Below are positions 1-48,088 of a stretch of DNA of 48,088 bases, in pieces. The stretch lies in assembly GCA_019115845.1 (NCBI GenBank), contig DXCU01000049.1, forward strand, positions 1-48,088. The letters are read 5' to 3'. The DNA is from Candidatus Rubneribacter avistercoris. GTDB lineage: Bacteria > Actinomycetota > Coriobacteriia > Coriobacteriales > Eggerthellaceae. The position numbers were made by a program, and so were the translations under genes. The notes below the pieces were generated by a model. It had not been told where the DNA came from and did no database searches. It saw only the letters and a list, made by a program, of their open reading frames with translations. Each line of letters opens with the position of its first letter. The stretch's first letter is position 1.

Positions 1-38
1 GCCACTTTTCCTTCCTCGCGCTTCATACCCGAATTGTA
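1..38 (-). promoter_or_regulatory. Promoter and RBS of a gene running off the left edge
   Basis: Read on the minus strand, TACAAT (38 to 33) is a good -10 hexamer. It is followed by a purine-rich GAGGAAGG (17 to 10) and then a possible GTG at 5-3. This looks like the start of a minus-strand gene whose body lies outside the window. No good -35 is visible at the usual spacing, so the call is tentative. Confidence 0.35.
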
Positions 39-90
39 CCATAGCCCGCATTCCCTGACCCGCACGCCCAACGCAACCGAACGCCCTAGC

Positions 91-220
91 GTGACAGGAG
101 GACCGTGACAGGAGGACGGGGATAACGTCACATCGGGGCACATCCAGCGTGACAGGAGGACGGGGATAACGTCACATCGGGGCACATCCCGATGTGACGT
201 TATCCCCGTCCTCCTGTCAC
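91..220. repeat. REP-like cluster: partial unit, two 41-bp direct repeats and a 30-bp inverted copy
   Basis: A 13-bp partial unit (91-103) is followed by two identical 41-bp units at 105-145 and 149-189, both beginning GTGACAGGAGGACGGGGATA. An exact inverted copy of the first 30 bases lies at 191-220, so 149-178 and 191-220 can form a perfect 30-bp stem with a 12-nt loop. Each unit also carries terminal GTGAC/GTCAC. The cluster lies just 3' of the ABC-F gene. The architecture resembles REP/BIME elements mobilised by RAYT transposases (inference); no transposase is in the window. Confidence 0.85.
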
Positions 221-234
221 GAACGGAAGCGCAC

Positions 235-2079
235 CTATTCCCCCAGTTTCTCGGCGGCTTCGAGCCAGGCTTCTTCCAGCTCGTCCATCTGGGATTGCAG
301 CTCGTCGATGCGCGCCTGGGCCTCGCCGAGGGCGGCGAAGTCGGTGGGATCGACGGCGGCCATCTGGGCCCGCACGTCCTCCATCTTGCCGCGCAGCGTT
401 TCCATTTTGCGCTCGTTGGAGGCCATGAGCTTGCGCAACGCCCGCTGCTCCCCGCCCGAAAGCCTTTCCCTCCCCTCTTCACCATTTGCGGATGTCGGAT
501 GAACGTCCGCACCATCAACGGGGGGCTGGGCGCCGCCCAACCCTCCCCCCGCGAGCGCGTCTCGCTCGTCCGCCATTCGCAGGTACTCCTCCACGCCGCC
601 CGGCAAATGCCGCACCTTCCCGTCGATGAGGGCGAACTGGTGGTCGGTCACGCGCTCCATGAGGTAGCGGTCGTGCGTGACCAAAAGCAGCGTGCCCGGC
701 CAGCCGTCGAGCAGCTCCTCCATCGCAGCCAGCATGTCGGTGTCCAGATCGTTGCCCGGCTCGTCCAAGATGAGCACGTTGGGCTCGTCCAGCAGGATGA
801 GCATGAGTGCAAGCCGGCGCTTCTGCCCGCCCGACAGGTCGCACACCGGTTCGTTGAGGTCGGCGCGCGAGAACCCCAGCTTCTCAAGCAGCTGCGCGGG
901 CGTCGTCTCCTTGCCGTCCAGCATGGTGCGGCGGCTGTAGCGGCCGATCACCTGGCGCACGCGATCGTTACCGAAAGCGGCCAAGTTGTCCAGATGCTGC
1001 GACAGCACGGCGAAGCGCACGGTCTGGCCGATCTTCACGCGCCCCGCGCTCACGCGCTGCACGCCCTGGATGACGCGCAGAAGCGTGGTCTTGCCCGCAC
1101 CGTTCTCGCCGACGATGCCGTAGCGATCGCCGGGGCCGATGATCCACTCCACATCGTCCAGCACCGTGCGGGCCGATCCGCCCTCGCCTTCGAACCGCAC
1201 GCTCACGTGCTCAAGGTCCACCACCTGCTTGCCCAAACGCGCCATGGCCATGCGCTTGAGGGCCAGCTCGTCGCGCAAGGGCGGCACGTCGGCGATAAGC
1301 GCCTGGGCGGCGGCCACGTGGAACTTCGGCTTCGTCGCCCGCGCCCGCGCCCCGCGCGAAAGCCACGCCAGCTCGCGGCGCAGGGCGTTTTGGCGCTTCT
1401 GCTCCGCGAGTGCCGCCCGCCGGTCGCGCTCGACGCGCTGCATGATGTAGGCCGAAAATCCGCCTTCGAACGGCTCGACCACGCGGTCGTGCACCTCCCA
1501 CATGCGCAAACACACCTCGTCAAGGAACCAACGGTCGTGCGTGACCACCAAAAGCGCGCCCGCGTCCCGCCTCCACCGGCCCTTCAGGTGCTCGGCCAGC
1601 CACGCGATGGCGCGCACGTCCAAATGGTTCGTGGGTTCGTCCAACGCGAGCACGTCCCAGTCGCCCACCAGCAGTCGCGCCAAATCCACGCGCCGCCGCT
1701 GCCCGCCCGAAAGCGTGTCCACCCGCGCGTCCCACGGAATGTCGCGTGTCAGGCCGGCGATGATGTCGCGAATGCGCGCGTCGCCCGCCCACTCGTGCTC
1801 GGGCCGCTCGCCCACGATGGCCTTGCCCGCGGCGTCCCCGTCGCGCAGTTCATCGACCTGCCCCAGCACGCCCACGCGCACGGTGCCGTTTCTCAGCACG
1901 CGGCCTTCGTCGGGATCCAACCTGCCCGCCAGCAGGTTGAGCAGCGTGGACTTCCCGTCGCCGTTGCGTCCCACAATGCCGATGCGGTCGCCCTCGTCAA
2001 CACCCAGCGACACGCTTTCGAACACCGTTTTGGTGGGAAAGTCCACCCGCACCTTCTCGCACCCCAGCAGAAACGCCAT
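235..2079 (-). CDS. uup: ABC-F family ATPase, Uup-like
   Basis: Soluble protein of 614 residues with two ABC ATPase domains and no membrane segments, the ABC-F layout. Domain 1 has Walker A GRNGDGKST (residues 37-45), signature LSGGQRRR and Walker B LALDEPTNHLD. Domain 2 has GENGAGKTT, LSGGQKRR and LILDEPGNDLD. The ND in place of NH in the second motif and the C-terminal charged coiled coil (roughly the last 60 residues, rich in E, Q, M, D and R) match the Uup branch, which acts on ribosomes or branched DNA rather than in transport. The ATG at 2079 has only a weak GGAG four bases upstream. It appears monocistronic. A resistance-type ABC-F is less likely given the Uup-type C-terminus. Confidence 0.85.
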   Translation of the reverse strand: MAFLLGCEKVRVDFPTKTVFESVSLGVDEGDRIGIVGRNGDGKSTLLNLLAGRLDPDEGRVLRNGTVRVGVLGQVDELRDGDAAGKAIVGERPEHEWAGDARIRDIIAGLTRDIPWDARVDTLSGGQRRRVDLARLLVGDWDVLALDEPTNHLDVRAIAWLAEHLKGRWRRDAGALLVVTHDRWFLDEVCLRMWEVHDRVVEPFEGGFSAYIMQRVERDRRAALAEQKRQNALRRELAWLSRGARARATKPKFHVAAAQALIADVPPLRDELALKRMAMARLGKQVVDLEHVSVRFEGEGGSARTVLDDVEWIIGPGDRYGIVGENGAGKTTLLRVIQGVQRVSAGRVKIGQTVRFAVLSQHLDNLAAFGNDRVRQVIGRYSRRTMLDGKETTPAQLLEKLGFSRADLNEPVCDLSGGQKRRLALMLILLDEPNVLILDEPGNDLDTDMLAAMEELLDGWPGTLLLVTHDRYLMERVTDHQFALIDGKVRHLPGGVEEYLRMADERDALAGGGLGGAQPPVDGADVHPTSANGEEGRERLSGGEQRALRKLMASNERKMETLRGKMEDVRAQMAAVDPTDFAALGEAQARIDELQSQMDELEEAWLEAAEKLGE

Positions 2080-2553
2080 GCCGCTCCGTCCGTCGTCGCC
2101 ATCGTTCGCAGGCGATTATAGCGCACGGCGGGCTTGCGCTTCATCCCCGGCACGCGCGGCAAGGCACGAAACGCCCTCTGCCGCTGTCGCAGAAACGTCG
2201 GAGGTTCGGCCGAGAAGGCAGTCGCTCCCTGCCAAACCGCCGCTGGCACGGGCTGCGCGAAGCGGCGCGCAGGACCCTGCGCCCGCAGGTTGGCCACAAA
2301 CCGCGCCCTGTGGCACGCGCGGGGCCGCCTTCCCGCCCTCCGTGCCCCTCGCATCTGGAGAAACACCAGGTCGCGGGAATTGCGCGATCCGCCAACCCGC
2401 CGAATCAGCCGCTCGGAGTGCCACAGGGCGCGGTTTGCGACCAACCTGCGGGCGGCCCTTCGCCGCACCGCTGGCGGCGGGGGCCGCATCAACGCCGTCC
2501 AACGTGGAGGCGGGCGACCCCGCCTCCACCCCCGCCGAAACGGGCGTCACATC
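2080..2553. other. 474-bp intergenic region containing an inverted-repeat element
   Basis: There is no credible gene here. Most of the region is GC-rich and is occupied by the first copy of a 163-bp inverted-repeat element (2286-2448) with its conserved 5' flank (about 2223-2251). It separates the ABC-F gene from the ABC-2 exporter operon, both on the minus strand. Confidence 0.6.
2286..2448. repeat. 163-bp inverted-repeat element, copy 1
   Basis: The 31-bp arms lie at 2286-2316 and 2418-2448 and match at 29 of 31 positions. They enclose 101 bp. The second copy at 45457-45619 has exactly the same length, the same 31-bp arms, and an interior identical at about 78 of 101 positions with no gaps. 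At the arm tip this copy has CAGG/CCTG where copy 2 has CAAG/CTTG, so the base pair is kept. It looks like a MITE/REP-type element or a conserved structured RNA; no ORF of note is inside. Confidence 0.85.
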
Positions 2554-3759
2554 CTACAAGGGCAGATCACGCTTGCAAAACCGCACGGCACCCGCTACGT
2601 AGGCCACGGCGGCAACGCCCGCAAGCGCGCACAGCTTCCACGCGAAAGCGTAGTCCACGGCAGCCGTCCCCACGGTGGCCAACGCATCGGTGTCGTACAA
2701 ACCCACGAGCGTCAGGTTGTTGAACACCCCCAGCGCCTCCACGCCCATGCCGATGTCCACTAAATTGGGCGAGCCGAAAATCCCCAGAAGCGACGCCAGG
2801 AAAAACCACACCGCCAAGCCGCCGCCGAATGCAAGGGAGGCCCCGGAGCGGTTGAACACGCAGCTGCCGAAATAGCACAGCCCCGCCACAGCCTCCACCA
2901 GGAGGTACATCCCCACGTACAGAGCCAAGATGCCCGCCGCGTTCGTTTCCGGATACAGCGCGTTGGTGGAGGCGATGCGCGCAACGCACGCAATGGCGCA
3001 CAGCACCAGCGGCACCACCAGCATAAAGAGCATCTGAGTGAAAGCCACGGCGCGGCGCTTCGTGGGCGTGGACAGCAGATACGCCATCGAGCCGCGATCC
3101 ACCTTGTCCACCACCAGCGAATTCGCCAACAGCACCACCAGCAGGAACACGGGCAAAAGCCCCGTCCCGGTGAAGTACATGGAGTTGAGCAGCGCGTCGG
3201 GGTCCATCTCCTCCATGGTGTCCATGAGGCCCATGTCCACGCCGGCAATGCCCAGCATGGTGTCCATCATGGTTTCCAGATCAAGCTCGTCGCCGCTGAA
3301 CACGCCGGTGCTTTGGGCCAGGGCGTAGGCGTACTCGAACTGCCGCACGTAATCGTCAAGCGGCACGTCGGAACGCCCCAGATCGTCGATAGCCTCTTGG
3401 AAGCCCTGCACGCTCAAATCCTCGCCTATGCTCTGGGACAGCAGGTTAAACGCCTGCTCGTACGCGTCGCGATCGCCTCCTTGGGCGAAATCCCCATAGG
3501 AAAGGTTCGCCTGGGTCATCGCGTCGTAGGCCGCAAGCGCCCCCAGGTACACGTAGAACTCCTCCTGCTCCTCGCTGTAGTCCTCGCTCCCTCCCGCCGT
3601 GGCGGACATCATGCTGCCGGCAAAGTTCATGACCACGCACATCAGCACCATGATAACGGCGATGACCAGGCACAGCGCCCAATTCGCCTTCAAGTTTTGC
3701 CCAAAGAGCGGCCCGGAGAACACGCCCGTCACCTTGCCCGTTTCCCGCGTCTGTCCCAT
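2554..3759 (-). CDS. ABC-2 type transporter permease
   Basis: Integral membrane protein of 401 residues. One helix lies at about 28-48, followed by a ~150-residue acidic extracytoplasmic loop and then five more hydrophobic segments (about 197-215, 240-262, 277-297, 308-326, 372-392). This is a typical ABC-2 exporter half. The ATG (3759) follows the stop of the upstream ATPase gene by one base (TAG-C-ATG), so it is translationally coupled and is the last gene of a three-gene operon. The substrate is unknown; efflux of a drug, peptide or lipid is the family norm. A TetR gene reads away from the other end of the operon. Confidence 0.8.
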   Translation of the reverse strand: MGQTRETGKVTGVFSGPLFGQNLKANWALCLVIAVIMVLMCVVMNFAGSMMSATAGGSEDYSEEQEEFYVYLGALAAYDAMTQANLSYGDFAQGGDRDAYEQAFNLLSQSIGEDLSVQGFQEAIDDLGRSDVPLDDYVRQFEYAYALAQSTGVFSGDELDLETMMDTMLGIAGVDMGLMDTMEEMDPDALLNSMYFTGTGLLPVFLLVVLLANSLVVDKVDRGSMAYLLSTPTKRRAVAFTQMLFMLVVPLVLCAIACVARIASTNALYPETNAAGILALYVGMYLLVEAVAGLCYFGSCVFNRSGASLAFGGGLAVWFFLASLLGIFGSPNLVDIGMGVEALGVFNNLTLVGLYDTDALATVGTAAVDYAFAWKLCALAGVAAVAYVAGAVRFCKRDLPL

Positions 3760-3760
3760 G

Positions 3761-4810
3761 CTATTCCGCTCCTTGATCGTATGCCTGCAAGAAGATGTCC
3801 TCCAACGTGGCCCGCCGCTCCGAAAGCGCCGTCAGGCCGCAGCCATCAAGCGCCTGAAACAGCTCCGCGGTCTGAGATGCCTGCACCGCCACCTGGCGCG
3901 TCACCTGGCCGGTCGGCTGCGCATCCGACGGTCGCCCGCCCAATGGCTGCGCCTCTGACGACCGCGCACCCGAAAACCGCCCGCCCGGAAAACGGCGGTC
4001 GAACTCCTCCGCCTGCCAAGCGGTGGCGAACTCAAGCGCGTAGCGCCGCGTCTGGCTGCGGCGTAACTCGTCCAAATCCACCACGCCGATGACGCGCCCG
4101 TCCCTGATCATGGCCACGCGGTCGCACACCTCCTCCATCTCCTCGAAGATGTGGCTGGACATGAACACCGTGTGCCCGGCTTCCTTTTCCGCGCGCACCA
4201 GGTCCAAAAACGCATCGCGCATAAGGGGGTCCAGACCCGTGGTGGGCTCGTCCAAGATCAGCACGTCGCGCCGGGCCATGAGCGCCGCCGCGATGGCTGT
4301 TTTCTGCTTCATGCCCTTGCTCATGCGCTTCAGATTGGCGGTGGGGTCAAGCTGCAGCGCCTCTATCACGCGGTTCATGTAGGAAAAGTCGGTCACGCCC
4401 AGGTGGCGGGCCTGCGACTTCAAAAACTCCACGCCGGTGCGCAGGTCGGGAAACGCCACTTCGCCGGGGATGTAGCTCACTGCGAGCATGTTGTGCGCTG
4501 CGTGCGTCCAGCAGTCGCTGCCGCACAGTTCAGCGGTGCCGGCGGTGGGCTTGATAAAGCCCATGAGCGCGCGGATGGTGGTGGTTTTGCCCGAGCCGTT
4601 GGTGCCCACGTAGCCGAACACCTCGCCTTTGCGCACCTCCAGGTCAACGTCGAAGATGCCGCGGTCGCAGCCGTAGTCTTTGGTGAGCCCTTTCGTGCGG
4701 ATGACCGCATCGTCGGACGCGCAGACGGAAGCCGCGCTTGTGGGGTCCAGCGCGCAGGCGGGAGCCGCGCTCGCAAGGCCCAGCGGGCGCGCGGGAGTCA
4801 AACCGCTCAT
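3761..4810 (-). CDS. ABC transporter ATP-binding protein (second of two in operon)
   Basis: ABC ATPase of 349 residues with Walker A GTNGSGKTT, a variant signature RMSKGMKQK, Walker B LILDEPTTGLD and the switch histidine in MSSHIFEEM. It should energise the adjacent ABC-2 permease. It starts at the ATG that overlaps the upstream stop (ATGA). Two stretches are unusual: about 33 residues of A/P/S-rich sequence before the first beta strand, and a Gly/Ser/Gln/Pro-rich linker (about residues 270-310) in the C-terminal part with internal repetition. These look like expanded low-complexity inserts and are not needed for ATPase function. Confidence 0.85.
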   Translation of the reverse strand: MSGLTPARPLGLASAAPACALDPTSAASVCASDDAVIRTKGLTKDYGCDRGIFDVDLEVRKGEVFGYVGTNGSGKTTTIRALMGFIKPTAGTAELCGSDCWTHAAHNMLAVSYIPGEVAFPDLRTGVEFLKSQARHLGVTDFSYMNRVIEALQLDPTANLKRMSKGMKQKTAIAAALMARRDVLILDEPTTGLDPLMRDAFLDLVRAEKEAGHTVFMSSHIFEEMEEVCDRVAMIRDGRVIGVVDLDELRRSQTRRYALEFATAWQAEEFDRRFPGGRFSGARSSEAQPLGGRPSDAQPTGQVTRQVAVQASQTAELFQALDGCGLTALSERRATLEDIFLQAYDQGAE

Positions 4811-5721
4811 GAGGCCACCCCCTCAAACCGCTTGTCCTCTTTGTAGAACTGCATGAAGTAGTCCTCCAGCGTGAAAGGTATCTCCTGGAAATCGTAGGGT
4901 TTGAGCGCCGCCAGGTCGCGTGCGAAAGATCCCACTTCCTCGGGCAGCACGCGCACGCGCACCGAACGGGCCTTCGCACTGGACGACGCCACCGCATACC
5001 CGCGCTCAAAAAACGCCGCAAACGACGCGTCGTCGGCGAAGGTCACCTTGAAGATGGAGCCGCTTTCGCGTTTGAGCTGCACCGGGTCGAAATGCGCCGC
5101 CAAGCGCCCGTCTTTGATGATGGCGATGCGGTCGCAGGTTGCGTCCACCTCGTGAAAGATGTGCGAGGAGAGGAAGATGGTCTTGCCGCGCGCCTTCTCC
5201 TCGCGGATGTAGGCGATGAACGCCCGCTGCATGATGGGGTCAAGGCCGCTGGTGGGTTCGTCGAGCACCAGCACGTCGGGGTCGTGCATGAAGGCGACCA
5301 CCACCGCGAGCTTGCGTTTCGTTCCCAAGCTCATGGACTTCGTGTCCACATGCGGATCCAGCTCGAAGCGCTCCAGCAGCCGGTCGCAGTGCTCCAGGGA
5401 GTCCATGCGCCGCATGCGGGCCATCATGCGCAAAAACGCCGATCCAGTCATGCCCTCGGGCAGCGCGATCTCGCCCGGCAGATAGCCGATGGACGCCTGC
5501 AAAGCGGCGGCGTTTCGCCAGCAATCCAGCCCGCGCACCCGGGCGCGCCCGGCATCGGGGTGGGAAAACCCCATGAGGTGACGGATGAGCGTGGTTTTGC
5601 CTGCGCCGTTAGGACCCAGGAAACCGAAGCATTCCCCCTGATCAACCTTCAAGCTGACATCGAATACGCCGCGGCCGTGGCCGTAGTCCTTGGTCAGGCT
5701 ATCGACTTCTATAACGGCCAA
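4807..5721 (-). CDS. ABC transporter ATP-binding protein (first gene of operon)
   Basis: ABC ATPase of 304 residues: Walker A GPNGAGKTT, degenerate signature MSLGTKRKL, Walker B LVLDEPTSGLD and switch histidine LSSHIFHE. I chose the TTG at 5721 because AAAGGAGG sits four to five bases upstream and the fold begins at once (AVIEVDSLTKDYG). The upstream in-frame ATG at 5796 would add 25 residues with no family similarity and no RBS. Having two different ATPases with one permease suggests a heterodimeric engine. Its 5' region is shared with the divergent TetR gene, a likely repressor of this operon. Confidence 0.85.
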   Translation of the reverse strand: MAVIEVDSLTKDYGHGRGVFDVSLKVDQGECFGFLGPNGAGKTTLIRHLMGFSHPDAGRARVRGLDCWRNAAALQASIGYLPGEIALPEGMTGSAFLRMMARMRRMDSLEHCDRLLERFELDPHVDTKSMSLGTKRKLAVVVAFMHDPDVLVLDEPTSGLDPIMQRAFIAYIREEKARGKTIFLSSHIFHEVDATCDRIAIIKDGRLAAHFDPVQLKRESGSIFKVTFADDASFAAFFERGYAVASSSAKARSVRVRVLPEEVGSFARDLAALKPYDFQEIPFTLEDYFMQFYKEDKRFEGVAS

Positions 5722-5762
5722 GGGGCCTCCTTTCGCTCGTGCGCACCCTCGAAAGCGCAGAC

Positions 5763-5860
5763 GCAACGCGAACGCCATGCGCGGATACCCTCGCAACGCG
5801 GAACATCATGCGCGGCAGACACCCTTGCAACGCGAAACGCCATGCGCGGCAGACGCCTTC
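5763..5860. repeat. Three imperfect tandem repeats of about 30-34 bp
   Basis: Units at 5763-5792, 5793-5826 and 5827-5860 each begin GCAACGCG and contain an ATGCGCGG core. They lie in the 5' region between the ABC exporter operon (minus) and tetR (plus), so variation in copy number could change promoter spacing. Confidence 0.7.
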
Positions 5861-5953
5861 TCGCTTGCGCGCCCCTGCGGGCGCGGGCGCGGAATGCTTG
5901 TGCGGATCCACCCATTATCAGCACGCGTTTCGCTAGAATAAAAGAACATAAAC

Positions 5954-5966
5954 GGACAGTCTGACC
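5954..5966. promoter_or_regulatory. Possible TetR operator
   Basis: GGACAGTCTGACC is a 13-bp near-palindrome (GGaCAG-T-CTGaCC, five of six positions symmetric) located 22 bp before the tetR start, in the divergent intergenic region. TetR proteins normally bind such short dyads beside their own gene. It is weak and unproven. Confidence 0.35.
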
Positions 5967-5988
5967 CATTTTCAGCGCAGGAGAAACC

Positions 5989-6609
5989 ATGGCCCGCCCC
6001 CGCAAGGACAGCGACGACCCCTCCGCCAAAGAGCGCATGATGCAGGCGTTCTGGGAAGTGCTCGAAGAAAAGCCCTACGCGCAGATGACCGTGTCCGACA
6101 TAGCGCGCGCGGCGAACGTGCGACGAAACACCTTCTACTACCATTACGCGAACGTCGGAGAACTGGCCGAGCAAGCGATCCGGCAGTACATTCCGCTTGC
6201 CGTCCAGAACATCAACGTTATGCGCTCAGGTGGCCCGGACAGCCACTTCCCGCCCCTCTTCCCGCCCGATGCCCAGGGAAAGATCGCGCTGATAGCAGGG
6301 CCTCATGGCGCCATGGACCTGCTCAACATCGTGAAGAACATCGCCTGGGATCTGTGGGTGAGCGAATTCGGCGTCGACGAGTCCAAGCGTCCCCTGTTCG
6401 AATACGCTATCAGCGGCATGATGGCCGCCAGCTCGTACCTGATGCGCTTCGCTCCCGAGCAAAGAGCCGCATTGCTTGCGAACAGCGATCTGCCGGCCAT
6501 CATGTCCGCAACCCTTCGGCAGATCTCCCCGACCATCCCCTCCTCGCCTACGCAAACAGCGCAAGAGCCGCCACGAACGCCGCCGACGCCAGCACGCTGC
6601 CGGCCATGA
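5989..6609 (+). CDS. TetR family transcriptional regulator
   Basis: Protein of 206 residues. The N-terminal helix-turn-helix spans about 33-54 (MTVSDIARAANV followed by NTFYYHYANVGEL), the classic TetR motif. The C-terminal ligand-binding half is not similar to a named subgroup. AGGAG lies seven to eight bases before the ATG. It is divergent from the three-gene ABC exporter operon ending at 5721, the usual arrangement for a repressor of an efflux system. Its last 62 bp overlap the 3' end of the convergent membrane protein gene (6548-7669). The Pro/Thr-rich C-terminus encoded in the overlap may be a drifted tail. Confidence 0.9.
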   Translation: MARPRKDSDDPSAKERMMQAFWEVLEEKPYAQMTVSDIARAANVRRNTFYYHYANVGELAEQAIRQYIPLAVQNINVMRSGGPDSHFPPLFPPDAQGKIALIAGPHGAMDLLNIVKNIAWDLWVSEFGVDESKRPLFEYAISGMMAASSYLMRFAPEQRAALLANSDLPAIMSATLRQISPTIPSSPTQTAQEPPRTPPTPARCRP

Positions 6610-7669
6610 TGGCCCATGCGGCAGGGCGCGCCCAGTTGACCGTCCAGCCCACGCCGAAGCGCTCGGGCAGAAACAGGCTCGCGTCGTCGGGGTTGCAGTA
6701 GAACACGCCCAGCTTCCAATAGCGATCGTCGTCCACGAGCAGCTCGTCTGTCGCCTGCATGCGCTTGAACACGCGCGAGCCCGCCTGGCCGTACACCGCC
6801 GATATCACGAGGGAGCCTGCAACAAGGGGCAGCGTTGCCACCAACACGACGACGGCCGCCTGCCCAAGCGTGATCGCGCCCAAGGCCGAAAGCTCGAACG
6901 CCAGGCCCACGCACGTTGCCACAAGCACGCCAGACACCAGCAGAAACACGCTTTGAGCACGCGCGAACAGGCCGTAGGCGAGCGCTGATGTGGCCGGGGC
7001 GCCCGGCTCGGACCACTTCTTCGACCGCAGGATGATCCAGTGGGAAAACGCGAAGCACGCGACTAAGAACAGCTGCACGATCACCGGAAACGCCACGACT
7101 CCCGGGCCTTTCGGCTCCCAGCGGTTCACCGTGCCGTCGAAATCCGCATGCAGGGGGATCAGGTCGGGCATATGCGGGTACGCCGCAATGCCGATTGCCG
7201 CCGTCACCAGGATGACCGGCACGTACAGCAGATTCCATTTGAGCGAGATGGCGCGCGGAACGGGCTGCTCGCCCACCACGGCCACCGCCTCCTGGGCCGC
7301 AGCCACCCACCCTTGCTCGCGCTTGTACGCCCTCGTGAGCGAGCGGTAGCGCAGCATGAGGGCGTAACCGCCAACGAGCAGCACAAGCTCGCCGCCTATC
7401 AGGACAACCATCACGCCAGCGCCGTTGCCCGCAAGCGTGCACGCGGCCCCCGCAATCGTGAACACCGCCGTCGCCAGCAAGACGGCGGCCGCATAGCGCC
7501 GTTTGAGCCGCTTGACGAACGGGTCTTGCTGCGCGGACGCGGGCACCGTGACGGCGAACACCTCGCCGCGACGCATGAGGTAGGGAGTGATCGCCGTGAG
7601 GACGCCGGTGAAGGGGACGAACAACGTTGTGATCAGCATCAGAAGCGTCAGGTCGAAGCCCTGCGTCAT
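6548..7669 (-). CDS. DUF1648/DUF5808 multi-pass membrane protein
   Basis: Membrane protein of 373 residues. A central IPLHADFDGTVNRW matches the DUF1648 signature and a C-terminal YWKLGVFYCNPDD with FGVGWTVNWA matches DUF5808. Several hydrophobic segments surround both. The ATG at 7669 overlaps the stop of the GntR gene (ATGA) and has GGAGG six bases upstream; the longer in-frame opening further upstream is Arg-rich and overlaps the GntR gene. Proteins of this type commonly sit beside YtrA-like GntR regulators and are thought to be envelope-stress or signal-related, but the biochemical role is unknown. The 3' end overlaps tetR by 62 bp. Confidence 0.85.
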   Translation of the reverse strand: MTQGFDLTLLMLITTLFVPFTGVLTAITPYLMRRGEVFAVTVPASAQQDPFVKRLKRRYAAAVLLATAVFTIAGAACTLAGNGAGVMVVLIGGELVLLVGGYALMLRYRSLTRAYKREQGWVAAAQEAVAVVGEQPVPRAISLKWNLLYVPVILVTAAIGIAAYPHMPDLIPLHADFDGTVNRWEPKGPGVVAFPVIVQLFLVACFAFSHWIILRSKKWSEPGAPATSALAYGLFARAQSVFLLVSGVLVATCVGLAFELSALGAITLGQAAVVVLVATLPLVAGSLVISAVYGQAGSRVFKRMQATDELLVDDDRYWKLGVFYCNPDDASLFLPERFGVGWTVNWARPAAWAIMAGSVLASAAFVAALALFA

Positions 7670-8157
7670 AGGGCGCCTCCCATTGCCGCCTCGCACGGCG
7701 CGTCCGGTGCGGCGGCATCTTGAAACGCCGCCGCCGAGCGTTCGGCCCGCGCCTCCGAACGCTCGCCGGCGCCGTACGCCCGCGCGGCTTGACGCTGCGC
7801 GCATTCAAGGAACTCGCCCCAACCGCCGCCGCGCGCACGATGCGCCAACGCCAGCTCGAACAGCTCGTCCTCCATCTTCGCCAGCTCCACCTGGGCGCGG
7901 TCGGCCCGGTCGGCCTCGCACGGGTCGGCGATGTAGGCGCCCGAGCGGCCGCGCATGAGCACGTAGCCTTCGTCGCGCAGCACGGCGTACGCCTTGTTCA
8001 CCGTGTGCAGGTTGATGCCAAGGTCGCTCGCCAACGCGCGCACCGAGGGCAGCGCCTGGCCCGGCACCAGCTCTCCCGTGGCAATGGCCGCGATGATCTG
8101 GCTGCGCAGCTGCAGGTACAGGGGCTCTTCGGATTTCTGGTCGATGCGGATGATCAT
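7666..8157 (-). CDS. GntR family regulator, YtrA subfamily
   Basis: Protein of 163 residues. The N-terminal winged helix (PLYLQLRSQIIAAIATGEL, then LPSVRALASDLGINLHTVNKAY) is a textbook GntR domain. Only a short Ala-rich helical tail follows, the YtrA type that regulates ABC transporters. The ATG at 8157 has AAGGAGG with ideal spacing; an upstream in-frame ATG (8196) lacks one. It is the third gene after an ATPase and a permease and is coupled to the DUF1648 gene, so it probably autoregulates this operon. A perfect dyad upstream of the operon (10702-10726) is a candidate site. TTGCGC-N18-TGTACT just upstream could give it a private promoter. Confidence 0.9.
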   Translation of the reverse strand: MIIRIDQKSEEPLYLQLRSQIIAAIATGELVPGQALPSVRALASDLGINLHTVNKAYAVLRDEGYVLMRGRSGAYIADPCEADRADRAQVELAKMEDELFELALAHRARGGGWGEFLECAQRQAARAYGAGERSEARAERSAAAFQDAAAPDAPCEAAMGGAL

Positions 8158-8221
8158 GGGCGGTCCCTCCTTCGCGAACAGCTTAGTACATCGCAAGGTT
8201 TATGGCGAGCGCAACCAACGC

Positions 8222-9814
8222 TCACGCCGTCAAACCGCGTTTCGCCGCAATGCGGAACAGCGCCCACGAGGCCGCGGCCGCCGCAAGGCTCAGCGCAAGC
8301 CCCGCAATCGCGCCTGCAACGGCGGTGAGCGCCGCGCCCGCCGCCACGAACGCCATACCGCCCACGATGACGCCGAACACGGGCAGGCCGCGCTTCACCG
8401 GCTCGTACACGGTGGTCCAGTCGTAGCGCGGGCGCCGCGCGTCAAGAGCGAGGCCGCCGAACGCAGCCAGCAGGCTCGACGCCAGCGGCACCACGAACAG
8501 CGCTACGACGGACAGCGGATCAAGCGGCAGCGCGACGGCCAGCAGCGCGGCCGACACCGCCACCACGGGCACCGCGACCATCAGGTTGACGGCGGCTTTC
8601 GCGCCCAGCACGGTGCTCGCCGGCACCGGCGCGGTCAGCATGAGCCAGCGCGCCGATCCCTCAAGCGACACCGACGCCGCCGTGGTGGACGAGATGACGC
8701 AGAAGAACGCAAGCGCCCAGGGAAGCAGCGCGCCGACGAAGGGCGCAAGCTCGGGCGGCAGCGCATCCGGCGACATGAGGCCCGTCACGGTTCCCACCCA
8801 CACAGCCAAGGCCGCCACCAGCACCAACACGAACCCGATGCAGGAGTTCATAAGATAGACGGGCGTGGCCGCCAAAAGGCGCGCCTCTTTGGCCACGAGC
8901 GCGCGAAACGGCGTGCTGGCCTTGAGGCCCGCAGCGCCCCGCTTACCGTCGAACGAGAACGCACCGCTCGGACGCGACGACGCGAGCAGCGCGTTCACCG
9001 GCACGAACAGGCGCACCACCAACGCGAGCACCACGCCGGCCACCGCAAGGTTCGCCGCAACGAAGGCGAAAAACCGCAGGAGGTCGCCCTGCACGATGCC
9101 GGCCGCCGCCCACGCCGCCGGCGGGAACACCGATGCGATCTGCGCGGTGAGCTGCGTGCCGAGCGCCGTCAGGGCGGCCAGGTCGTCGCTTTGCGATGAA
9201 AGCGCGATCGAACCGAACACCGCGGCGAGCGTCGCCGCCAACGTCAGCGCGATGACGACGATGTTCGCATGGCGGAAGCGCGCCGACACCGCGGCAATGA
9301 GCACGGCCAGCACAATGGCCACCGAAAGCGGCAGCAGCGGCGCCAGCACCACGGACAGCGCCATGCACAGCACGCCCGCCGCCGACACGCCCGCGCATCC
9401 CGCGTACACGGCGAACGCCGGCACCATAGCCAGCAGGCCGAACGCCAAGCTCATGGCGTACAGCGACGCAATGCGCGACAGCACCACCGCAGTGGTGGAA
9501 ACGGGCAGCGACATCACCAGGTCGTAGTCCTTGAAGCCGAACAGCACGCCGTTCGTCTTGAGAAACGCGGCCACAGCACCCGCCATCGCGCCCACGAGCA
9601 CCGCAACGAGCGGGATGGCCTCGGACAGCCCGATCTGAACGAGCGCTTGCGCCACCTTGACCGAGTACGCCGCCGCGAACAGCACGATGGCCGCCACCGC
9701 CAACGCCCCAAGGCCCAGCGTGCGCTTGGCCTTCGCCGAACCGGCGTGCAGCGCTTTGTTGATGCCGAACAGGCCCAGCATCTGGATCTTCAACAAAAGG
9801 ACGAACGCGCGCAT
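8222..9814 (-). CDS. ABC exporter permease, large multi-pass membrane protein
   Basis: Protein of 530 residues with about 12 hydrophobic segments and a short charged N-terminus. It resembles ABC-2-like permeases that pair with a single ATPase for export. It contains the GFKDYDLVMSLPVSTTAVVLSRI segment typical of this group, split here by family variation. The ATG at 9814 lies nine bases after the ATPase stop and has a GGGGG-rich RBS. The adjacent ATPase and YtrA-type regulator support an exporter role; the substrate cannot be deduced. Confidence 0.75.
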   Translation of the reverse strand: MRAFVLLLKIQMLGLFGINKALHAGSAKAKRTLGLGALAVAAIVLFAAAYSVKVAQALVQIGLSEAIPLVAVLVGAMAGAVAAFLKTNGVLFGFKDYDLVMSLPVSTTAVVLSRIASLYAMSLAFGLLAMVPAFAVYAGCAGVSAAGVLCMALSVVLAPLLPLSVAIVLAVLIAAVSARFRHANIVVIALTLAATLAAVFGSIALSSQSDDLAALTALGTQLTAQIASVFPPAAWAAAGIVQGDLLRFFAFVAANLAVAGVVLALVVRLFVPVNALLASSRPSGAFSFDGKRGAAGLKASTPFRALVAKEARLLAATPVYLMNSCIGFVLVLVAALAVWVGTVTGLMSPDALPPELAPFVGALLPWALAFFCVISSTTAASVSLEGSARWLMLTAPVPASTVLGAKAAVNLMVAVPVVAVSAALLAVALPLDPLSVVALFVVPLASSLLAAFGGLALDARRPRYDWTTVYEPVKRGLPVFGVIVGGMAFVAAGAALTAVAGAIAGLALSLAAAAASWALFRIAAKRGLTA

Positions 9815-9823
9815 GGCCGCCCC

Positions 9824-10681
9824 CTATCGCTCGCCGTGCGCAGCGCTGCGCACGGCGGAGGTCTTCGCGGCGGCGTCGTCGCGGTCGATCATGTCAAGGA
9901 ACACGTCCTCCAAGCTCTCGTCGCCCACCACGTCGGCCACGGGGCCGCACGCGCGCAGCGTGCCCTGCTTGATGATGGCCACCTTGTTGCACAGCTTCTC
10001 CACCACTTCCAGCACGTGGCTGGAAAAGAACACGGCCCCACCGCGCCCGGCCAGTTCGCGCAGCATCTCCTTCACATGAAACGATGCCTCGGGGTCCAGC
10101 CCGACGAAAGGCTCGTCAAGCACGAGCAGCTGAGGGGAGTGCGCAAGCGCGCCGATGAGCACAAGCTTCTGGCGCATGCCGTGCGAGTACGAGGACACGA
10201 GGTCGCCGAGCGCGGGGGTGAGCCCCAGGCGGTCGGCGCACGTTTCGATGCGCGCACGACGCACGTCGGACGGCACCTCGAAGACGTCCGAGATATAGTC
10301 GAGGTACTGGATGCCCGTGAGGAACTCGTAGACGTCGGGGTTGTCGGGCACGTAGGCCGTGACGCGCTTGCACGCGATCGCGTCCGTTCTCACCGACTGC
10401 CCCGCAATGCGAATGTCGCCCGCATCGAACCCGGCCACGCCCACGATGGCGCGGATGAGCGTCGTCTTGCCGGCGCCGTTGTGACCCACGAAGCCGAAGA
10501 TGTCGCCCGGCATCACGTCGAGGGAAATGCCGTCAACCGCGCGCTTCGCGCCGAACGTTTTGACAACGTCCCTCACCGCCAGAACAGGGGACGCCCCGCG
10601 CGGCGCGGCGGCGCGGCGGTCGCCTTCCCTTTTGCCTCCCCTGCCGTTTTCCCTGACCTTCGCTGCATTCCGCTCGCTCAT
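9824..10681 (-). CDS. ABC transporter ATP-binding protein
   Basis: ATPase of 285 residues with Walker A GHNGAGKTT, signature YSHGMRQK, Walker B LLVLDEPFVGLD and switch FFSSHVLE. A basic, Gly-rich N-terminal tail of about 30 residues precedes the domain. AAGGAT and AAGG lie upstream of the ATG. It is the first gene of an operon continuing into the permease, the GntR regulator and the DUF1648 protein. The promoter region holds a perfect 9-bp dyad (10702-10726), a likely operator. Confidence 0.9.
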   Translation of the reverse strand: MSERNAAKVRENGRGGKREGDRRAAAPRGASPVLAVRDVVKTFGAKRAVDGISLDVMPGDIFGFVGHNGAGKTTLIRAIVGVAGFDAGDIRIAGQSVRTDAIACKRVTAYVPDNPDVYEFLTGIQYLDYISDVFEVPSDVRRARIETCADRLGLTPALGDLVSSYSHGMRQKLVLIGALAHSPQLLVLDEPFVGLDPEASFHVKEMLRELAGRGGAVFFSSHVLEVVEKLCNKVAIIKQGTLRACGPVADVVGDESLEDVFLDMIDRDDAAAKTSAVRSAAHGER

Positions 10682-10701
10682 CCTTGATCCTTTCGCCGTT
10701 G

Positions 10702-10726
10702 TCTGTTATATTTATGCTATAACAGA
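10702..10726. promoter_or_regulatory. Operator-like dyad TCTGTTATA-N7-TATAACAGA
   Basis: A perfect 9-bp inverted repeat (10702-10710 and 10718-10726) with a 7-nt spacer lies 21 bp upstream of the ABC ATPase start. It contains TATAAC, a possible -10 element, so binding would block the promoter. The YtrA-type GntR protein encoded downstream in the operon is the natural candidate to bind it. Confidence 0.65.
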
Positions 10727-10940
10727 TGGAACAAAGATGCAAGCGCTTCCCTGGAAGAGAGCTTGCGCAAGACGAACGTGCGGTGCCGAAAGGCGAACAT
10801 GCGATGCCGAAACCGGATCATCGCTTCTAAAATACGCTTGCTGCACCTGAGGCGCGCTTCGGAGGCAGCGCTCCGCCGAAGAGCGCGCCAACCGCACGCG
10901 GCCCGCACGTCGCCCGTCGCACGAGAAAGGAGTCGCCGTC

Positions 10941-11894
10941 ATGAGAAGAGCCGCGCTGTTTTTGGCAATCACCTTCGCGCTCACGTGGGCGTACGAGTTC
11001 GGGGTGGTCTACCCCCTCGCCTCCGGAGCCTTCGATGGCATTCCGCCCGCAGCCGCGCAGCTGGCCATTGGGGCGGCTATGTTCTTCCCCGCCATCGGCG
11101 TGCTCATCACGCGGCTTGCCACGCGCGAGGGGTTCAAGAACAGCGTGGTCAAACCGCGCCGCTTCAAGGAATCAGCACCGTGGTTTCTGGTGGCATGGTT
11201 CGCGCCGGCGCTGCTGACCGTCTTGGGAGCGGCAGCGTACTTCCTGCTGTTCCCGCAGGATTTCGACCCCGGCATGAACGCGTTCGTCGCCGCCCAGGCG
11301 CAGGCGGCCGCAGCTGCGGGCGCAAAGCTGCCCGAGGAGGCGCTGCGCGTGGCGCTCGTCGCGCAGCTGCCCGTGGCCGTCCTTCTGGCTCCCGCGCTCA
11401 ACATCCTCACAACGTTCGGCGAGGAGTGGGGCTGGCGCGGGTATTTGGTGCCCAAGGTGGCCGCGCGGATGCGCATTGTGCCCACGCTGCTGGTCACAGG
11501 CGTCATCTGGGGGCTTTGGCACGCTCCGCTCACCGCCATCGGGCACAACTACGGCACGGGCTATCCCACCTGGCCCTTCGGCGGCATCGCCGCCATGTGC
11601 GCGTTCTGCATCGTGATGGGCGTCTTCCTCACCTACGTCACCGAGCGCACGGGCAGCTGCCTGGCCGCAGCCGTGGGGCACGGCGCTCTCAACGGCTTCG
11701 TGAGCGCGGCCGCGCTGTTCTCGGCAACGGGCGGCAACCCTTTCGTCGGGCCGCTGCCCACGGGCATCATCGGCGGCATCGCCTTTATCGCCGTTGCCGC
11801 CCTCATGCTCTGGGACCTGCGCCGGCGCGAGAAAGCCGGCACCCTGCGCATGCCGCGAGCAGGCCTGGCCGACGGCATGACGAAGACGGCGTGA
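10941..11894 (+). CDS. CPBP family intramembrane metalloprotease (Abi/Rce1-like)
   Basis: Membrane protein of 317 residues. It carries the family motifs: EEWGWRG (E161, E162, R166), a downstream GLWHAP (H194) and a late VGHGALNG segment, which together form the metal site of CPBP/Rce1-type proteases. Hydrophobic segments run through the whole length. AAGGAG lies before the ATG. It stands alone on the plus strand between two minus-strand operons. Family roles include prenyl-protein processing, bacteriocin self-immunity and processing of exported peptides; the nearby ABC exporters make peptide handling possible, but this is inference. Confidence 0.9.
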   Translation: MRRAALFLAITFALTWAYEFGVVYPLASGAFDGIPPAAAQLAIGAAMFFPAIGVLITRLATREGFKNSVVKPRRFKESAPWFLVAWFAPALLTVLGAAAYFLLFPQDFDPGMNAFVAAQAQAAAAAGAKLPEEALRVALVAQLPVAVLLAPALNILTTFGEEWGWRGYLVPKVAARMRIVPTLLVTGVIWGLWHAPLTAIGHNYGTGYPTWPFGGIAAMCAFCIVMGVFLTYVTERTGSCLAAAVGHGALNGFVSAAALFSATGGNPFVGPLPTGIIGGIAFIAVAALMLWDLRRREKAGTLRMPRAGLADGMTKTA

Positions 11895-11981
11895 CGAAGG
11901 CCGACCTCGCCCGAGATCCCGCCCGCGAAACGAAGCGCCCCGCCGCCTGACGGGCCCTCGCCGAGCTGGCCGTCCGCCCCT

Positions 11982-13373
11982 CTAGCGCACTTTCGCCACG
12001 ACGAACGCAAGCATGACCAGCGCCATGACGGCGGAGAAACCGAACGCCGCCTGGTAGGCGAACGCCGGGTTCGCCGCACCCGCCGCCGATGCGCCCACTG
12101 CGGATATGGCAAGCACCATGGCCGACGTTCCCAGCGACGCGCACGCCTGGCGCACGGCGATGCAAAACGACGAGCCGTCGGCCACCAGGCGCCCTGGCAG
12201 CTGCGCGAGGCTCCACGACGGGAGCGGCCCCGTCAGCCCCGACACACCCGCAGCTCGCACGGCTTGGCACAACGTGGTCACCAGAAGCGGCGTGTCCGCA
12301 TTCAGAAACGACATGAGCACCGCCCCTGTCGCCAAAAACGTGCCCGACACGAGCACGACCGGACGCACTCCCACGCGGTCGGTCAGCACGCCCGCCAACG
12401 GGGCAAGCAGAAGAGCCGACGCCGTGCCCGGCAGAAGCACCACGCCCGCGTCAAGCGCGGACCCGCCGCACAGCCCTTCCACGTACAGCGGCACCACCAG
12501 CGTGATGCCCATGAACGAAGCCGCCAGCAGGTTCTGCGCCACGAATCCGGTTCGATACTGGCGCGACGCGAAAATCTCCATGCTCACAAGCGGTTCGGCC
12601 ACGCGTTTTTGCCGTCGCACGAACAACGCGAGGAACAACGCCCCCAGCGCAAACGGCACCCAAACGAAAGGGCTTGCCACGGCAAAGCTGCTCGCCTCCG
12701 AAAACGCCAGCAAAAGCCCGCCGAACCCCAGCGTCGAAAGCGCGAGCGACCGCACGTCGAGCCGCGCGCTCGCGTCAAGCGCGGGCGCGGGTTTGATCGC
12801 CAGCGCAGCGGCCGCCGCAAGCGCCGCCATCACCGCAGCAAGCAGCACGAAGAAGCTGCGCCAGCCGAACGCGAAGTCCATGGCGCCACCGATGGTGGGT
12901 CCGATATTCGGCGCGGAGCCCATGGCGATGCTGGCCACGCCCATGGCCGTGGCCCGTCGGCCATGTGGGAAGCGCGTCATGGCGACGGTCTGCATGAGCG
13001 GCATGAGCATGCCCGTTGAAACGGCCTGGAGCACGCGCCCGGCCAAAAGCACGCCGAAGTTCGGCGCAAGGAAATCCGCCGCCGCTCCCGCCAGGAAAAA
13101 CCCCATGGCCAAAAACACATGCCGCCGGACCGAGAGCCGCCGCAAAAGGAACGTGACCGCGGGCACCGTCACGCCCAGCATAAGCATGTAGCTGGTCGTG
13201 AGCCACTGCCCCAGAACCACGTCGAAGCCAAGATCGCCCATGATGTCGCCGATCATGGCGTTGACCGCCGTCTGCGAGAGGTTGCCCATGGCCGAAGCTA
13301 GCACCACAACGGCAAACAGCGCGTACACCGAACCGCGTGCGCCACGCGCGCCTTCCCGGCCCTCGCCCCCCAT
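11982..13373 (-). CDS. MFS drug exporter, DHA2 (EmrB/QacA-like)
   Basis: Protein of 463 residues with about 14 hydrophobic segments. Motifs fit the DHA2 drug:H+ antiporters: a first helix followed by DIMGDLGFDVVLGQWLTTSYMLMLG, then RVLQAVSTGMLMPL (motif C region) and GVLTDRVGVRPV in the second half. I chose the ATG at 13373 (GAGGAGG five bases upstream) over an in-frame ATG at 13514, which would add a 47-residue Gly/Arg/Ala-rich tail. It is monocistronic, convergent with the CPBP gene. It probably exports amphipathic compounds or bile-type molecules; the substrate is unknown. Confidence 0.88.
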   Translation of the reverse strand: MGGEGREGARGARGSVYALFAVVVLASAMGNLSQTAVNAMIGDIMGDLGFDVVLGQWLTTSYMLMLGVTVPAVTFLLRRLSVRRHVFLAMGFFLAGAAADFLAPNFGVLLAGRVLQAVSTGMLMPLMQTVAMTRFPHGRRATAMGVASIAMGSAPNIGPTIGGAMDFAFGWRSFFVLLAAVMAALAAAAALAIKPAPALDASARLDVRSLALSTLGFGGLLLAFSEASSFAVASPFVWVPFALGALFLALFVRRQKRVAEPLVSMEIFASRQYRTGFVAQNLLAASFMGITLVVPLYVEGLCGGSALDAGVVLLPGTASALLLAPLAGVLTDRVGVRPVVLVSGTFLATGAVLMSFLNADTPLLVTTLCQAVRAAGVSGLTGPLPSWSLAQLPGRLVADGSSFCIAVRQACASLGTSAMVLAISAVGASAAGAANPAFAYQAAFGFSAVMALVMLAFVVAKVR

Positions 13374-13541
13374 CGCCGCCTCCTCGCATTCGCCGCCGGC
13401 TCGTATGTGTCTCCAGTATACCCCCGCCGACGGCCCGCCCGCACCCCGCGCACCGCCCGCCGCGCCGCCCGCGCGGCGCGCGGCAAAGGCGCGGCCGACG
13501 GAGGCCGTCGCCACAGTTCGCCACGCGAATCGCCCGCCGCG

Positions 13542-14099
13542 TCAGTTGAACGCTTGCTGGGTCTTCTCCAGCCCGACGGTCACCAGCGAGAGCGCAGCCT
13601 GAGCACCGCGGTCCACCGCATACGAGAAGTCGTCGGCCGCGTCCTTCTTCGGCAGCGACAGCACCCAGTCCACCACGGGCATGCGCCCCGGCGGCCGTCC
13701 GATGCCCACGCGCACGCGGTGCCAGTCGCGCGTGCCCAGTTTGTCGCAGATGGAGCGCAGCCCGTTATGCCCCGCATGCCCGCCGCCGAACTTCACGCGC
13801 ACGGTGCCGGGGTCGATGTCAAGCTCGTCATGGATGACCACCAGGTGCGCCGCATCCACGCCGTAGGCGTTCATGAGCTGCTTCACGGGGCCTCCCGACG
13901 TGTTCATGTAGCTTTGCGGCTTGGCCAGCACCAGGTCAATATCGCGGTACGCACCCTTGGCCGTCAGCGCGCCGCACTCCGTTTTCCAGTAGCGCGCGCC
14001 CACCTCTTCTCCGATGGCGTCCACCGCGTCGAACCCGGCGTTGTGCCGCGTGTGCGCGTATTCATCGCCCGGATTCCCCAGGCCCACGATCAGGTACAT
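13542..14099 (-). CDS. pth: Peptidyl-tRNA hydrolase
   Basis: Protein of 185 residues that releases tRNA from stalled peptidyl-tRNA. It opens MYLIVGLGNPG and has TRHNAGF with the catalytic histidine (H19), SYMNTSGG, VIHDELDID and the GGHAGHNGLRS loop, all diagnostic. The start at 14099 has GAGGA upstream; the in-frame ATG at 14171 would add 24 unrelated residues. Its 5' region is unusual: a strong plus-strand promoter (14119-14147) fires away from it, and a minus-strand toxin-like gene lies upstream. Transcripts from that gene could read into pth. Confidence 0.97.
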   Translation of the reverse strand: MYLIVGLGNPGDEYAHTRHNAGFDAVDAIGEEVGARYWKTECGALTAKGAYRDIDLVLAKPQSYMNTSGGPVKQLMNAYGVDAAHLVVIHDELDIDPGTVRVKFGGGHAGHNGLRSICDKLGTRDWHRVRVGIGRPPGRMPVVDWVLSLPKKDAADDFSYAVDRGAQAALSLVTVGLEKTQQAFN

Positions 14100-14118
14100 G
14101 TCGATGTTCCTCGCTTGC

Positions 14119-14147
14119 TTGCAAACGCGCCGAAGCGCGCCTATAAT
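14119..14147 (+). promoter_or_regulatory. Strong sigma70 promoter of antisense RNA 1
   Basis: TTGCAA (14119-14124), a 17-nt spacer and a perfect TATAAT (14142-14147) drive plus-strand transcription from about 14154. No plus-strand gene follows; transcription would stop at the terminator at 14197-14232. Confidence 0.85.
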
Positions 14148-14153
14148 ATGGGA

Positions 14154-14232
14154 CGAAGGTGCCCCGCGCAACCGGGCAGCATCCTTCTTTAGGTGGAACC
14201 GGGCTCTCCGTGAACTGGTAGCCCGGTTTTTT
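14154..14232 (+). ncRNA. Small RNA convergent to toxin-like peptide 1 (candidate antitoxin RNA)
   Basis: A consensus promoter and an intrinsic terminator define a transcript of about 79 nt with no ORF of its own. It lies opposite the 3' untranslated part of the minus-strand mRNA for the 26-residue peptide (14290-14370). This is the TxpA/RatA and Fst type I arrangement, in which the antitoxin RNA pairs with the toxin mRNA 3' region. The segment AGGTGGAACC resembles a T-box antiterminator, but no downstream plus-strand gene exists. Ends are predicted, not measured. Confidence 0.6.
14197..14232 (+). terminator. Intrinsic terminator of antisense RNA 1
   Basis: AACCGGGCT (14197-14205) pairs with AGCCCGGTT (14220-14228) across a 14-nt loop, followed by a run of six T (14227-14232). 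Confidence 0.85.
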
Positions 14233-14289
14233 CCTTTTCCAGACGCTGTTCGTCACCTCCTTCCCGCAAGCCGGCCCGCCACCGCCAAA

Positions 14290-14370
14290 CTAGCGGCGCG
14301 TACCGATGCTCACGATGCCGACCACAACCGATAGCAATGCGCAAACCGCAATGACCGTTTGTGCGTCCAT
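14290..14370 (-). CDS. 26-residue hydrophobic peptide, type I toxin-like
   Basis: The ORF starts MDAQTVIAVC, has one hydrophobic helix (about residues 5-22) and ends in basic IGTRR, the pattern of small type I membrane toxins. AAGGAGG sits five bases before the ATG, the strongest RBS type. A -10 TAGAAT lies at 14426-14421. A convergent promoter and terminator pair (14119-14232) makes RNA complementary to its downstream mRNA. Past the stop the mRNA carries a second perfect anti-SD complement, AAGGAGGTGA (14262-14253), with a GTG inside it. Family assignment rests on size, topology and layout only. Expected effect if overproduced: membrane damage. Confidence 0.55.
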   Translation of the reverse strand: MDAQTVIAVCALLSVVVGIVSIGTRR

Positions 14371-14420
14371 GGCAGCCTCCTTTCCAGGATGCCGCCCGGA
14401 TGCGACGAAGCACCGCCTGC

Positions 14421-14426
14421 ATTCTA
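14421..14426 (-). promoter_or_regulatory. Candidate -10 of toxin-like peptide 1
   Basis: On the minus strand TAGAAT (14426 to 14421) would place the transcript start near 14414, about 44 nt before the peptide ATG. No clear -35 is seen at 17 bp. Confidence 0.4.
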
Positions 14427-14458
14427 GCACGGATGCTGACAGGTTGAACCCAACGTCA

Positions 14459-14566
14459 GCGAGAGGGGCTGTGGCGCCCGAGATTCGCAGGGATCGCGGA
14501 AGCGACGCGTATTTTGACACGCGAGCTTCCGAAAGTGCGCGAAGATTGGGCGCCGCAGCCCCTCGC
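14459..14566. repeat. 108-nt imperfect palindrome
   Basis: The outer arms 14459-14479 and 14548-14566 pair apart from a two-base bulge and one G-T. Inside, CGGAAGC pairs with GCTTCCG and CGCGT pairs with ACGCG. The whole can fold as one long hairpin. It lies 3' of prs, on the prs transcript, and just upstream of the toxin-like peptide 1 promoter. It may be a MITE-like element or a long 3' hairpin. Confidence 0.7.
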
Positions 14567-14577
14567 AGCGTCGGCAG

Positions 14578-14605
14578 GTCTCGCTGGCCGGCAGGCCAGC
14601 GAGAC
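14578..14605. terminator. Perfect 12-bp hairpin directly after prs
   Basis: GTCTCGCTGGCC and its exact complement flank a four-base loop two bases beyond the prs stop. There is no U run on the minus strand, so it may protect or attenuate rather than terminate; read on the plus strand it is followed by TTTT. Confidence 0.6.
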
Positions 14606-14607
14606 TT

Positions 14608-15573
14608 TTACTCGAACAGCGAGGCGACGGAGCCGTTGTTGTATACGTTGGTGATAGTCTTGGCGAACAGCGGACCCACAGAGAGCACTTTCACCTTGCC
14701 CGTTTGACGGTCGAGCGGCACGGGCACGGCATTGGTGACCACCACTTCCTCGATGCAGGAGTTCTCGATGCGGTCGTACGCCGGACCGCTGAACAGGCCG
14801 TGCGTGGCGCAGGCGAACACCTTCTCGGCCCCCTTGGCCTTGAGCGTGGTGGCCGCGGCCACCAACGAGCCGGCCGTGTCTATCATGTCGTCGTTCAAGA
14901 TGCAGATCTTGCCCGTCACGTCGCCGATGAGCGCCGCGATCTCGGCCTGGTTGTGCTTGGGGCGGTCCTTGTGCATGATGGCGATGTCGCAGTCCAACAT
15001 GGTGGAGAACTTCTTGGCGGCCTTCGCGCGGCCCACGTCGGGCGACACCACGCACAGCCGCCCCTTGTCCCAGCCCATGCTCTCATAGTAATCCACGAAG
15101 ATGGACATGGCGGTCATATGGTTCACCGGCAAATCGAAGAAGCCCTGGATGGCGTCTTGGTGCAGGTCGATGGTGATGACGTTGTCCACACCCGCCGCGC
15201 TCAGAAGGTCGGCCACGAGCTTGGCGGTGATAGGCTCGCGCGGAGCGGCCTTGCGATCCTGACGCGCGTACCCGTAATGGCTGATGACGGCCGACACGTT
15301 GTGGGCGGACGCGCGCTTGGCGGCATCGGCCATGATGAGCATCTCCATGAGAGCGTCGTTCACGTCGTAGCCCGCGCCAGCGCACACCGATTGCACGAGG
15401 AACACCTCTTTGCCGCGCACGCTCTCCAAATAGCGCGCGTAGATCTCGCCGTTGGCGAACTTCTCAAGCTTCACGTTGCCCAAATCGACGCCCAGCTCTT
15501 TGGCTATCTCGTCGGCAAGCCCGGGATTGACCGACCCCGAGAACAGGGCCATGCTCTTCTGCACTTCCGTCAT
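14608..15573 (-). CDS. prs: Ribose-phosphate pyrophosphokinase
   Basis: Protein of 321 residues making PRPP from ribose 5-phosphate and ATP for nucleotide, His and Trp synthesis. Diagnostic segments are FANGEIYARYLESVRGKEVFLVQS, ISHYGYARQDRK, TIDLHQDAIQGFFD and the PRPP loop NDDMIDTAGS. Length matches the family. The start at 15573 has AAGGAG seven bases upstream; the long upstream in-frame extension is low complexity. A tight hairpin follows its stop and a 108-nt palindrome lies further on. It is probably monocistronic. Confidence 0.97.
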   Translation of the reverse strand: MTEVQKSMALFSGSVNPGLADEIAKELGVDLGNVKLEKFANGEIYARYLESVRGKEVFLVQSVCAGAGYDVNDALMEMLIMADAAKRASAHNVSAVISHYGYARQDRKAAPREPITAKLVADLLSAAGVDNVITIDLHQDAIQGFFDLPVNHMTAMSIFVDYYESMGWDKGRLCVVSPDVGRAKAAKKFSTMLDCDIAIMHKDRPKHNQAEIAALIGDVTGKICILNDDMIDTAGSLVAAATTLKAKGAEKVFACATHGLFSGPAYDRIENSCIEEVVVTNAVPVPLDRQTGKVKVLSVGPLFAKTITNVYNNGSVASLFE

Positions 15574-15904
15574 GTGCGCGCTCCTTCGCGTCGTCCTGCG
15601 GGCCGCCGCACCGCGCGACTGTCGCCTCGCCCTCACGGCCCTATTGTATCCGCAGGTGACCCGCGCGCACAGGGTCAACTTTCCCTTTTCCGTAGATTGC
15701 CCGCAGACAGGCGGCGCAGGTTGCGCGGGCGGCAGCGGCCCGCCTTCGCGCAGTCGCGCGCAAGCCGCCAGCCCAAGCTCCGCGCCCACCGCCCCGGATG
15801 CGGACGGAAAACGGCCGGAGCCAAAGGGGTCGTGCACCGGCGGCCAAGCCTCTCCCGCCGCCGGCGAGTCAAGCCCTTCCAACCGGCAGCATCCGAACCA
15901 GCGT

Positions 15905-17410
15905 TCAGCGCTGCGCCCCGTCGGCAAAACCTTCGACCAGATCGATCAGCTCTTGGCGCGAATGCACGTCGAGCTTTCGGTAGATGTTCTTCGTATGCGT
16001 GCGCACGGTGTTGACCGACAGGGACTCGTCATCGGCTATACGCTCGGCGGAGTACCCCCTGAGCAGCGCTTCCGCAACAACTTTCTCCCTGGCGGTCAGA
16101 TCAAGGGAGCTGAGCGCCTCCTCGAAGGAGCCCCGGTGGCTGCGATCCTCCCCGCCATGGCCCCCGGCATCAAGGCCCTTCTCCTCGGACTCGATGCGTT
16201 TGAACAGCTCCACCACAAGCAAAGCCAGCATCAAAACGACGAACACGACAGAGCAAACAACGGAAAGCAGCGCTGCATAATCCACAAAGGTCCAGTTCAT
16301 CCACGAAAAGAAGCCCGGCAGGACGCTTCTGCTCACCACGCTCGCAATGGATTCGGGAGCAAGGAAGAACATCGTTGCGAACAGGCCGATGGAGCGCGTC
16401 TGCGCATTGGCCAGCACAAGGAGGAACAGAAGAAGCTCGAAGCACCCCCTGCTCGCCGTCGCCAGCACGTTTCCCGCAAGCGCCGCAGCCGCGCCGGGCG
16501 GAAAGAATCCGATGAGGAACAACCCGGTCAGAAACACCACCGAGAACAAAAGCCAGCCCAGATAATACCGCTTTTGCCAACTGTCGCAGAAAAGCACGAG
16601 AACGGCAAACGCGATCATCGCCGTTATCGTCGCCACGTGCTTCGAGGCATCCGAAGCCTTCGACAGGGGATTGAGCTCGCTGCTGTTGATGGCCCCGGAG
16701 ATGGAGAGCGTGAGGAAGAAGAAAACCGCCACCGCCGCCATGAGGACGACAAGGGAGCGGCTCGCCTTCCGAGAAGCCCGGCCGTCCTCGGGGCCGGCGT
16801 CCTCGGAGGGGCCCGACCGCGCGCCGCCGCCCTGCCGCCAGGCGAGCGCAAGGCATGCGCCGGAGGCCGGCATCATGGCAACGGAAAGGGCAACGGCACT
16901 TTCGGCGAACAGGGCGCAGAACGTCGCAAGAAAGAACTCCAGGGCAAAGGAGGCGGTCACGCACAGGATGCACTCCTTTGAAATCAGATCGAAGCGCGCG
17001 GCAAGGCAGCGCACCCATTCAAGGAGCAGAAGGGACAACGCACATGCCTGGGCGACCAACTCCGCAAAGAACACGGCAACGCTCAAAGGCCCCTCCCACA
17101 GCATGGGCAGCATCCCATGCGCCAACGTGAGAAGGGCCGCCAGGCAGGAGAGCGGCACGACGAACGGCTCCCAGAAACCCGGCGATTTGAGACGGGAGTT
17201 CGCGAAAAGGAGCAGCAGGGCCACCGCAAGGGCCAGGATCATGAAGAGGGAGAACCAGGCTTCGGCGTTGTGGACCTGGCGGGAAAACGAGAACAGGGAA
17301 AAATAGTTCGAGTAGCGAAACGCCTGCCAAAAGCAAGCGAGTCCCAGGATGACAAAGAGCAGGCTTCGTTGCCTGGCCGCAGTCGTTTCCATGAAATTGC
17401 CGTCTCTCAT
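15905..17410 (-). CDS. LuxR-type regulator with membrane sensor domain
   Basis: Protein of 501 residues. About 12 hydrophobic segments fill residues 15-410. A C-terminal LuxR helix-turn-helix (about 435-492) carries LTAREKVVAEALLRGYS and NTVRTHTKNIYRKLDVHSRQELI. One-component membrane LuxR proteins of this build are frequent in Eggerthellaceae and usually sit beside a reductase gene. Here it is divergent from the FMN/FAD protein at 17603, its probable target. Neither ATG (17410 or 17392) has a strong RBS; I kept the first. The gene is A/G-richer in codon use than its neighbours in the HTH-proximal half. Confidence 0.9.
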   Translation of the reverse strand: MRDGNFMETTAARQRSLLFVILGLACFWQAFRYSNYFSLFSFSRQVHNAEAWFSLFMILALAVALLLLFANSRLKSPGFWEPFVVPLSCLAALLTLAHGMLPMLWEGPLSVAVFFAELVAQACALSLLLLEWVRCLAARFDLISKECILCVTASFALEFFLATFCALFAESAVALSVAMMPASGACLALAWRQGGGARSGPSEDAGPEDGRASRKASRSLVVLMAAVAVFFFLTLSISGAINSSELNPLSKASDASKHVATITAMIAFAVLVLFCDSWQKRYYLGWLLFSVVFLTGLFLIGFFPPGAAAALAGNVLATASRGCFELLLFLLVLANAQTRSIGLFATMFFLAPESIASVVSRSVLPGFFSWMNWTFVDYAALLSVVCSVVFVVLMLALLVVELFKRIESEEKGLDAGGHGGEDRSHRGSFEEALSSLDLTAREKVVAEALLRGYSAERIADDESLSVNTVRTHTKNIYRKLDVHSRQELIDLVEGFADGAQR

Positions 17411-17461
17411 CTTTTATCCCCGTCCTATCTCCTTGCGACGCGAAAAAGGCTTTCACCTGTC

Positions 17462-17499
17462 ATGGGGTAGCCAACGGCGAGGTAGCTCGAATACCCCAT
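17462..17499. promoter_or_regulatory. Inverted repeat between LuxR gene and reductase gene
   Basis: ATGGGGTA (17462-17469) and TACCCCAT (17492-17499) form a perfect 8-bp dyad with a 22-nt spacer in the divergent intergenic region. GGTAGC occurs twice in the same stretch. It is a candidate site for the divergent LuxR protein. Confidence 0.5.
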
Positions 17500-17602
17500 T
17501 TACCCGGTATCTTGGCTTGTCGGCCTCGGTGCGCCTCCTTAAATTTACTAAAAGGGGCAGACGCCCCGCAAGAGTCTTGTTCAACGTTGCGGAGGAGGAA
17601 GC

Positions 17603-19894
17603 ATGAAGACAAATCACATGGGGTGCTTGTCGCGAAGGGGGTTCGTCAAAGGCAGCTTGGGCGTCGCGGGCCTCGTGGCGGCTGGCAGCGTTGCGGCATC
17701 GGCTACGCTGTCGGGCTGCAGCTCCGAGGGGCAGGGCGGCTCCGCGAAGAAAAGCGCGGCGGGGATGAACCCCGGAACGTACGAGGGAACCGGCACGGGC
17801 AAGCGCGGCGACATCACGGTGTCCGTCACCGTGGGCGAGAGAGCCCTTGAGGACATCCAGATCGTATCGCATATCGAGAGTCCCGTCATGAGCGACAACG
17901 CGCTTGAGATCCTTCCCAAGAAGATGCTGGCCCTGCAGAAGATCGACGTCGACACCGTTTCAGGGGCCACGCTGACAAGCATGGGCCTCATCGAAGCGGT
18001 GACCAACGCCGTGAAGGCCGCAGGAGGCTCTGAGTCAAGCCTTGAGCCGAACGAGGAAGGGACGCAGGTCGAGCAGTCCATGACGCCCGGCACGTACACC
18101 GGTCAGGCCTACGGGTGCTGGTATCCCAACTCCATCGAGGGCACGCGCTTCGGCGCCGCCGAGGTACTTGAGCCCGTCAAGGTGGACGTGACCGTGGATG
18201 CCGGCAGCATCACGAAGGTCGAAGTCGTCACCTGCACAGACGTCCCGCAGTTCAAAGATCCTGCCATAGAGCGCATCCCCTCGGCCATAGTCGAGCAGCA
18301 AAGCGTGCTGGTCGACGTGGTGACGGGCGCCACCTGCACGTCGGCGGGAATCCTGCGGGCCGCCACGCTGGCCCTCGAGGAAGCGGGCGCCAACATCGTG
18401 GGATTCGCCAAAGACAAGCAGAGGGTCTCTGAAAGCCTCGACCTGGAATGCGACATCTGCATCGTCGGAGGCGGCTGCTCGGGAACCATGGCCGCCCTGG
18501 CAGCCACCGAGAGCGGGGCGAAGGTCATCGTCCTCGACAAAGCGGGGCGCATCGGAGGAAAGGGCTTCTGCTCGTCGGGAATCTCGGCCGCAGGCGCGAA
18601 GATGCAGGAGGAGGCCGGGGTCGGCACCACGGCGCAAGCGCTGTACGAGTCGCTGTTCGAGCAGTCGGGAGGAAGGGCGAACGCCCTTTTGCTCAAGACC
18701 ATCGCCAACGAATCGGGGCCGACGGTCGACTGCCTCATCGATCACGGCTTTGAAATCGAGCCACCGAAAAAGGGCGCCAAGTGGGACGAGGCGTACATGT
18801 GCGCCACGGGCAAGGGCCAGGAGAAGTTCGACATCCTGTACAATGACTACATCCTGAAGAACGGCGGCGAGGTCTACCTTGAAACCGCCGCCACGGGCCT
18901 TGTCATGGAAGACGGCAGGATCGTCGGCGTCGAGGCGGTGCAGCAAAACGGCACCTCGGTGAAAGTGAGCTGCAAGGCGGCCATCGTCGGCACGGGCGGT
19001 TTCGGCGGCAGCAACTCGCTGCTCGAACGATTCTGCCACACCACGAACTTCTATGACCGCGGATTGACGACAACGTGCTCGGGAGACGGCATCTCCCTGT
19101 GCGAGAGCGTTGGCGCGCAGCTCGGCCCCGAGATCATGCCCCATATGCAGGAGTACGGCGCGAACATGATCTGCAACTTCACGGCCAACCTCATCAAGTA
19201 CATCACGTATGCCGGATTCTTGCAGGTCAACCCGCAGGGAAAGCGCTTTGTGAACGAATCGTACGCCATCTCCGACCCGATGGGGTACGGCTGCGCCGCG
19301 CTGCGCGTCCACGGATACTACTACATCGTCCTCGATCAGAGCATTGTGGACGCGTTGATCGAGAAGGGCGTCGGGGGCTATTACAACAACGAGATGGACA
19401 GCTATTTCGACACGGCGGTGGTTGAGCGCGCCCTCGTTCCCCTCACGACGCTCGAAGCCGACCTGGAGGACGCCATGAGCAACGGCCAAGCTTGGAAGGC
19501 CGAAAGCCCCGAGGAGCTTGCCGAGGCCATCGGCTTCGCCGATCCCTCCCTGTTCGTCGATGCGTACAATCGCTACAACGAGCTGTGCGCGAAAGGCGTC
19601 GACGAGGACTTCTCCAAAATGCCCCAGATGATGAACGGCTATTCGGGCACGCTGTACGCCGTGCGCATGGACATCCCCATCATGGGCACGCTTGGCGGCG
19701 TGAAGGTCAACGAACGCCTTGAGGCTCTGGACAAAAACGAGACGGCCATTCCCGGGCTGTACGTGTCCGGCCAGGAAGGATCGGGATTCTACTCCTATCC
19801 CTACTACGCCACCAAATGCTCGACCAGCACCTACGCCTACACATCGGGCCGCCTCGCCGGCCTGAACGCGTGCGAGTACATCGCAACGCTGTAA
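17603..19894 (+). CDS. Exported fumarate-reductase-like flavoprotein with two FMN_bind domains
   Basis: Protein of 763 residues. A Tat signal (SRRGFVKG, residues 10-17) ends in a lipobox LSGC (C39). Two FMN_bind domains follow, each with the ApbE flavinylation motif D-x-x-S/T-G-A-T: D117-T123 and D238-T244. A FAD_binding_2 domain begins near 283 (GGGCSG, 289-294) and contains NPQGKRFVNE, typical of fumarate/urocanate reductases. Two covalent FMNs would feed electrons to FAD for reduction of an unsaturated organic acid at the outer membrane face. GGAGGAGG precedes the ATG. It is divergent from a LuxR-type regulator. The physiological acceptor is unknown. Confidence 0.93.
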   Translation: MKTNHMGCLSRRGFVKGSLGVAGLVAAGSVAASATLSGCSSEGQGGSAKKSAAGMNPGTYEGTGTGKRGDITVSVTVGERALEDIQIVSHIESPVMSDNALEILPKKMLALQKIDVDTVSGATLTSMGLIEAVTNAVKAAGGSESSLEPNEEGTQVEQSMTPGTYTGQAYGCWYPNSIEGTRFGAAEVLEPVKVDVTVDAGSITKVEVVTCTDVPQFKDPAIERIPSAIVEQQSVLVDVVTGATCTSAGILRAATLALEEAGANIVGFAKDKQRVSESLDLECDICIVGGGCSGTMAALAATESGAKVIVLDKAGRIGGKGFCSSGISAAGAKMQEEAGVGTTAQALYESLFEQSGGRANALLLKTIANESGPTVDCLIDHGFEIEPPKKGAKWDEAYMCATGKGQEKFDILYNDYILKNGGEVYLETAATGLVMEDGRIVGVEAVQQNGTSVKVSCKAAIVGTGGFGGSNSLLERFCHTTNFYDRGLTTTCSGDGISLCESVGAQLGPEIMPHMQEYGANMICNFTANLIKYITYAGFLQVNPQGKRFVNESYAISDPMGYGCAALRVHGYYYIVLDQSIVDALIEKGVGGYYNNEMDSYFDTAVVERALVPLTTLEADLEDAMSNGQAWKAESPEELAEAIGFADPSLFVDAYNRYNELCAKGVDEDFSKMPQMMNGYSGTLYAVRMDIPIMGTLGGVKVNERLEALDKNETAIPGLYVSGQEGSGFYSYPYYATKCSTSTYAYTSGRLAGLNACEYIATL

Positions 19895-19906
19895 GCACGC
19901 AAAACG

Positions 19907-19934
19907 GCGGGCCGTTCCGTGCGGAACGGCCCGC
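19907..19934 (+). terminator. Hairpin after flavoprotein gene
   Basis: GCGGGCCGTTCC (19907-19918) pairs perfectly with GGAACGGCCCGC (19923-19934) around GTGC, 13 bp past the stop. It is very stable but lacks a clear T run. Confidence 0.6.
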
Positions 19935-20106
19935 TCGGGGCGGCGCCGCATCGCGTGGAGCGGCCGCTGCCTCGCACATCGGCTGCGCGATCCGCCTTGA
20001 CTCGCGTTGCCGCGCTGCAACCCCTGGGGTGCTGAGGCCCTCCTCCCCGCCAAAACGCCGGCGCTCTCCCCGCTTAATGCGACTCGCATCTTCTACGCCC
20101 ACGGCG

Positions 20107-20135
20107 TTGACCGCGTCCGGAAAGCGGGGTAGAAT
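20107..20135 (+). promoter_or_regulatory. Sigma70 promoter of antisense RNA 2
   Basis: TTGACC (20107-20112), exactly 17 nt, then TAGAAT (20130-20135). Transcription would start near 20142 and run toward the toxin-like peptide on the opposite strand. Confidence 0.85.
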
Positions 20136-20141
20136 ACGGGC

Positions 20142-20230
20142 CAGGTGGTCAGCCTCGGCAAAGGCGGCTACCCCACATCAGTTTTATGGACTGAGAGGAG
20201 CCGCTTACGCTTCGGGCGTGGCGGCTTTTC
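20142..20230 (+). ncRNA. Small RNA convergent to toxin-like peptide 2 (candidate antitoxin RNA)
   Basis: A transcript of about 89 nt is defined by a near-consensus promoter and a strong terminator. Its 5' part can fold as a hairpin (AGCC ... GGCT extended by GGT/ACC), followed by an unpaired stretch around 20174-20195, then the terminator. It ends four bases from the stop of the minus-strand peptide gene, so it is complementary to that mRNA's 3' region. The layout is identical to the locus at 14119-14370. The ends are predicted. Confidence 0.65.
20199..20230 (+). terminator. Intrinsic terminator of antisense RNA 2
   Basis: AGCCGC (20199-20204) pairs with GCGGCT (20221-20226). An inner ACGC/GCGT stem closes a TTCG-type loop, and TTTTC follows. 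Confidence 0.85.
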
Positions 20231-20233
20231 TCG

Positions 20234-20311
20234 TTATTCGCGCTTTCCCACTAACTCGATAACCGCCAGAATCACAAGGCAAAACGTCAAAAGTTCCTGC
20301 CATGTAACCAT
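20234..20311 (-). CDS. 25-residue holin-like type I toxin peptide
   Basis: The ORF begins MVTWQELLTF, continues with a hydrophobic helix (about residues 7-21) and ends VGKRE. This closely fits the short Hol-Tox/TxpA-like peptides widespread in Firmicutes, which typically begin MVTW and end in a charged tail. AAGGAGG lies seven bases before the ATG at 20311. A convergent RNA with its own promoter and terminator lies immediately 3'. It sits 145 bp from a type II RHH/PIN pair. It is expected to insert in the membrane unless its mRNA is silenced by the antisense RNA. It is too short for normal gene callers. Confidence 0.72.
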   Translation of the reverse strand: MVTWQELLTFCLVILAVIELVGKRE

Positions 20312-20390
20312 ATGCTTACCTCCTTATGTTCAAGGGGTAGCACATGCCACCTGACCCGCAGGCACAACGATACCTCATGTCGTCACGGCA

Positions 20391-20441
20391 GTAAAGCATT
20401 TTTTGCTTTACGACATTTTATGCTATACTTTACGTAAAGCA
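20391..20441 (+). promoter_or_regulatory. Four-site operator of the RHH/PIN operon
   Basis: The motif GTAAAGCA occurs at 20391-20398, inverted at 20404-20411, inverted in shortened form (ACTTTAC) at 20427-20433, and again at 20434-20441. The sites form two dyads; the second is the perfect palindrome CTTTACGTAAAG. A TATACT -10 (20424-20429) lies between them, so bound antitoxin would block transcription. This is typical autoregulation by ribbon-helix-helix antitoxins. Confidence 0.8.
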
Positions 20442-20455
20442 TGAAAGGATGCCCT

Positions 20456-20863
20456 ATGTCAACCGAAACAGCTCAGATCAACGCGCGCATCGACCGCGCG
20501 CTCAAAGAACGCGGGGATGCCGCACTTGAGCGCGCCGGATACTCGCCGTCGCAGGCAATACGCAAGCTGTGGGACTTTGCCGCACGCAACGCACATAGTC
20601 CGCACGTTATTCAGGCTTTTTTCGATACCAAAGACGAGGCAGAGGAGCGCGAGGCTGAGAAACGCAGGTCTGAGGAAGAGCGCAAAGCCGAGGAAGAGCG
20701 CGCACGCAGGAGGGAATTTGCAATCAAAGGCGCGAACATCGTAGCCGAAGCATACGAGCGATACGGAATTGAACCCTCAGATTGGGCAAAGAACGCATCG
20801 TACGAAGAGATGCGCGACTACGCCTTACTCGAACGTCTCCGAGAGCGGGGCCTTGATGGCTAG
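20456..20863 (+). CDS. RelB/DinJ-like ribbon-helix-helix antitoxin
   Basis: Protein of 135 residues. The N-terminal segment QINARIDRALKERGDAAL, continuing GYSPSQAIRKLWDFA, is the RelB/DinJ ribbon-helix-helix DNA-binding dimer. Residues about 60-90 are a highly charged coiled coil (E/R/K/A-rich), and the C-terminal part probably wraps the toxin. I start at the ATG at 20456 with AAAGGA six bases upstream rather than the in-frame ATG at 20441 inside the operator. It overlaps the PIN toxin gene by 8 bp, so the two are coupled. Codon use and GC are lower than in flanking housekeeping genes, suggesting acquisition. Confidence 0.88.
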   Translation: MSTETAQINARIDRALKERGDAALERAGYSPSQAIRKLWDFAARNAHSPHVIQAFFDTKDEAEEREAEKRRSEEERKAEEERARRREFAIKGANIVAEAYERYGIEPSDWAKNASYEEMRDYALLERLRERGLDG

Positions 20864-21350
20864 CCAGAAATTTTCTTTACTTGCCGACACAAATGTCTGG
20901 CTGGACTATTTTTTGCCCAAACGTCCAGACCATACCGAAGCGCTCTCTTTTATATCGTTCGTACGCGAGCACGACCACCTGCTGCTATATCCTGCAGCCA
21001 TTGTCAAGGATGTGTTCTACCTCACCGCAAATACCTTCAAACGCGACATACGCAGCAAGAACGGCACACTCACCGAGCACGATGCGGCAGTAGCAGCTGA
21101 AATCGCCTGGGGATGCGTGAATGCCATGCGTGAACAAGCTACAGCCGTAGGGGCCGACGAATCAGACTTATGGAAGGCATGCGCCCTCCACAGTGTCCAT
21201 ACTGACCTTGAAGACAACCTTATTGTTGCCGCCGCACAGCGCGCAAACGCAACGTATCTGGTCACCAACGACGAGGTGCTCATCAAACACGCCCCCGTCG
21301 CCGCGCTCACGCCAAGCGACGCCCTCGCGCTGCTGCAAGCGACAACGTAA
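20856..21350 (+). CDS. PIN-domain toxin (VapC-like ribonuclease)
   Basis: Protein of 164 residues. The PIN acidic residues are visible: D11 and N13 in LLADTNVWLDYFL, D117/D120 in HTDLEDNLIVAAA and D139 in VTNDEVL. It is a Mg-dependent RNase expected to cleave tRNA or rRNA when freed from the antitoxin encoded just upstream (8-bp overlap). The pairing of a RelB-like RHH with a PIN toxin is common. A degenerate copy of its 3' end follows at 21382-21417. Lower GC than the neighbours fits horizontal acquisition. Confidence 0.9.
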   Translation: MASQKFSLLADTNVWLDYFLPKRPDHTEALSFISFVREHDHLLLYPAAIVKDVFYLTANTFKRDIRSKNGTLTEHDAAVAAEIAWGCVNAMREQATAVGADESDLWKACALHSVHTDLEDNLIVAAAQRANATYLVTNDEVLIKHAPVAALTPSDALALLQATT

Positions 21351-21381
21351 GCGAGAACGCAAACGCAAGCGAAAGGGCAAG

Positions 21382-21417
21382 ACGCTCACGTCGAAAGACG
21401 CCCTCGCACTGCTTCGG
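21382..21417 (+). pseudogene. Remnant of a PIN-gene 3' end (duplication)
   Basis: This 36-bp stretch matches the end of the PIN gene (21303-21338) at 27 of 36 positions and still reads TLTSKDALALLR in one frame, against ALTPSDALALLQ in the toxin. The offset of 79 bp changes frame. It is either a partial duplication or the scar of a second, related toxin gene replaced at this spot. Confidence 0.6.
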
Positions 21418-21432
21418 ACGGGACTCTCAAAG

Positions 21433-21462
21433 AAAAACGGGGCGACCGCGCCGCCCCGTTTT
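21433..21462. terminator. Bidirectional terminator between PIN gene and glmU
   Basis: ACGGGGCG (21437-21444) pairs with CGCCCCGT (21452-21459). AAAAA on the left and TTTT on the right allow use in both directions by the convergent genes. Confidence 0.85.
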
Positions 21463-21477
21463 CTTCGTCCGCTCAGC

Positions 21478-22857
21478 CTACTCCCCCGCCTGCCGCGCGC
21501 GCTTCTTGGCGGCCCAGCCGGGAACCTCGCGCTGCTCGGGGCGCGTGAGGGCCAGCGCATCAGGCGCAACGTCTTTCGTAATGCACGATCCCGCACCAAC
21601 GATGGCCCCCGCGCCTATGGCGACGGGCGCCACCATCATGGTGTCGCTGCCGATGAACGCGCCGTCGCCGATGGTGGTGGCGTGCTTTTTCTTGCCATCG
21701 TAGTTGCAGGTGATGGATCCGGCGCCGATGTTCACGTCCTCGCCGATGGTGGTGTCGCCAATGTAGGACAGATGCGGCACCTTCGAGCCCTTGCCCACCG
21801 TGGACTTCTTGATCTCCACATGCGTGCCGGCCTTCGCGCCCTCGCACAAATGCGCCGCCGGGCGCAGATAGGCGCGCGGTCCGCAGGTGGCGCCATCGTC
21901 GATGCGCGCCTCCACGGCCACCGTCTCGTCCACGATACAGCCCCGCCCCACCACGGTGTCGGTGAGGCGCGAGTTCGGCCCGATCACACTGTCCTCGCCC
22001 ACCTGCGTGGCGCCCATGAGAAACGTCTGGGGCAAAAGCTCCACGTCCTGCGCCAGCTTGACGTCAGGGCCAATCCACACCTGGTCGGGATCGGTCATGG
22101 TCACGCCCGCCGCCATGTGCGCGCAATTGATGCGGCGCTGCAGATGCTTGGCCGCTTCGGCCAGCTGGATGCGCGAGTTCACGCCCAAGCACTCGGCGGC
22201 GTCCCCGCAGGGAAGCGCCAGCACCGCCCGCCCGGCGCGGCGGCAGATCTCCAACACGTCGGTAAGGTAGAACTCGCCCTGGGCGTTGTCGTTGCCCACC
22301 TGCCGCAAAGCCTCGAACAGCGCGCGGGCGTCAAAGCAGTAGAAACCGGAGTTGCACTCGCGGATAGCCGCCTCCTCGGGCGCGGCGTCTTTCTGCTCCA
22401 CGATGCGCGCCACGGCCCCCTGGGCATCGCGCACGATGCGCCCGTAGCCGAAGGGATCGTCCGGCTCCATCGTCAGCACCACTGCGGCCGTGCCCGCCTC
22501 CTCGCGAACGCGCACCAGCTCGGCGATGGTCCCCGCCGTGATGAGCGGGCAATCGCCGGAGAGCACCACCAGCGATCCGTCGAAATCGGCCAGCGCTTCG
22601 GCGCACACGGCCACCGCGCCCGCCGTGCCGTTCTGCTCCTGCTGCACCACCACGTCCGTGTCGGCCTCCACCAGCGGAATCACCTGCTCGCGCGCATGAC
22701 CCACCACGGATGTCACACGCTCGACGCCGGCTTCGCGCGCCGCGTCCACCACCCAGCGGACAAGCGGCTTGCCCAAGATCTCATGGACGACCTTCGGCTT
22801 CTTCGACTTCATGCGGGTGCCCGCACCCGCGGCCAGCACAATGGCAGCTGCCTGCAT
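21478..22857 (-). CDS. glmU: Bifunctional UDP-N-acetylglucosamine pyrophosphorylase / glucosamine-1-phosphate N-acetyltransferase
   Basis: Protein of 459 residues making UDP-GlcNAc for peptidoglycan. The N-terminal uridylyltransferase has LAAGAGTRMKS and KPKVVHEILGKPL. The C-terminal left-handed beta-helix carries hexapeptide repeats (SYIGDTTIGEDVNIGAGSI, CNYDGKKKHATTIGD). The ATG at 22857 has GGAGG six bases upstream and lies one base after the nhaA stop, so the gene is the second in an nhaA-glmU operon. An in-frame ATG at 22917 lies inside nhaA and is unlikely. Confidence 0.97.
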   Translation of the reverse strand: MQAAAIVLAAGAGTRMKSKKPKVVHEILGKPLVRWVVDAAREAGVERVTSVVGHAREQVIPLVEADTDVVVQQEQNGTAGAVAVCAEALADFDGSLVVLSGDCPLITAGTIAELVRVREEAGTAAVVLTMEPDDPFGYGRIVRDAQGAVARIVEQKDAAPEEAAIRECNSGFYCFDARALFEALRQVGNDNAQGEFYLTDVLEICRRAGRAVLALPCGDAAECLGVNSRIQLAEAAKHLQRRINCAHMAAGVTMTDPDQVWIGPDVKLAQDVELLPQTFLMGATQVGEDSVIGPNSRLTDTVVGRGCIVDETVAVEARIDDGATCGPRAYLRPAAHLCEGAKAGTHVEIKKSTVGKGSKVPHLSYIGDTTIGEDVNIGAGSITCNYDGKKKHATTIGDGAFIGSDTMMVAPVAIGAGAIVGAGSCITKDVAPDALALTRPEQREVPGWAAKKRARQAGE

Positions 22858-22858
22858 G

Positions 22859-24760
22859 TCACTCCTCCGTATCCGCGGCCCTTTGTCGTCCGGCGGCGGC
22901 ATCCGACGAACCGTCATGCTCCCCGCCGTCCGCGCCCTCGCCTTTTTGGCGGGCCTCTTCCTCCATCAGGCGCCACACCAGGCGCTCGAACGCATCGTCT
23001 TCCTCGGTGCGCGTGACGGCGCGCTCCACCGCCGCTTCGCCGTCCTCGCGCAGAAGCACATCCAGCGCACCCTCCAAAGGCGGCTCGCCCACTTTACGGA
23101 AGAACTCCTCCTGCACCTTCTCAACCAGATCGTAGCGGCCTTCGTCCTGCAGCACGCGCACCACCTCGGCGCGCACCGCCTCGCGCACGTCCCTCACGGA
23201 GCCGCCGCCCAAAAGGCCCGTCGGGCCAAGGTCAACCCTGACTTCGAAGATGTTGCGCCGTCCCTTCGCCGCTTCAACGCGCTTGCGCAGCTCATCGTCC
23301 ATGCGCAGCAGCTCCTCGCTGGCGAGCACGTCGTTGCGGTCGGCCGTCTGCAGGTTGTTGCCGCTCTCGGCCACGGACAGGTACGCCACGCCGCTGCGAT
23401 GCGCAGCCTTCGCCTGCAGGAACAAAAACAGAAAGCCCACGATGCCGGCCAGAAGCGATGCCGAAAGGATGCCCAGTTTGGCCGTGGCCACGTGCATCTC
23501 GTCGGTGAACGCGAGGTTGGCCACGAAGATGGCCATGGTGAAGCCCACGCCGCCCAGAATGGACGCGCCCAGCATGTGCAGCCAGTTCACGTTCTCCGGC
23601 AACGACGCGAGCTTGGTCTTCACAATGACGAGGCTCATGAGCATGATCCCGATCGGCTTGCCCAGAAGAAGGCCCAGCATCACGCCGTAGAGCACCGGAT
23701 CGGTCAGCATGGACCCCACATCTATACCCGTGAAGCTGACGTCGGCGTTCGTGAGGGCGAACAGCGGCAGGACGCCGAAGTACACCCACGGGTAAAGCTT
23801 GCGCTCCAAGCGCGTGGCCGGCGGCACCACCTGACGCGCCACCTGGGACAGCGCCGCCACCGTCTCCAGATAGTCGCCCTGGGCGATAACGGGCGTCTCG
23901 GGCCGGAACACGTCGCGGGCCTCGCGCACCTTGTCGCCCGACCACGCGACGAACCCGCGCAGGTTCACGCGCGATCCCGACGGAATGGTGAACGCCAGCA
24001 GCACGCCGGCGATGGTGGAGTGCACGCCCGACATGAACACGCAGTACCACAGCACGACGCCCACCAGGATGTACGGAACCAGCGAATAGATATGGCCGCG
24101 GTTCATGGCCATGAGCACCACCATGACGACCGCCGCGGCAGCCAGCCAGAACGGCGACGGGCTTTGGCCGTAGAAGATCGCGATCACCAGGATGGCTATG
24201 ATGTCGTCGGCCACGGCGAGTGTGCTCAAAAACACGCGCACGCCGCTTGGCACGCGGTTGCCCAGAAGCGCCAAAACACCCAGCGCGAAGGCGATGTCGG
24301 TGGCGGTGGGCACGCCCCAGCCGTGCGACGTCGCCGGGTTGCCCGCGTTGAACAGCAGGTAGATGACGATGGGAGCCAGCACGCCCCCTACGGCCGCCAT
24401 GATGGGCAGCAGGGCTTGGCGGATGTTCGTGAGTTCGCCCACCGTCAGCTCGTACTTGACCTCCAAGCCCACCAGCAGGAAGAACACCGCCATGAAAATA
24501 TCGTTGATGATGTGGGCCATCGACATGCTGGCATGCTGCTCGCCAAGCAAAAAGCCCACCTCGGTGTGCCAGAACTCCAAGAACGGCCCGTAAGCTCCCG
24601 AGTTCGCCACAACAAGCGCCACCACGGCTGCCAGCAGCATGACGCCGGCTGCTTTGGTGGAGGAATGGGTGAACTGGAGAAGCTTGCGATAGCGGGCTTG
24701 ATGACCCTGGACTTCGCTGATGAAAATGCGCTGAGCGCCGTCGTTGTGCGTGTCGGCCAT
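22859..24760 (-). CDS. nhaA: Na+/H+ antiporter NhaA with long C-terminal extension
   Basis: Protein of 633 residues. Residues 1-450 are a full NhaA: VPTATDIAFALG (D155, equivalent to E. coli D133) and AVADD (D185-D186, equivalent to D163-D164) are the ion-binding residues. Residues about 455-633 are an extra soluble, highly charged cytoplasmic region rich in E, R and V, not the thioredoxin-like domain found on some actinobacterial NhaA. I chose the ATG at 24760: it has GGGAGG upstream, and a GATAAT -10 (24799-24794) lies downstream of the alternative ATG at 24805. It is first in an operon with glmU. Confidence 0.92.
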   Translation of the reverse strand: MADTHNDGAQRIFISEVQGHQARYRKLLQFTHSSTKAAGVMLLAAVVALVVANSGAYGPFLEFWHTEVGFLLGEQHASMSMAHIINDIFMAVFFLLVGLEVKYELTVGELTNIRQALLPIMAAVGGVLAPIVIYLLFNAGNPATSHGWGVPTATDIAFALGVLALLGNRVPSGVRVFLSTLAVADDIIAILVIAIFYGQSPSPFWLAAAAVVMVVLMAMNRGHIYSLVPYILVGVVLWYCVFMSGVHSTIAGVLLAFTIPSGSRVNLRGFVAWSGDKVREARDVFRPETPVIAQGDYLETVAALSQVARQVVPPATRLERKLYPWVYFGVLPLFALTNADVSFTGIDVGSMLTDPVLYGVMLGLLLGKPIGIMLMSLVIVKTKLASLPENVNWLHMLGASILGGVGFTMAIFVANLAFTDEMHVATAKLGILSASLLAGIVGFLFLFLQAKAAHRSGVAYLSVAESGNNLQTADRNDVLASEELLRMDDELRKRVEAAKGRRNIFEVRVDLGPTGLLGGGSVRDVREAVRAEVVRVLQDEGRYDLVEKVQEEFFRKVGEPPLEGALDVLLREDGEAAVERAVTRTEEDDAFERLVWRLMEEEARQKGEGADGGEHDGSSDAAAGRQRAADTEE

Positions 24761-24889
24761 GTTCGTTTTGCCTCCCGGATAGGTAATTTCTGTATTATCC
24801 CCCATCTTCGTCGCCCCCGTCCATCCCTCGCACGTTTTTAAACCGATTTCATACGCGCGGCAAAATGCCCGGGCAATTCGCAGGGTTTT

Positions 24890-25004
24890 GCGTTATCCTG
24901 TACCCATCAGCTTCGACGTGAGGAGTCGGCTTGGAGCGTGCGAGAAAGGCATACCGTGTCTGTCCGCATAGCCTGGGGCGCTGCTTGCAGTCGGGCTGTT
25001 TTTT
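24890..25004 (+). ncRNA. Structured leader or small RNA upstream of hpf
   Basis: After a possible TATCCT -10 (24894-24899) the sequence can form an AGC..CGAC/GTCG..GCT hairpin (about 24910-24932), then a TGCG/CGCA closed region, then a terminator-like stem with AGCC/GGCT and CTGC/GCAG followed by TTTTTT (about 24970-25004). It ends 29 bp before the hpf ATG. It may attenuate hpf or be a free sRNA. It matches no family I can name. Confidence 0.4.
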
Positions 25005-25032
25005 ATTCGCCACGAGGTAAGAGGTGATCGCC

Positions 25033-25605
25033 ATGAGCATTACCGTCGCCGGACGCAAAATGCCTGTAACCGATGCACTGCGTCAGTACGCCGAGGAGAA
25101 GATCGGCAACTCCATGAAGGTCATGGACATCGACCCGCTGGTGGCCGAGGTCGTCCTGTTCGTCGAGAAAAACCCCGCCAACCCCCGCCCCGCCTGCTGC
25201 GAGGTGACGCTGCGCACGAAGGGCCACATCATCCGCGTGGAGGAGAGCGAGGAGGACATGTACGCGGCCATCGACGTGGCCGCCGCCAAGGTGGTCCGCC
25301 AGCTGCGCAAGTACAAGACGAAGGTCATCGACCGCAAGCTGCGCGCCGAGGACGAGACCATCCGCACGCAGACCGCCGGCGCCGAGCTGGACGTCGAGGG
25401 ACTCATGGAGGAGCTGTCCGCCGACGATGCGGTGGTGCGCGTGAAGGAGATCGTCTTCGAGCCGCTCACCGAGGAGGAGGCGCTCGTGAAGATAGATCTT
25501 CTGGGACATGACTTCTTCGCCTACACCGACCGCGACACCGGACTCGTGAACGTGCTGTACCGTCGCGACGACGGCGGCTACGGCTTGCTCAAGCAGACGG
25601 ACTAG
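25033..25605 (+). CDS. hpf: Ribosome hibernation-promoting factor, long form
   Basis: Protein of 190 residues. The N-terminal S30AE/RaiA fold (SITVAGRKMPVTDALRQYAEEKI ... IRVEESEEDMYAAIDVAAAKVVRQLRKYK) binds the 30S decoding region. The C-terminal domain (about 125-185, KEIVFEPLTEEEALVKIDLLGHDFFAYTDRDTG in outline) dimerises ribosomes into 100S particles in stationary phase. The ATG at 25033 has AGAGGTGA upstream; a GTG at 25024 is an alternative. A structured leader precedes it and an intrinsic terminator follows. Confidence 0.93.
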   Translation: MSITVAGRKMPVTDALRQYAEEKIGNSMKVMDIDPLVAEVVLFVEKNPANPRPACCEVTLRTKGHIIRVEESEEDMYAAIDVAAAKVVRQLRKYKTKVIDRKLRAEDETIRTQTAGAELDVEGLMEELSADDAVVRVKEIVFEPLTEEEALVKIDLLGHDFFAYTDRDTGLVNVLYRRDDGGYGLLKQTD

Positions 25606-25636
25606 CCCGCAGAAGGCGTGAGGCCAAACAACGCAG

Positions 25637-25665
25637 GCGGCCCCTCGTGCGAGGGGTCGCTTTTT
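25637..25665 (+). terminator. Terminator of hpf
   Basis: GCGGCCCCTC and GAGGGGTCGC form a stem around GTGC, followed by TTTTT (25661-25665). Confidence 0.9.
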
Positions 25666-25738
25666 CATGCAGGCGACACGAGGCGCACCGCCGGATGTGC
25701 TACCATAGGTCCGCCAACTTCAAGGAAAGGACGGGACC

Positions 25739-25957
25739 ATGGCCACCATCGACACCATCAAGAACGTGCTGCAGGAGAACCTCGACATCGACCCGGCCAC
25801 CGTGGAGGAGTCTTCGACGTTCGAGTCGCTCGGCATCGATTCGCTCGACATGGTGGAGCTCATCTGCGACCTCGAGGAAGCCTGCGAGGTTGACTTCGGC
25901 GAGCCCGAAGGACTTGCCACCGTGGGCGACCTTGTGAGCTACATCGACTCGCTGTAG
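25739..25957 (+). CDS. acpP: Acyl carrier protein
   Basis: Acidic protein of 72 residues. GIDSLDMVELI holds the serine (S35) that receives 4'-phosphopantetheine. Length and pattern match type II fatty-acid ACP. AAAGGA lies upstream of the ATG. It stands alone between two terminators, away from other fab genes, so it could also serve a separate acyl pathway; a general role in fatty-acid synthesis is the simplest reading. Confidence 0.93.
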   Translation: MATIDTIKNVLQENLDIDPATVEESSTFESLGIDSLDMVELICDLEEACEVDFGEPEGLATVGDLVSYIDSL

Positions 25958-25967
25958 TCTGTTGCCC

Positions 25968-26026
25968 GCCGGCTTTCGAAGCCGGCCGATACTGCGAAAG
26001 GCCCGCCAAGCGACGGGCCTTTCGCA
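25968..26026 (+). terminator. Double hairpin terminator of acpP
   Basis: A first hairpin GCCGGCTT/AAGCCGGC (25968-25986) is followed by a perfect 13-bp stem TGCGAAAGGCCCG (25993-26005) with 26014-26026. The 3' arm contains CCTTTCGC. Confidence 0.8.
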
Positions 26027-26048
26027 TGTCCGGGCAGTCTTGGCGCGC

Positions 26049-26134
26049 CTGGCCTCAGGCTGCGAGCCGGCGAGTCCCTCCGCCTCGGGCAACCCTGGCA
26101 TATCTGGCCCCAGGCCGCGAGCCGCCGGGTCCCC
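26049..26134. repeat. Imperfect direct repeat, two copies of about 31 bp
   Basis: 26049-26079 and 26104-26134 share CTGGCC-CAGGC-GCGAGCCG and differ at a few positions, 55 bp apart. No function is apparent. Confidence 0.6.
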
Positions 26135-26457
26135 TTGCCGCTTTTTGCCCCACTTCTTCCTTCGCTCCCCCATCCGCACCATTCAACGGTAACGAATCCA
26201 GAACTTCTAGCGATATTTACCGAAGTGGATCGCTTGCGATCATCCTGGCGGCCTTTTCGCTCTAGCGGTAGACAAAAGTTGCTAATTCCTTACCGCAATG
26301 TCCAGCACCAGCGCATGAAGATCAAGCGTGCGCGACGCCCGGGCATACGGCAGGGCGGGGCCGCACGCCCTGCTTGCGCAGACCGAGCGCGCAGCCGAAC
26401 GCGCGCCGGGGGCGCCGGCCCACACAAGCCGACGCCCCGCCCATCAACCGCTTCGCC
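26135..26457. other. Non-coding AT-richer island with dyads
   Basis: No gene is seen in the convergent gap between acpP and the flavoprotein gene. It holds CGGTAA/TTACCG (26187-26192, 26217-26222), the hairpin GATCGC-TT-GCGATC (26228-26241) and GCGGTA/TACCGC (26265-26270, 26291-26296). A similar CGGTAA/TTACCG dyad occurs at 47801-47844. Confidence 0.55.
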
Positions 26458-27966
26458 TTACCCCAGCGCGGCGCCCGCAGCGTTGGCGCCGGCGAAGCGG
26501 CCGGAAGTGTAGGACCAGTTGAGGCCGCATCCGCCCGCAGGATAGTCGTCGTAGATGAACGTGCCGCAGCACACCTCGCCCGCAGAGTACAGGTTGGGAA
26601 TGGGCTGGCCCGCCGCATCGAGCACCTGGAACTGCGTGTTCACGCGATACCCGCCGAAGCTGCCATGAGTGCACACGCCCATGGTGAGCACATAGTAGGG
26701 CGCTTTGACAAGCGGCACAAGGTTGTCGGCTTTCTTCTTGAACTGGGCGTCCTCGCCCGCTGCCGCCAGCGCGTTGTACGCGTCGAGCGCCTCCTGCGCC
26801 CGCGCGCCGTCTATCCCAAGCGCCTCGGCGGCCTCGGCCACCGTCTGGCCCTGCGCGAACATGCCCTGCTCCAAGCCGAACTCCAGCTTCGAGCGCAGGC
26901 CGTCGTCCAGCGCGTCCACCATGGCCTGATCGTACACCGCAAAGAACTTTTGGTCGTCGAAATGCGCCACGTCGTAGTAGATGTCGTGCGTCTGGCCGCC
27001 CTCGTTGGCGAAACGCTCCCCCGCGCTCGTGATCCAGAGCGCTTTGCTGCTGATGAGCTTGGACTGCCCCGGCTCCACCGGACACGCGAGGATGCCGTTC
27101 GTGCCGCCGTGCCCCACGTAGTCCGCGCCAATATCGAGGCCCATCTGCAGGCCCTCGCCCGTGCAGCCCACGCCCACCTCGGTGTACACGCCGGAATAAT
27201 CGGGGCAGTACTCGTCTATCATGCCCTCGTTGCGGCAGAACCCGCCCGTGGCGACCACGATGCTTTTCGCACGGTACTGCACAAGCTCTCCGCTGCCGCG
27301 CCGCGCCAGCACGCCCACCACAGCGCCCGCCTCGTCCGTCACAAGCGACTCCGCCGCAGTGCCGAAATGGAACTCGACGCCCTTTTCCTGGGCGAACTGC
27401 GTCACCGCGCGCAAGGCGTCCATGGCGTTGTTCGCGCAGTTGTGAGCGCGCGGCACAGGGTCGGTGCCCTTCTTGGACACCGTCTCCTTGAACGGCACGC
27501 CCAGCTCACCGGCAAGCCAGTCGATGGTTTCGCCAAAGTGCTCGGCGCAAAACTCCTGCACGTCGTAGTCCAGCTTGTCGCCTCCGCGCGAGAGGAAGTA
27601 GTCGAGCAGGCCGGACGGATCGTCCTCGACGCCGGCGGCTTTTTGAAGCTGCGTGCCCGCGCCGTAGAACGTGCCGATGGCAAGCGAGCTGGACCCCGCA
27701 AGCCACGCCATCTTCTCCACGAGCACCGTCTTGGCCCCCGCCTCCGCCGCGTGGCCCGCCGCGGTCACGCCGGCGCCGCCTCCGCCGAGCACCAGCACGT
27801 CGCACTCTTTTGTTTCGCGCGCCTCGGTGGCGGCGGCCTGCTGCGGCGTGCAGCCGAACAAGCTGCCGAACGCCATGGCGGCCGCACCGCCTGCAGCCAG
27901 CTTCGCGAACTGCCGGCGCGTGAGGGCCGTCCCCGCAACCCGCTTACTCATCGTCGCATCCTCCAT
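26458..27966 (-). CDS. Exported FAD-dependent reductase (fumarate-reductase-like)
   Basis: Protein of 502 residues. A Tat signal TRRQFAKL (residues 16-23) is followed by a hydrophobic stretch ending FGC (C39), a possible lipoprotein site. FAD_binding_2 begins near 54 with VLVLGGGGAGV (GGGGAG at 61-66). It lacks FMN_bind domains, so electrons must come from a separate cytochrome or flavoprotein. The start at 27966 has GGGGAGGAG nine bases upstream; ATG 27951 with its own GGAGG is an alternative. It is divergent from a LuxR-type regulator (28207). Such proteins reduce diverse organic acids, drugs or steroids in this bacterial group; the substrate here is unknown. Confidence 0.9.
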   Translation of the reverse strand: MEDATMSKRVAGTALTRRQFAKLAAGGAAAMAFGSLFGCTPQQAAATEARETKECDVLVLGGGGAGVTAAGHAAEAGAKTVLVEKMAWLAGSSSLAIGTFYGAGTQLQKAAGVEDDPSGLLDYFLSRGGDKLDYDVQEFCAEHFGETIDWLAGELGVPFKETVSKKGTDPVPRAHNCANNAMDALRAVTQFAQEKGVEFHFGTAAESLVTDEAGAVVGVLARRGSGELVQYRAKSIVVATGGFCRNEGMIDEYCPDYSGVYTEVGVGCTGEGLQMGLDIGADYVGHGGTNGILACPVEPGQSKLISSKALWITSAGERFANEGGQTHDIYYDVAHFDDQKFFAVYDQAMVDALDDGLRSKLEFGLEQGMFAQGQTVAEAAEALGIDGARAQEALDAYNALAAAGEDAQFKKKADNLVPLVKAPYYVLTMGVCTHGSFGGYRVNTQFQVLDAAGQPIPNLYSAGEVCCGTFIYDDYPAGGCGLNWSYTSGRFAGANAAGAALG

Positions 27967-28060
27967 AGTCTTCGCTCCTCCCCTTCGCAACGGCCTCGCA
28001 TCCGTCGCAACGATTGTTCGATGAACCCACCTTAGCGCCGCCATCGGCAAGCGAAGAAGC

Positions 28061-28111
28061 CACCTTCCGGGTGAAACGCCAACGCGCGACAGGCATTTCA
28101 CCCGGAAGGTG
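28061..28111. promoter_or_regulatory. Perfect 16-bp inverted repeat in divergent promoter region
   Basis: CACCTTCCGGGTGAAA (28061-28076) and its exact complement (28096-28111) are separated by 19 nt. Each arm itself contains a CACC...GGTG dyad, so it may be two binding sites facing each other. It lies between the flavoprotein gene and its LuxR-type regulator and is the best operator candidate for that regulator. Confidence 0.7.
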
Positions 28112-28206
28112 TGAAGGCGCGAAGGGCGAGGCGGCGCGCAAGGCTGATCCGCTCGTATATAATGCGAAAGACGAAATCCCCCACGACCCGACGAGACGAG
28201 GTGCCC

Positions 28207-29706
28207 ATGACGCAAGCCGCCGCAGCAAGCCTATCGCCGCTTGCCCGCATCGCGGAGACGTGCGGTGCGTTCATGCCGGCGTTCTTGGGGCTGGCAGCCA
28301 CGCGCGTGTGGCTGCAGGTGAACCATTTCGCGTCCTACTCGTCAAGCGACGATGGGATGCTCACCGTGGTCTGCCAGCTGTTCTACGGCCTGATGATGGT
28401 CGCGGGCGGACTGGCGGCGTTGCGCAGGCCGTCCGCAAAGCGCGAACGGCAGACGGTGGCTTGGCTCGGGTTCGGCATCATGACGTTTTCCACCGTGCTC
28501 ATCATGACCGGAAAGGAGGCGGGCTCGCCCGACATCCTTTTGGTCGCCGGCGTGCTGGCCGGCGTGGGCGGGGCGCTCGGGGGCGGCATGTGGACGATGG
28601 CCTACGTGCGCCTCGGCATGCACCAGGCGGTGCTGTACGGGTTCTTGTCGCTGGCGCTCGGATCCGCCGGCGGCTTGGCGGTCAGCTTCCTGCCCGACGC
28701 GCTCGGCTACACGGTGAGCATGTTCATGCCCGCCATCGCGCTTCTGTGCTACCAGCGCGCGCTCAAGGCCGACGTGGGCGACATCCCCGCGCCCGAGCCC
28801 GTGTACGACCGCGAGCCGCGCTCCACCATGCTGCTCATCTTCGGCGGGCTGGCGGTGTTCGGCCTGGCCCTTGGCGTGTCGAGGGGCTTTCCCGCAGGAG
28901 AGCCCGTGCCCATGGACGCGATGCAGCGCATCGTGCACCAGATGGGCGTGGTGGCCATCAGCCTGTTCGTCATCTGGTGGGCCATCGTGAAGCGCAAGCG
29001 GCTGAGCTTCTCGTTTCTGTGGCGCATCGAGATCATGCTGGTGGCGGCGGGCATGCTCGTGCTGTCGGTGTTCCCGGGCCATCTCACGGAGCTGGCCGTG
29101 GCCGTGGTCAACATCGCCGACACGCTCATGCTGGGCGTGCTGTGGGTGACGCTGCAGGACGTCGCGCGCCACACCACCGTGAGCGCGTACGCCGTGTACG
29201 GCTTCGCATGGGCCGCGCGCGTGCTGGCGCGCGATGCGGGGCGCGTGCTCATCATGGCGCTGGGAGCTGCGGGCCTGACGTCGTACGCGGCGGGCGCGGT
29301 GGTGGGCATCGTGGTGTTCGCGCTGGCCACGAGCATGGTGATCCTGCTCTCGGACGGCATCCCGCGCATCCGGCCGCTGTTCGCCGAGGACGCGCGGCCC
29401 GCTTCGCGCCCGCTCCGTCCGCATCCGGCGCCCGATCCCGAAGCGTCCGCAAACGCGATCAGGCGCACCGCCCCTGCGGATACGGCGGTTGGCGATTGGC
29501 TGCGCGAAACGTTCGACCTGTCCGAGCGCGAGACGGAGGTGGCGCTGCTCATTGCGCAGGGTCGCAGCAAAACCTACATCGCCGAACAGCTCTACCTCTC
29601 CGAGAACACCGTGCGCACCCACGCCAAGAACGCCTACGCCAAAATGGGCGTGCACTCCAAGCAAGCGCTCATCGATCTAGTCAGCGACACGAAGGGGCGC
29701 ATCTGA
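28207..29706 (+). CDS. LuxR-type regulator with membrane sensor domain
   Basis: Protein of 499 residues. About 12 hydrophobic segments fill residues 10-390. A Pro/Arg-rich linker leads to a C-terminal LuxR HTH (LSERETEVALLIAQGRS, then NTVRTHAKNAYAKMGVHSKQALIDL). The ATG at 28207 has GAGG five bases upstream; an in-frame ATG at 28111 falls inside the inverted repeat. It is divergent from the FAD-dependent reductase gene and probably controls it. A sister of the LuxR proteins at 15905 and 38549. Confidence 0.92.
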   Translation: MTQAAAASLSPLARIAETCGAFMPAFLGLAATRVWLQVNHFASYSSSDDGMLTVVCQLFYGLMMVAGGLAALRRPSAKRERQTVAWLGFGIMTFSTVLIMTGKEAGSPDILLVAGVLAGVGGALGGGMWTMAYVRLGMHQAVLYGFLSLALGSAGGLAVSFLPDALGYTVSMFMPAIALLCYQRALKADVGDIPAPEPVYDREPRSTMLLIFGGLAVFGLALGVSRGFPAGEPVPMDAMQRIVHQMGVVAISLFVIWWAIVKRKRLSFSFLWRIEIMLVAAGMLVLSVFPGHLTELAVAVVNIADTLMLGVLWVTLQDVARHTTVSAYAVYGFAWAARVLARDAGRVLIMALGAAGLTSYAAGAVVGIVVFALATSMVILLSDGIPRIRPLFAEDARPASRPLRPHPAPDPEASANAIRRTAPADTAVGDWLRETFDLSERETEVALLIAQGRSKTYIAEQLYLSENTVRTHAKNAYAKMGVHSKQALIDLVSDTKGRI

Positions 29707-29876
29707 CATCCCGCCCTTCCGCCTGCGCGCAGGCGGAATACGCTGCACGACCACGACCAGGCCAAACGCGCCGCAGCCTACACGCCTTTCTTTCATCGGC
29801 GGGCTGGAGGCGCGCCAACCGATGCGCTTCGCCCGCCATCGTAGCATGCGCAAGCGCAAGCCGCCTGAAGCGCCGC

Positions 29877-31229
29877 TCAGCCGTTATCCCGGGCAGGCGC
29901 GCCGCCCGACCAACGCGCAAGGGCCCGCTTGACGGATGCGACCGAGTACAGACTGCCGAACGCGCACACCACGCCGCTCGCGCCGGCCAGATCGGCCGCC
30001 CGCTCCACCGCCTCGTCGAAGGTCCGGGCTTCATGGGACCTCACGCAGGCCGAGCAGCCCAAAAGGTCCTGGCCCGTCCAGCGGATGGCGCGCGCCAGCT
30101 TGCACGCGGGAAGCGCCCGCGGGTTGGGCGGCTCCACCGCCACGAAGGCGCCGCCCAGCGCCAGCACCTCCTCCAGCATGGCGGGATAGTCCTTGTCCTC
30201 CAGAACCCCGATGATGAACACAGGCTTGACGTCGGGAAACACCTCCTGCAAGGACTCGGCGAGGGCATGCGTGCCCTGGGGGTTGTGCCCGCCGTCCACC
30301 ACGAACGTCGGCCGCCCCTCCCCCTGCGGCAGCACTTCAAAGCGGCCCGGCCACTCGGCCTGCCGGATGCCCGCCCGCAGCGCCTCGTCGGACACCTCCC
30401 ATCCGCGCCGGCGCAGCGCGCCCGCCGCCTCGATGGCAAGCGCCGCGTTCGCCGGCTGGTAGCATCCCAGAAGGCGCGTCTCGAACGCCGAGCCGCAGTA
30501 CGCGAACGTGCGGACCGGCCCGTCCACACGCCACTTGACCGGGCCGGTTTCCAGGCTTTCCCATGCAGGCACGGTCAGCTCGTCTCCGCAGGCGCGGGCG
30601 ACGCGCGCGACCACGTCCATGGCCTCGGACTCCTGCGGCCACGACACCACGGCCGAACCCGGCTTCACGATGCCGGCCTTCTCGCCCGCGACGGCGGCAA
30701 GCGTGCCGCCCAACAGCGCCGTATGGTCCAGCCCGATGCGCGCGATGACCGCCACCTCGGGCGCGTCAATGACGTTCGTGGAGTCCAAGCGCCCGCCAAG
30801 GCCCACCTCCAGCACCACGATGTCGCAGCCGCTGCGCGCGAAATGCTCCAAAGCCACGGCCGTCATGAGCTCGAACTCAGTGGGATGCTCGCCTTCCAAG
30901 GACGCCACAGCTTCGGCATGCTCCCGCACGAACAGCGTCACCTCGCGCAGGTCATCTGCGGAAATGTCGCGCCCGTCCACGCGGATGCGCTCCTCGAACC
31001 GCTCGATGTAAGGGCTTGTGAACAATCCGGTTCTATACCCCGCCGCCTGCAGGATCGAGGCCAGGTAGACGCACGTGGACCCTTTGCCGTTCGTACCCGC
31101 CACATGGACGAACCTCAAGCGGTCCTGCGGACGCCCCATGCGCTCCAACAGCTCGCGGACGCGGTCAAGCCCCAGCCGCGACTCCTGCCAGCGCGGCTCG
31201 TTGATGTAGGCGATCGGATCGAACTCCAT
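29877..31229 (-). CDS. folC: Folylpolyglutamate / dihydrofolate synthase
   Basis: Protein of 450 residues adding glutamates to folates. It has the Mur-ligase-type P-loop VAGTNGKGST (43-52), FTSPYIERFEERI, LEVGLGGRLDSTNV, GLDHTALLGGT with AGEKAGI, and DGGHNPQG. The ATG at 31229 has AAGGAGG five bases upstream; the ATG at 31268 does not. It is 71 bp downstream of nfnB on the same strand, possibly the last gene of an nfnA-nfnB-folC unit. Confidence 0.95.
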   Translation of the reverse strand: MEFDPIAYINEPRWQESRLGLDRVRELLERMGRPQDRLRFVHVAGTNGKGSTCVYLASILQAAGYRTGLFTSPYIERFEERIRVDGRDISADDLREVTLFVREHAEAVASLEGEHPTEFELMTAVALEHFARSGCDIVVLEVGLGGRLDSTNVIDAPEVAVIARIGLDHTALLGGTLAAVAGEKAGIVKPGSAVVSWPQESEAMDVVARVARACGDELTVPAWESLETGPVKWRVDGPVRTFAYCGSAFETRLLGCYQPANAALAIEAAGALRRRGWEVSDEALRAGIRQAEWPGRFEVLPQGEGRPTFVVDGGHNPQGTHALAESLQEVFPDVKPVFIIGVLEDKDYPAMLEEVLALGGAFVAVEPPNPRALPACKLARAIRWTGQDLLGCSACVRSHEARTFDEAVERAADLAGASGVVCAFGSLYSVASVKRALARWSGGAPARDNG

Positions 31230-31300
31230 AGCTTCCTCCTTCGGCCAGGCCAAGGCGGACGCCCGCATGCGGCCGCAGCGTCGGCTGATTCCGCAAACCG

Positions 31301-32752
31301 TCAGGCCGACGGGGCCAAGTACTCCGCTATTCCCGAGGCGGCGCGCTTTCCGGCGCCCATGGCCAAGATGACGGTGGCGGCGCCGATGACCGTGTCCCCG
31401 CCGGCGAACACGCCGGGCTTCGACGTGGCGCCGGTGCGCTCGTCCGCCACCACCAGGTTGCGCGCTGTGACCTCCAAACCCGGCGTGGTGTTGGCGATGA
31501 GCGGGTTGGTCTTCGACCCCACGGCGATGACCAGCATGTCGGCGTCCATGACGAACTCGCTGCCCGCCACCGGCTTAGGGCGGCGGCGTCCGCTGGCGTC
31601 GGGTTCGCCCAGCTCCATGCGCTCGCACTCCAAGCCCGCGATCCAGCCCTTGTCGTCGCCGAGCGCGCGCACCGGGCTTGTGAGCATCTGAAACGCGATA
31701 CCCTCCTGCTCGGCGTGGTGGATCTCCTCGGCGCGGGCCGGCATCTCCTCGCGGCTGCGGCGATACACCACCGTGACGTCGGCTCCCAGGCGCTTGGCCG
31801 TGCGCGCCGCGTCCATGGCCACGTTGCCGCCGCCCACAACGATGCACTTCTTGCCCACGTACACCGGCGTCTCATGTTCCGGGAACAGATACGCCTTCAT
31901 GAGGTTCACGCGCGTGAGCAGCTCGTTTGCCACCATGACGCCGTTGAGGCCCTCGCCTTCTATCCCCAAATAGCCAGGCAGGCCCGCGCCCGTCCCCACG
32001 AACACGGCATCGAACCCCTGCTCGTCCAGCAACTCGTCCACATCGTAGAGACGCCCGATCACCGCGTTCGTCTCAAAGCTGACGCCCAAATCGCTCAGCG
32101 AGGACACCTCACGCGCCACCAGGTCTTTCGGCAGGCGGAACTCGGGGATGCCGTACACCAGCACGCCGCCCACCTTGTGCAGCGCCTCGAACACCGTGAC
32201 GTCGGCGCCCATCTTGGCAAGCTCGCCCGCGCAGGTGAGTGACGCCGGCCCCGACCCCACGCACGCCACGCGCTTGCCCGCGAGGCGCTTCGAATCCGCA
32301 GCCCGGTCGGCGCCGCCTTCCGCTTGGCCAAGGGCCGCGGCCGCCTCGTCCGGATGCTCGAACGCCCAGTCGGCCACGAAGCGCTCCAAGCGGCCGATGC
32401 CCACCGGCTCGCCCTTGCGGCCGCGCGTGCACACGCCCTCGCACTGCCGCTCCTGGGGGCACACGCGCCCGCAGATGGCGGGCAGCGCGTTCGCCGCCTT
32501 CACGGCAGCGTACGCCTCGGCGAACTCGCCGTGCGCCACGCTCTCGATGAACCGGGGGATGGGCACGCCCACGGGGCAGCCGTCCATGCACGGCTTCTTC
32601 GGGCACTGGATGCAACGCCGCGCCTCGACCATGGCGTCCTCGGGCGTGTACCCCCACGCCACTTCGTCGAAGTTGCACGCCCTTGCCGCAGGGTCCTGCT
32701 CGGGCATGGGCACTTTCTCCAACTGCTTGTTCACCTCGTACGTTGCCGCCAT
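31301..32752 (-). CDS. nfnB: NADH-dependent ferredoxin:NADP+ oxidoreductase, large subunit (NfnB)
   Basis: Protein of 483 residues of the glutamate-synthase small-subunit-like family. The N-terminus has two Cys clusters for [4Fe-4S] centres (CIQCPKKPCMDGCPVG and CGRVCPQERQCEGVCTRG), then FAD (GSGPASLTCAGELAKMG) and NADPH (VVGGGNVAMDAARTAKRLG) sites. With NfnA it bifurcates electrons between ferredoxin, NAD and NADP. The ATG follows the nfnA stop by one base. A gltD-like glutamate synthase subunit is the alternative, but the partner gene is NfnA, not gltB. Confidence 0.9.
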   Translation of the reverse strand: MAATYEVNKQLEKVPMPEQDPAARACNFDEVAWGYTPEDAMVEARRCIQCPKKPCMDGCPVGVPIPRFIESVAHGEFAEAYAAVKAANALPAICGRVCPQERQCEGVCTRGRKGEPVGIGRLERFVADWAFEHPDEAAAALGQAEGGADRAADSKRLAGKRVACVGSGPASLTCAGELAKMGADVTVFEALHKVGGVLVYGIPEFRLPKDLVAREVSSLSDLGVSFETNAVIGRLYDVDELLDEQGFDAVFVGTGAGLPGYLGIEGEGLNGVMVANELLTRVNLMKAYLFPEHETPVYVGKKCIVVGGGNVAMDAARTAKRLGADVTVVYRRSREEMPARAEEIHHAEQEGIAFQMLTSPVRALGDDKGWIAGLECERMELGEPDASGRRRPKPVAGSEFVMDADMLVIAVGSKTNPLIANTTPGLEVTARNLVVADERTGATSKPGVFAGGDTVIGAATVILAMGAGKRAASGIAEYLAPSA

Positions 32753-32753
32753 G

Positions 32754-33593
32754 CTAGGCCCCCTTCCGCTCGCCGCAGTCGCGGTCCTCGCGCGCCTGGC
32801 TTTCGAACTCGCGATACATCACGCCGCGGCGCATGGCGTCGTCGTAGTCCACCAAGTGCCCGTCGAAGTCCGGGCCGTCCACGCACGCATGCAGGTACTC
32901 CTCGCCCACCTTCACGCGGCAACCGCCGCACATGCCCGTGCCGTCTATCATGAGCGGGTTCATGCTCACAAGCGTCTTGATGCCGTAAGGCTTGGTGGTG
33001 GCCGCCACGAACTTCATCATGATGACAGGACCCACGGCCAGCACGAGGTCGTAGTCCGCGCCTTCGTCGATGCGCTGCTGCAGCGCCTGGGTCACGAGGC
33101 CCTTGTTGCCGTTGGAGCCGTCGTCGGTCATGATGATCTGGCGTGTGGAGCACGCGTTGATCTCGTCCTCGAGCAGGATAAGGTCCTTGTTGCGAAAGCC
33201 CGTGATCACATCCACCTCGCAACCATGTTCGTGCAGCCATTTGGCCTGCGGGTACGCAATGGCCGTGCCCAGGCCGCCGCCGATGACGCACGCGCGGCGA
33301 GCGCCCTCAAGCTCGGTGGGATTGCCCAGCGGGCCCACGAAGTCGGCCAGCGCCTCTCCCGCCTGCATGGTGGCCAACCGCTTGGTCGTCGCGCCCACCG
33401 CCTGGAACACGATGGTGACGGTGCCCGCCTGCGGATCGCAATCGTTCATGGTCAGGGGGATGCGCTCGCCCCTTTCGTCGATGCGCAGCATGACGAACTG
33501 CCCCGGCTTGATCTTGCGGGCGATCTGAGGAGCCCGCACCACCATGCGGGTGACCTCGGCGTTCAGCGCCTCAACTCGTTCGATGGGATACAC
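32754..33593 (-). CDS. nfnA: NADH-dependent ferredoxin:NADP+ oxidoreductase, small subunit (NfnA)
   Basis: Protein of 279 residues, related to PyrK/sulfide dehydrogenase subunits. An FAD domain (PGQFVMLRIDERGERIPLT), an NAD domain (VIGGGLGTAIAYPQAKWL) and a C-terminal [2Fe-2S] motif (DGTGMCGGCRV...HACVDGP) appear in the family order. It starts with GTG at 33593 and has GAAGGG about ten bases upstream. It is first of the nfnAB operon. NfnAB links NADH and reduced ferredoxin to NADPH, useful in a fermentative or anaerobic respirer. Confidence 0.9.
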   Translation of the reverse strand: MYPIERVEALNAEVTRMVVRAPQIARKIKPGQFVMLRIDERGERIPLTMNDCDPQAGTVTIVFQAVGATTKRLATMQAGEALADFVGPLGNPTELEGARRACVIGGGLGTAIAYPQAKWLHEHGCEVDVITGFRNKDLILLEDEINACSTRQIIMTDDGSNGNKGLVTQALQQRIDEGADYDLVLAVGPVIMMKFVAATTKPYGIKTLVSMNPLMIDGTGMCGGCRVKVGEEYLHACVDGPDFDGHLVDYDDAMRRGVMYREFESQAREDRDCGERKGA

Positions 33594-33624
33594 GTCGCTT
33601 CAGCCCTTCTCGTCTTAGAACAAA

Positions 33625-33647
33625 AGCAGCACCGTCAAGGTGCCGCT
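33625..33647 (-). terminator. Terminator-like hairpin between yczE-like gene and nfnA
   Basis: On the minus strand AGCGGCACC pairs with GGTGCTGCT and is followed by TTTTGTT. A TATACT -10 (33673-33668) upstream could serve nfnAB. Confidence 0.6.
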
Positions 33648-33793
33648 TTTCGTGAAAATTGCCCATTAGTATAGCAAACGACCCCCGCCGAAACTGTTAC
33701 GAGCATGTTTCCATGCGCAAAGAGAACCCGAGCGGAGGTGTTTCCGGGCATCCGACGGCCAGCCGCCAGCCTCGCGCGGAGATGCGCACTCCC

Positions 33794-34567
33794 TCACGCC
33801 TCCTGGCACGCACCCGCTCCGCATTCGTCGCCCCGCCGCTTCCGCTCGCGCGCAAGCACCGCACCCATGCGCTCGCTGCGAATACGCACGTTCACGATGT
33901 GCCCCGTGAGCGGAATATGCCGATTCGAGAAGTTCACCACCGAACCAACCAGCACGGCCGACACCACCGTACCTGCCCCCACGCCGTTCAAGCGCCCAAA
34001 GAACAGCAGCGACAGCGCAATGGCAACACCCACCAAGCTGCAGTCGAACGCGATCTTCACCGAGCCGAAACGTCGGCGCATCGCAAGCGACAGAGCGCGC
34101 ACCGCCCCCTCGCCAGGAACCATCAACACGTTGGGAGCCACCTCAACGCTCACGCCCACCCCCAAGATCACGCACCCCAGCAAAAGCGACGCCACCTGCG
34201 CAGGCAGCGTCGCAGGCTCGAACCACGACAAAAGGCCCATCCCCACGTCGATGAACGCGCTAAACGCCACGTTCACCGCTATCTGCAGCCACTGGAACGC
34301 TTTGAAATCGCGCCTGAGCAGCGCAAACTGCAAGAGGATGAACAGCATGTTCACCACAAAGGTGAACATGCCCAGCGTGAATGGGAATTCAAGGCTCAGA
34401 ACGTAGGCCACGCTTGAAATGGGCGAGGTGCCCAGCGCCGCCTTCGTGATGAGTGCGATGCCGAAGGCGTTCACGAACACGCCCACCGCAAACCACGCCC
34501 ACCTCTCGGCGAGCATGAGGGCATGCGCCCTCCTCAAACGTCTAATGCGCTCTTCTCCTGCTGACAT
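33794..34567 (-). CDS. YczE/YitT-like integral membrane protein
   Basis: Protein of 257 residues with five or six hydrophobic segments. It has the family opening GVFVNAFGIALITKAALGTSPISSV and later VAPNVLMVPGEGAVRALS. Such proteins (B. subtilis YczE type) are widespread, and their biochemical role is unknown; one affects post-translational steps of antibiotic synthesis. GGAGG lies eight bases before the ATG. It appears monocistronic. Confidence 0.8.
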   Translation of the reverse strand: MSAGEERIRRLRRAHALMLAERWAWFAVGVFVNAFGIALITKAALGTSPISSVAYVLSLEFPFTLGMFTFVVNMLFILLQFALLRRDFKAFQWLQIAVNVAFSAFIDVGMGLLSWFEPATLPAQVASLLLGCVILGVGVSVEVAPNVLMVPGEGAVRALSLAMRRRFGSVKIAFDCSLVGVAIALSLLFFGRLNGVGAGTVVSAVLVGSVVNFSNRHIPLTGHIVNVRIRSERMGAVLARERKRRGDECGAGACQEA

Positions 34568-34806
34568 GTTGCGTGCCTCCCAATTCGCTCCATCCCAGTA
34601 TAGCGCTTCCCAAACAGAGAGGCCCCCGCTTCCGCGCCGGCGACAGACAAAGAGAACGCCGCGCGTCGCTTCTTACCGCGCGGAGACGGACCGCCACCCG
34701 TCGGCAAACGGTTCGCGATTCTCCCGAAACCAGCGTCAGCCCGTGGTACGCTCGCACTTGGAACCTCCCGCCCGACCCACGCTCGGGCCGACCGAAAGAA
34801 CGCATC

Positions 34807-35748
34807 ATGACAAGCACCTACTACCTGCTGCCCGACCGCCTTGAACGCGCGCCCGCAGCACGCGAATCCCCCGCGCCCGACGCCCTTGGCAGCCCTCCAA
34901 CCGTTCAGACCCTCACCACGCGCGAGCTTGACAGCCTTGCGTTCATCGCGCCCGACATACGGGGCACCCTTGAAACCCTCGCCAAGGTCGAGAACACCTA
35001 CCTCGACGTGTTCCCTGCCTGCCTTGTCGGCTCGTTCGCCGTCCCCGACAAGCAGCGCATGATGGACGACCCAACCTGCTTCGCGTTCTACCTGGATAAA
35101 ACCCACTTGGTGTTTTTGGACGAAAGCGACACGTGCGCGCGCCTGCTTGACACCATAGCCAGCCAAGGCACGGTGCACAAGCCGACCGCCGCGCACTGCC
35201 TGTTCGAGTTCATGAAGCTGCTCACGAAAGGCGACCTGATGTTCTTGGCCGATCTTGAGGACCGCATGGAGGACGTGGAGGAGACCATCATCGACCGCGG
35301 CGTGAAGGCAAGCAACCGGCAGATGCTGCTGTTTCGCCGCCAGCTGCTGCGCATCGACACTTACTACCAGCAGCTGGTGGACATGGCCAGCGAGCTTTCC
35401 AACAACGAGAACAAACTGCTCTCGCACGGCGAGGCCCACCTGTTCCGCATGTTCGAGCAACAAGCAGAACGCCTGCTCAAACGCTCACTCACGCTCAAGG
35501 AGTACAGCTTGCAGCTGCGCGAGCTCTACCAAGCCCAAATAGACATCCAGCAGAACAACACCATGAAGTTCTTCACCGTGGTCACCACCTTGTTCGCCCC
35601 GCTCACGCTACTGACCAGCTGGTTCGGCATGAACTTTGCGAACATGCCGGGGATAGACCTCTCTTGGGGCTACGCTGCCGTCATCGTTGCGTCCGTGGGC
35701 ATCGTGCTGGCGGAACTTGCGATCTTCAAGCACAAGCACTGGCTGTAA
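34807..35748 (+). CDS. CorA-family divalent cation transporter
   Basis: Protein of 313 residues. A long cytoplasmic N-terminal domain with helical segments (about 120-250) leads to two C-terminal membrane helices. The CorA signature GMN is present in WFGMNFANMPG, and the basic end KHKHWL follows the last helix. The family moves Mg2+, Co2+ or Ni2+ (or Zn2+ out) as a pentamer. The ATG at 34807 has only a weak GAAAGAA RBS. Confidence 0.9.
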   Translation: MTSTYYLLPDRLERAPAARESPAPDALGSPPTVQTLTTRELDSLAFIAPDIRGTLETLAKVENTYLDVFPACLVGSFAVPDKQRMMDDPTCFAFYLDKTHLVFLDESDTCARLLDTIASQGTVHKPTAAHCLFEFMKLLTKGDLMFLADLEDRMEDVEETIIDRGVKASNRQMLLFRRQLLRIDTYYQQLVDMASELSNNENKLLSHGEAHLFRMFEQQAERLLKRSLTLKEYSLQLRELYQAQIDIQQNNTMKFFTVVTTLFAPLTLLTSWFGMNFANMPGIDLSWGYAAVIVASVGIVLAELAIFKHKHWL

Positions 35749-35815
35749 GGAAGAGCGGGATCCGAGCGCCGAGGAGGGCGAGAAGCACTCACAGCATGGT
35801 AACACCCAGGGAAAC

Positions 35816-35905
35816 TCATCGCAGGTGCGGAGGAAGAGGCTGGGGAACGTACGAGCGATAACCACTTGGCTGCATTTCATAATGCCCCAATCGAGCATTC
35901 GACAT
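35816..35905 (-). CDS. Possible 29-residue peptide or truncated gene
   Basis: ATG at 35905 follows AAAGGAGG by six bases, an ideal RBS, and the AT-rich island with repeated motifs lies directly upstream as a potential promoter. The product (starts MSNARLGHYE, ends LPPHLR) is hydrophilic with no family likeness. It may be the surviving 5' end of a lost gene, or a real small protein. Translation is plausible; function is unknown. Confidence 0.3.
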   Translation of the reverse strand: MSNARLGHYEMQPSGYRSYVPQPLPPHLR

Positions 35906-35981
35906 CGGTTGCCTCCTTTGCTCCGTAGATTAATTCCTATCAGATAAAAAGAAAGAAACGATTTCTTTTGTTAATAAGCAA

Positions 35982-36072
35982 TAACGAAAGAAAGTTTTCG
36001 TCACAGCACGGGATGGGGGTGCTAACGAAAGAATTTTGGGGATTTCTTTCGTTAGAACGGAGGAGCACCCCC
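35982..36072. repeat. TAACGAAAGAA motif cluster and nested inverted repeat
   Basis: TAACGAAAGAA occurs at 35982-35992 and 36023-36033 and inverted at 36044-36054. CTAACGAAAGAA/TTCTTTCGTTAG (36022-36033, 36044-36055) is a perfect 12-bp dyad, and GGGGGTGCT (36015-36023) is complementary to AGCACCCCC (36064-36072), giving a long stem with an 8-nt bulge. Confidence 0.75.
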
Positions 36073-36238
36073 GTACACCTGCGGAGGGGCGCGCAAGCTG
36101 ATAAAAGTTATGCGAACGCGAAGGAAGAACCTGGGAGCTGCCGCCTCACGCCCGCAGCATGACTCATAACCCGGAAAGGCTCGCTACGGACGCCGAGGGG
36201 GAGGAGGAGGGTCCCCTTCATGCGTCGCAGGTTATCCC

Positions 36239-37027
36239 TTAGAGGAGGTGGGGTTGTTCGATGTGCGGGGCGGAGTCGGGCTGCGACGGCTCTCCGGACG
36301 CCGCCGCGCCCCCTGCGGGGGCCGCACTCGGCGCACCTGCCGCGCTTGCCGTTGCACTCGGCGCGCTCGCCGCACCCGGTGCACCTGCCGCGCTTGCCGC
36401 CGCGCCCGGCGCGCTCGCCGCGTTCCCGGACGCACCCGCTGCCGGCGCCGCCCCGCTCGCAGCGTCGCTTTCCCGCAGCAGCTCGCCCAGCGTGGCGAAG
36501 TCGTTCTCCAGCGCCTCGCGCTTGCTTCCGTCGTAAAGGGCGGCGGCCGGGTGGAAGATGGGGAACACCTTGAACTTCCCCGCGCGCTGCATGGTGCCGT
36601 GCAGCCGCGTGATGCCCACCTCGGTCTTCAAGATGAACTTCGTGGAGAAGTTCCCCAAGGTCACTATGAACTCGGGGTCGATGGTGCGCGTCTGCTCTCG
36701 CAGGTAGGGCGCGCACAGCTCTATCTCCTCGGGACGCGGGTCGCGGTTGCCGGGGGGTCGGCATTTCAGCACGTTCGCAATGAACACGTCCTCGCGACGC
36801 AAGCCCGCAATGGCCAGCAGCTCGTTGAGGTACTTGCCCGCAGCCCCCACGAACGGCTCGCCCTGCAGATCCTCGTTCTTGCCGGGCGCCTCGCCCACGA
36901 TGAGCACGCGGGCAGAAGGGTTGCCCACCCCGAACACGGTTTGGGTGCGACCGTCGGCCAGCGGGCAGCGGCGGCACTCCGTCACCTGCGCGCGAATCTG
37001 ATCGAGCGGGATATGCGGCTTGGACAT
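36239..37027 (-). CDS. Family 4 uracil-DNA glycosylase with repetitive tail
   Basis: Protein of 262 residues that removes uracil from DNA. Four Cys for a [4Fe-4S] cluster (C18, C21, C89, C105) show the family 4 spacing. Motif GEAPGKNED (45-53) and FHPAA (H159) form the active site. Residues about 188-262 are an Ala/Gly/Ser/Pro tail encoded by GC-rich repeats with a 48-bp period (36330-36425), absent from typical members of about 190-220 residues. GGAGGAGG precedes the ATG at 37027. It is 17 bp downstream of alr on the same strand. Confidence 0.92.
   Translation of the reverse strand: MSKPHIPLDQIRAQVTECRRCPLADGRTQTVFGVGNPSARVLIVGEAPGKNEDLQGEPFVGAAGKYLNELLAIAGLRREDVFIANVLKCRPPGNRDPRPEEIELCAPYLREQTRTIDPEFIVTLGNFSTKFILKTEVGITRLHGTMQRAGKFKVFPIFHPAAALYDGSKREALENDFATLGELLRESDAASGAAPAAGASGNAASAPGAAASAAGAPGAASAPSATASAAGAPSAAPAGGAAASGEPSQPDSAPHIEQPHLL
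36330..36425. repeat. 48-bp tandem repeat inside the UDG gene
   Basis: Two adjacent 48-bp units (from 36330 and 36378) with a few differences encode 16 residues each of the Ala/Gly/Pro/Ser tail. The period is a multiple of three, so copy-number change keeps the frame. Confidence 0.75.
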
Positions 37028-37044
37028 GCGGTCCTCCTCCGTCG

Positions 37045-38475
37045 TCACACGTACAGCCGAGGCATGCGGTGGCCAAAGCCTATGGCCACCTCGTAGTTGA
37101 TGGTCCCCAGCGTGTTCGCCATGTCGTCGATGGTCACAATGGAGTTCCCCTCGCGCCCCACCAGCAGCACTTCGTCCCCTATCTGGGGGTCGAGCTTCTG
37201 CCGGTTGGCGTAGGTGCGCATGTCCACCTCGAACATGCACTGGTCCATGCAGATGTTGCCCACCTGGCGGCAGCGCTGCCCGCGCAGGATCACGTCGGTC
37301 CGCCCTGAAAGCCCGCGCCGCAGGCCGTCGGCGTACCCCACCGGCACCGTGCAGATCTTCACGCTCCCGGGGCTGCGGTAGTTCATGCCGTAGCTCACGC
37401 CCTCGCTCATGGGAACGGTGCGCACGTCGGTGATGCGCGCATGCACGCTCATGACGGGCCGCAGGTCGATCATCGGACGTGTGACCGGCGACGGATGCAG
37501 ACCGTAAAGCCCCACGCCCAAGCGCACCATGTCGAAGTGGACGTCGGGGAAGCGCACGGCCGCGGCCGTGTTGGCCGCATGCACGATGCCCGGATCGATG
37601 CCCGCCACGTTGAGCGCGCTCACCGCCTCGATGAAGCGCTTCACCTGTATCTGGAAATCCAGCGTCTCGGTGGAATCGGCGGTTGCGAAGTGCGTGAACG
37701 TCCCCACCAGATCAAGCGCCCGGTGGAAGCTCACCTGCCCCATGAACTCCACCACTTCGTCGTGGCGCACGCCGATGCGGTTCATGCCCGTGTTCACTGC
37801 CAGATGATACGGCGCCCGCATGCCGTAGGCGTCGGCGGTCTCGGCGTACTGGATGGCGAAATCGGGCGTGTAGACGCTCGGCATCACCTTGTAGGCGAGC
37901 AGCAGCGGGATAGCCGCCTGCGGAGGTTGCGAAAGCACCAGAATAGGAGCGTTCACCAGGGCCTCGCGCAGCTCGATGGCCTCGTCCACCGTGGCCACGC
38001 CCAGGTAGTCGGCACCGGAGTTGAGCGCGGTCTTGGCAACGCGCACCGCCCCGTGGCCGTACGCGTCGGCCTTGACCACGGCCATGAGCCGCACCCCGGC
38101 GCTCAGGCGCTGCTTGACGGCGGTCACGTTGTGGCGGACGGCGTTGAGGTCCACTTCCGTCCATGCCCAACGCCTATCGAGGGCCGGGATGAGCCGCAGC
38201 TTGTCGGGGTCGAACTGAGCCGGACCGCCCTCGTCGGGCCGCGCATGGTCGCGCGCGTACTGAAACGCCGCTTCGGCGCCGTCGCCAAACGCCGCCGAAG
38301 CGGCCTCGTAAGCGCTTGGAGCGGCCGAAGCCGCCGTGCGCGGCCTTGCGCCGAACGCGCCCGGGCCGTCCGTCAGCGGCGAGCGCCCGCCCATCGCGTC
38401 GTGCGCGGAAACGAAGCCTTCGGGCTTGCGCCGCGAGAAGCCGGTGAACCCGTTGGGAAGCTCTTGATCGGTCAT
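37045..38475 (-). CDS. alr: Alanine racemase with N-terminal extension
   Basis: Protein of 476 residues supplying D-alanine. The PLP-lysine motif VVKADAYGHG (K135), the catalytic tyrosine in SYGMNYRS and NICMDQCM are all present. The normal enzyme begins only near residue 105 (WTEVDLNAVRHNV). The first ~100 residues are an extra, Ala/Gly/Pro-rich, polar region (GFSRRKPEGF, then AAPSAYEAASAAFG) without signal peptide. The ATG at 38475 has AAAGG eight bases upstream; an internal ATG at 38391 (residue 29 of this call) is possible but leaves most of the extension. Co-directional with the UDG gene. Confidence 0.93.
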   Translation of the reverse strand: MTDQELPNGFTGFSRRKPEGFVSAHDAMGGRSPLTDGPGAFGARPRTAASAAPSAYEAASAAFGDGAEAAFQYARDHARPDEGGPAQFDPDKLRLIPALDRRWAWTEVDLNAVRHNVTAVKQRLSAGVRLMAVVKADAYGHGAVRVAKTALNSGADYLGVATVDEAIELREALVNAPILVLSQPPQAAIPLLLAYKVMPSVYTPDFAIQYAETADAYGMRAPYHLAVNTGMNRIGVRHDEVVEFMGQVSFHRALDLVGTFTHFATADSTETLDFQIQVKRFIEAVSALNVAGIDPGIVHAANTAAAVRFPDVHFDMVRLGVGLYGLHPSPVTRPMIDLRPVMSVHARITDVRTVPMSEGVSYGMNYRSPGSVKICTVPVGYADGLRRGLSGRTDVILRGQRCRQVGNICMDQCMFEVDMRTYANRQKLDPQIGDEVLLVGREGNSIVTIDDMANTLGTINYEVAIGFGHRMPRLYV

Positions 38476-38548
38476 GCTGCATGCCTTTCCTGTTTGAACG
38501 CGCACCAGTATAGCACTCGCGCGCGCCCGCATCGCCGCCGCGCGCGAC

Positions 38549-40084
38549 TCACCCCTCAAGATCGTGCAGCATGTCCAGCAGCTCCTGACGCTTGTGGATG
38601 TTGAGCTTGGTGTAGATGTGCTTGGCGTGCGTTCGCACGGTGTTCTCGCTGATGACCAGGCGATCCGCTATGGTGGCCATGCTGTTGCCCCGCGCGATGA
38701 GCTCCATGACCTCCGCCTCGCGCACCGACAGACCGAAGCGCTCCTGCAAAAGCAGGCACTGCTTGGACGTGCGGTCGCGGATGACGCCGGCGTCCTCGGA
38801 GGCGGAGGGCCGGTTCCGCCTGCGCTTGCGCGCGGCCTCGCCCGCCTGCGCGTCGCCGCCCGTTGCAAGCGCGGGGAACTCGATGGGCTCGGCGACGACG
38901 GTCCCTTTGGACGCGACCGGTTTGAATAGAGTGCCCGTGGCCGCGAGCAGCGTGAGCCCCAGCACGTAGCTGGACGCCATGGCAACGAAGAACAGCCACT
39001 CGCGCCCGTCCACGGACACGAAATCGCTCACCCATCCCATAAGAAACCCCACGCTCTGCATGATGTAGGCCACCCCGCCGAAAAACCCGTAAATGAACAC
39101 GGGGTTGATGCCGCGATCGCGCGACACCTGGGCGCACTGCATCATCATGAGCATCTGCACAAGGGAGAACGCCGAATACGTGAGGCCGGCGAACAGGTTG
39201 AGGTAGACCGGGCCCAGGTAGGGAAGCAGCAAAAAACCCGTGACGATGAGCGGATACGCCACGCGGAACACCGGCGTCAGCCCAAAGCGGAAGCTCATGC
39301 GGCGCCACAGCACCAAAAGCGCCGCCGCCGACACGAGCGACCCCAGCATGGACGCGCTGTTCACCACCGCGCCTATCTCCTCGTGCAGAAGCGCGATGCC
39401 GCGGATGACGCCGCTGGCGAACGCGAGCGACCCCACGCACAGCGCGCTGCGCCAGTAGTCGGCGACCGCCTGGCGGTACACGCGCGGATGCTGGCGGGGA
39501 ACGTCTTCGAACATGGGCTGGTCCACCTGCATCTCGCGCACCGAGAGCGCCACGCATAAACCGCACAACGGCACGAACACAAGCGGAACGAGAAACGCCG
39601 TGAGCGCGATGGGCACCAGGTACAGCGCGAAGTAGACGAACGGCGCGATGGCCGTGCCCAGGATGAGCCGCAGGTTGCCCTGTTCGGCGGGCAGAGACGC
39701 GAAGTAGCGCTGCCACAGCATGAACATCCCCGCGCACCCGATGCCCAGAAGCACCCCGCCCATCGCCACCAGCGCGAGCGCCGCCGCCTGCGCGTACATG
39801 GCCGCGATGAGGCACGCCGATCCGCCGAACACGAGCAGCGCGCTCAGCGACACGAGCATGCGCCGGGCCCCGTGCGGAAAGTAGTACGCCCCCAGCATGC
39901 TGGCCACGAACGCCCCGCCGAACGCGAGCGCCTGCGCCAAGAAGAACGTGAGCGTGACCTCCACCGTCTGGAACTCCAACGGCAAAAACGGGAAGACGCC
40001 GCCCCAAATGGACGTGGCGTTCACCGTGAGGAAGCACGCGTAACCCCAACTGGACACGTGCGCGCGCAGCGTCGCCTGCGCCAT
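38549..40084 (-). CDS. LuxR-type regulator with membrane sensor domain
   Basis: Protein of 511 residues. It has about 12 hydrophobic segments (residues 10-390) resembling an MFS fold, a basic linker (RKRRRNRPS) and a C-terminal LuxR HTH (LSVREAEVMELIARGNS, then NTVRTHAKHIYTKLNIHKRQELLDM). The ATG at 40084 has AAGG close by and GGAGGGGG further up. It is divergent from the dmsA-like operon (40282), its probable target; it may also read through into alr, 73 bp downstream. Third member of this regulator family in the window. Confidence 0.92.
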   Translation of the reverse strand: MAQATLRAHVSSWGYACFLTVNATSIWGGVFPFLPLEFQTVEVTLTFFLAQALAFGGAFVASMLGAYYFPHGARRMLVSLSALLVFGGSACLIAAMYAQAAALALVAMGGVLLGIGCAGMFMLWQRYFASLPAEQGNLRLILGTAIAPFVYFALYLVPIALTAFLVPLVFVPLCGLCVALSVREMQVDQPMFEDVPRQHPRVYRQAVADYWRSALCVGSLAFASGVIRGIALLHEEIGAVVNSASMLGSLVSAAALLVLWRRMSFRFGLTPVFRVAYPLIVTGFLLLPYLGPVYLNLFAGLTYSAFSLVQMLMMMQCAQVSRDRGINPVFIYGFFGGVAYIMQSVGFLMGWVSDFVSVDGREWLFFVAMASSYVLGLTLLAATGTLFKPVASKGTVVAEPIEFPALATGGDAQAGEAARKRRRNRPSASEDAGVIRDRTSKQCLLLQERFGLSVREAEVMELIARGNSMATIADRLVISENTVRTHAKHIYTKLNIHKRQELLDMLHDLEG

Positions 40085-40195
40085 CTCGCCTTCACCCCCT
40101 CCGCCGTCATGCTGGGTGCATGGTAGCATACGCGCTGCGGCCAACCGCGCGGCTTTTTCGCGAAGGTGAAAGCGCGACCAGGGGTTTTATGCTTA

Positions 40196-40216
40196 AATCA
40201 CATGCACGGTGTGATT
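40196..40216. promoter_or_regulatory. Dyad AATCACA-N7-TGTGATT upstream of dmsA
   Basis: A perfect 7-bp inverted repeat (40196-40202, 40210-40216) in the gap between the LuxR gene and dmsA, overlapping a possible TTAAAT -10 (40193-40198). It is a candidate LuxR-regulator site. The half-site order (TCACA then TGTGA) is opposite to that of CRP/FNR sites. Confidence 0.55.
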
Positions 40217-40281
40217 CGCCCGCAAGGCGCTTCCGGTAGTTTTTTACGCGGCGAGAGAACCCGATGACAGAGGAGGGACCC

Positions 40282-42768
40282 ATGACCGCACATGAATCCG
40301 CGTTGTCGCGCCGCACGTTCGTCAAGGGATCGCTGGCAGGGTTGGCGATGGCCGGAGCGTCGAACGCCGCGCTCTACGGCTGCGCGCCGCAGGGCCAGCA
40401 AGCCGCGACGGACGCCGCCGGCGAGTCGGCGGCCGACCAGATCGCCTGGAGCCAGTGCAACGTCAACTGCGGCGGCAACTGTATCTTCCAATGGCACAGC
40501 CGCGACGGCAAGATCGTCTACATGGAAACCGACAACACTGGTGACGATGATCTGCAGGCCCGCGCGTGCCTGCGCGGGCGCTCCATGCGCCGCTGGATCA
40601 ACCACCCTGACCGCCTGACGAAGCCCATGAAGCGCGTGGGCAAGCGCGGCGAGGGCAAGTTCGAGGAGATCAGCTGGGACGAGGCCATCGACACCATCGC
40701 CGACCAGCTCAAGTACACCATCGACACCTACGGCAACGAGGCCATCTACATCATCTACGCCACCGGCATGTACTCGTGCACGGGCAAACAGCCGGGATTT
40801 CGCCTTCTGAGCCTCTTGGGCGGCTTCGTGAACCAGGGCTACGACTACTCCACGCACATGCTGCAGGCCATCATGCCGTTCATGTACGGCAGCGCGGCCA
40901 ACCTCGACGACGACGGCAACCACGTCACGCTCGGCAAGCCCGCCACGGCGTTCAGCCCCTACGACGCCACGAACGCCTCATCGTTCTCCGAGGCCGAACG
41001 CGCCTCTGACCTGGTGGTCATGTTCGGCAACAGCCCGGCGGAAACCCGCATGGGCGGCGCGAACGCTGTGTGGGACTTCGCGAAGGTGCGCGAGGCTGTG
41101 CAGGGGCGCGGCGGACGCATCATCAACATCGACTACCGCTTGAACGAGTCCGCCTCCGGCCACCCCGACGAGTGGCTGCCCATCCGCACGGGCACCGACG
41201 CGGCGCTCTGCTCGGCCATCGCGCACGAATGGATAGCCAACGGCCAGGTGGACAAGGAGTTTTTGGACGCCTACTGCGTGGGTTACGACGAAGACACCAT
41301 GCCCGAATCTGCCAAGGGCCAGAACAAGTCCTACAAGGACTACATCATGGGCACCGGCTACGACATGGTGGAGAAGACGCCCGAGTGGGCCGCCCCCATC
41401 ACGCAGATTCCGGCCGAGACCATCCGCTCGCTGGCGGCCGAGATAGCCGCCGCCGAGGCGCCGTTCATCTGCCAGGGCTGGGGTCCGCAGCGCCACACCA
41501 ACGGCGAGGACACCACGCGCGCCATCTGCATGCTGCCCATCCTCATTGGCAAGATCGGCCTGCCCGGCACCAACACCGGTCAGCGCGAGGCCGAGCCGCC
41601 CACCTACCTGGTTGGCAGCCTGCCATTCGAAAATCCCGTCAAGACCACCATCCCCGTGTATCAGTGGGCCAACGCCGTGGACCACGGCCACGAGATGACC
41701 GCCACCAACGCCGGCATCATCGGTGCGGACAAACTCTCAAGCGACATCAAGTTCATCTGGAACTACGCGGGCAACTGCCTGACGAACCAACACGGCGACA
41801 TCAACGCCACCCACGATCTGCTGGCCGACGAGAGCAAGTGCGAGTTCATTTTGGTGTGGGACACCGTGATGACCGATTCGGCCAAGTACGCCGACATCCT
41901 GCTGCCCGACGCCATGCGCTCCGAGCAGCTGAACATGCAAACCCAGGGCTATTCGGAGTACTACACCGCCGTCGTGGTGGGCGGACCGGCGCAGGAGCCG
42001 CCGGGCGAATGCCGCACCAGCTACGATGTGTGCGCCGAGATCGCCGACCGCTTCGGCATGAAGGACGCCTTCACCGAGGGCAAGACGCAGGAGGAGTGGA
42101 TTCGGGAACTCTACGAGGCCGGCGCCGAAGCCGACGGCGACATGCCCACCTGGGACGAGATCCGCGCGCAGGGCGTGTACAAACGCGCGCTTGAGCCGGC
42201 CATCGGCCTGGAGGCGTTTCGCGCCGATCCCGAGAACAACCCGCTGGCCACGCCGTCGGGCAAGATAGAGATCTACTCCGAGAGCTTGGCCGAGATAGCC
42301 GCCACCTGGGAGCTTGCGGAAGACGAGGTCATCAATCCCATCCCCGTGTTCACGCCGGGCTTCCAGGGATACGGCTCCGTGACCGAGGAGTACCCGCTGT
42401 ACTGCGCGGGCTTCCACCACAAAAGCCGCACGCATTCCTCGTTCGGTTTCATCGAGGAGCTTGAGCAGGTGGCGCGCCATCAGCTGTGGATGAATCCGCT
42501 GGACGCCGAGCCGCGCGGCATCGCCGACGGCGACACGGTGGCCGTCAAAAGCCCTGCCGGCGAAGTGCGCATTGAAGCGAAGGTGACGCCGCGCATCATC
42601 CCCGGCACCATCGGCATCCCGCAGGGCGCGTGGCACAACGCCGACATGGACGGCGACCGCGTGGACACCGGCGCGTGCGTGAACACGCTCACCACGTACA
42701 AGCCCACGCCGTACGCGAAGGGCAACGGCCCCGCGCACTCCATCATCGCCCAGGTCACGAAGGCTTAA
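40282..42768 (+). CDS. DMSO-reductase-type molybdopterin oxidoreductase, catalytic subunit
   Basis: Protein of 828 residues. The Tat signal is SRRTFVKG (9-16). Cys59, Cys63, Cys67 and Cys96 (C-x3-C-x3-C-x28-C) bind a [4Fe-4S] cluster. GGFVNQGYDYSTHM aligns with the DmsA segment whose serine (S190 here) ligates Mo, so this is a DmsA-like rather than a nitrate- or formate-type enzyme. The molybdopterin dinucleotide-binding domain fills the last ~150 residues. AGGAGG lies five bases before the ATG at 40282. It is first of four genes: two Fe-S subunits and a membrane anchor. The substrate could be DMSO, TMAO, methionine sulfoxide or another small oxidant. Confidence 0.95.
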   Translation: MTAHESALSRRTFVKGSLAGLAMAGASNAALYGCAPQGQQAATDAAGESAADQIAWSQCNVNCGGNCIFQWHSRDGKIVYMETDNTGDDDLQARACLRGRSMRRWINHPDRLTKPMKRVGKRGEGKFEEISWDEAIDTIADQLKYTIDTYGNEAIYIIYATGMYSCTGKQPGFRLLSLLGGFVNQGYDYSTHMLQAIMPFMYGSAANLDDDGNHVTLGKPATAFSPYDATNASSFSEAERASDLVVMFGNSPAETRMGGANAVWDFAKVREAVQGRGGRIINIDYRLNESASGHPDEWLPIRTGTDAALCSAIAHEWIANGQVDKEFLDAYCVGYDEDTMPESAKGQNKSYKDYIMGTGYDMVEKTPEWAAPITQIPAETIRSLAAEIAAAEAPFICQGWGPQRHTNGEDTTRAICMLPILIGKIGLPGTNTGQREAEPPTYLVGSLPFENPVKTTIPVYQWANAVDHGHEMTATNAGIIGADKLSSDIKFIWNYAGNCLTNQHGDINATHDLLADESKCEFILVWDTVMTDSAKYADILLPDAMRSEQLNMQTQGYSEYYTAVVVGGPAQEPPGECRTSYDVCAEIADRFGMKDAFTEGKTQEEWIRELYEAGAEADGDMPTWDEIRAQGVYKRALEPAIGLEAFRADPENNPLATPSGKIEIYSESLAEIAATWELAEDEVINPIPVFTPGFQGYGSVTEEYPLYCAGFHHKSRTHSSFGFIEELEQVARHQLWMNPLDAEPRGIADGDTVAVKSPAGEVRIEAKVTPRIIPGTIGIPQGAWHNADMDGDRVDTGACVNTLTTYKPTPYAKGNGPAHSIIAQVTKA

Positions 42769-42780
42769 GGGGGAAACGAC

Positions 42781-43422
42781 ATGACCCAGTACGGATTTTT
42801 CTTCGACAGCACGCGCTGCACGGGTTGCCGCACCTGCGAGATGGCGTGCAAGGACTACAAGGACCTGCCGCAGACCGTCGCCTACCGCCGCGTCTACGAC
42901 TACGAGGGCGGCACCTGGACCGACGCCGGGAACGGCATCTACACAAGCGACGCATTCGCCTACCACGTGTCGCTGGGCTGCCAGCACTGCACCATGCCCG
43001 CCTGCATGGCTAAATGCCCCCAGGGCGCCATCTCCAAGGACGCCGACACGGGCCTGGTGCTCATCGACGACGAGAAGTGCACGGGCGTGGGCGCCTGCGT
43101 GGAGACGTGCCCCTACAACGTGCCCGTTCTTGACAAGGAGAAGGGCCGGGGCGTGAAGTGCGACGGCTGCGCCGACCGCGTGGCCGAAGGGCTGCAACCC
43201 GTCTGCGTGGAAGCGTGCCCCTTGCGCGCGCTGGAGTTCGGCGACATCGAGGAGCTGCGGGCAGCGCATCCGGACACCGTGGCCGGCATCGCGCCCATGC
43301 CTTCGCCGGATGAGACGACGCCCTCCATCGCCATCCTGCCCTGCCCCGCCGCGAAGGAGCCCGGCGACACCGCCGGAGCCATCGCCAACGGCAAAGAGGT
43401 GACGGGGGTGCCCGCGGCCTAG
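42781..43422 (+). CDS. DmsB-like 4Fe-4S electron transfer subunit 1
   Basis: Protein of 213 residues with four ferredoxin-type Cys clusters: CTGCRTCEMAC (C13, C16, C19, C23), CQHCTMPACMAKCP, CTGVGACVETCP and CDGCADRV paired with CVEACP. It passes electrons from the membrane quinol oxidase subunit to DmsA and is exported with it. It starts 12 bp after dmsA with a GGGGG-type RBS. A second, similar gene follows after a hairpin-rich gap. Confidence 0.94.
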   Translation: MTQYGFFFDSTRCTGCRTCEMACKDYKDLPQTVAYRRVYDYEGGTWTDAGNGIYTSDAFAYHVSLGCQHCTMPACMAKCPQGAISKDADTGLVLIDDEKCTGVGACVETCPYNVPVLDKEKGRGVKCDGCADRVAEGLQPVCVEACPLRALEFGDIEELRAAHPDTVAGIAPMPSPDETTPSIAILPCPAAKEPGDTAGAIANGKEVTGVPAA

Positions 43423-43497
43423 AGCGCGCAGCTCAGGCCGCAGCCTAGAGCGCACCGAGCGCTCCTCCCCTTGGCGCCAAGAAGGGGCATGAGGAAC

Positions 43498-43567
43498 GGG
43501 CGGCTCCCAACACTAACCGGACGCTTCGGAGAGCCGCCCGCCAAGCCCCGCCCCTTGAGGGCGGGGC
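43498..43567 (+). terminator. Two hairpins between the tandem dmsB genes
   Basis: GGGCGGCTC (43498-43506) pairs with GAGCCGCCC (43531-43539), and GCCCCGCCC (43545-43553) pairs with GGGCGGGGC (43559-43567). No T run follows, so partial termination or mRNA processing is more likely than a full stop; it could lower expression of the downstream genes. Confidence 0.6.
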
Positions 43568-43616
43568 GCCCCGGATGCGCTACAATCTCCCTGCTGCCAA
43601 CCACGAAAGCGACACC

Positions 43617-44246
43617 ATGCCCCGAGGCTTTTTCTTCGACAACGCACGCTGCACCGGATGCCGGACCTGCGTCCTTGCCTGCAAGGACTACCGCGACCAC
43701 GGCGCCGACAGCGCGTTTCGCATGGTGATCGACTACGAAGGGGGCTCGTGGTCGCAGCCGGACGAAACGGGAGCCGTCGCGTCGTCCGGTGTGTTCGCCT
43801 ACCACATCTCGCTTGCCTGCAACCACTGCAACAGCCCCGTGTGCACGCAGGTGTGCCCCACCGGAGCCATGCACAAAGACGAGCTGGACCTGGTATGGCC
43901 CGACGCAGACAAATGCATCGGATGCGGCTACTGCACCATGGCCTGCCCCTATCATGCCCCGCGCATCGACGCGCACCTCAAATGCTCCGCCAAGTGCGAC
44001 GGCTGCCGCGACCGCGTGGCCCGCGACCTGCGGCCCGTCTGCGTGGAGGCGTGCCCGTTGCGTGCGTTGGAGTTCGGCGCGTCCTTCGAGCTGCAGAAGC
44101 GCCATCCGGACGCCGTGCGCTCCATCATGCCGCTGCCGAACGAAAGCGCCACCAACCCCAATCTCTACATCCTGCCTTCCCCTGCCGCGCTGCGGGCGGC
44201 ACAAGGCGGCGGAAGCATTGCAAACCGCGAGGAGCTCAACCTATGA
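43617..44246 (+). CDS. DmsB-like 4Fe-4S electron transfer subunit 2
   Basis: Protein of 209 residues, a clear paralogue of the preceding gene product. It has the same four clusters (CTGCRTCVLAC, CNHCNSPVCTQVCP, CIGCGYCTMACP, CDGCRDRV with CVEACP) and the same PLRALEFG end block. I start at the ATG at 43617 (MPRGFFFDN aligns with the first subunit); RBS is weak. It overlaps the dmsC-like gene by 4 bp (ATGA) and so is coupled to it. It may be the partner of the anchor protein, with subunit 1 belonging to the catalytic protein. Confidence 0.92.
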   Translation: MPRGFFFDNARCTGCRTCVLACKDYRDHGADSAFRMVIDYEGGSWSQPDETGAVASSGVFAYHISLACNHCNSPVCTQVCPTGAMHKDELDLVWPDADKCIGCGYCTMACPYHAPRIDAHLKCSAKCDGCRDRVARDLRPVCVEACPLRALEFGASFELQKRHPDAVRSIMPLPNESATNPNLYILPSPAALRAAQGGGSIANREELNL

Positions 44247-45097
44247 CCAGCGGATTCGATGCGTTTTCCCTTGCGATATTCACCTCGCTCGCACCAGCGG
44301 GCGCCGTGGCGTTCGTCACGCTCGCCTTCGCACGGCTCGGCGTTGCCAACCGCGAGGCCGCCGTGCGGCTCGACCGCATGCTGGCGCTGCCGTTCTCCGT
44401 CGTGCTCGTCGGGTTCATCGCTTCGGCCACGCACCTCGGCACGCCGGCCAACGCACTGCACGTGTTCACCGGCATCGGACGCTCCCCGCTTTCCAACGAA
44501 GTGCTGGCCGCCGTGGCGTTTCTGTTCTTGGCCGGATCGTACTGGATGGCGGCCTTCAAGGAGCGCTTCCCCGACTCTTTGGCCAGGCCGTGGCTTCTGC
44601 TCGGCATTGCGGCGGCCTGCGCGCTGGTGATTTGCACGTCGATGGCCTACGCCGTGCGCACCGTTCCCACCTGGGACACCGCGTTCACGCCGACGAACCT
44701 GGCGCTGGGAGCGTTGTTGGCGGGCCCCGTGCTTGGGCTGCTGTTCTTGGAAGCGGCGCGCGCCCGTCCGCGGGCGCTGGAGATGGCGCTTGCGGGCATT
44801 GCGTGCGTTGCGCTGGCCGCAGGCTGCGCGGTGCTGGCGGCGCATGCGGAAAGCCTGGGGGGCATCGCGAACAACGAGGTTGCGGCCACGTCGCTTGCAC
44901 CGCACTACGGAGCGGCCGTTGTCGCGCACCTCGTGCTGGGCGCGCTCGGCGTGGCGGCCGCCGCTTGGTCGGTGCGGCGCGGCCAACCCGAGCGCTTGAC
45001 GCTCATCCTGCGCATAGCCGCAGCCGCCCTGACGCTTTCCGCCGTGTTCGTCACACGCATCGGCTTCTACCACCTCCACATGACCGTAGGGTTTTGA
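44243..45097 (+). CDS. DmsC-like membrane anchor subunit
   Basis: Protein of 284 residues with about eight hydrophobic segments. The start MTSGFDAFSLAIFTSLAPAG and the SATHLGTPANALHVF segment are typical of DmsC. It anchors the DMSO-reductase-type complex and takes electrons from menaquinol. The ATG overlaps the stop of the preceding gene, with GAGGAG inside that gene as RBS. It is the last gene of the operon. Confidence 0.92.
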   Translation: MTSGFDAFSLAIFTSLAPAGAVAFVTLAFARLGVANREAAVRLDRMLALPFSVVLVGFIASATHLGTPANALHVFTGIGRSPLSNEVLAAVAFLFLAGSYWMAAFKERFPDSLARPWLLLGIAAACALVICTSMAYAVRTVPTWDTAFTPTNLALGALLAGPVLGLLFLEAARARPRALEMALAGIACVALAAGCAVLAAHAESLGGIANNEVAATSLAPHYGAAVVAHLVLGALGVAAAAWSVRRGQPERLTLILRIAAAALTLSAVFVTRIGFYHLHMTVGF

Positions 45098-45136
45098 GCA
45101 GCGGGGACGCACGCGGGTTGCCGCGCGCTTGCGCGG

Positions 45137-45330
45137 CGGCATCCTGATCGCACAGCGGCATCCCGCCCTCGCGGCGACATCACGCGCGCTCGCAACGGCA
45201 TCCCGCGTGACTGCGCGGCGCCATCCTGATCGCGCAATGGCATCCCGCTCCTGCAGCGGCATTCCGCTCTCGCGGCGGCATCACGCGCACTAGCAGCGGC
45301 ATCCCAGTCGTGCAGCGGAATCCCTCGCCC
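45137..45330. repeat. Degenerate tandem array, about ten units of 19-23 bp
   Basis: Units start CGGCATCC or a near variant and are 19, 19, 21, 23, 19, 19, 19, 21, 19 bp long, with the last fading out. Units 1-4 and 5-8 resemble each other in order, suggesting one larger duplication. It lies just after the dmsC-like gene. Spacing is too short and sequences too similar throughout to be CRISPR. Confidence 0.75.
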
Positions 45331-45456
45331 TCTGCCAAACCAGCGTTGGCACGGACCCCGCCGAAGGCGGCGCGGCGAGGGATGACCTGGCCCGCGTTGG
45401 CGGCGGCTCGCGCGACAGGCCGGCCCGCCGCACCGCCGGCGGCGAAGGGGCAGTCG

Positions 45457-45619
45457 CAAGTTGGTCACAAACCGCGCCCTGTGGCACGCGCGGGGCCGGT
45501 TTCGCGCCCTCCGCGCCCCTCGCGCCCGGAGAATCCCCAGGTCGCGGAAATCGCGCGGTCCACCGGCGTGCCGGATCGGCCGCCTCGCGTGCCACAGGGC
45601 GCGGTTTGTGACCAACTTG
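45457..45619. repeat. 163-bp inverted-repeat element, copy 2
   Basis: The 31-bp arms (45457-45487 and 45589-45619) are perfectly complementary, enclosing 101 bp. Same length as copy 1 at 2286-2448, and orientation is the same. A flank block with CTGCCAAACC and TGGCACGG (about 45325-45354) also precedes copy 1, but at a different distance. Confidence 0.88.
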
Positions 45620-45674
45620 CGGGAGGCGGCCGCCCCGAACAAGCTCGCGCGCCCAGCCCCCCCCCCGCAACCGC

Positions 45675-46157
45675 CTAATGCCCGCCGCCGGCCATCATCT
45701 TGACGGCGTGCGGGAGCGCGGCCACGATGCCATCCCAGTTCTCACGCGCGGCCTTCTCGCTGCCGGGCAGGTTGATCACCAGATGGCGGCCCCGCTGCAT
45801 GCACAGCGCACGCGAGAGCATGGCGTAGGGCGTGATGGCCAGCGAGTGCGCGCGCATGGCCTCGGCGATGCCGGGCACGTTGCGGTCGCACACGTCCATC
45901 GTTGCCTCGGGCGTCACGTCGCGCAGGGAAAGCCCGCTGCCACCGCAGGTCAGCACCACGTCCACGTCAGCCTCATCGCATGCGCGCACAATGGCCTCCG
46001 CAATGAGCGGCCGCTCGTCGGGCACCACCACATGGCTTTCGCACTTCCAACCCCTCTCGGCGATGAGCGCCTCAAGCGCCGCGCCCGCCGTGTCCTCTTT
46101 CATGCCGCGCGTATCGGAGCACGTGACTATGGCGAAGGTGATGAGGTTCTCGGACAT
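45675..46157 (-). CDS. mogA: Molybdopterin adenylyltransferase, MogA/MoaB family
   Basis: Protein of 160 residues. It has the fold's signature TCSDTRGMKEDTAG, TCGGSGLSLRDVTPEA and the closing INLPGSEKAARENW. It adenylates molybdopterin before metal insertion. GTAGGAGG lies before the ATG and the gene is 9 bp downstream of moeA, so the two form an operon. It supplies cofactor to the DMSO-reductase-type enzyme encoded next door on the other strand. MoaB as the name is equally possible. Confidence 0.9.
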   Translation of the reverse strand: MSENLITFAIVTCSDTRGMKEDTAGAALEALIAERGWKCESHVVVPDERPLIAEAIVRACDEADVDVVLTCGGSGLSLRDVTPEATMDVCDRNVPGIAEAMRAHSLAITPYAMLSRALCMQRGRHLVINLPGSEKAARENWDGIVAALPHAVKMMAGGGH

Positions 46158-46166
46158 ACAACCCTC

Positions 46167-47423
46167 CTACAGAACGGTTTCTTCGGACACGTCGAGCAGC
46201 ACGCACTCCACCACGGACCCCGCCGTGCGCGATTCCAGGCCCTCCGGCAAGATGACCATGCAGTTGCTGCGCTGGATGGGGCCGAACAGCCCCGAGCTTT
46301 GGTTCTTCGCCGGCGTCACCACGTAAGCGCCGTCCCCGTCTTTGGCAAGCGTCGAGCGCAGGAAGATGCGCCGGGGGTCTTTCTTCTTCGCATCGGTTGC
46401 AAGGCGCGCCTTCACGACGGGCCGCTCGAAGCGCGAGAAGCCCTGCATCTTGCGCAGCGCCGGGCGGATGATCATCTCGAATCCCACGTAGGCCGCCGCC
46501 GGGTTGCCGGGCAAGCCGAACACAGGCGTGCCGTCCACCAGGCCGAACGTCTGAGCTTTGCCCGGACGCATGTTCACCGTGGTCATGAGCAGCTGCCCCA
46601 ACTCCTCCACCACCGGCTTGATGAAGTCGAAGTCGCCGTTGGACGCGCCGCCGCTCGTCACCACGAAGTCGTACGACGCCGCCGCATCGCGCACGGCGGC
46701 GGCAAGCGCCTCATGCGTGTCCTCCACGATGGGCAGGATAGCGGGCACCGCGCCCGCCGCCTGCGCGCAGGCGGCCAGCGCATAGCTGTTGGAGTTGCGG
46801 ATCTTGCCGGGGGCGGGCACTTCAGTTGGCTCCACCAGCTCCGACCCTATGGCGATCACCGCCACGTGCGGACGGCGGTACGTGGGCACCTCCGTGACGC
46901 CGCAGCTGGCAAGAAACCCCACGCCGGCCGTGCCGATCACCTCGCCGCGCCCGACCACCACCTCGCCCGCGCGCGCCTCCTCGCCCGCCTCGCGCACGTT
47001 CGCACGCTCGCCGGCGGGTGCGCGAAACGCCACGCGGCTGCCGGGCTTGCCGTCGCCGGCCACCACGTCCACGATCTCGTACTTCACCACGGCGTCCGCG
47101 TCGGCGGGCAGCGGCGCGCCCGTCATGATGCGCACGCACTGGCCGGCGCCGATGACGCCCTCGAACACGTCGCCCGCCGCCACCTCGGCGATGACGTCCA
47201 GCTCCACGGGGGACTCCGGCGACGCCTCGGCCAGCTCGGACGCGCGCACCGCGAACCCGTCCATGGCCGAATGGGCGAACGGGGCGATGTCGATGTCGCT
47301 TGCCAGATCGGCTGCGGCCACACGGCCCACGGCCTCCAGCACGGGCACCGTCTCCACCGGCAACGGACCCACGTGCGACAGCACGAGCGCGCGCGCCTCC
47401 TCGAGCGAGATCATCTCCGACAT
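46167..47423 (-). CDS. moeA: Molybdopterin molybdotransferase
   Basis: Protein of 418 residues that inserts molybdate into adenylated molybdopterin. Features: FAHSAMDGFAV, IMTGAPLPADADAVV, GSELVEPTE with GKIRNSN, SGGASNGDFDF and GTPVFGLPGNPAAAYVGFE, in the MoeA order. Full length. AAGGGG precedes the ATG by about five bases. It is first of the moeA-mogA operon. Nothing suggests a fused domain. Confidence 0.94.
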   Translation of the reverse strand: MSEMISLEEARALVLSHVGPLPVETVPVLEAVGRVAAADLASDIDIAPFAHSAMDGFAVRASELAEASPESPVELDVIAEVAAGDVFEGVIGAGQCVRIMTGAPLPADADAVVKYEIVDVVAGDGKPGSRVAFRAPAGERANVREAGEEARAGEVVVGRGEVIGTAGVGFLASCGVTEVPTYRRPHVAVIAIGSELVEPTEVPAPGKIRNSNSYALAACAQAAGAVPAILPIVEDTHEALAAAVRDAAASYDFVVTSGGASNGDFDFIKPVVEELGQLLMTTVNMRPGKAQTFGLVDGTPVFGLPGNPAAAYVGFEMIIRPALRKMQGFSRFERPVVKARLATDAKKKDPRRIFLRSTLAKDGDGAYVVTPAKNQSSGLFGPIQRSNCMVILPEGLESRTAGSVVECVLLDVSEETVL

Positions 47424-47800
47424 AGCCTCCCCTTCCTATCGCGCCCAACACGCCCATACAACCGGAATATGCACCGTCAAGCATTATACCCCCACCAGAA
47501 TGAAACCACGCAACTTCCTCTCCCCTGACCCCGGGAGAGTCTCCGCATGGGACGCGCATAGCCTGCCGCTGCCGTCAAAACCGTCTTGGCAATTGCTTGG
47601 CCGCTTCGCCGCAATCCCGCCAAATTCCATGGCGGGAAGTTCGACCTCGGCGCAGAGCAACTCGCGAATGAACCCTGCACGCAAAGGGGCAGATAGGGGA
47701 TGCTTCGCTCTCGCACGATATTTGCACGGCTGAATGTCAGCGCAAGTGCAAGCTGCGAGGCCGTGTCGCGACATTCAACCGTTGTTAGCAGAGGACTGGG

Positions 47801-47875
47801 CAAACGGTAAAATATGATGGAATTCTCGAATCCATTACCGTTTGGCTAAAGCGCCGGGGCTTTTTGGCGTTTAGC
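47801..47875. repeat. Two adjacent dyads in an AT-richer patch
   Basis: CAAACGGTAA (47801-47810) pairs perfectly with TTACCGTTTG (47835-47844), with an inner ATGGA/TCCAT. GCTAAA-g-CGCC (47845-47855) pairs with GGCGTTTAGC (47866-47875), with CTTTTT in its loop. It could be an operator pair, a terminator or an element end. Confidence 0.6.
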
Positions 47876-47973
47876 GTTTCCCCAGGCGCGAAGACGCTGG
47901 CGTCCGCTGTTAAACCGCCGTTAGAACGAACCGGCGTTTGCCGGATCTCGGGCCGGACCTTCCCTGGCCGGGC

Positions 47974-48064
47974 GCCGGGCAAGGCCCTCCCCGCCTGACG
48001 GGTGGGGTTTTGCCCGGCGAGCCGGCCTGGCCTCTGTCAATCCTGTTTTAACAGAGAGACCGGC
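47974..48064 (+). ncRNA. Structured RNA candidate at right end
   Basis: GCCGGGCAA (47974-47982) pairs with TTGCCCGGC (48010-48018) around an inner CCCCGCC/GG..GGGG stem. Next to it GCCGG (48021-48025) with CCGGC (48060-48064) encloses CTCTGT/ACAGAG (48032-48037, 48051-48056). Two stable stems side by side suggest a leader or terminator for a gene beyond the edge. No riboswitch class could be matched. Confidence 0.35.
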
Positions 48065-48088
48065 CCGAAGTGGCACGGATCGCGTCTT

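Follow-up and report, generated by a model that had tools for sequence, protein, structure and literature searches.

Inverted protein sites arranged around an internal, phased bending site are known from the hix sites with their Fis enhancer in Hin/Gin inversion and from P1 parS with IHF, which are single loci located beside recombinase or partition genes. The gal operators of Escherichia coli, for their part, lie about 11 turns apart. In the gal repressosome of this bacterium, two GalR operators are combined with HU at the apex of the loop (PMC4693257). The RIB/RIP (BIME-1) elements of E. coli consist of two inverted REPs around an IHF site (PMC2817692, citing Boccard and Prentki 1993). Among the short repeats of bacterial genomes, MITEs have been reviewed (PMC10969869) and the BOX/RUP repeats of pneumococcus have been described (PMC3049150).

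The 163-bp repeat that is the subject of this analysis occurs twice in the window, that is, the whole stretch of 48,088 nucleotides that was analysed, from Candidatus Rubneribacter avistercoris, and apparently belongs to a widespread and previously undescribed kind of DNA site. Like RIB/RIP, these sites are intergenic and multicopy, with inverted arms around a centre that is bound by a bending protein in RIB/RIP and putatively so here; however, their arms, which measure about 26 bp and are not REPs, vary from one family to the next inside a single genome, no IHF-like consensus was noted in the GC-rich centre (AAACCCCAGGTCGCG), the phasing follows a strict period of 10.35 bp, and the bacterial phylum is unrelated. 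As in the gal repressosome, two outer sites surround a centre at a helix-respecting spacing, with a bending protein that is known for gal and would be expected here, but gal is one locus controlling one operon, whereas the present sites are found in many copies per genome with arms that differ by family. Because of their non-REP arms, the absence of an evident IHF site, their many copies and their diversifying arm families, the phased sites belong to neither the gal repressosome nor the RIB class. They have inverted sites and an internal phased site in common with hix and P1 parS, in many copies instead of as single loci and with no recombinase or partition genes noted beside them. Like MITEs, they are short, non-coding and intergenic with inverted ends, and a MITE with an 8-bp target-site duplication (TSD) serves as carrier of the 163-bp family; unlike MITEs, the core lacks a TSD of its own, and most copies with the same arms differ in their interiors. 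They also resemble BOX/RUP as modular, multicopy intergenic repeats within one lineage, although no sequence is shared, and we know of no helically phased three-part plan in BOX/RUP.

The earlier note on this DNA had described two copies of 163 bp each with about 77% interior identity and no indels. Both copies were found at the expected positions, and remeasurement gave an identity of 83% overall and of 77.2% over positions 32-132, again without indels. The features of the window are the following.

2229..2251, plus strand: MITE-type terminal repeat CTGCCAAACCGCCGCTGGCACGG, left end of the composite holding copy 1
2286..2448, plus strand: copy 1 of the 163-bp element (core), its orientation set by the central motif
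2286..2316, plus strand: left arm of copy 1, 31 bp, with outward pairing reaching 2280
2362..2375, plus strand: central motif of copy 1, AACACCAGGTCGCG
2418..2448, minus strand: right arm of copy 1, with outward pairing reaching 2454
2484..2506, minus strand: degenerate right terminal repeat of the copy 1 composite, recognised by eye in the sequence
45332..45354, plus strand: MITE-type terminal repeat CTGCCAAACCAGCGTTGGCACGG, left of copy 2
45457..45619, plus strand: copy 2 of the 163-bp element (core)
45457..45487, plus strand: left arm of copy 2, 31/31 positions paired
45533..45546, plus strand: central motif of copy 2, ATCCCCAGGTCGCG
45589..45619, minus strand: right arm of copy 2
47907..48054, no strand assigned: 148-bp MITE of the carrier family at the contig end, with the same terminal repeats and without the core

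The arms pair at 29/31 positions in copy 1, where pairing extends to 37 bp, and at 31/31 in copy 2. The central motif of copy 1 lies 45 bp from the left arm and 42 bp from the right one, a difference of 3 that corresponds to an allowed phase. The change at the arm tips that had been noticed between the copies (CAGG/CCTG against CAAG/CTTG, with pairing kept) is real and falls at positions 3/161. The compensatory character attributed to it extends to the whole family, since double-sided changes affect 11 of the 29 arm pairs and 51 cells, against 13 cells in shuffles, in 43 copies; 96% of the arm cells in the 43 aligned copies are paired. Further copies and covariation, on which the earlier note had staked its reading, are thus both present. 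The element was also said to fit no known family, and this still holds: Rfam gave no match in the window, and no published description of these elements was found in the open-access literature (subscription journals were outside the search). The gene adjoining copy 1 has no close orthologue.

In the genome from which the window comes (G000, a 3.2-Mb assembly), BLAST and an arm-pattern search identify about 43-45 intergenic copies of the 163-bp family; same-genome BLAST yields 102 matches, ~40 of which are separate copies, a number well above what chance would give. In the arm-pattern list, almost every pair has its arms exactly 120 bp apart, four pairs have other spacings, and a few copies are truncated or located at contig ends. 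Among 38 exact-length copies the mean pairwise identity is 0.82, and C>T changes equal G>A changes in copies of the family. With gene calls based on a home-made codon score on draft contigs, all copies are intergenic but one, which overlaps a weak predicted ORF, and no orientation preference is seen. A coding sequence was considered and rejected, given the lack of codon periodicity and a length not divisible by 3; 37/38 copies leave one frame open, but only a small number of its codons could become a stop by a single change. In 24 composites with the carrier MITE, the core is 84% identical with 0 indels in 276 pairs, and the adjacent 35-bp spacer reaches an identity of 67%, 91% of its pairs differing by indels. 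Changes in core length are forbidden by some constraint. The exact length of the repeat is explained because the arms and the centre must stay in helical register, and therefore the copies tolerate substitutions but almost no indels. By BLAST, G001, of the same genus, has one copy and G002 none, and family-level DNA BLAST returned full-length relatives only in the own genome and G001. The arm pattern gave a single, apparently chance match in 84,980 species genomes (the own genome left out) and none in viral contigs, and no 163-bp element was found in plasmids and phages.

Since distant relatives are missed by DNA BLAST, a covariance model was needed, and it was built from 43 copies. The scan of family genomes with such a model, as the earlier note had proposed, identified relatives in 36 of 137 genomes and in 19/48 genera of the taxonomic family, each genome holding at least the number of copies detected in the scan, in which up to 21 candidates per genome were scored. 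The loci of these relatives display long, near-perfect inverted arms of ~26 bp whose sequences are quite different between families, as illustrated by TTGGCCACGAAACCGCGTTCTGGCACG in G001/G002, GTGGCCAAAAAAGACGACCTGACGAC in G060/G061/G063, TGGACGCAAAACGGCACCCATGACAAT in G054/G055/G057 and TAGCACAAAATCACGGTTAAGAACGATTTT in G001, in units of 120-200 bp with loops of 60-120 bp. Despite these differing arms, the loop-centre motif AAACCCCAGGTCGCG is kept across families. Nearly all relatives have the motif GRRAAACCCCAGGTCGCGAAAA near the loop centre, and in its logo conservation reaches 99-100% at the final two C, at the first G that follows and at the T. The degenerate consensus derived for the arms, TGGCNNAAAA-N9-TTTTGGCA, hints that each of them might itself be a dyad of two half-sites. 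Within same-arm families the arms are 86-93% identical and most loops are near random (59-66% identity versus 54-58% in shuffled sequences). Loops stay near shuffled identity in 5/8 arm families, the exceptions being the 163-bp family, the G022 TGGACA family and the TAGCAC family, with loops 69-80% identical. In the set derived from the covariance model, 93 of 94 elements are intergenic; their neighbours include no convincing recurring gene, only large common families being seen on inspection, and Rfam applied to nine relatives' loci matched only a tRNA.

The covariance model contains the motif, and for this reason inverted repeats were also scanned without it, in 800 kb of two other genomes (G057 and G022). 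This motif-blind scan detected 44 inverted repeats, against 0 in the dinucleotide-shuffled control. The most enriched 7-mer of their loops, CCCAGGT, is present in 22/44 of them (21-fold), and its relaxed form CCWGRTS in 36/44 versus 12% of random windows. As many as 41/44 repeats are intergenic though 87% of the sequence is coding, and the set is phased (R 0.82, p 2e-11). The excess of convergent gaps in the model-derived set (26 versus 10 divergent) was not upheld in the unbiased sample: the 44 repeats have no preference for convergent or divergent gaps, and placement therefore gives no functional clue. The scan suggests a density of ~200 such inverted repeats per 3.9-Mb genome, a rough figure because the G057 sample was partly chosen at known elements.

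The relation between arms and centre was measured as the left minus the right arm-to-motif distance (L-R), a quantity that is independent of the inward reach of arm pairing. L-R clusters near -29, -18, -8, 2.5, 12.7 and 23.4, with individual values of -30 to -28, -18, -8/-7, 2/3, 12-14 and 23/24 and one exception in 86. The best period is 10.35 bp (Rayleigh R=0.926, n=86, p~1e-32), so that the spacing is periodic with the B-DNA helix, as is characteristic of looped nucleoproteins. Taking one random element per genome (n=25) gives a mean R of 0.94; with a single element kept for each arm family and class (n=46), R is 0.955. More than one phase class is present in 12 of 22 arm families, and loop lengths of same-arm elements step by ~10 bp, about one turn (92/102/112; 89/99/110; 102/112-114; 98-99/109). 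Conserved arms with unrelated loops and turn-wise loop steps are not producible by shared descent; such a pattern can arise when proteins occupy a fixed face of B-form DNA. The 10.35-bp phasing speaks for protein-folded double-stranded DNA and not for an RNA.

We consider it probable that the 163-bp palindrome represents one family, amplified in recent times, within a broader class of double-stranded DNA sites, built of three phased parts and organised as a looped nucleoprotein. The three-part architecture comes with covarying arms, a conserved centre, phasing, intergenic placement, several families per genome and carriage by a MITE; from these sequences we infer protein binding, loop formation and the purpose of the sites. 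In the proposed mechanism, the two inverted ~26-bp arms would be read by a putative family-specific DNA-binding factor and the asymmetric central motif RAAACCCCAGGTCGCG by a putative factor shared throughout the bacterial family, with the two arms required on a fixed helix face relative to the centre. The bound proteins would touch and bend the 60-120 bp of DNA into a small loop, with the gal repressosome (GalR-HU-GalR) and the REP-IHF-REP (RIB) elements of E. coli as proposed analogues. Such loops may contribute to chromosome micro-architecture, to insulation between genes or act as the cis-site of a selfish element. Template-switch correction between inverted repeats could account for part of the coupling of the arms inside an element, and some conservation of the 163-bp family, which spread within a MITE, may reflect copying. 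A more detailed version, to which we give even chances, is that of an undescribed class of chromosomal DNA sites, numbering tens to perhaps two hundred per genome across the bacterial family, at which lineage- or element-specific proteins on fast-diversifying arm pairs and one conserved centre protein would form phased micro-loops, either as a chromosome-folding module or as a selfish element using a host bending protein. It is rare for sequence alone to yield so sharp a signature of helical phase, here across 25 genomes, and this signature would imply that proteins at three sites meet on one DNA face in many copies per genome. The arms and the centre are usable as bait for finding the binding proteins. 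Should the loops serve to organise the chromosome or to insulate genes, common gut bacteria would have an architectural system not known so far; selfish loops would be a new way of building a tiny mobile element.

At the level of mobility, most 163-bp copies are flanked by a 23-bp motif, CTGYTRAACCNNSRTTGRCAYRG, with 151 matches in G000, 110 in G001 and 37 in G002, which is the terminal repeat of a MITE family. This carrier MITE, with its CTGTTAAACC terminal inverted repeats, has a most frequent length of 148 bp in G000 and of about 168 bp when the genomes are pooled. Its left and right outer flanks match in a single register (offset 16, positions 5-12), and the target duplication is 8 bp long, behind 4 end bases. 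The signal of this duplication reaches z 11.4 for 99 elements and z 6.5 for 17 core-containing ones, three of which (L005, L024 and L093) have perfect 8/8 duplications. In the composite, the terminal repeat is followed by a ~34-bp spacer, the 163-bp core, a ~12-bp spacer and the second terminal repeat, often with another MITE nested in it or adjacent to it. The carrier MITE also occurs without the core, and the core outside the carrier MITE. The earlier suggestion of a MITE is therefore right in that the core rides here in a composite with terminal inverted repeats and an 8-bp TSD, but it does not extend to the core, which has no duplication of its own: directly outside the arms of the core and its relatives no consistent signal was detected at offsets 2-35 in 43 elements, and copies of one arm family mostly have no shared interior, those of the 163-bp and TAGCAC families being exceptions. 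No transposase with terminal repeats matching the carrier MITE ends was found, nor any long autonomous copy between terminal repeats; IS6, ISL3, IS4-type and Y1 transposases were considered as partners and are absent or without matching ends.

These data bear on the possibility, which we regard as rather unlikely, that the elements are non-autonomous transposons in which the arms are terminal repeats of many transposases and the centre is a host-factor site joining the ends. A host factor that brings the ends together over short DNA would explain the helical phasing, as DNA so short needs phased bending, and ~26-bp arms, multiple copies at unrelated sites, genome-specific arm families and the movement of the window copies inside TSD-flanked units all fit such an origin. 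However, none of the tested offsets shows a target duplication beyond the arms, the interiors of most same-arm copies are unrelated, which is not expected from copying, no transposase with these ends was found, and the carrier MITE exists without the core. Arms as transposon ends are disfavoured, a mechanism leaving no duplication being still compatible.

Several observations concern the MITEs themselves. Arrays of CTGTTAAACC MITEs separated by an identical short spacer (a shared target duplication) are found in L161 (G001 C115) 3658-6717 and L131 1338-1666, which suggests tandem amplification or repeated insertion at the element edge. Minimal members of 63-72 bp, with almost only two terminal repeats and a GC-rich hairpin, are located at L132:1164-1235 and L135 near 1615-1676. 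The window genome holds further arm families, among them GGCGAGAAATCACCGAAATCGGAA, with 20 copies in the loci examined, mainly in G000 and some in G001 (for example L018:1273-1424 and L133:1420-1569 in G000; L032:1205-1366 in G001) and L-R distances of -18, -8, 2 and 14; it is the second abundant three-part family in G000 and is very often next to CTGTTAAACC MITEs.

Inversion of the DNA between the arms is improbable as an explanation. Hix-like arms with an internal enhancer, or invertons, would flip the short interior, and the imperfect dyads of the ~26-bp inverted arms, the conserved in-phase internal motif and the occurrence of flank types in either order around the core in G000 (read by eye) recall such sites; against this, three orthologous element pairs between species have the same orientation in each, no promoter-like content is linked to flanking genes, and the loops are unrelated.

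Regarding the structured RNA that the earlier note had considered, an intergenic transcript made of a 30-bp stem and a conserved loop now appears very improbable. The arms do covary in 43 copies and the full element folds better than controls, but the arms are responsible for it: on neither strand does the interior fold better than versions with permuted columns or random substitutions (z about 0). G.U cells slightly outnumber A.C cells (54 to 32, p 0.02), a difference that weakens when events are counted (43 to 31, p 0.2) and gives no clear asymmetry. Furthermore, the loops are unrelated except for the motif, the spacing has the B-DNA period, and there is neither an orientation bias relative to genes nor an Rfam match. 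The palindromic REP variant suggested at the same time was likewise abandoned, as the size and architecture are not those of REP; palindromic units of 20-40 bp with a flanked RAYT, which mark REP/BIME, are missing, the Y1/RAYT-like gene having no such flanks. Single-copy RAYT-like Y1 transposases of 257 and 272 aa are present in L173 (G000 C78) and L172 (G002 C72), respectively, with no recognisable flank repeats.

Finally, an ordinary MITE or BIME-like mosaic, with the similarity between genera as an artefact of the covariance model, is scarcely credible: the carrier is an ordinary MITE with an 8-bp TSD and the genome is rich in mosaic repeats, but the motif-blind scan contradicts it by recovering the same motif and phasing in two other genomes without the model.

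Other repeats were observed in the same sequences. At window positions 92-221, a 34-bp unit, CGTGACAGGAGGACGGGGATAACGTCACATCGGG, occurs in two direct copies and one inverted copy, the units forming a perfect 34-bp hairpin with a 50-bp loop and without the central motif. A degenerate tandem repeat with a unit of ~20-25 bp (GCGGCATCCCG...) occupies window positions 45110-45330, directly upstream of the copy 2 composite. In G022 and G057, a further repeat resembling GGATCCTTCGACTCGCTTCGCTCGCTCAGGATG lies beside several elements, in the flanks of L275, L301 and L311. It is also worth mentioning that TGTTTCACGTGAAACA, the consensus of ParB sites, occurs dozens of times in the 800 kb of G057 and G022 (L337-L376, for example L363:3267 and L372:12756), perfectly or with 1-2 changes, and is seen in L273, L297 and L302 as well. 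Closely spaced pairs of these sites are frequent, and several sites lie immediately next to phased elements. Genomes usually have a handful of parS sites near the origin, and the TGTTTCACGTGAAACA count is far above that.
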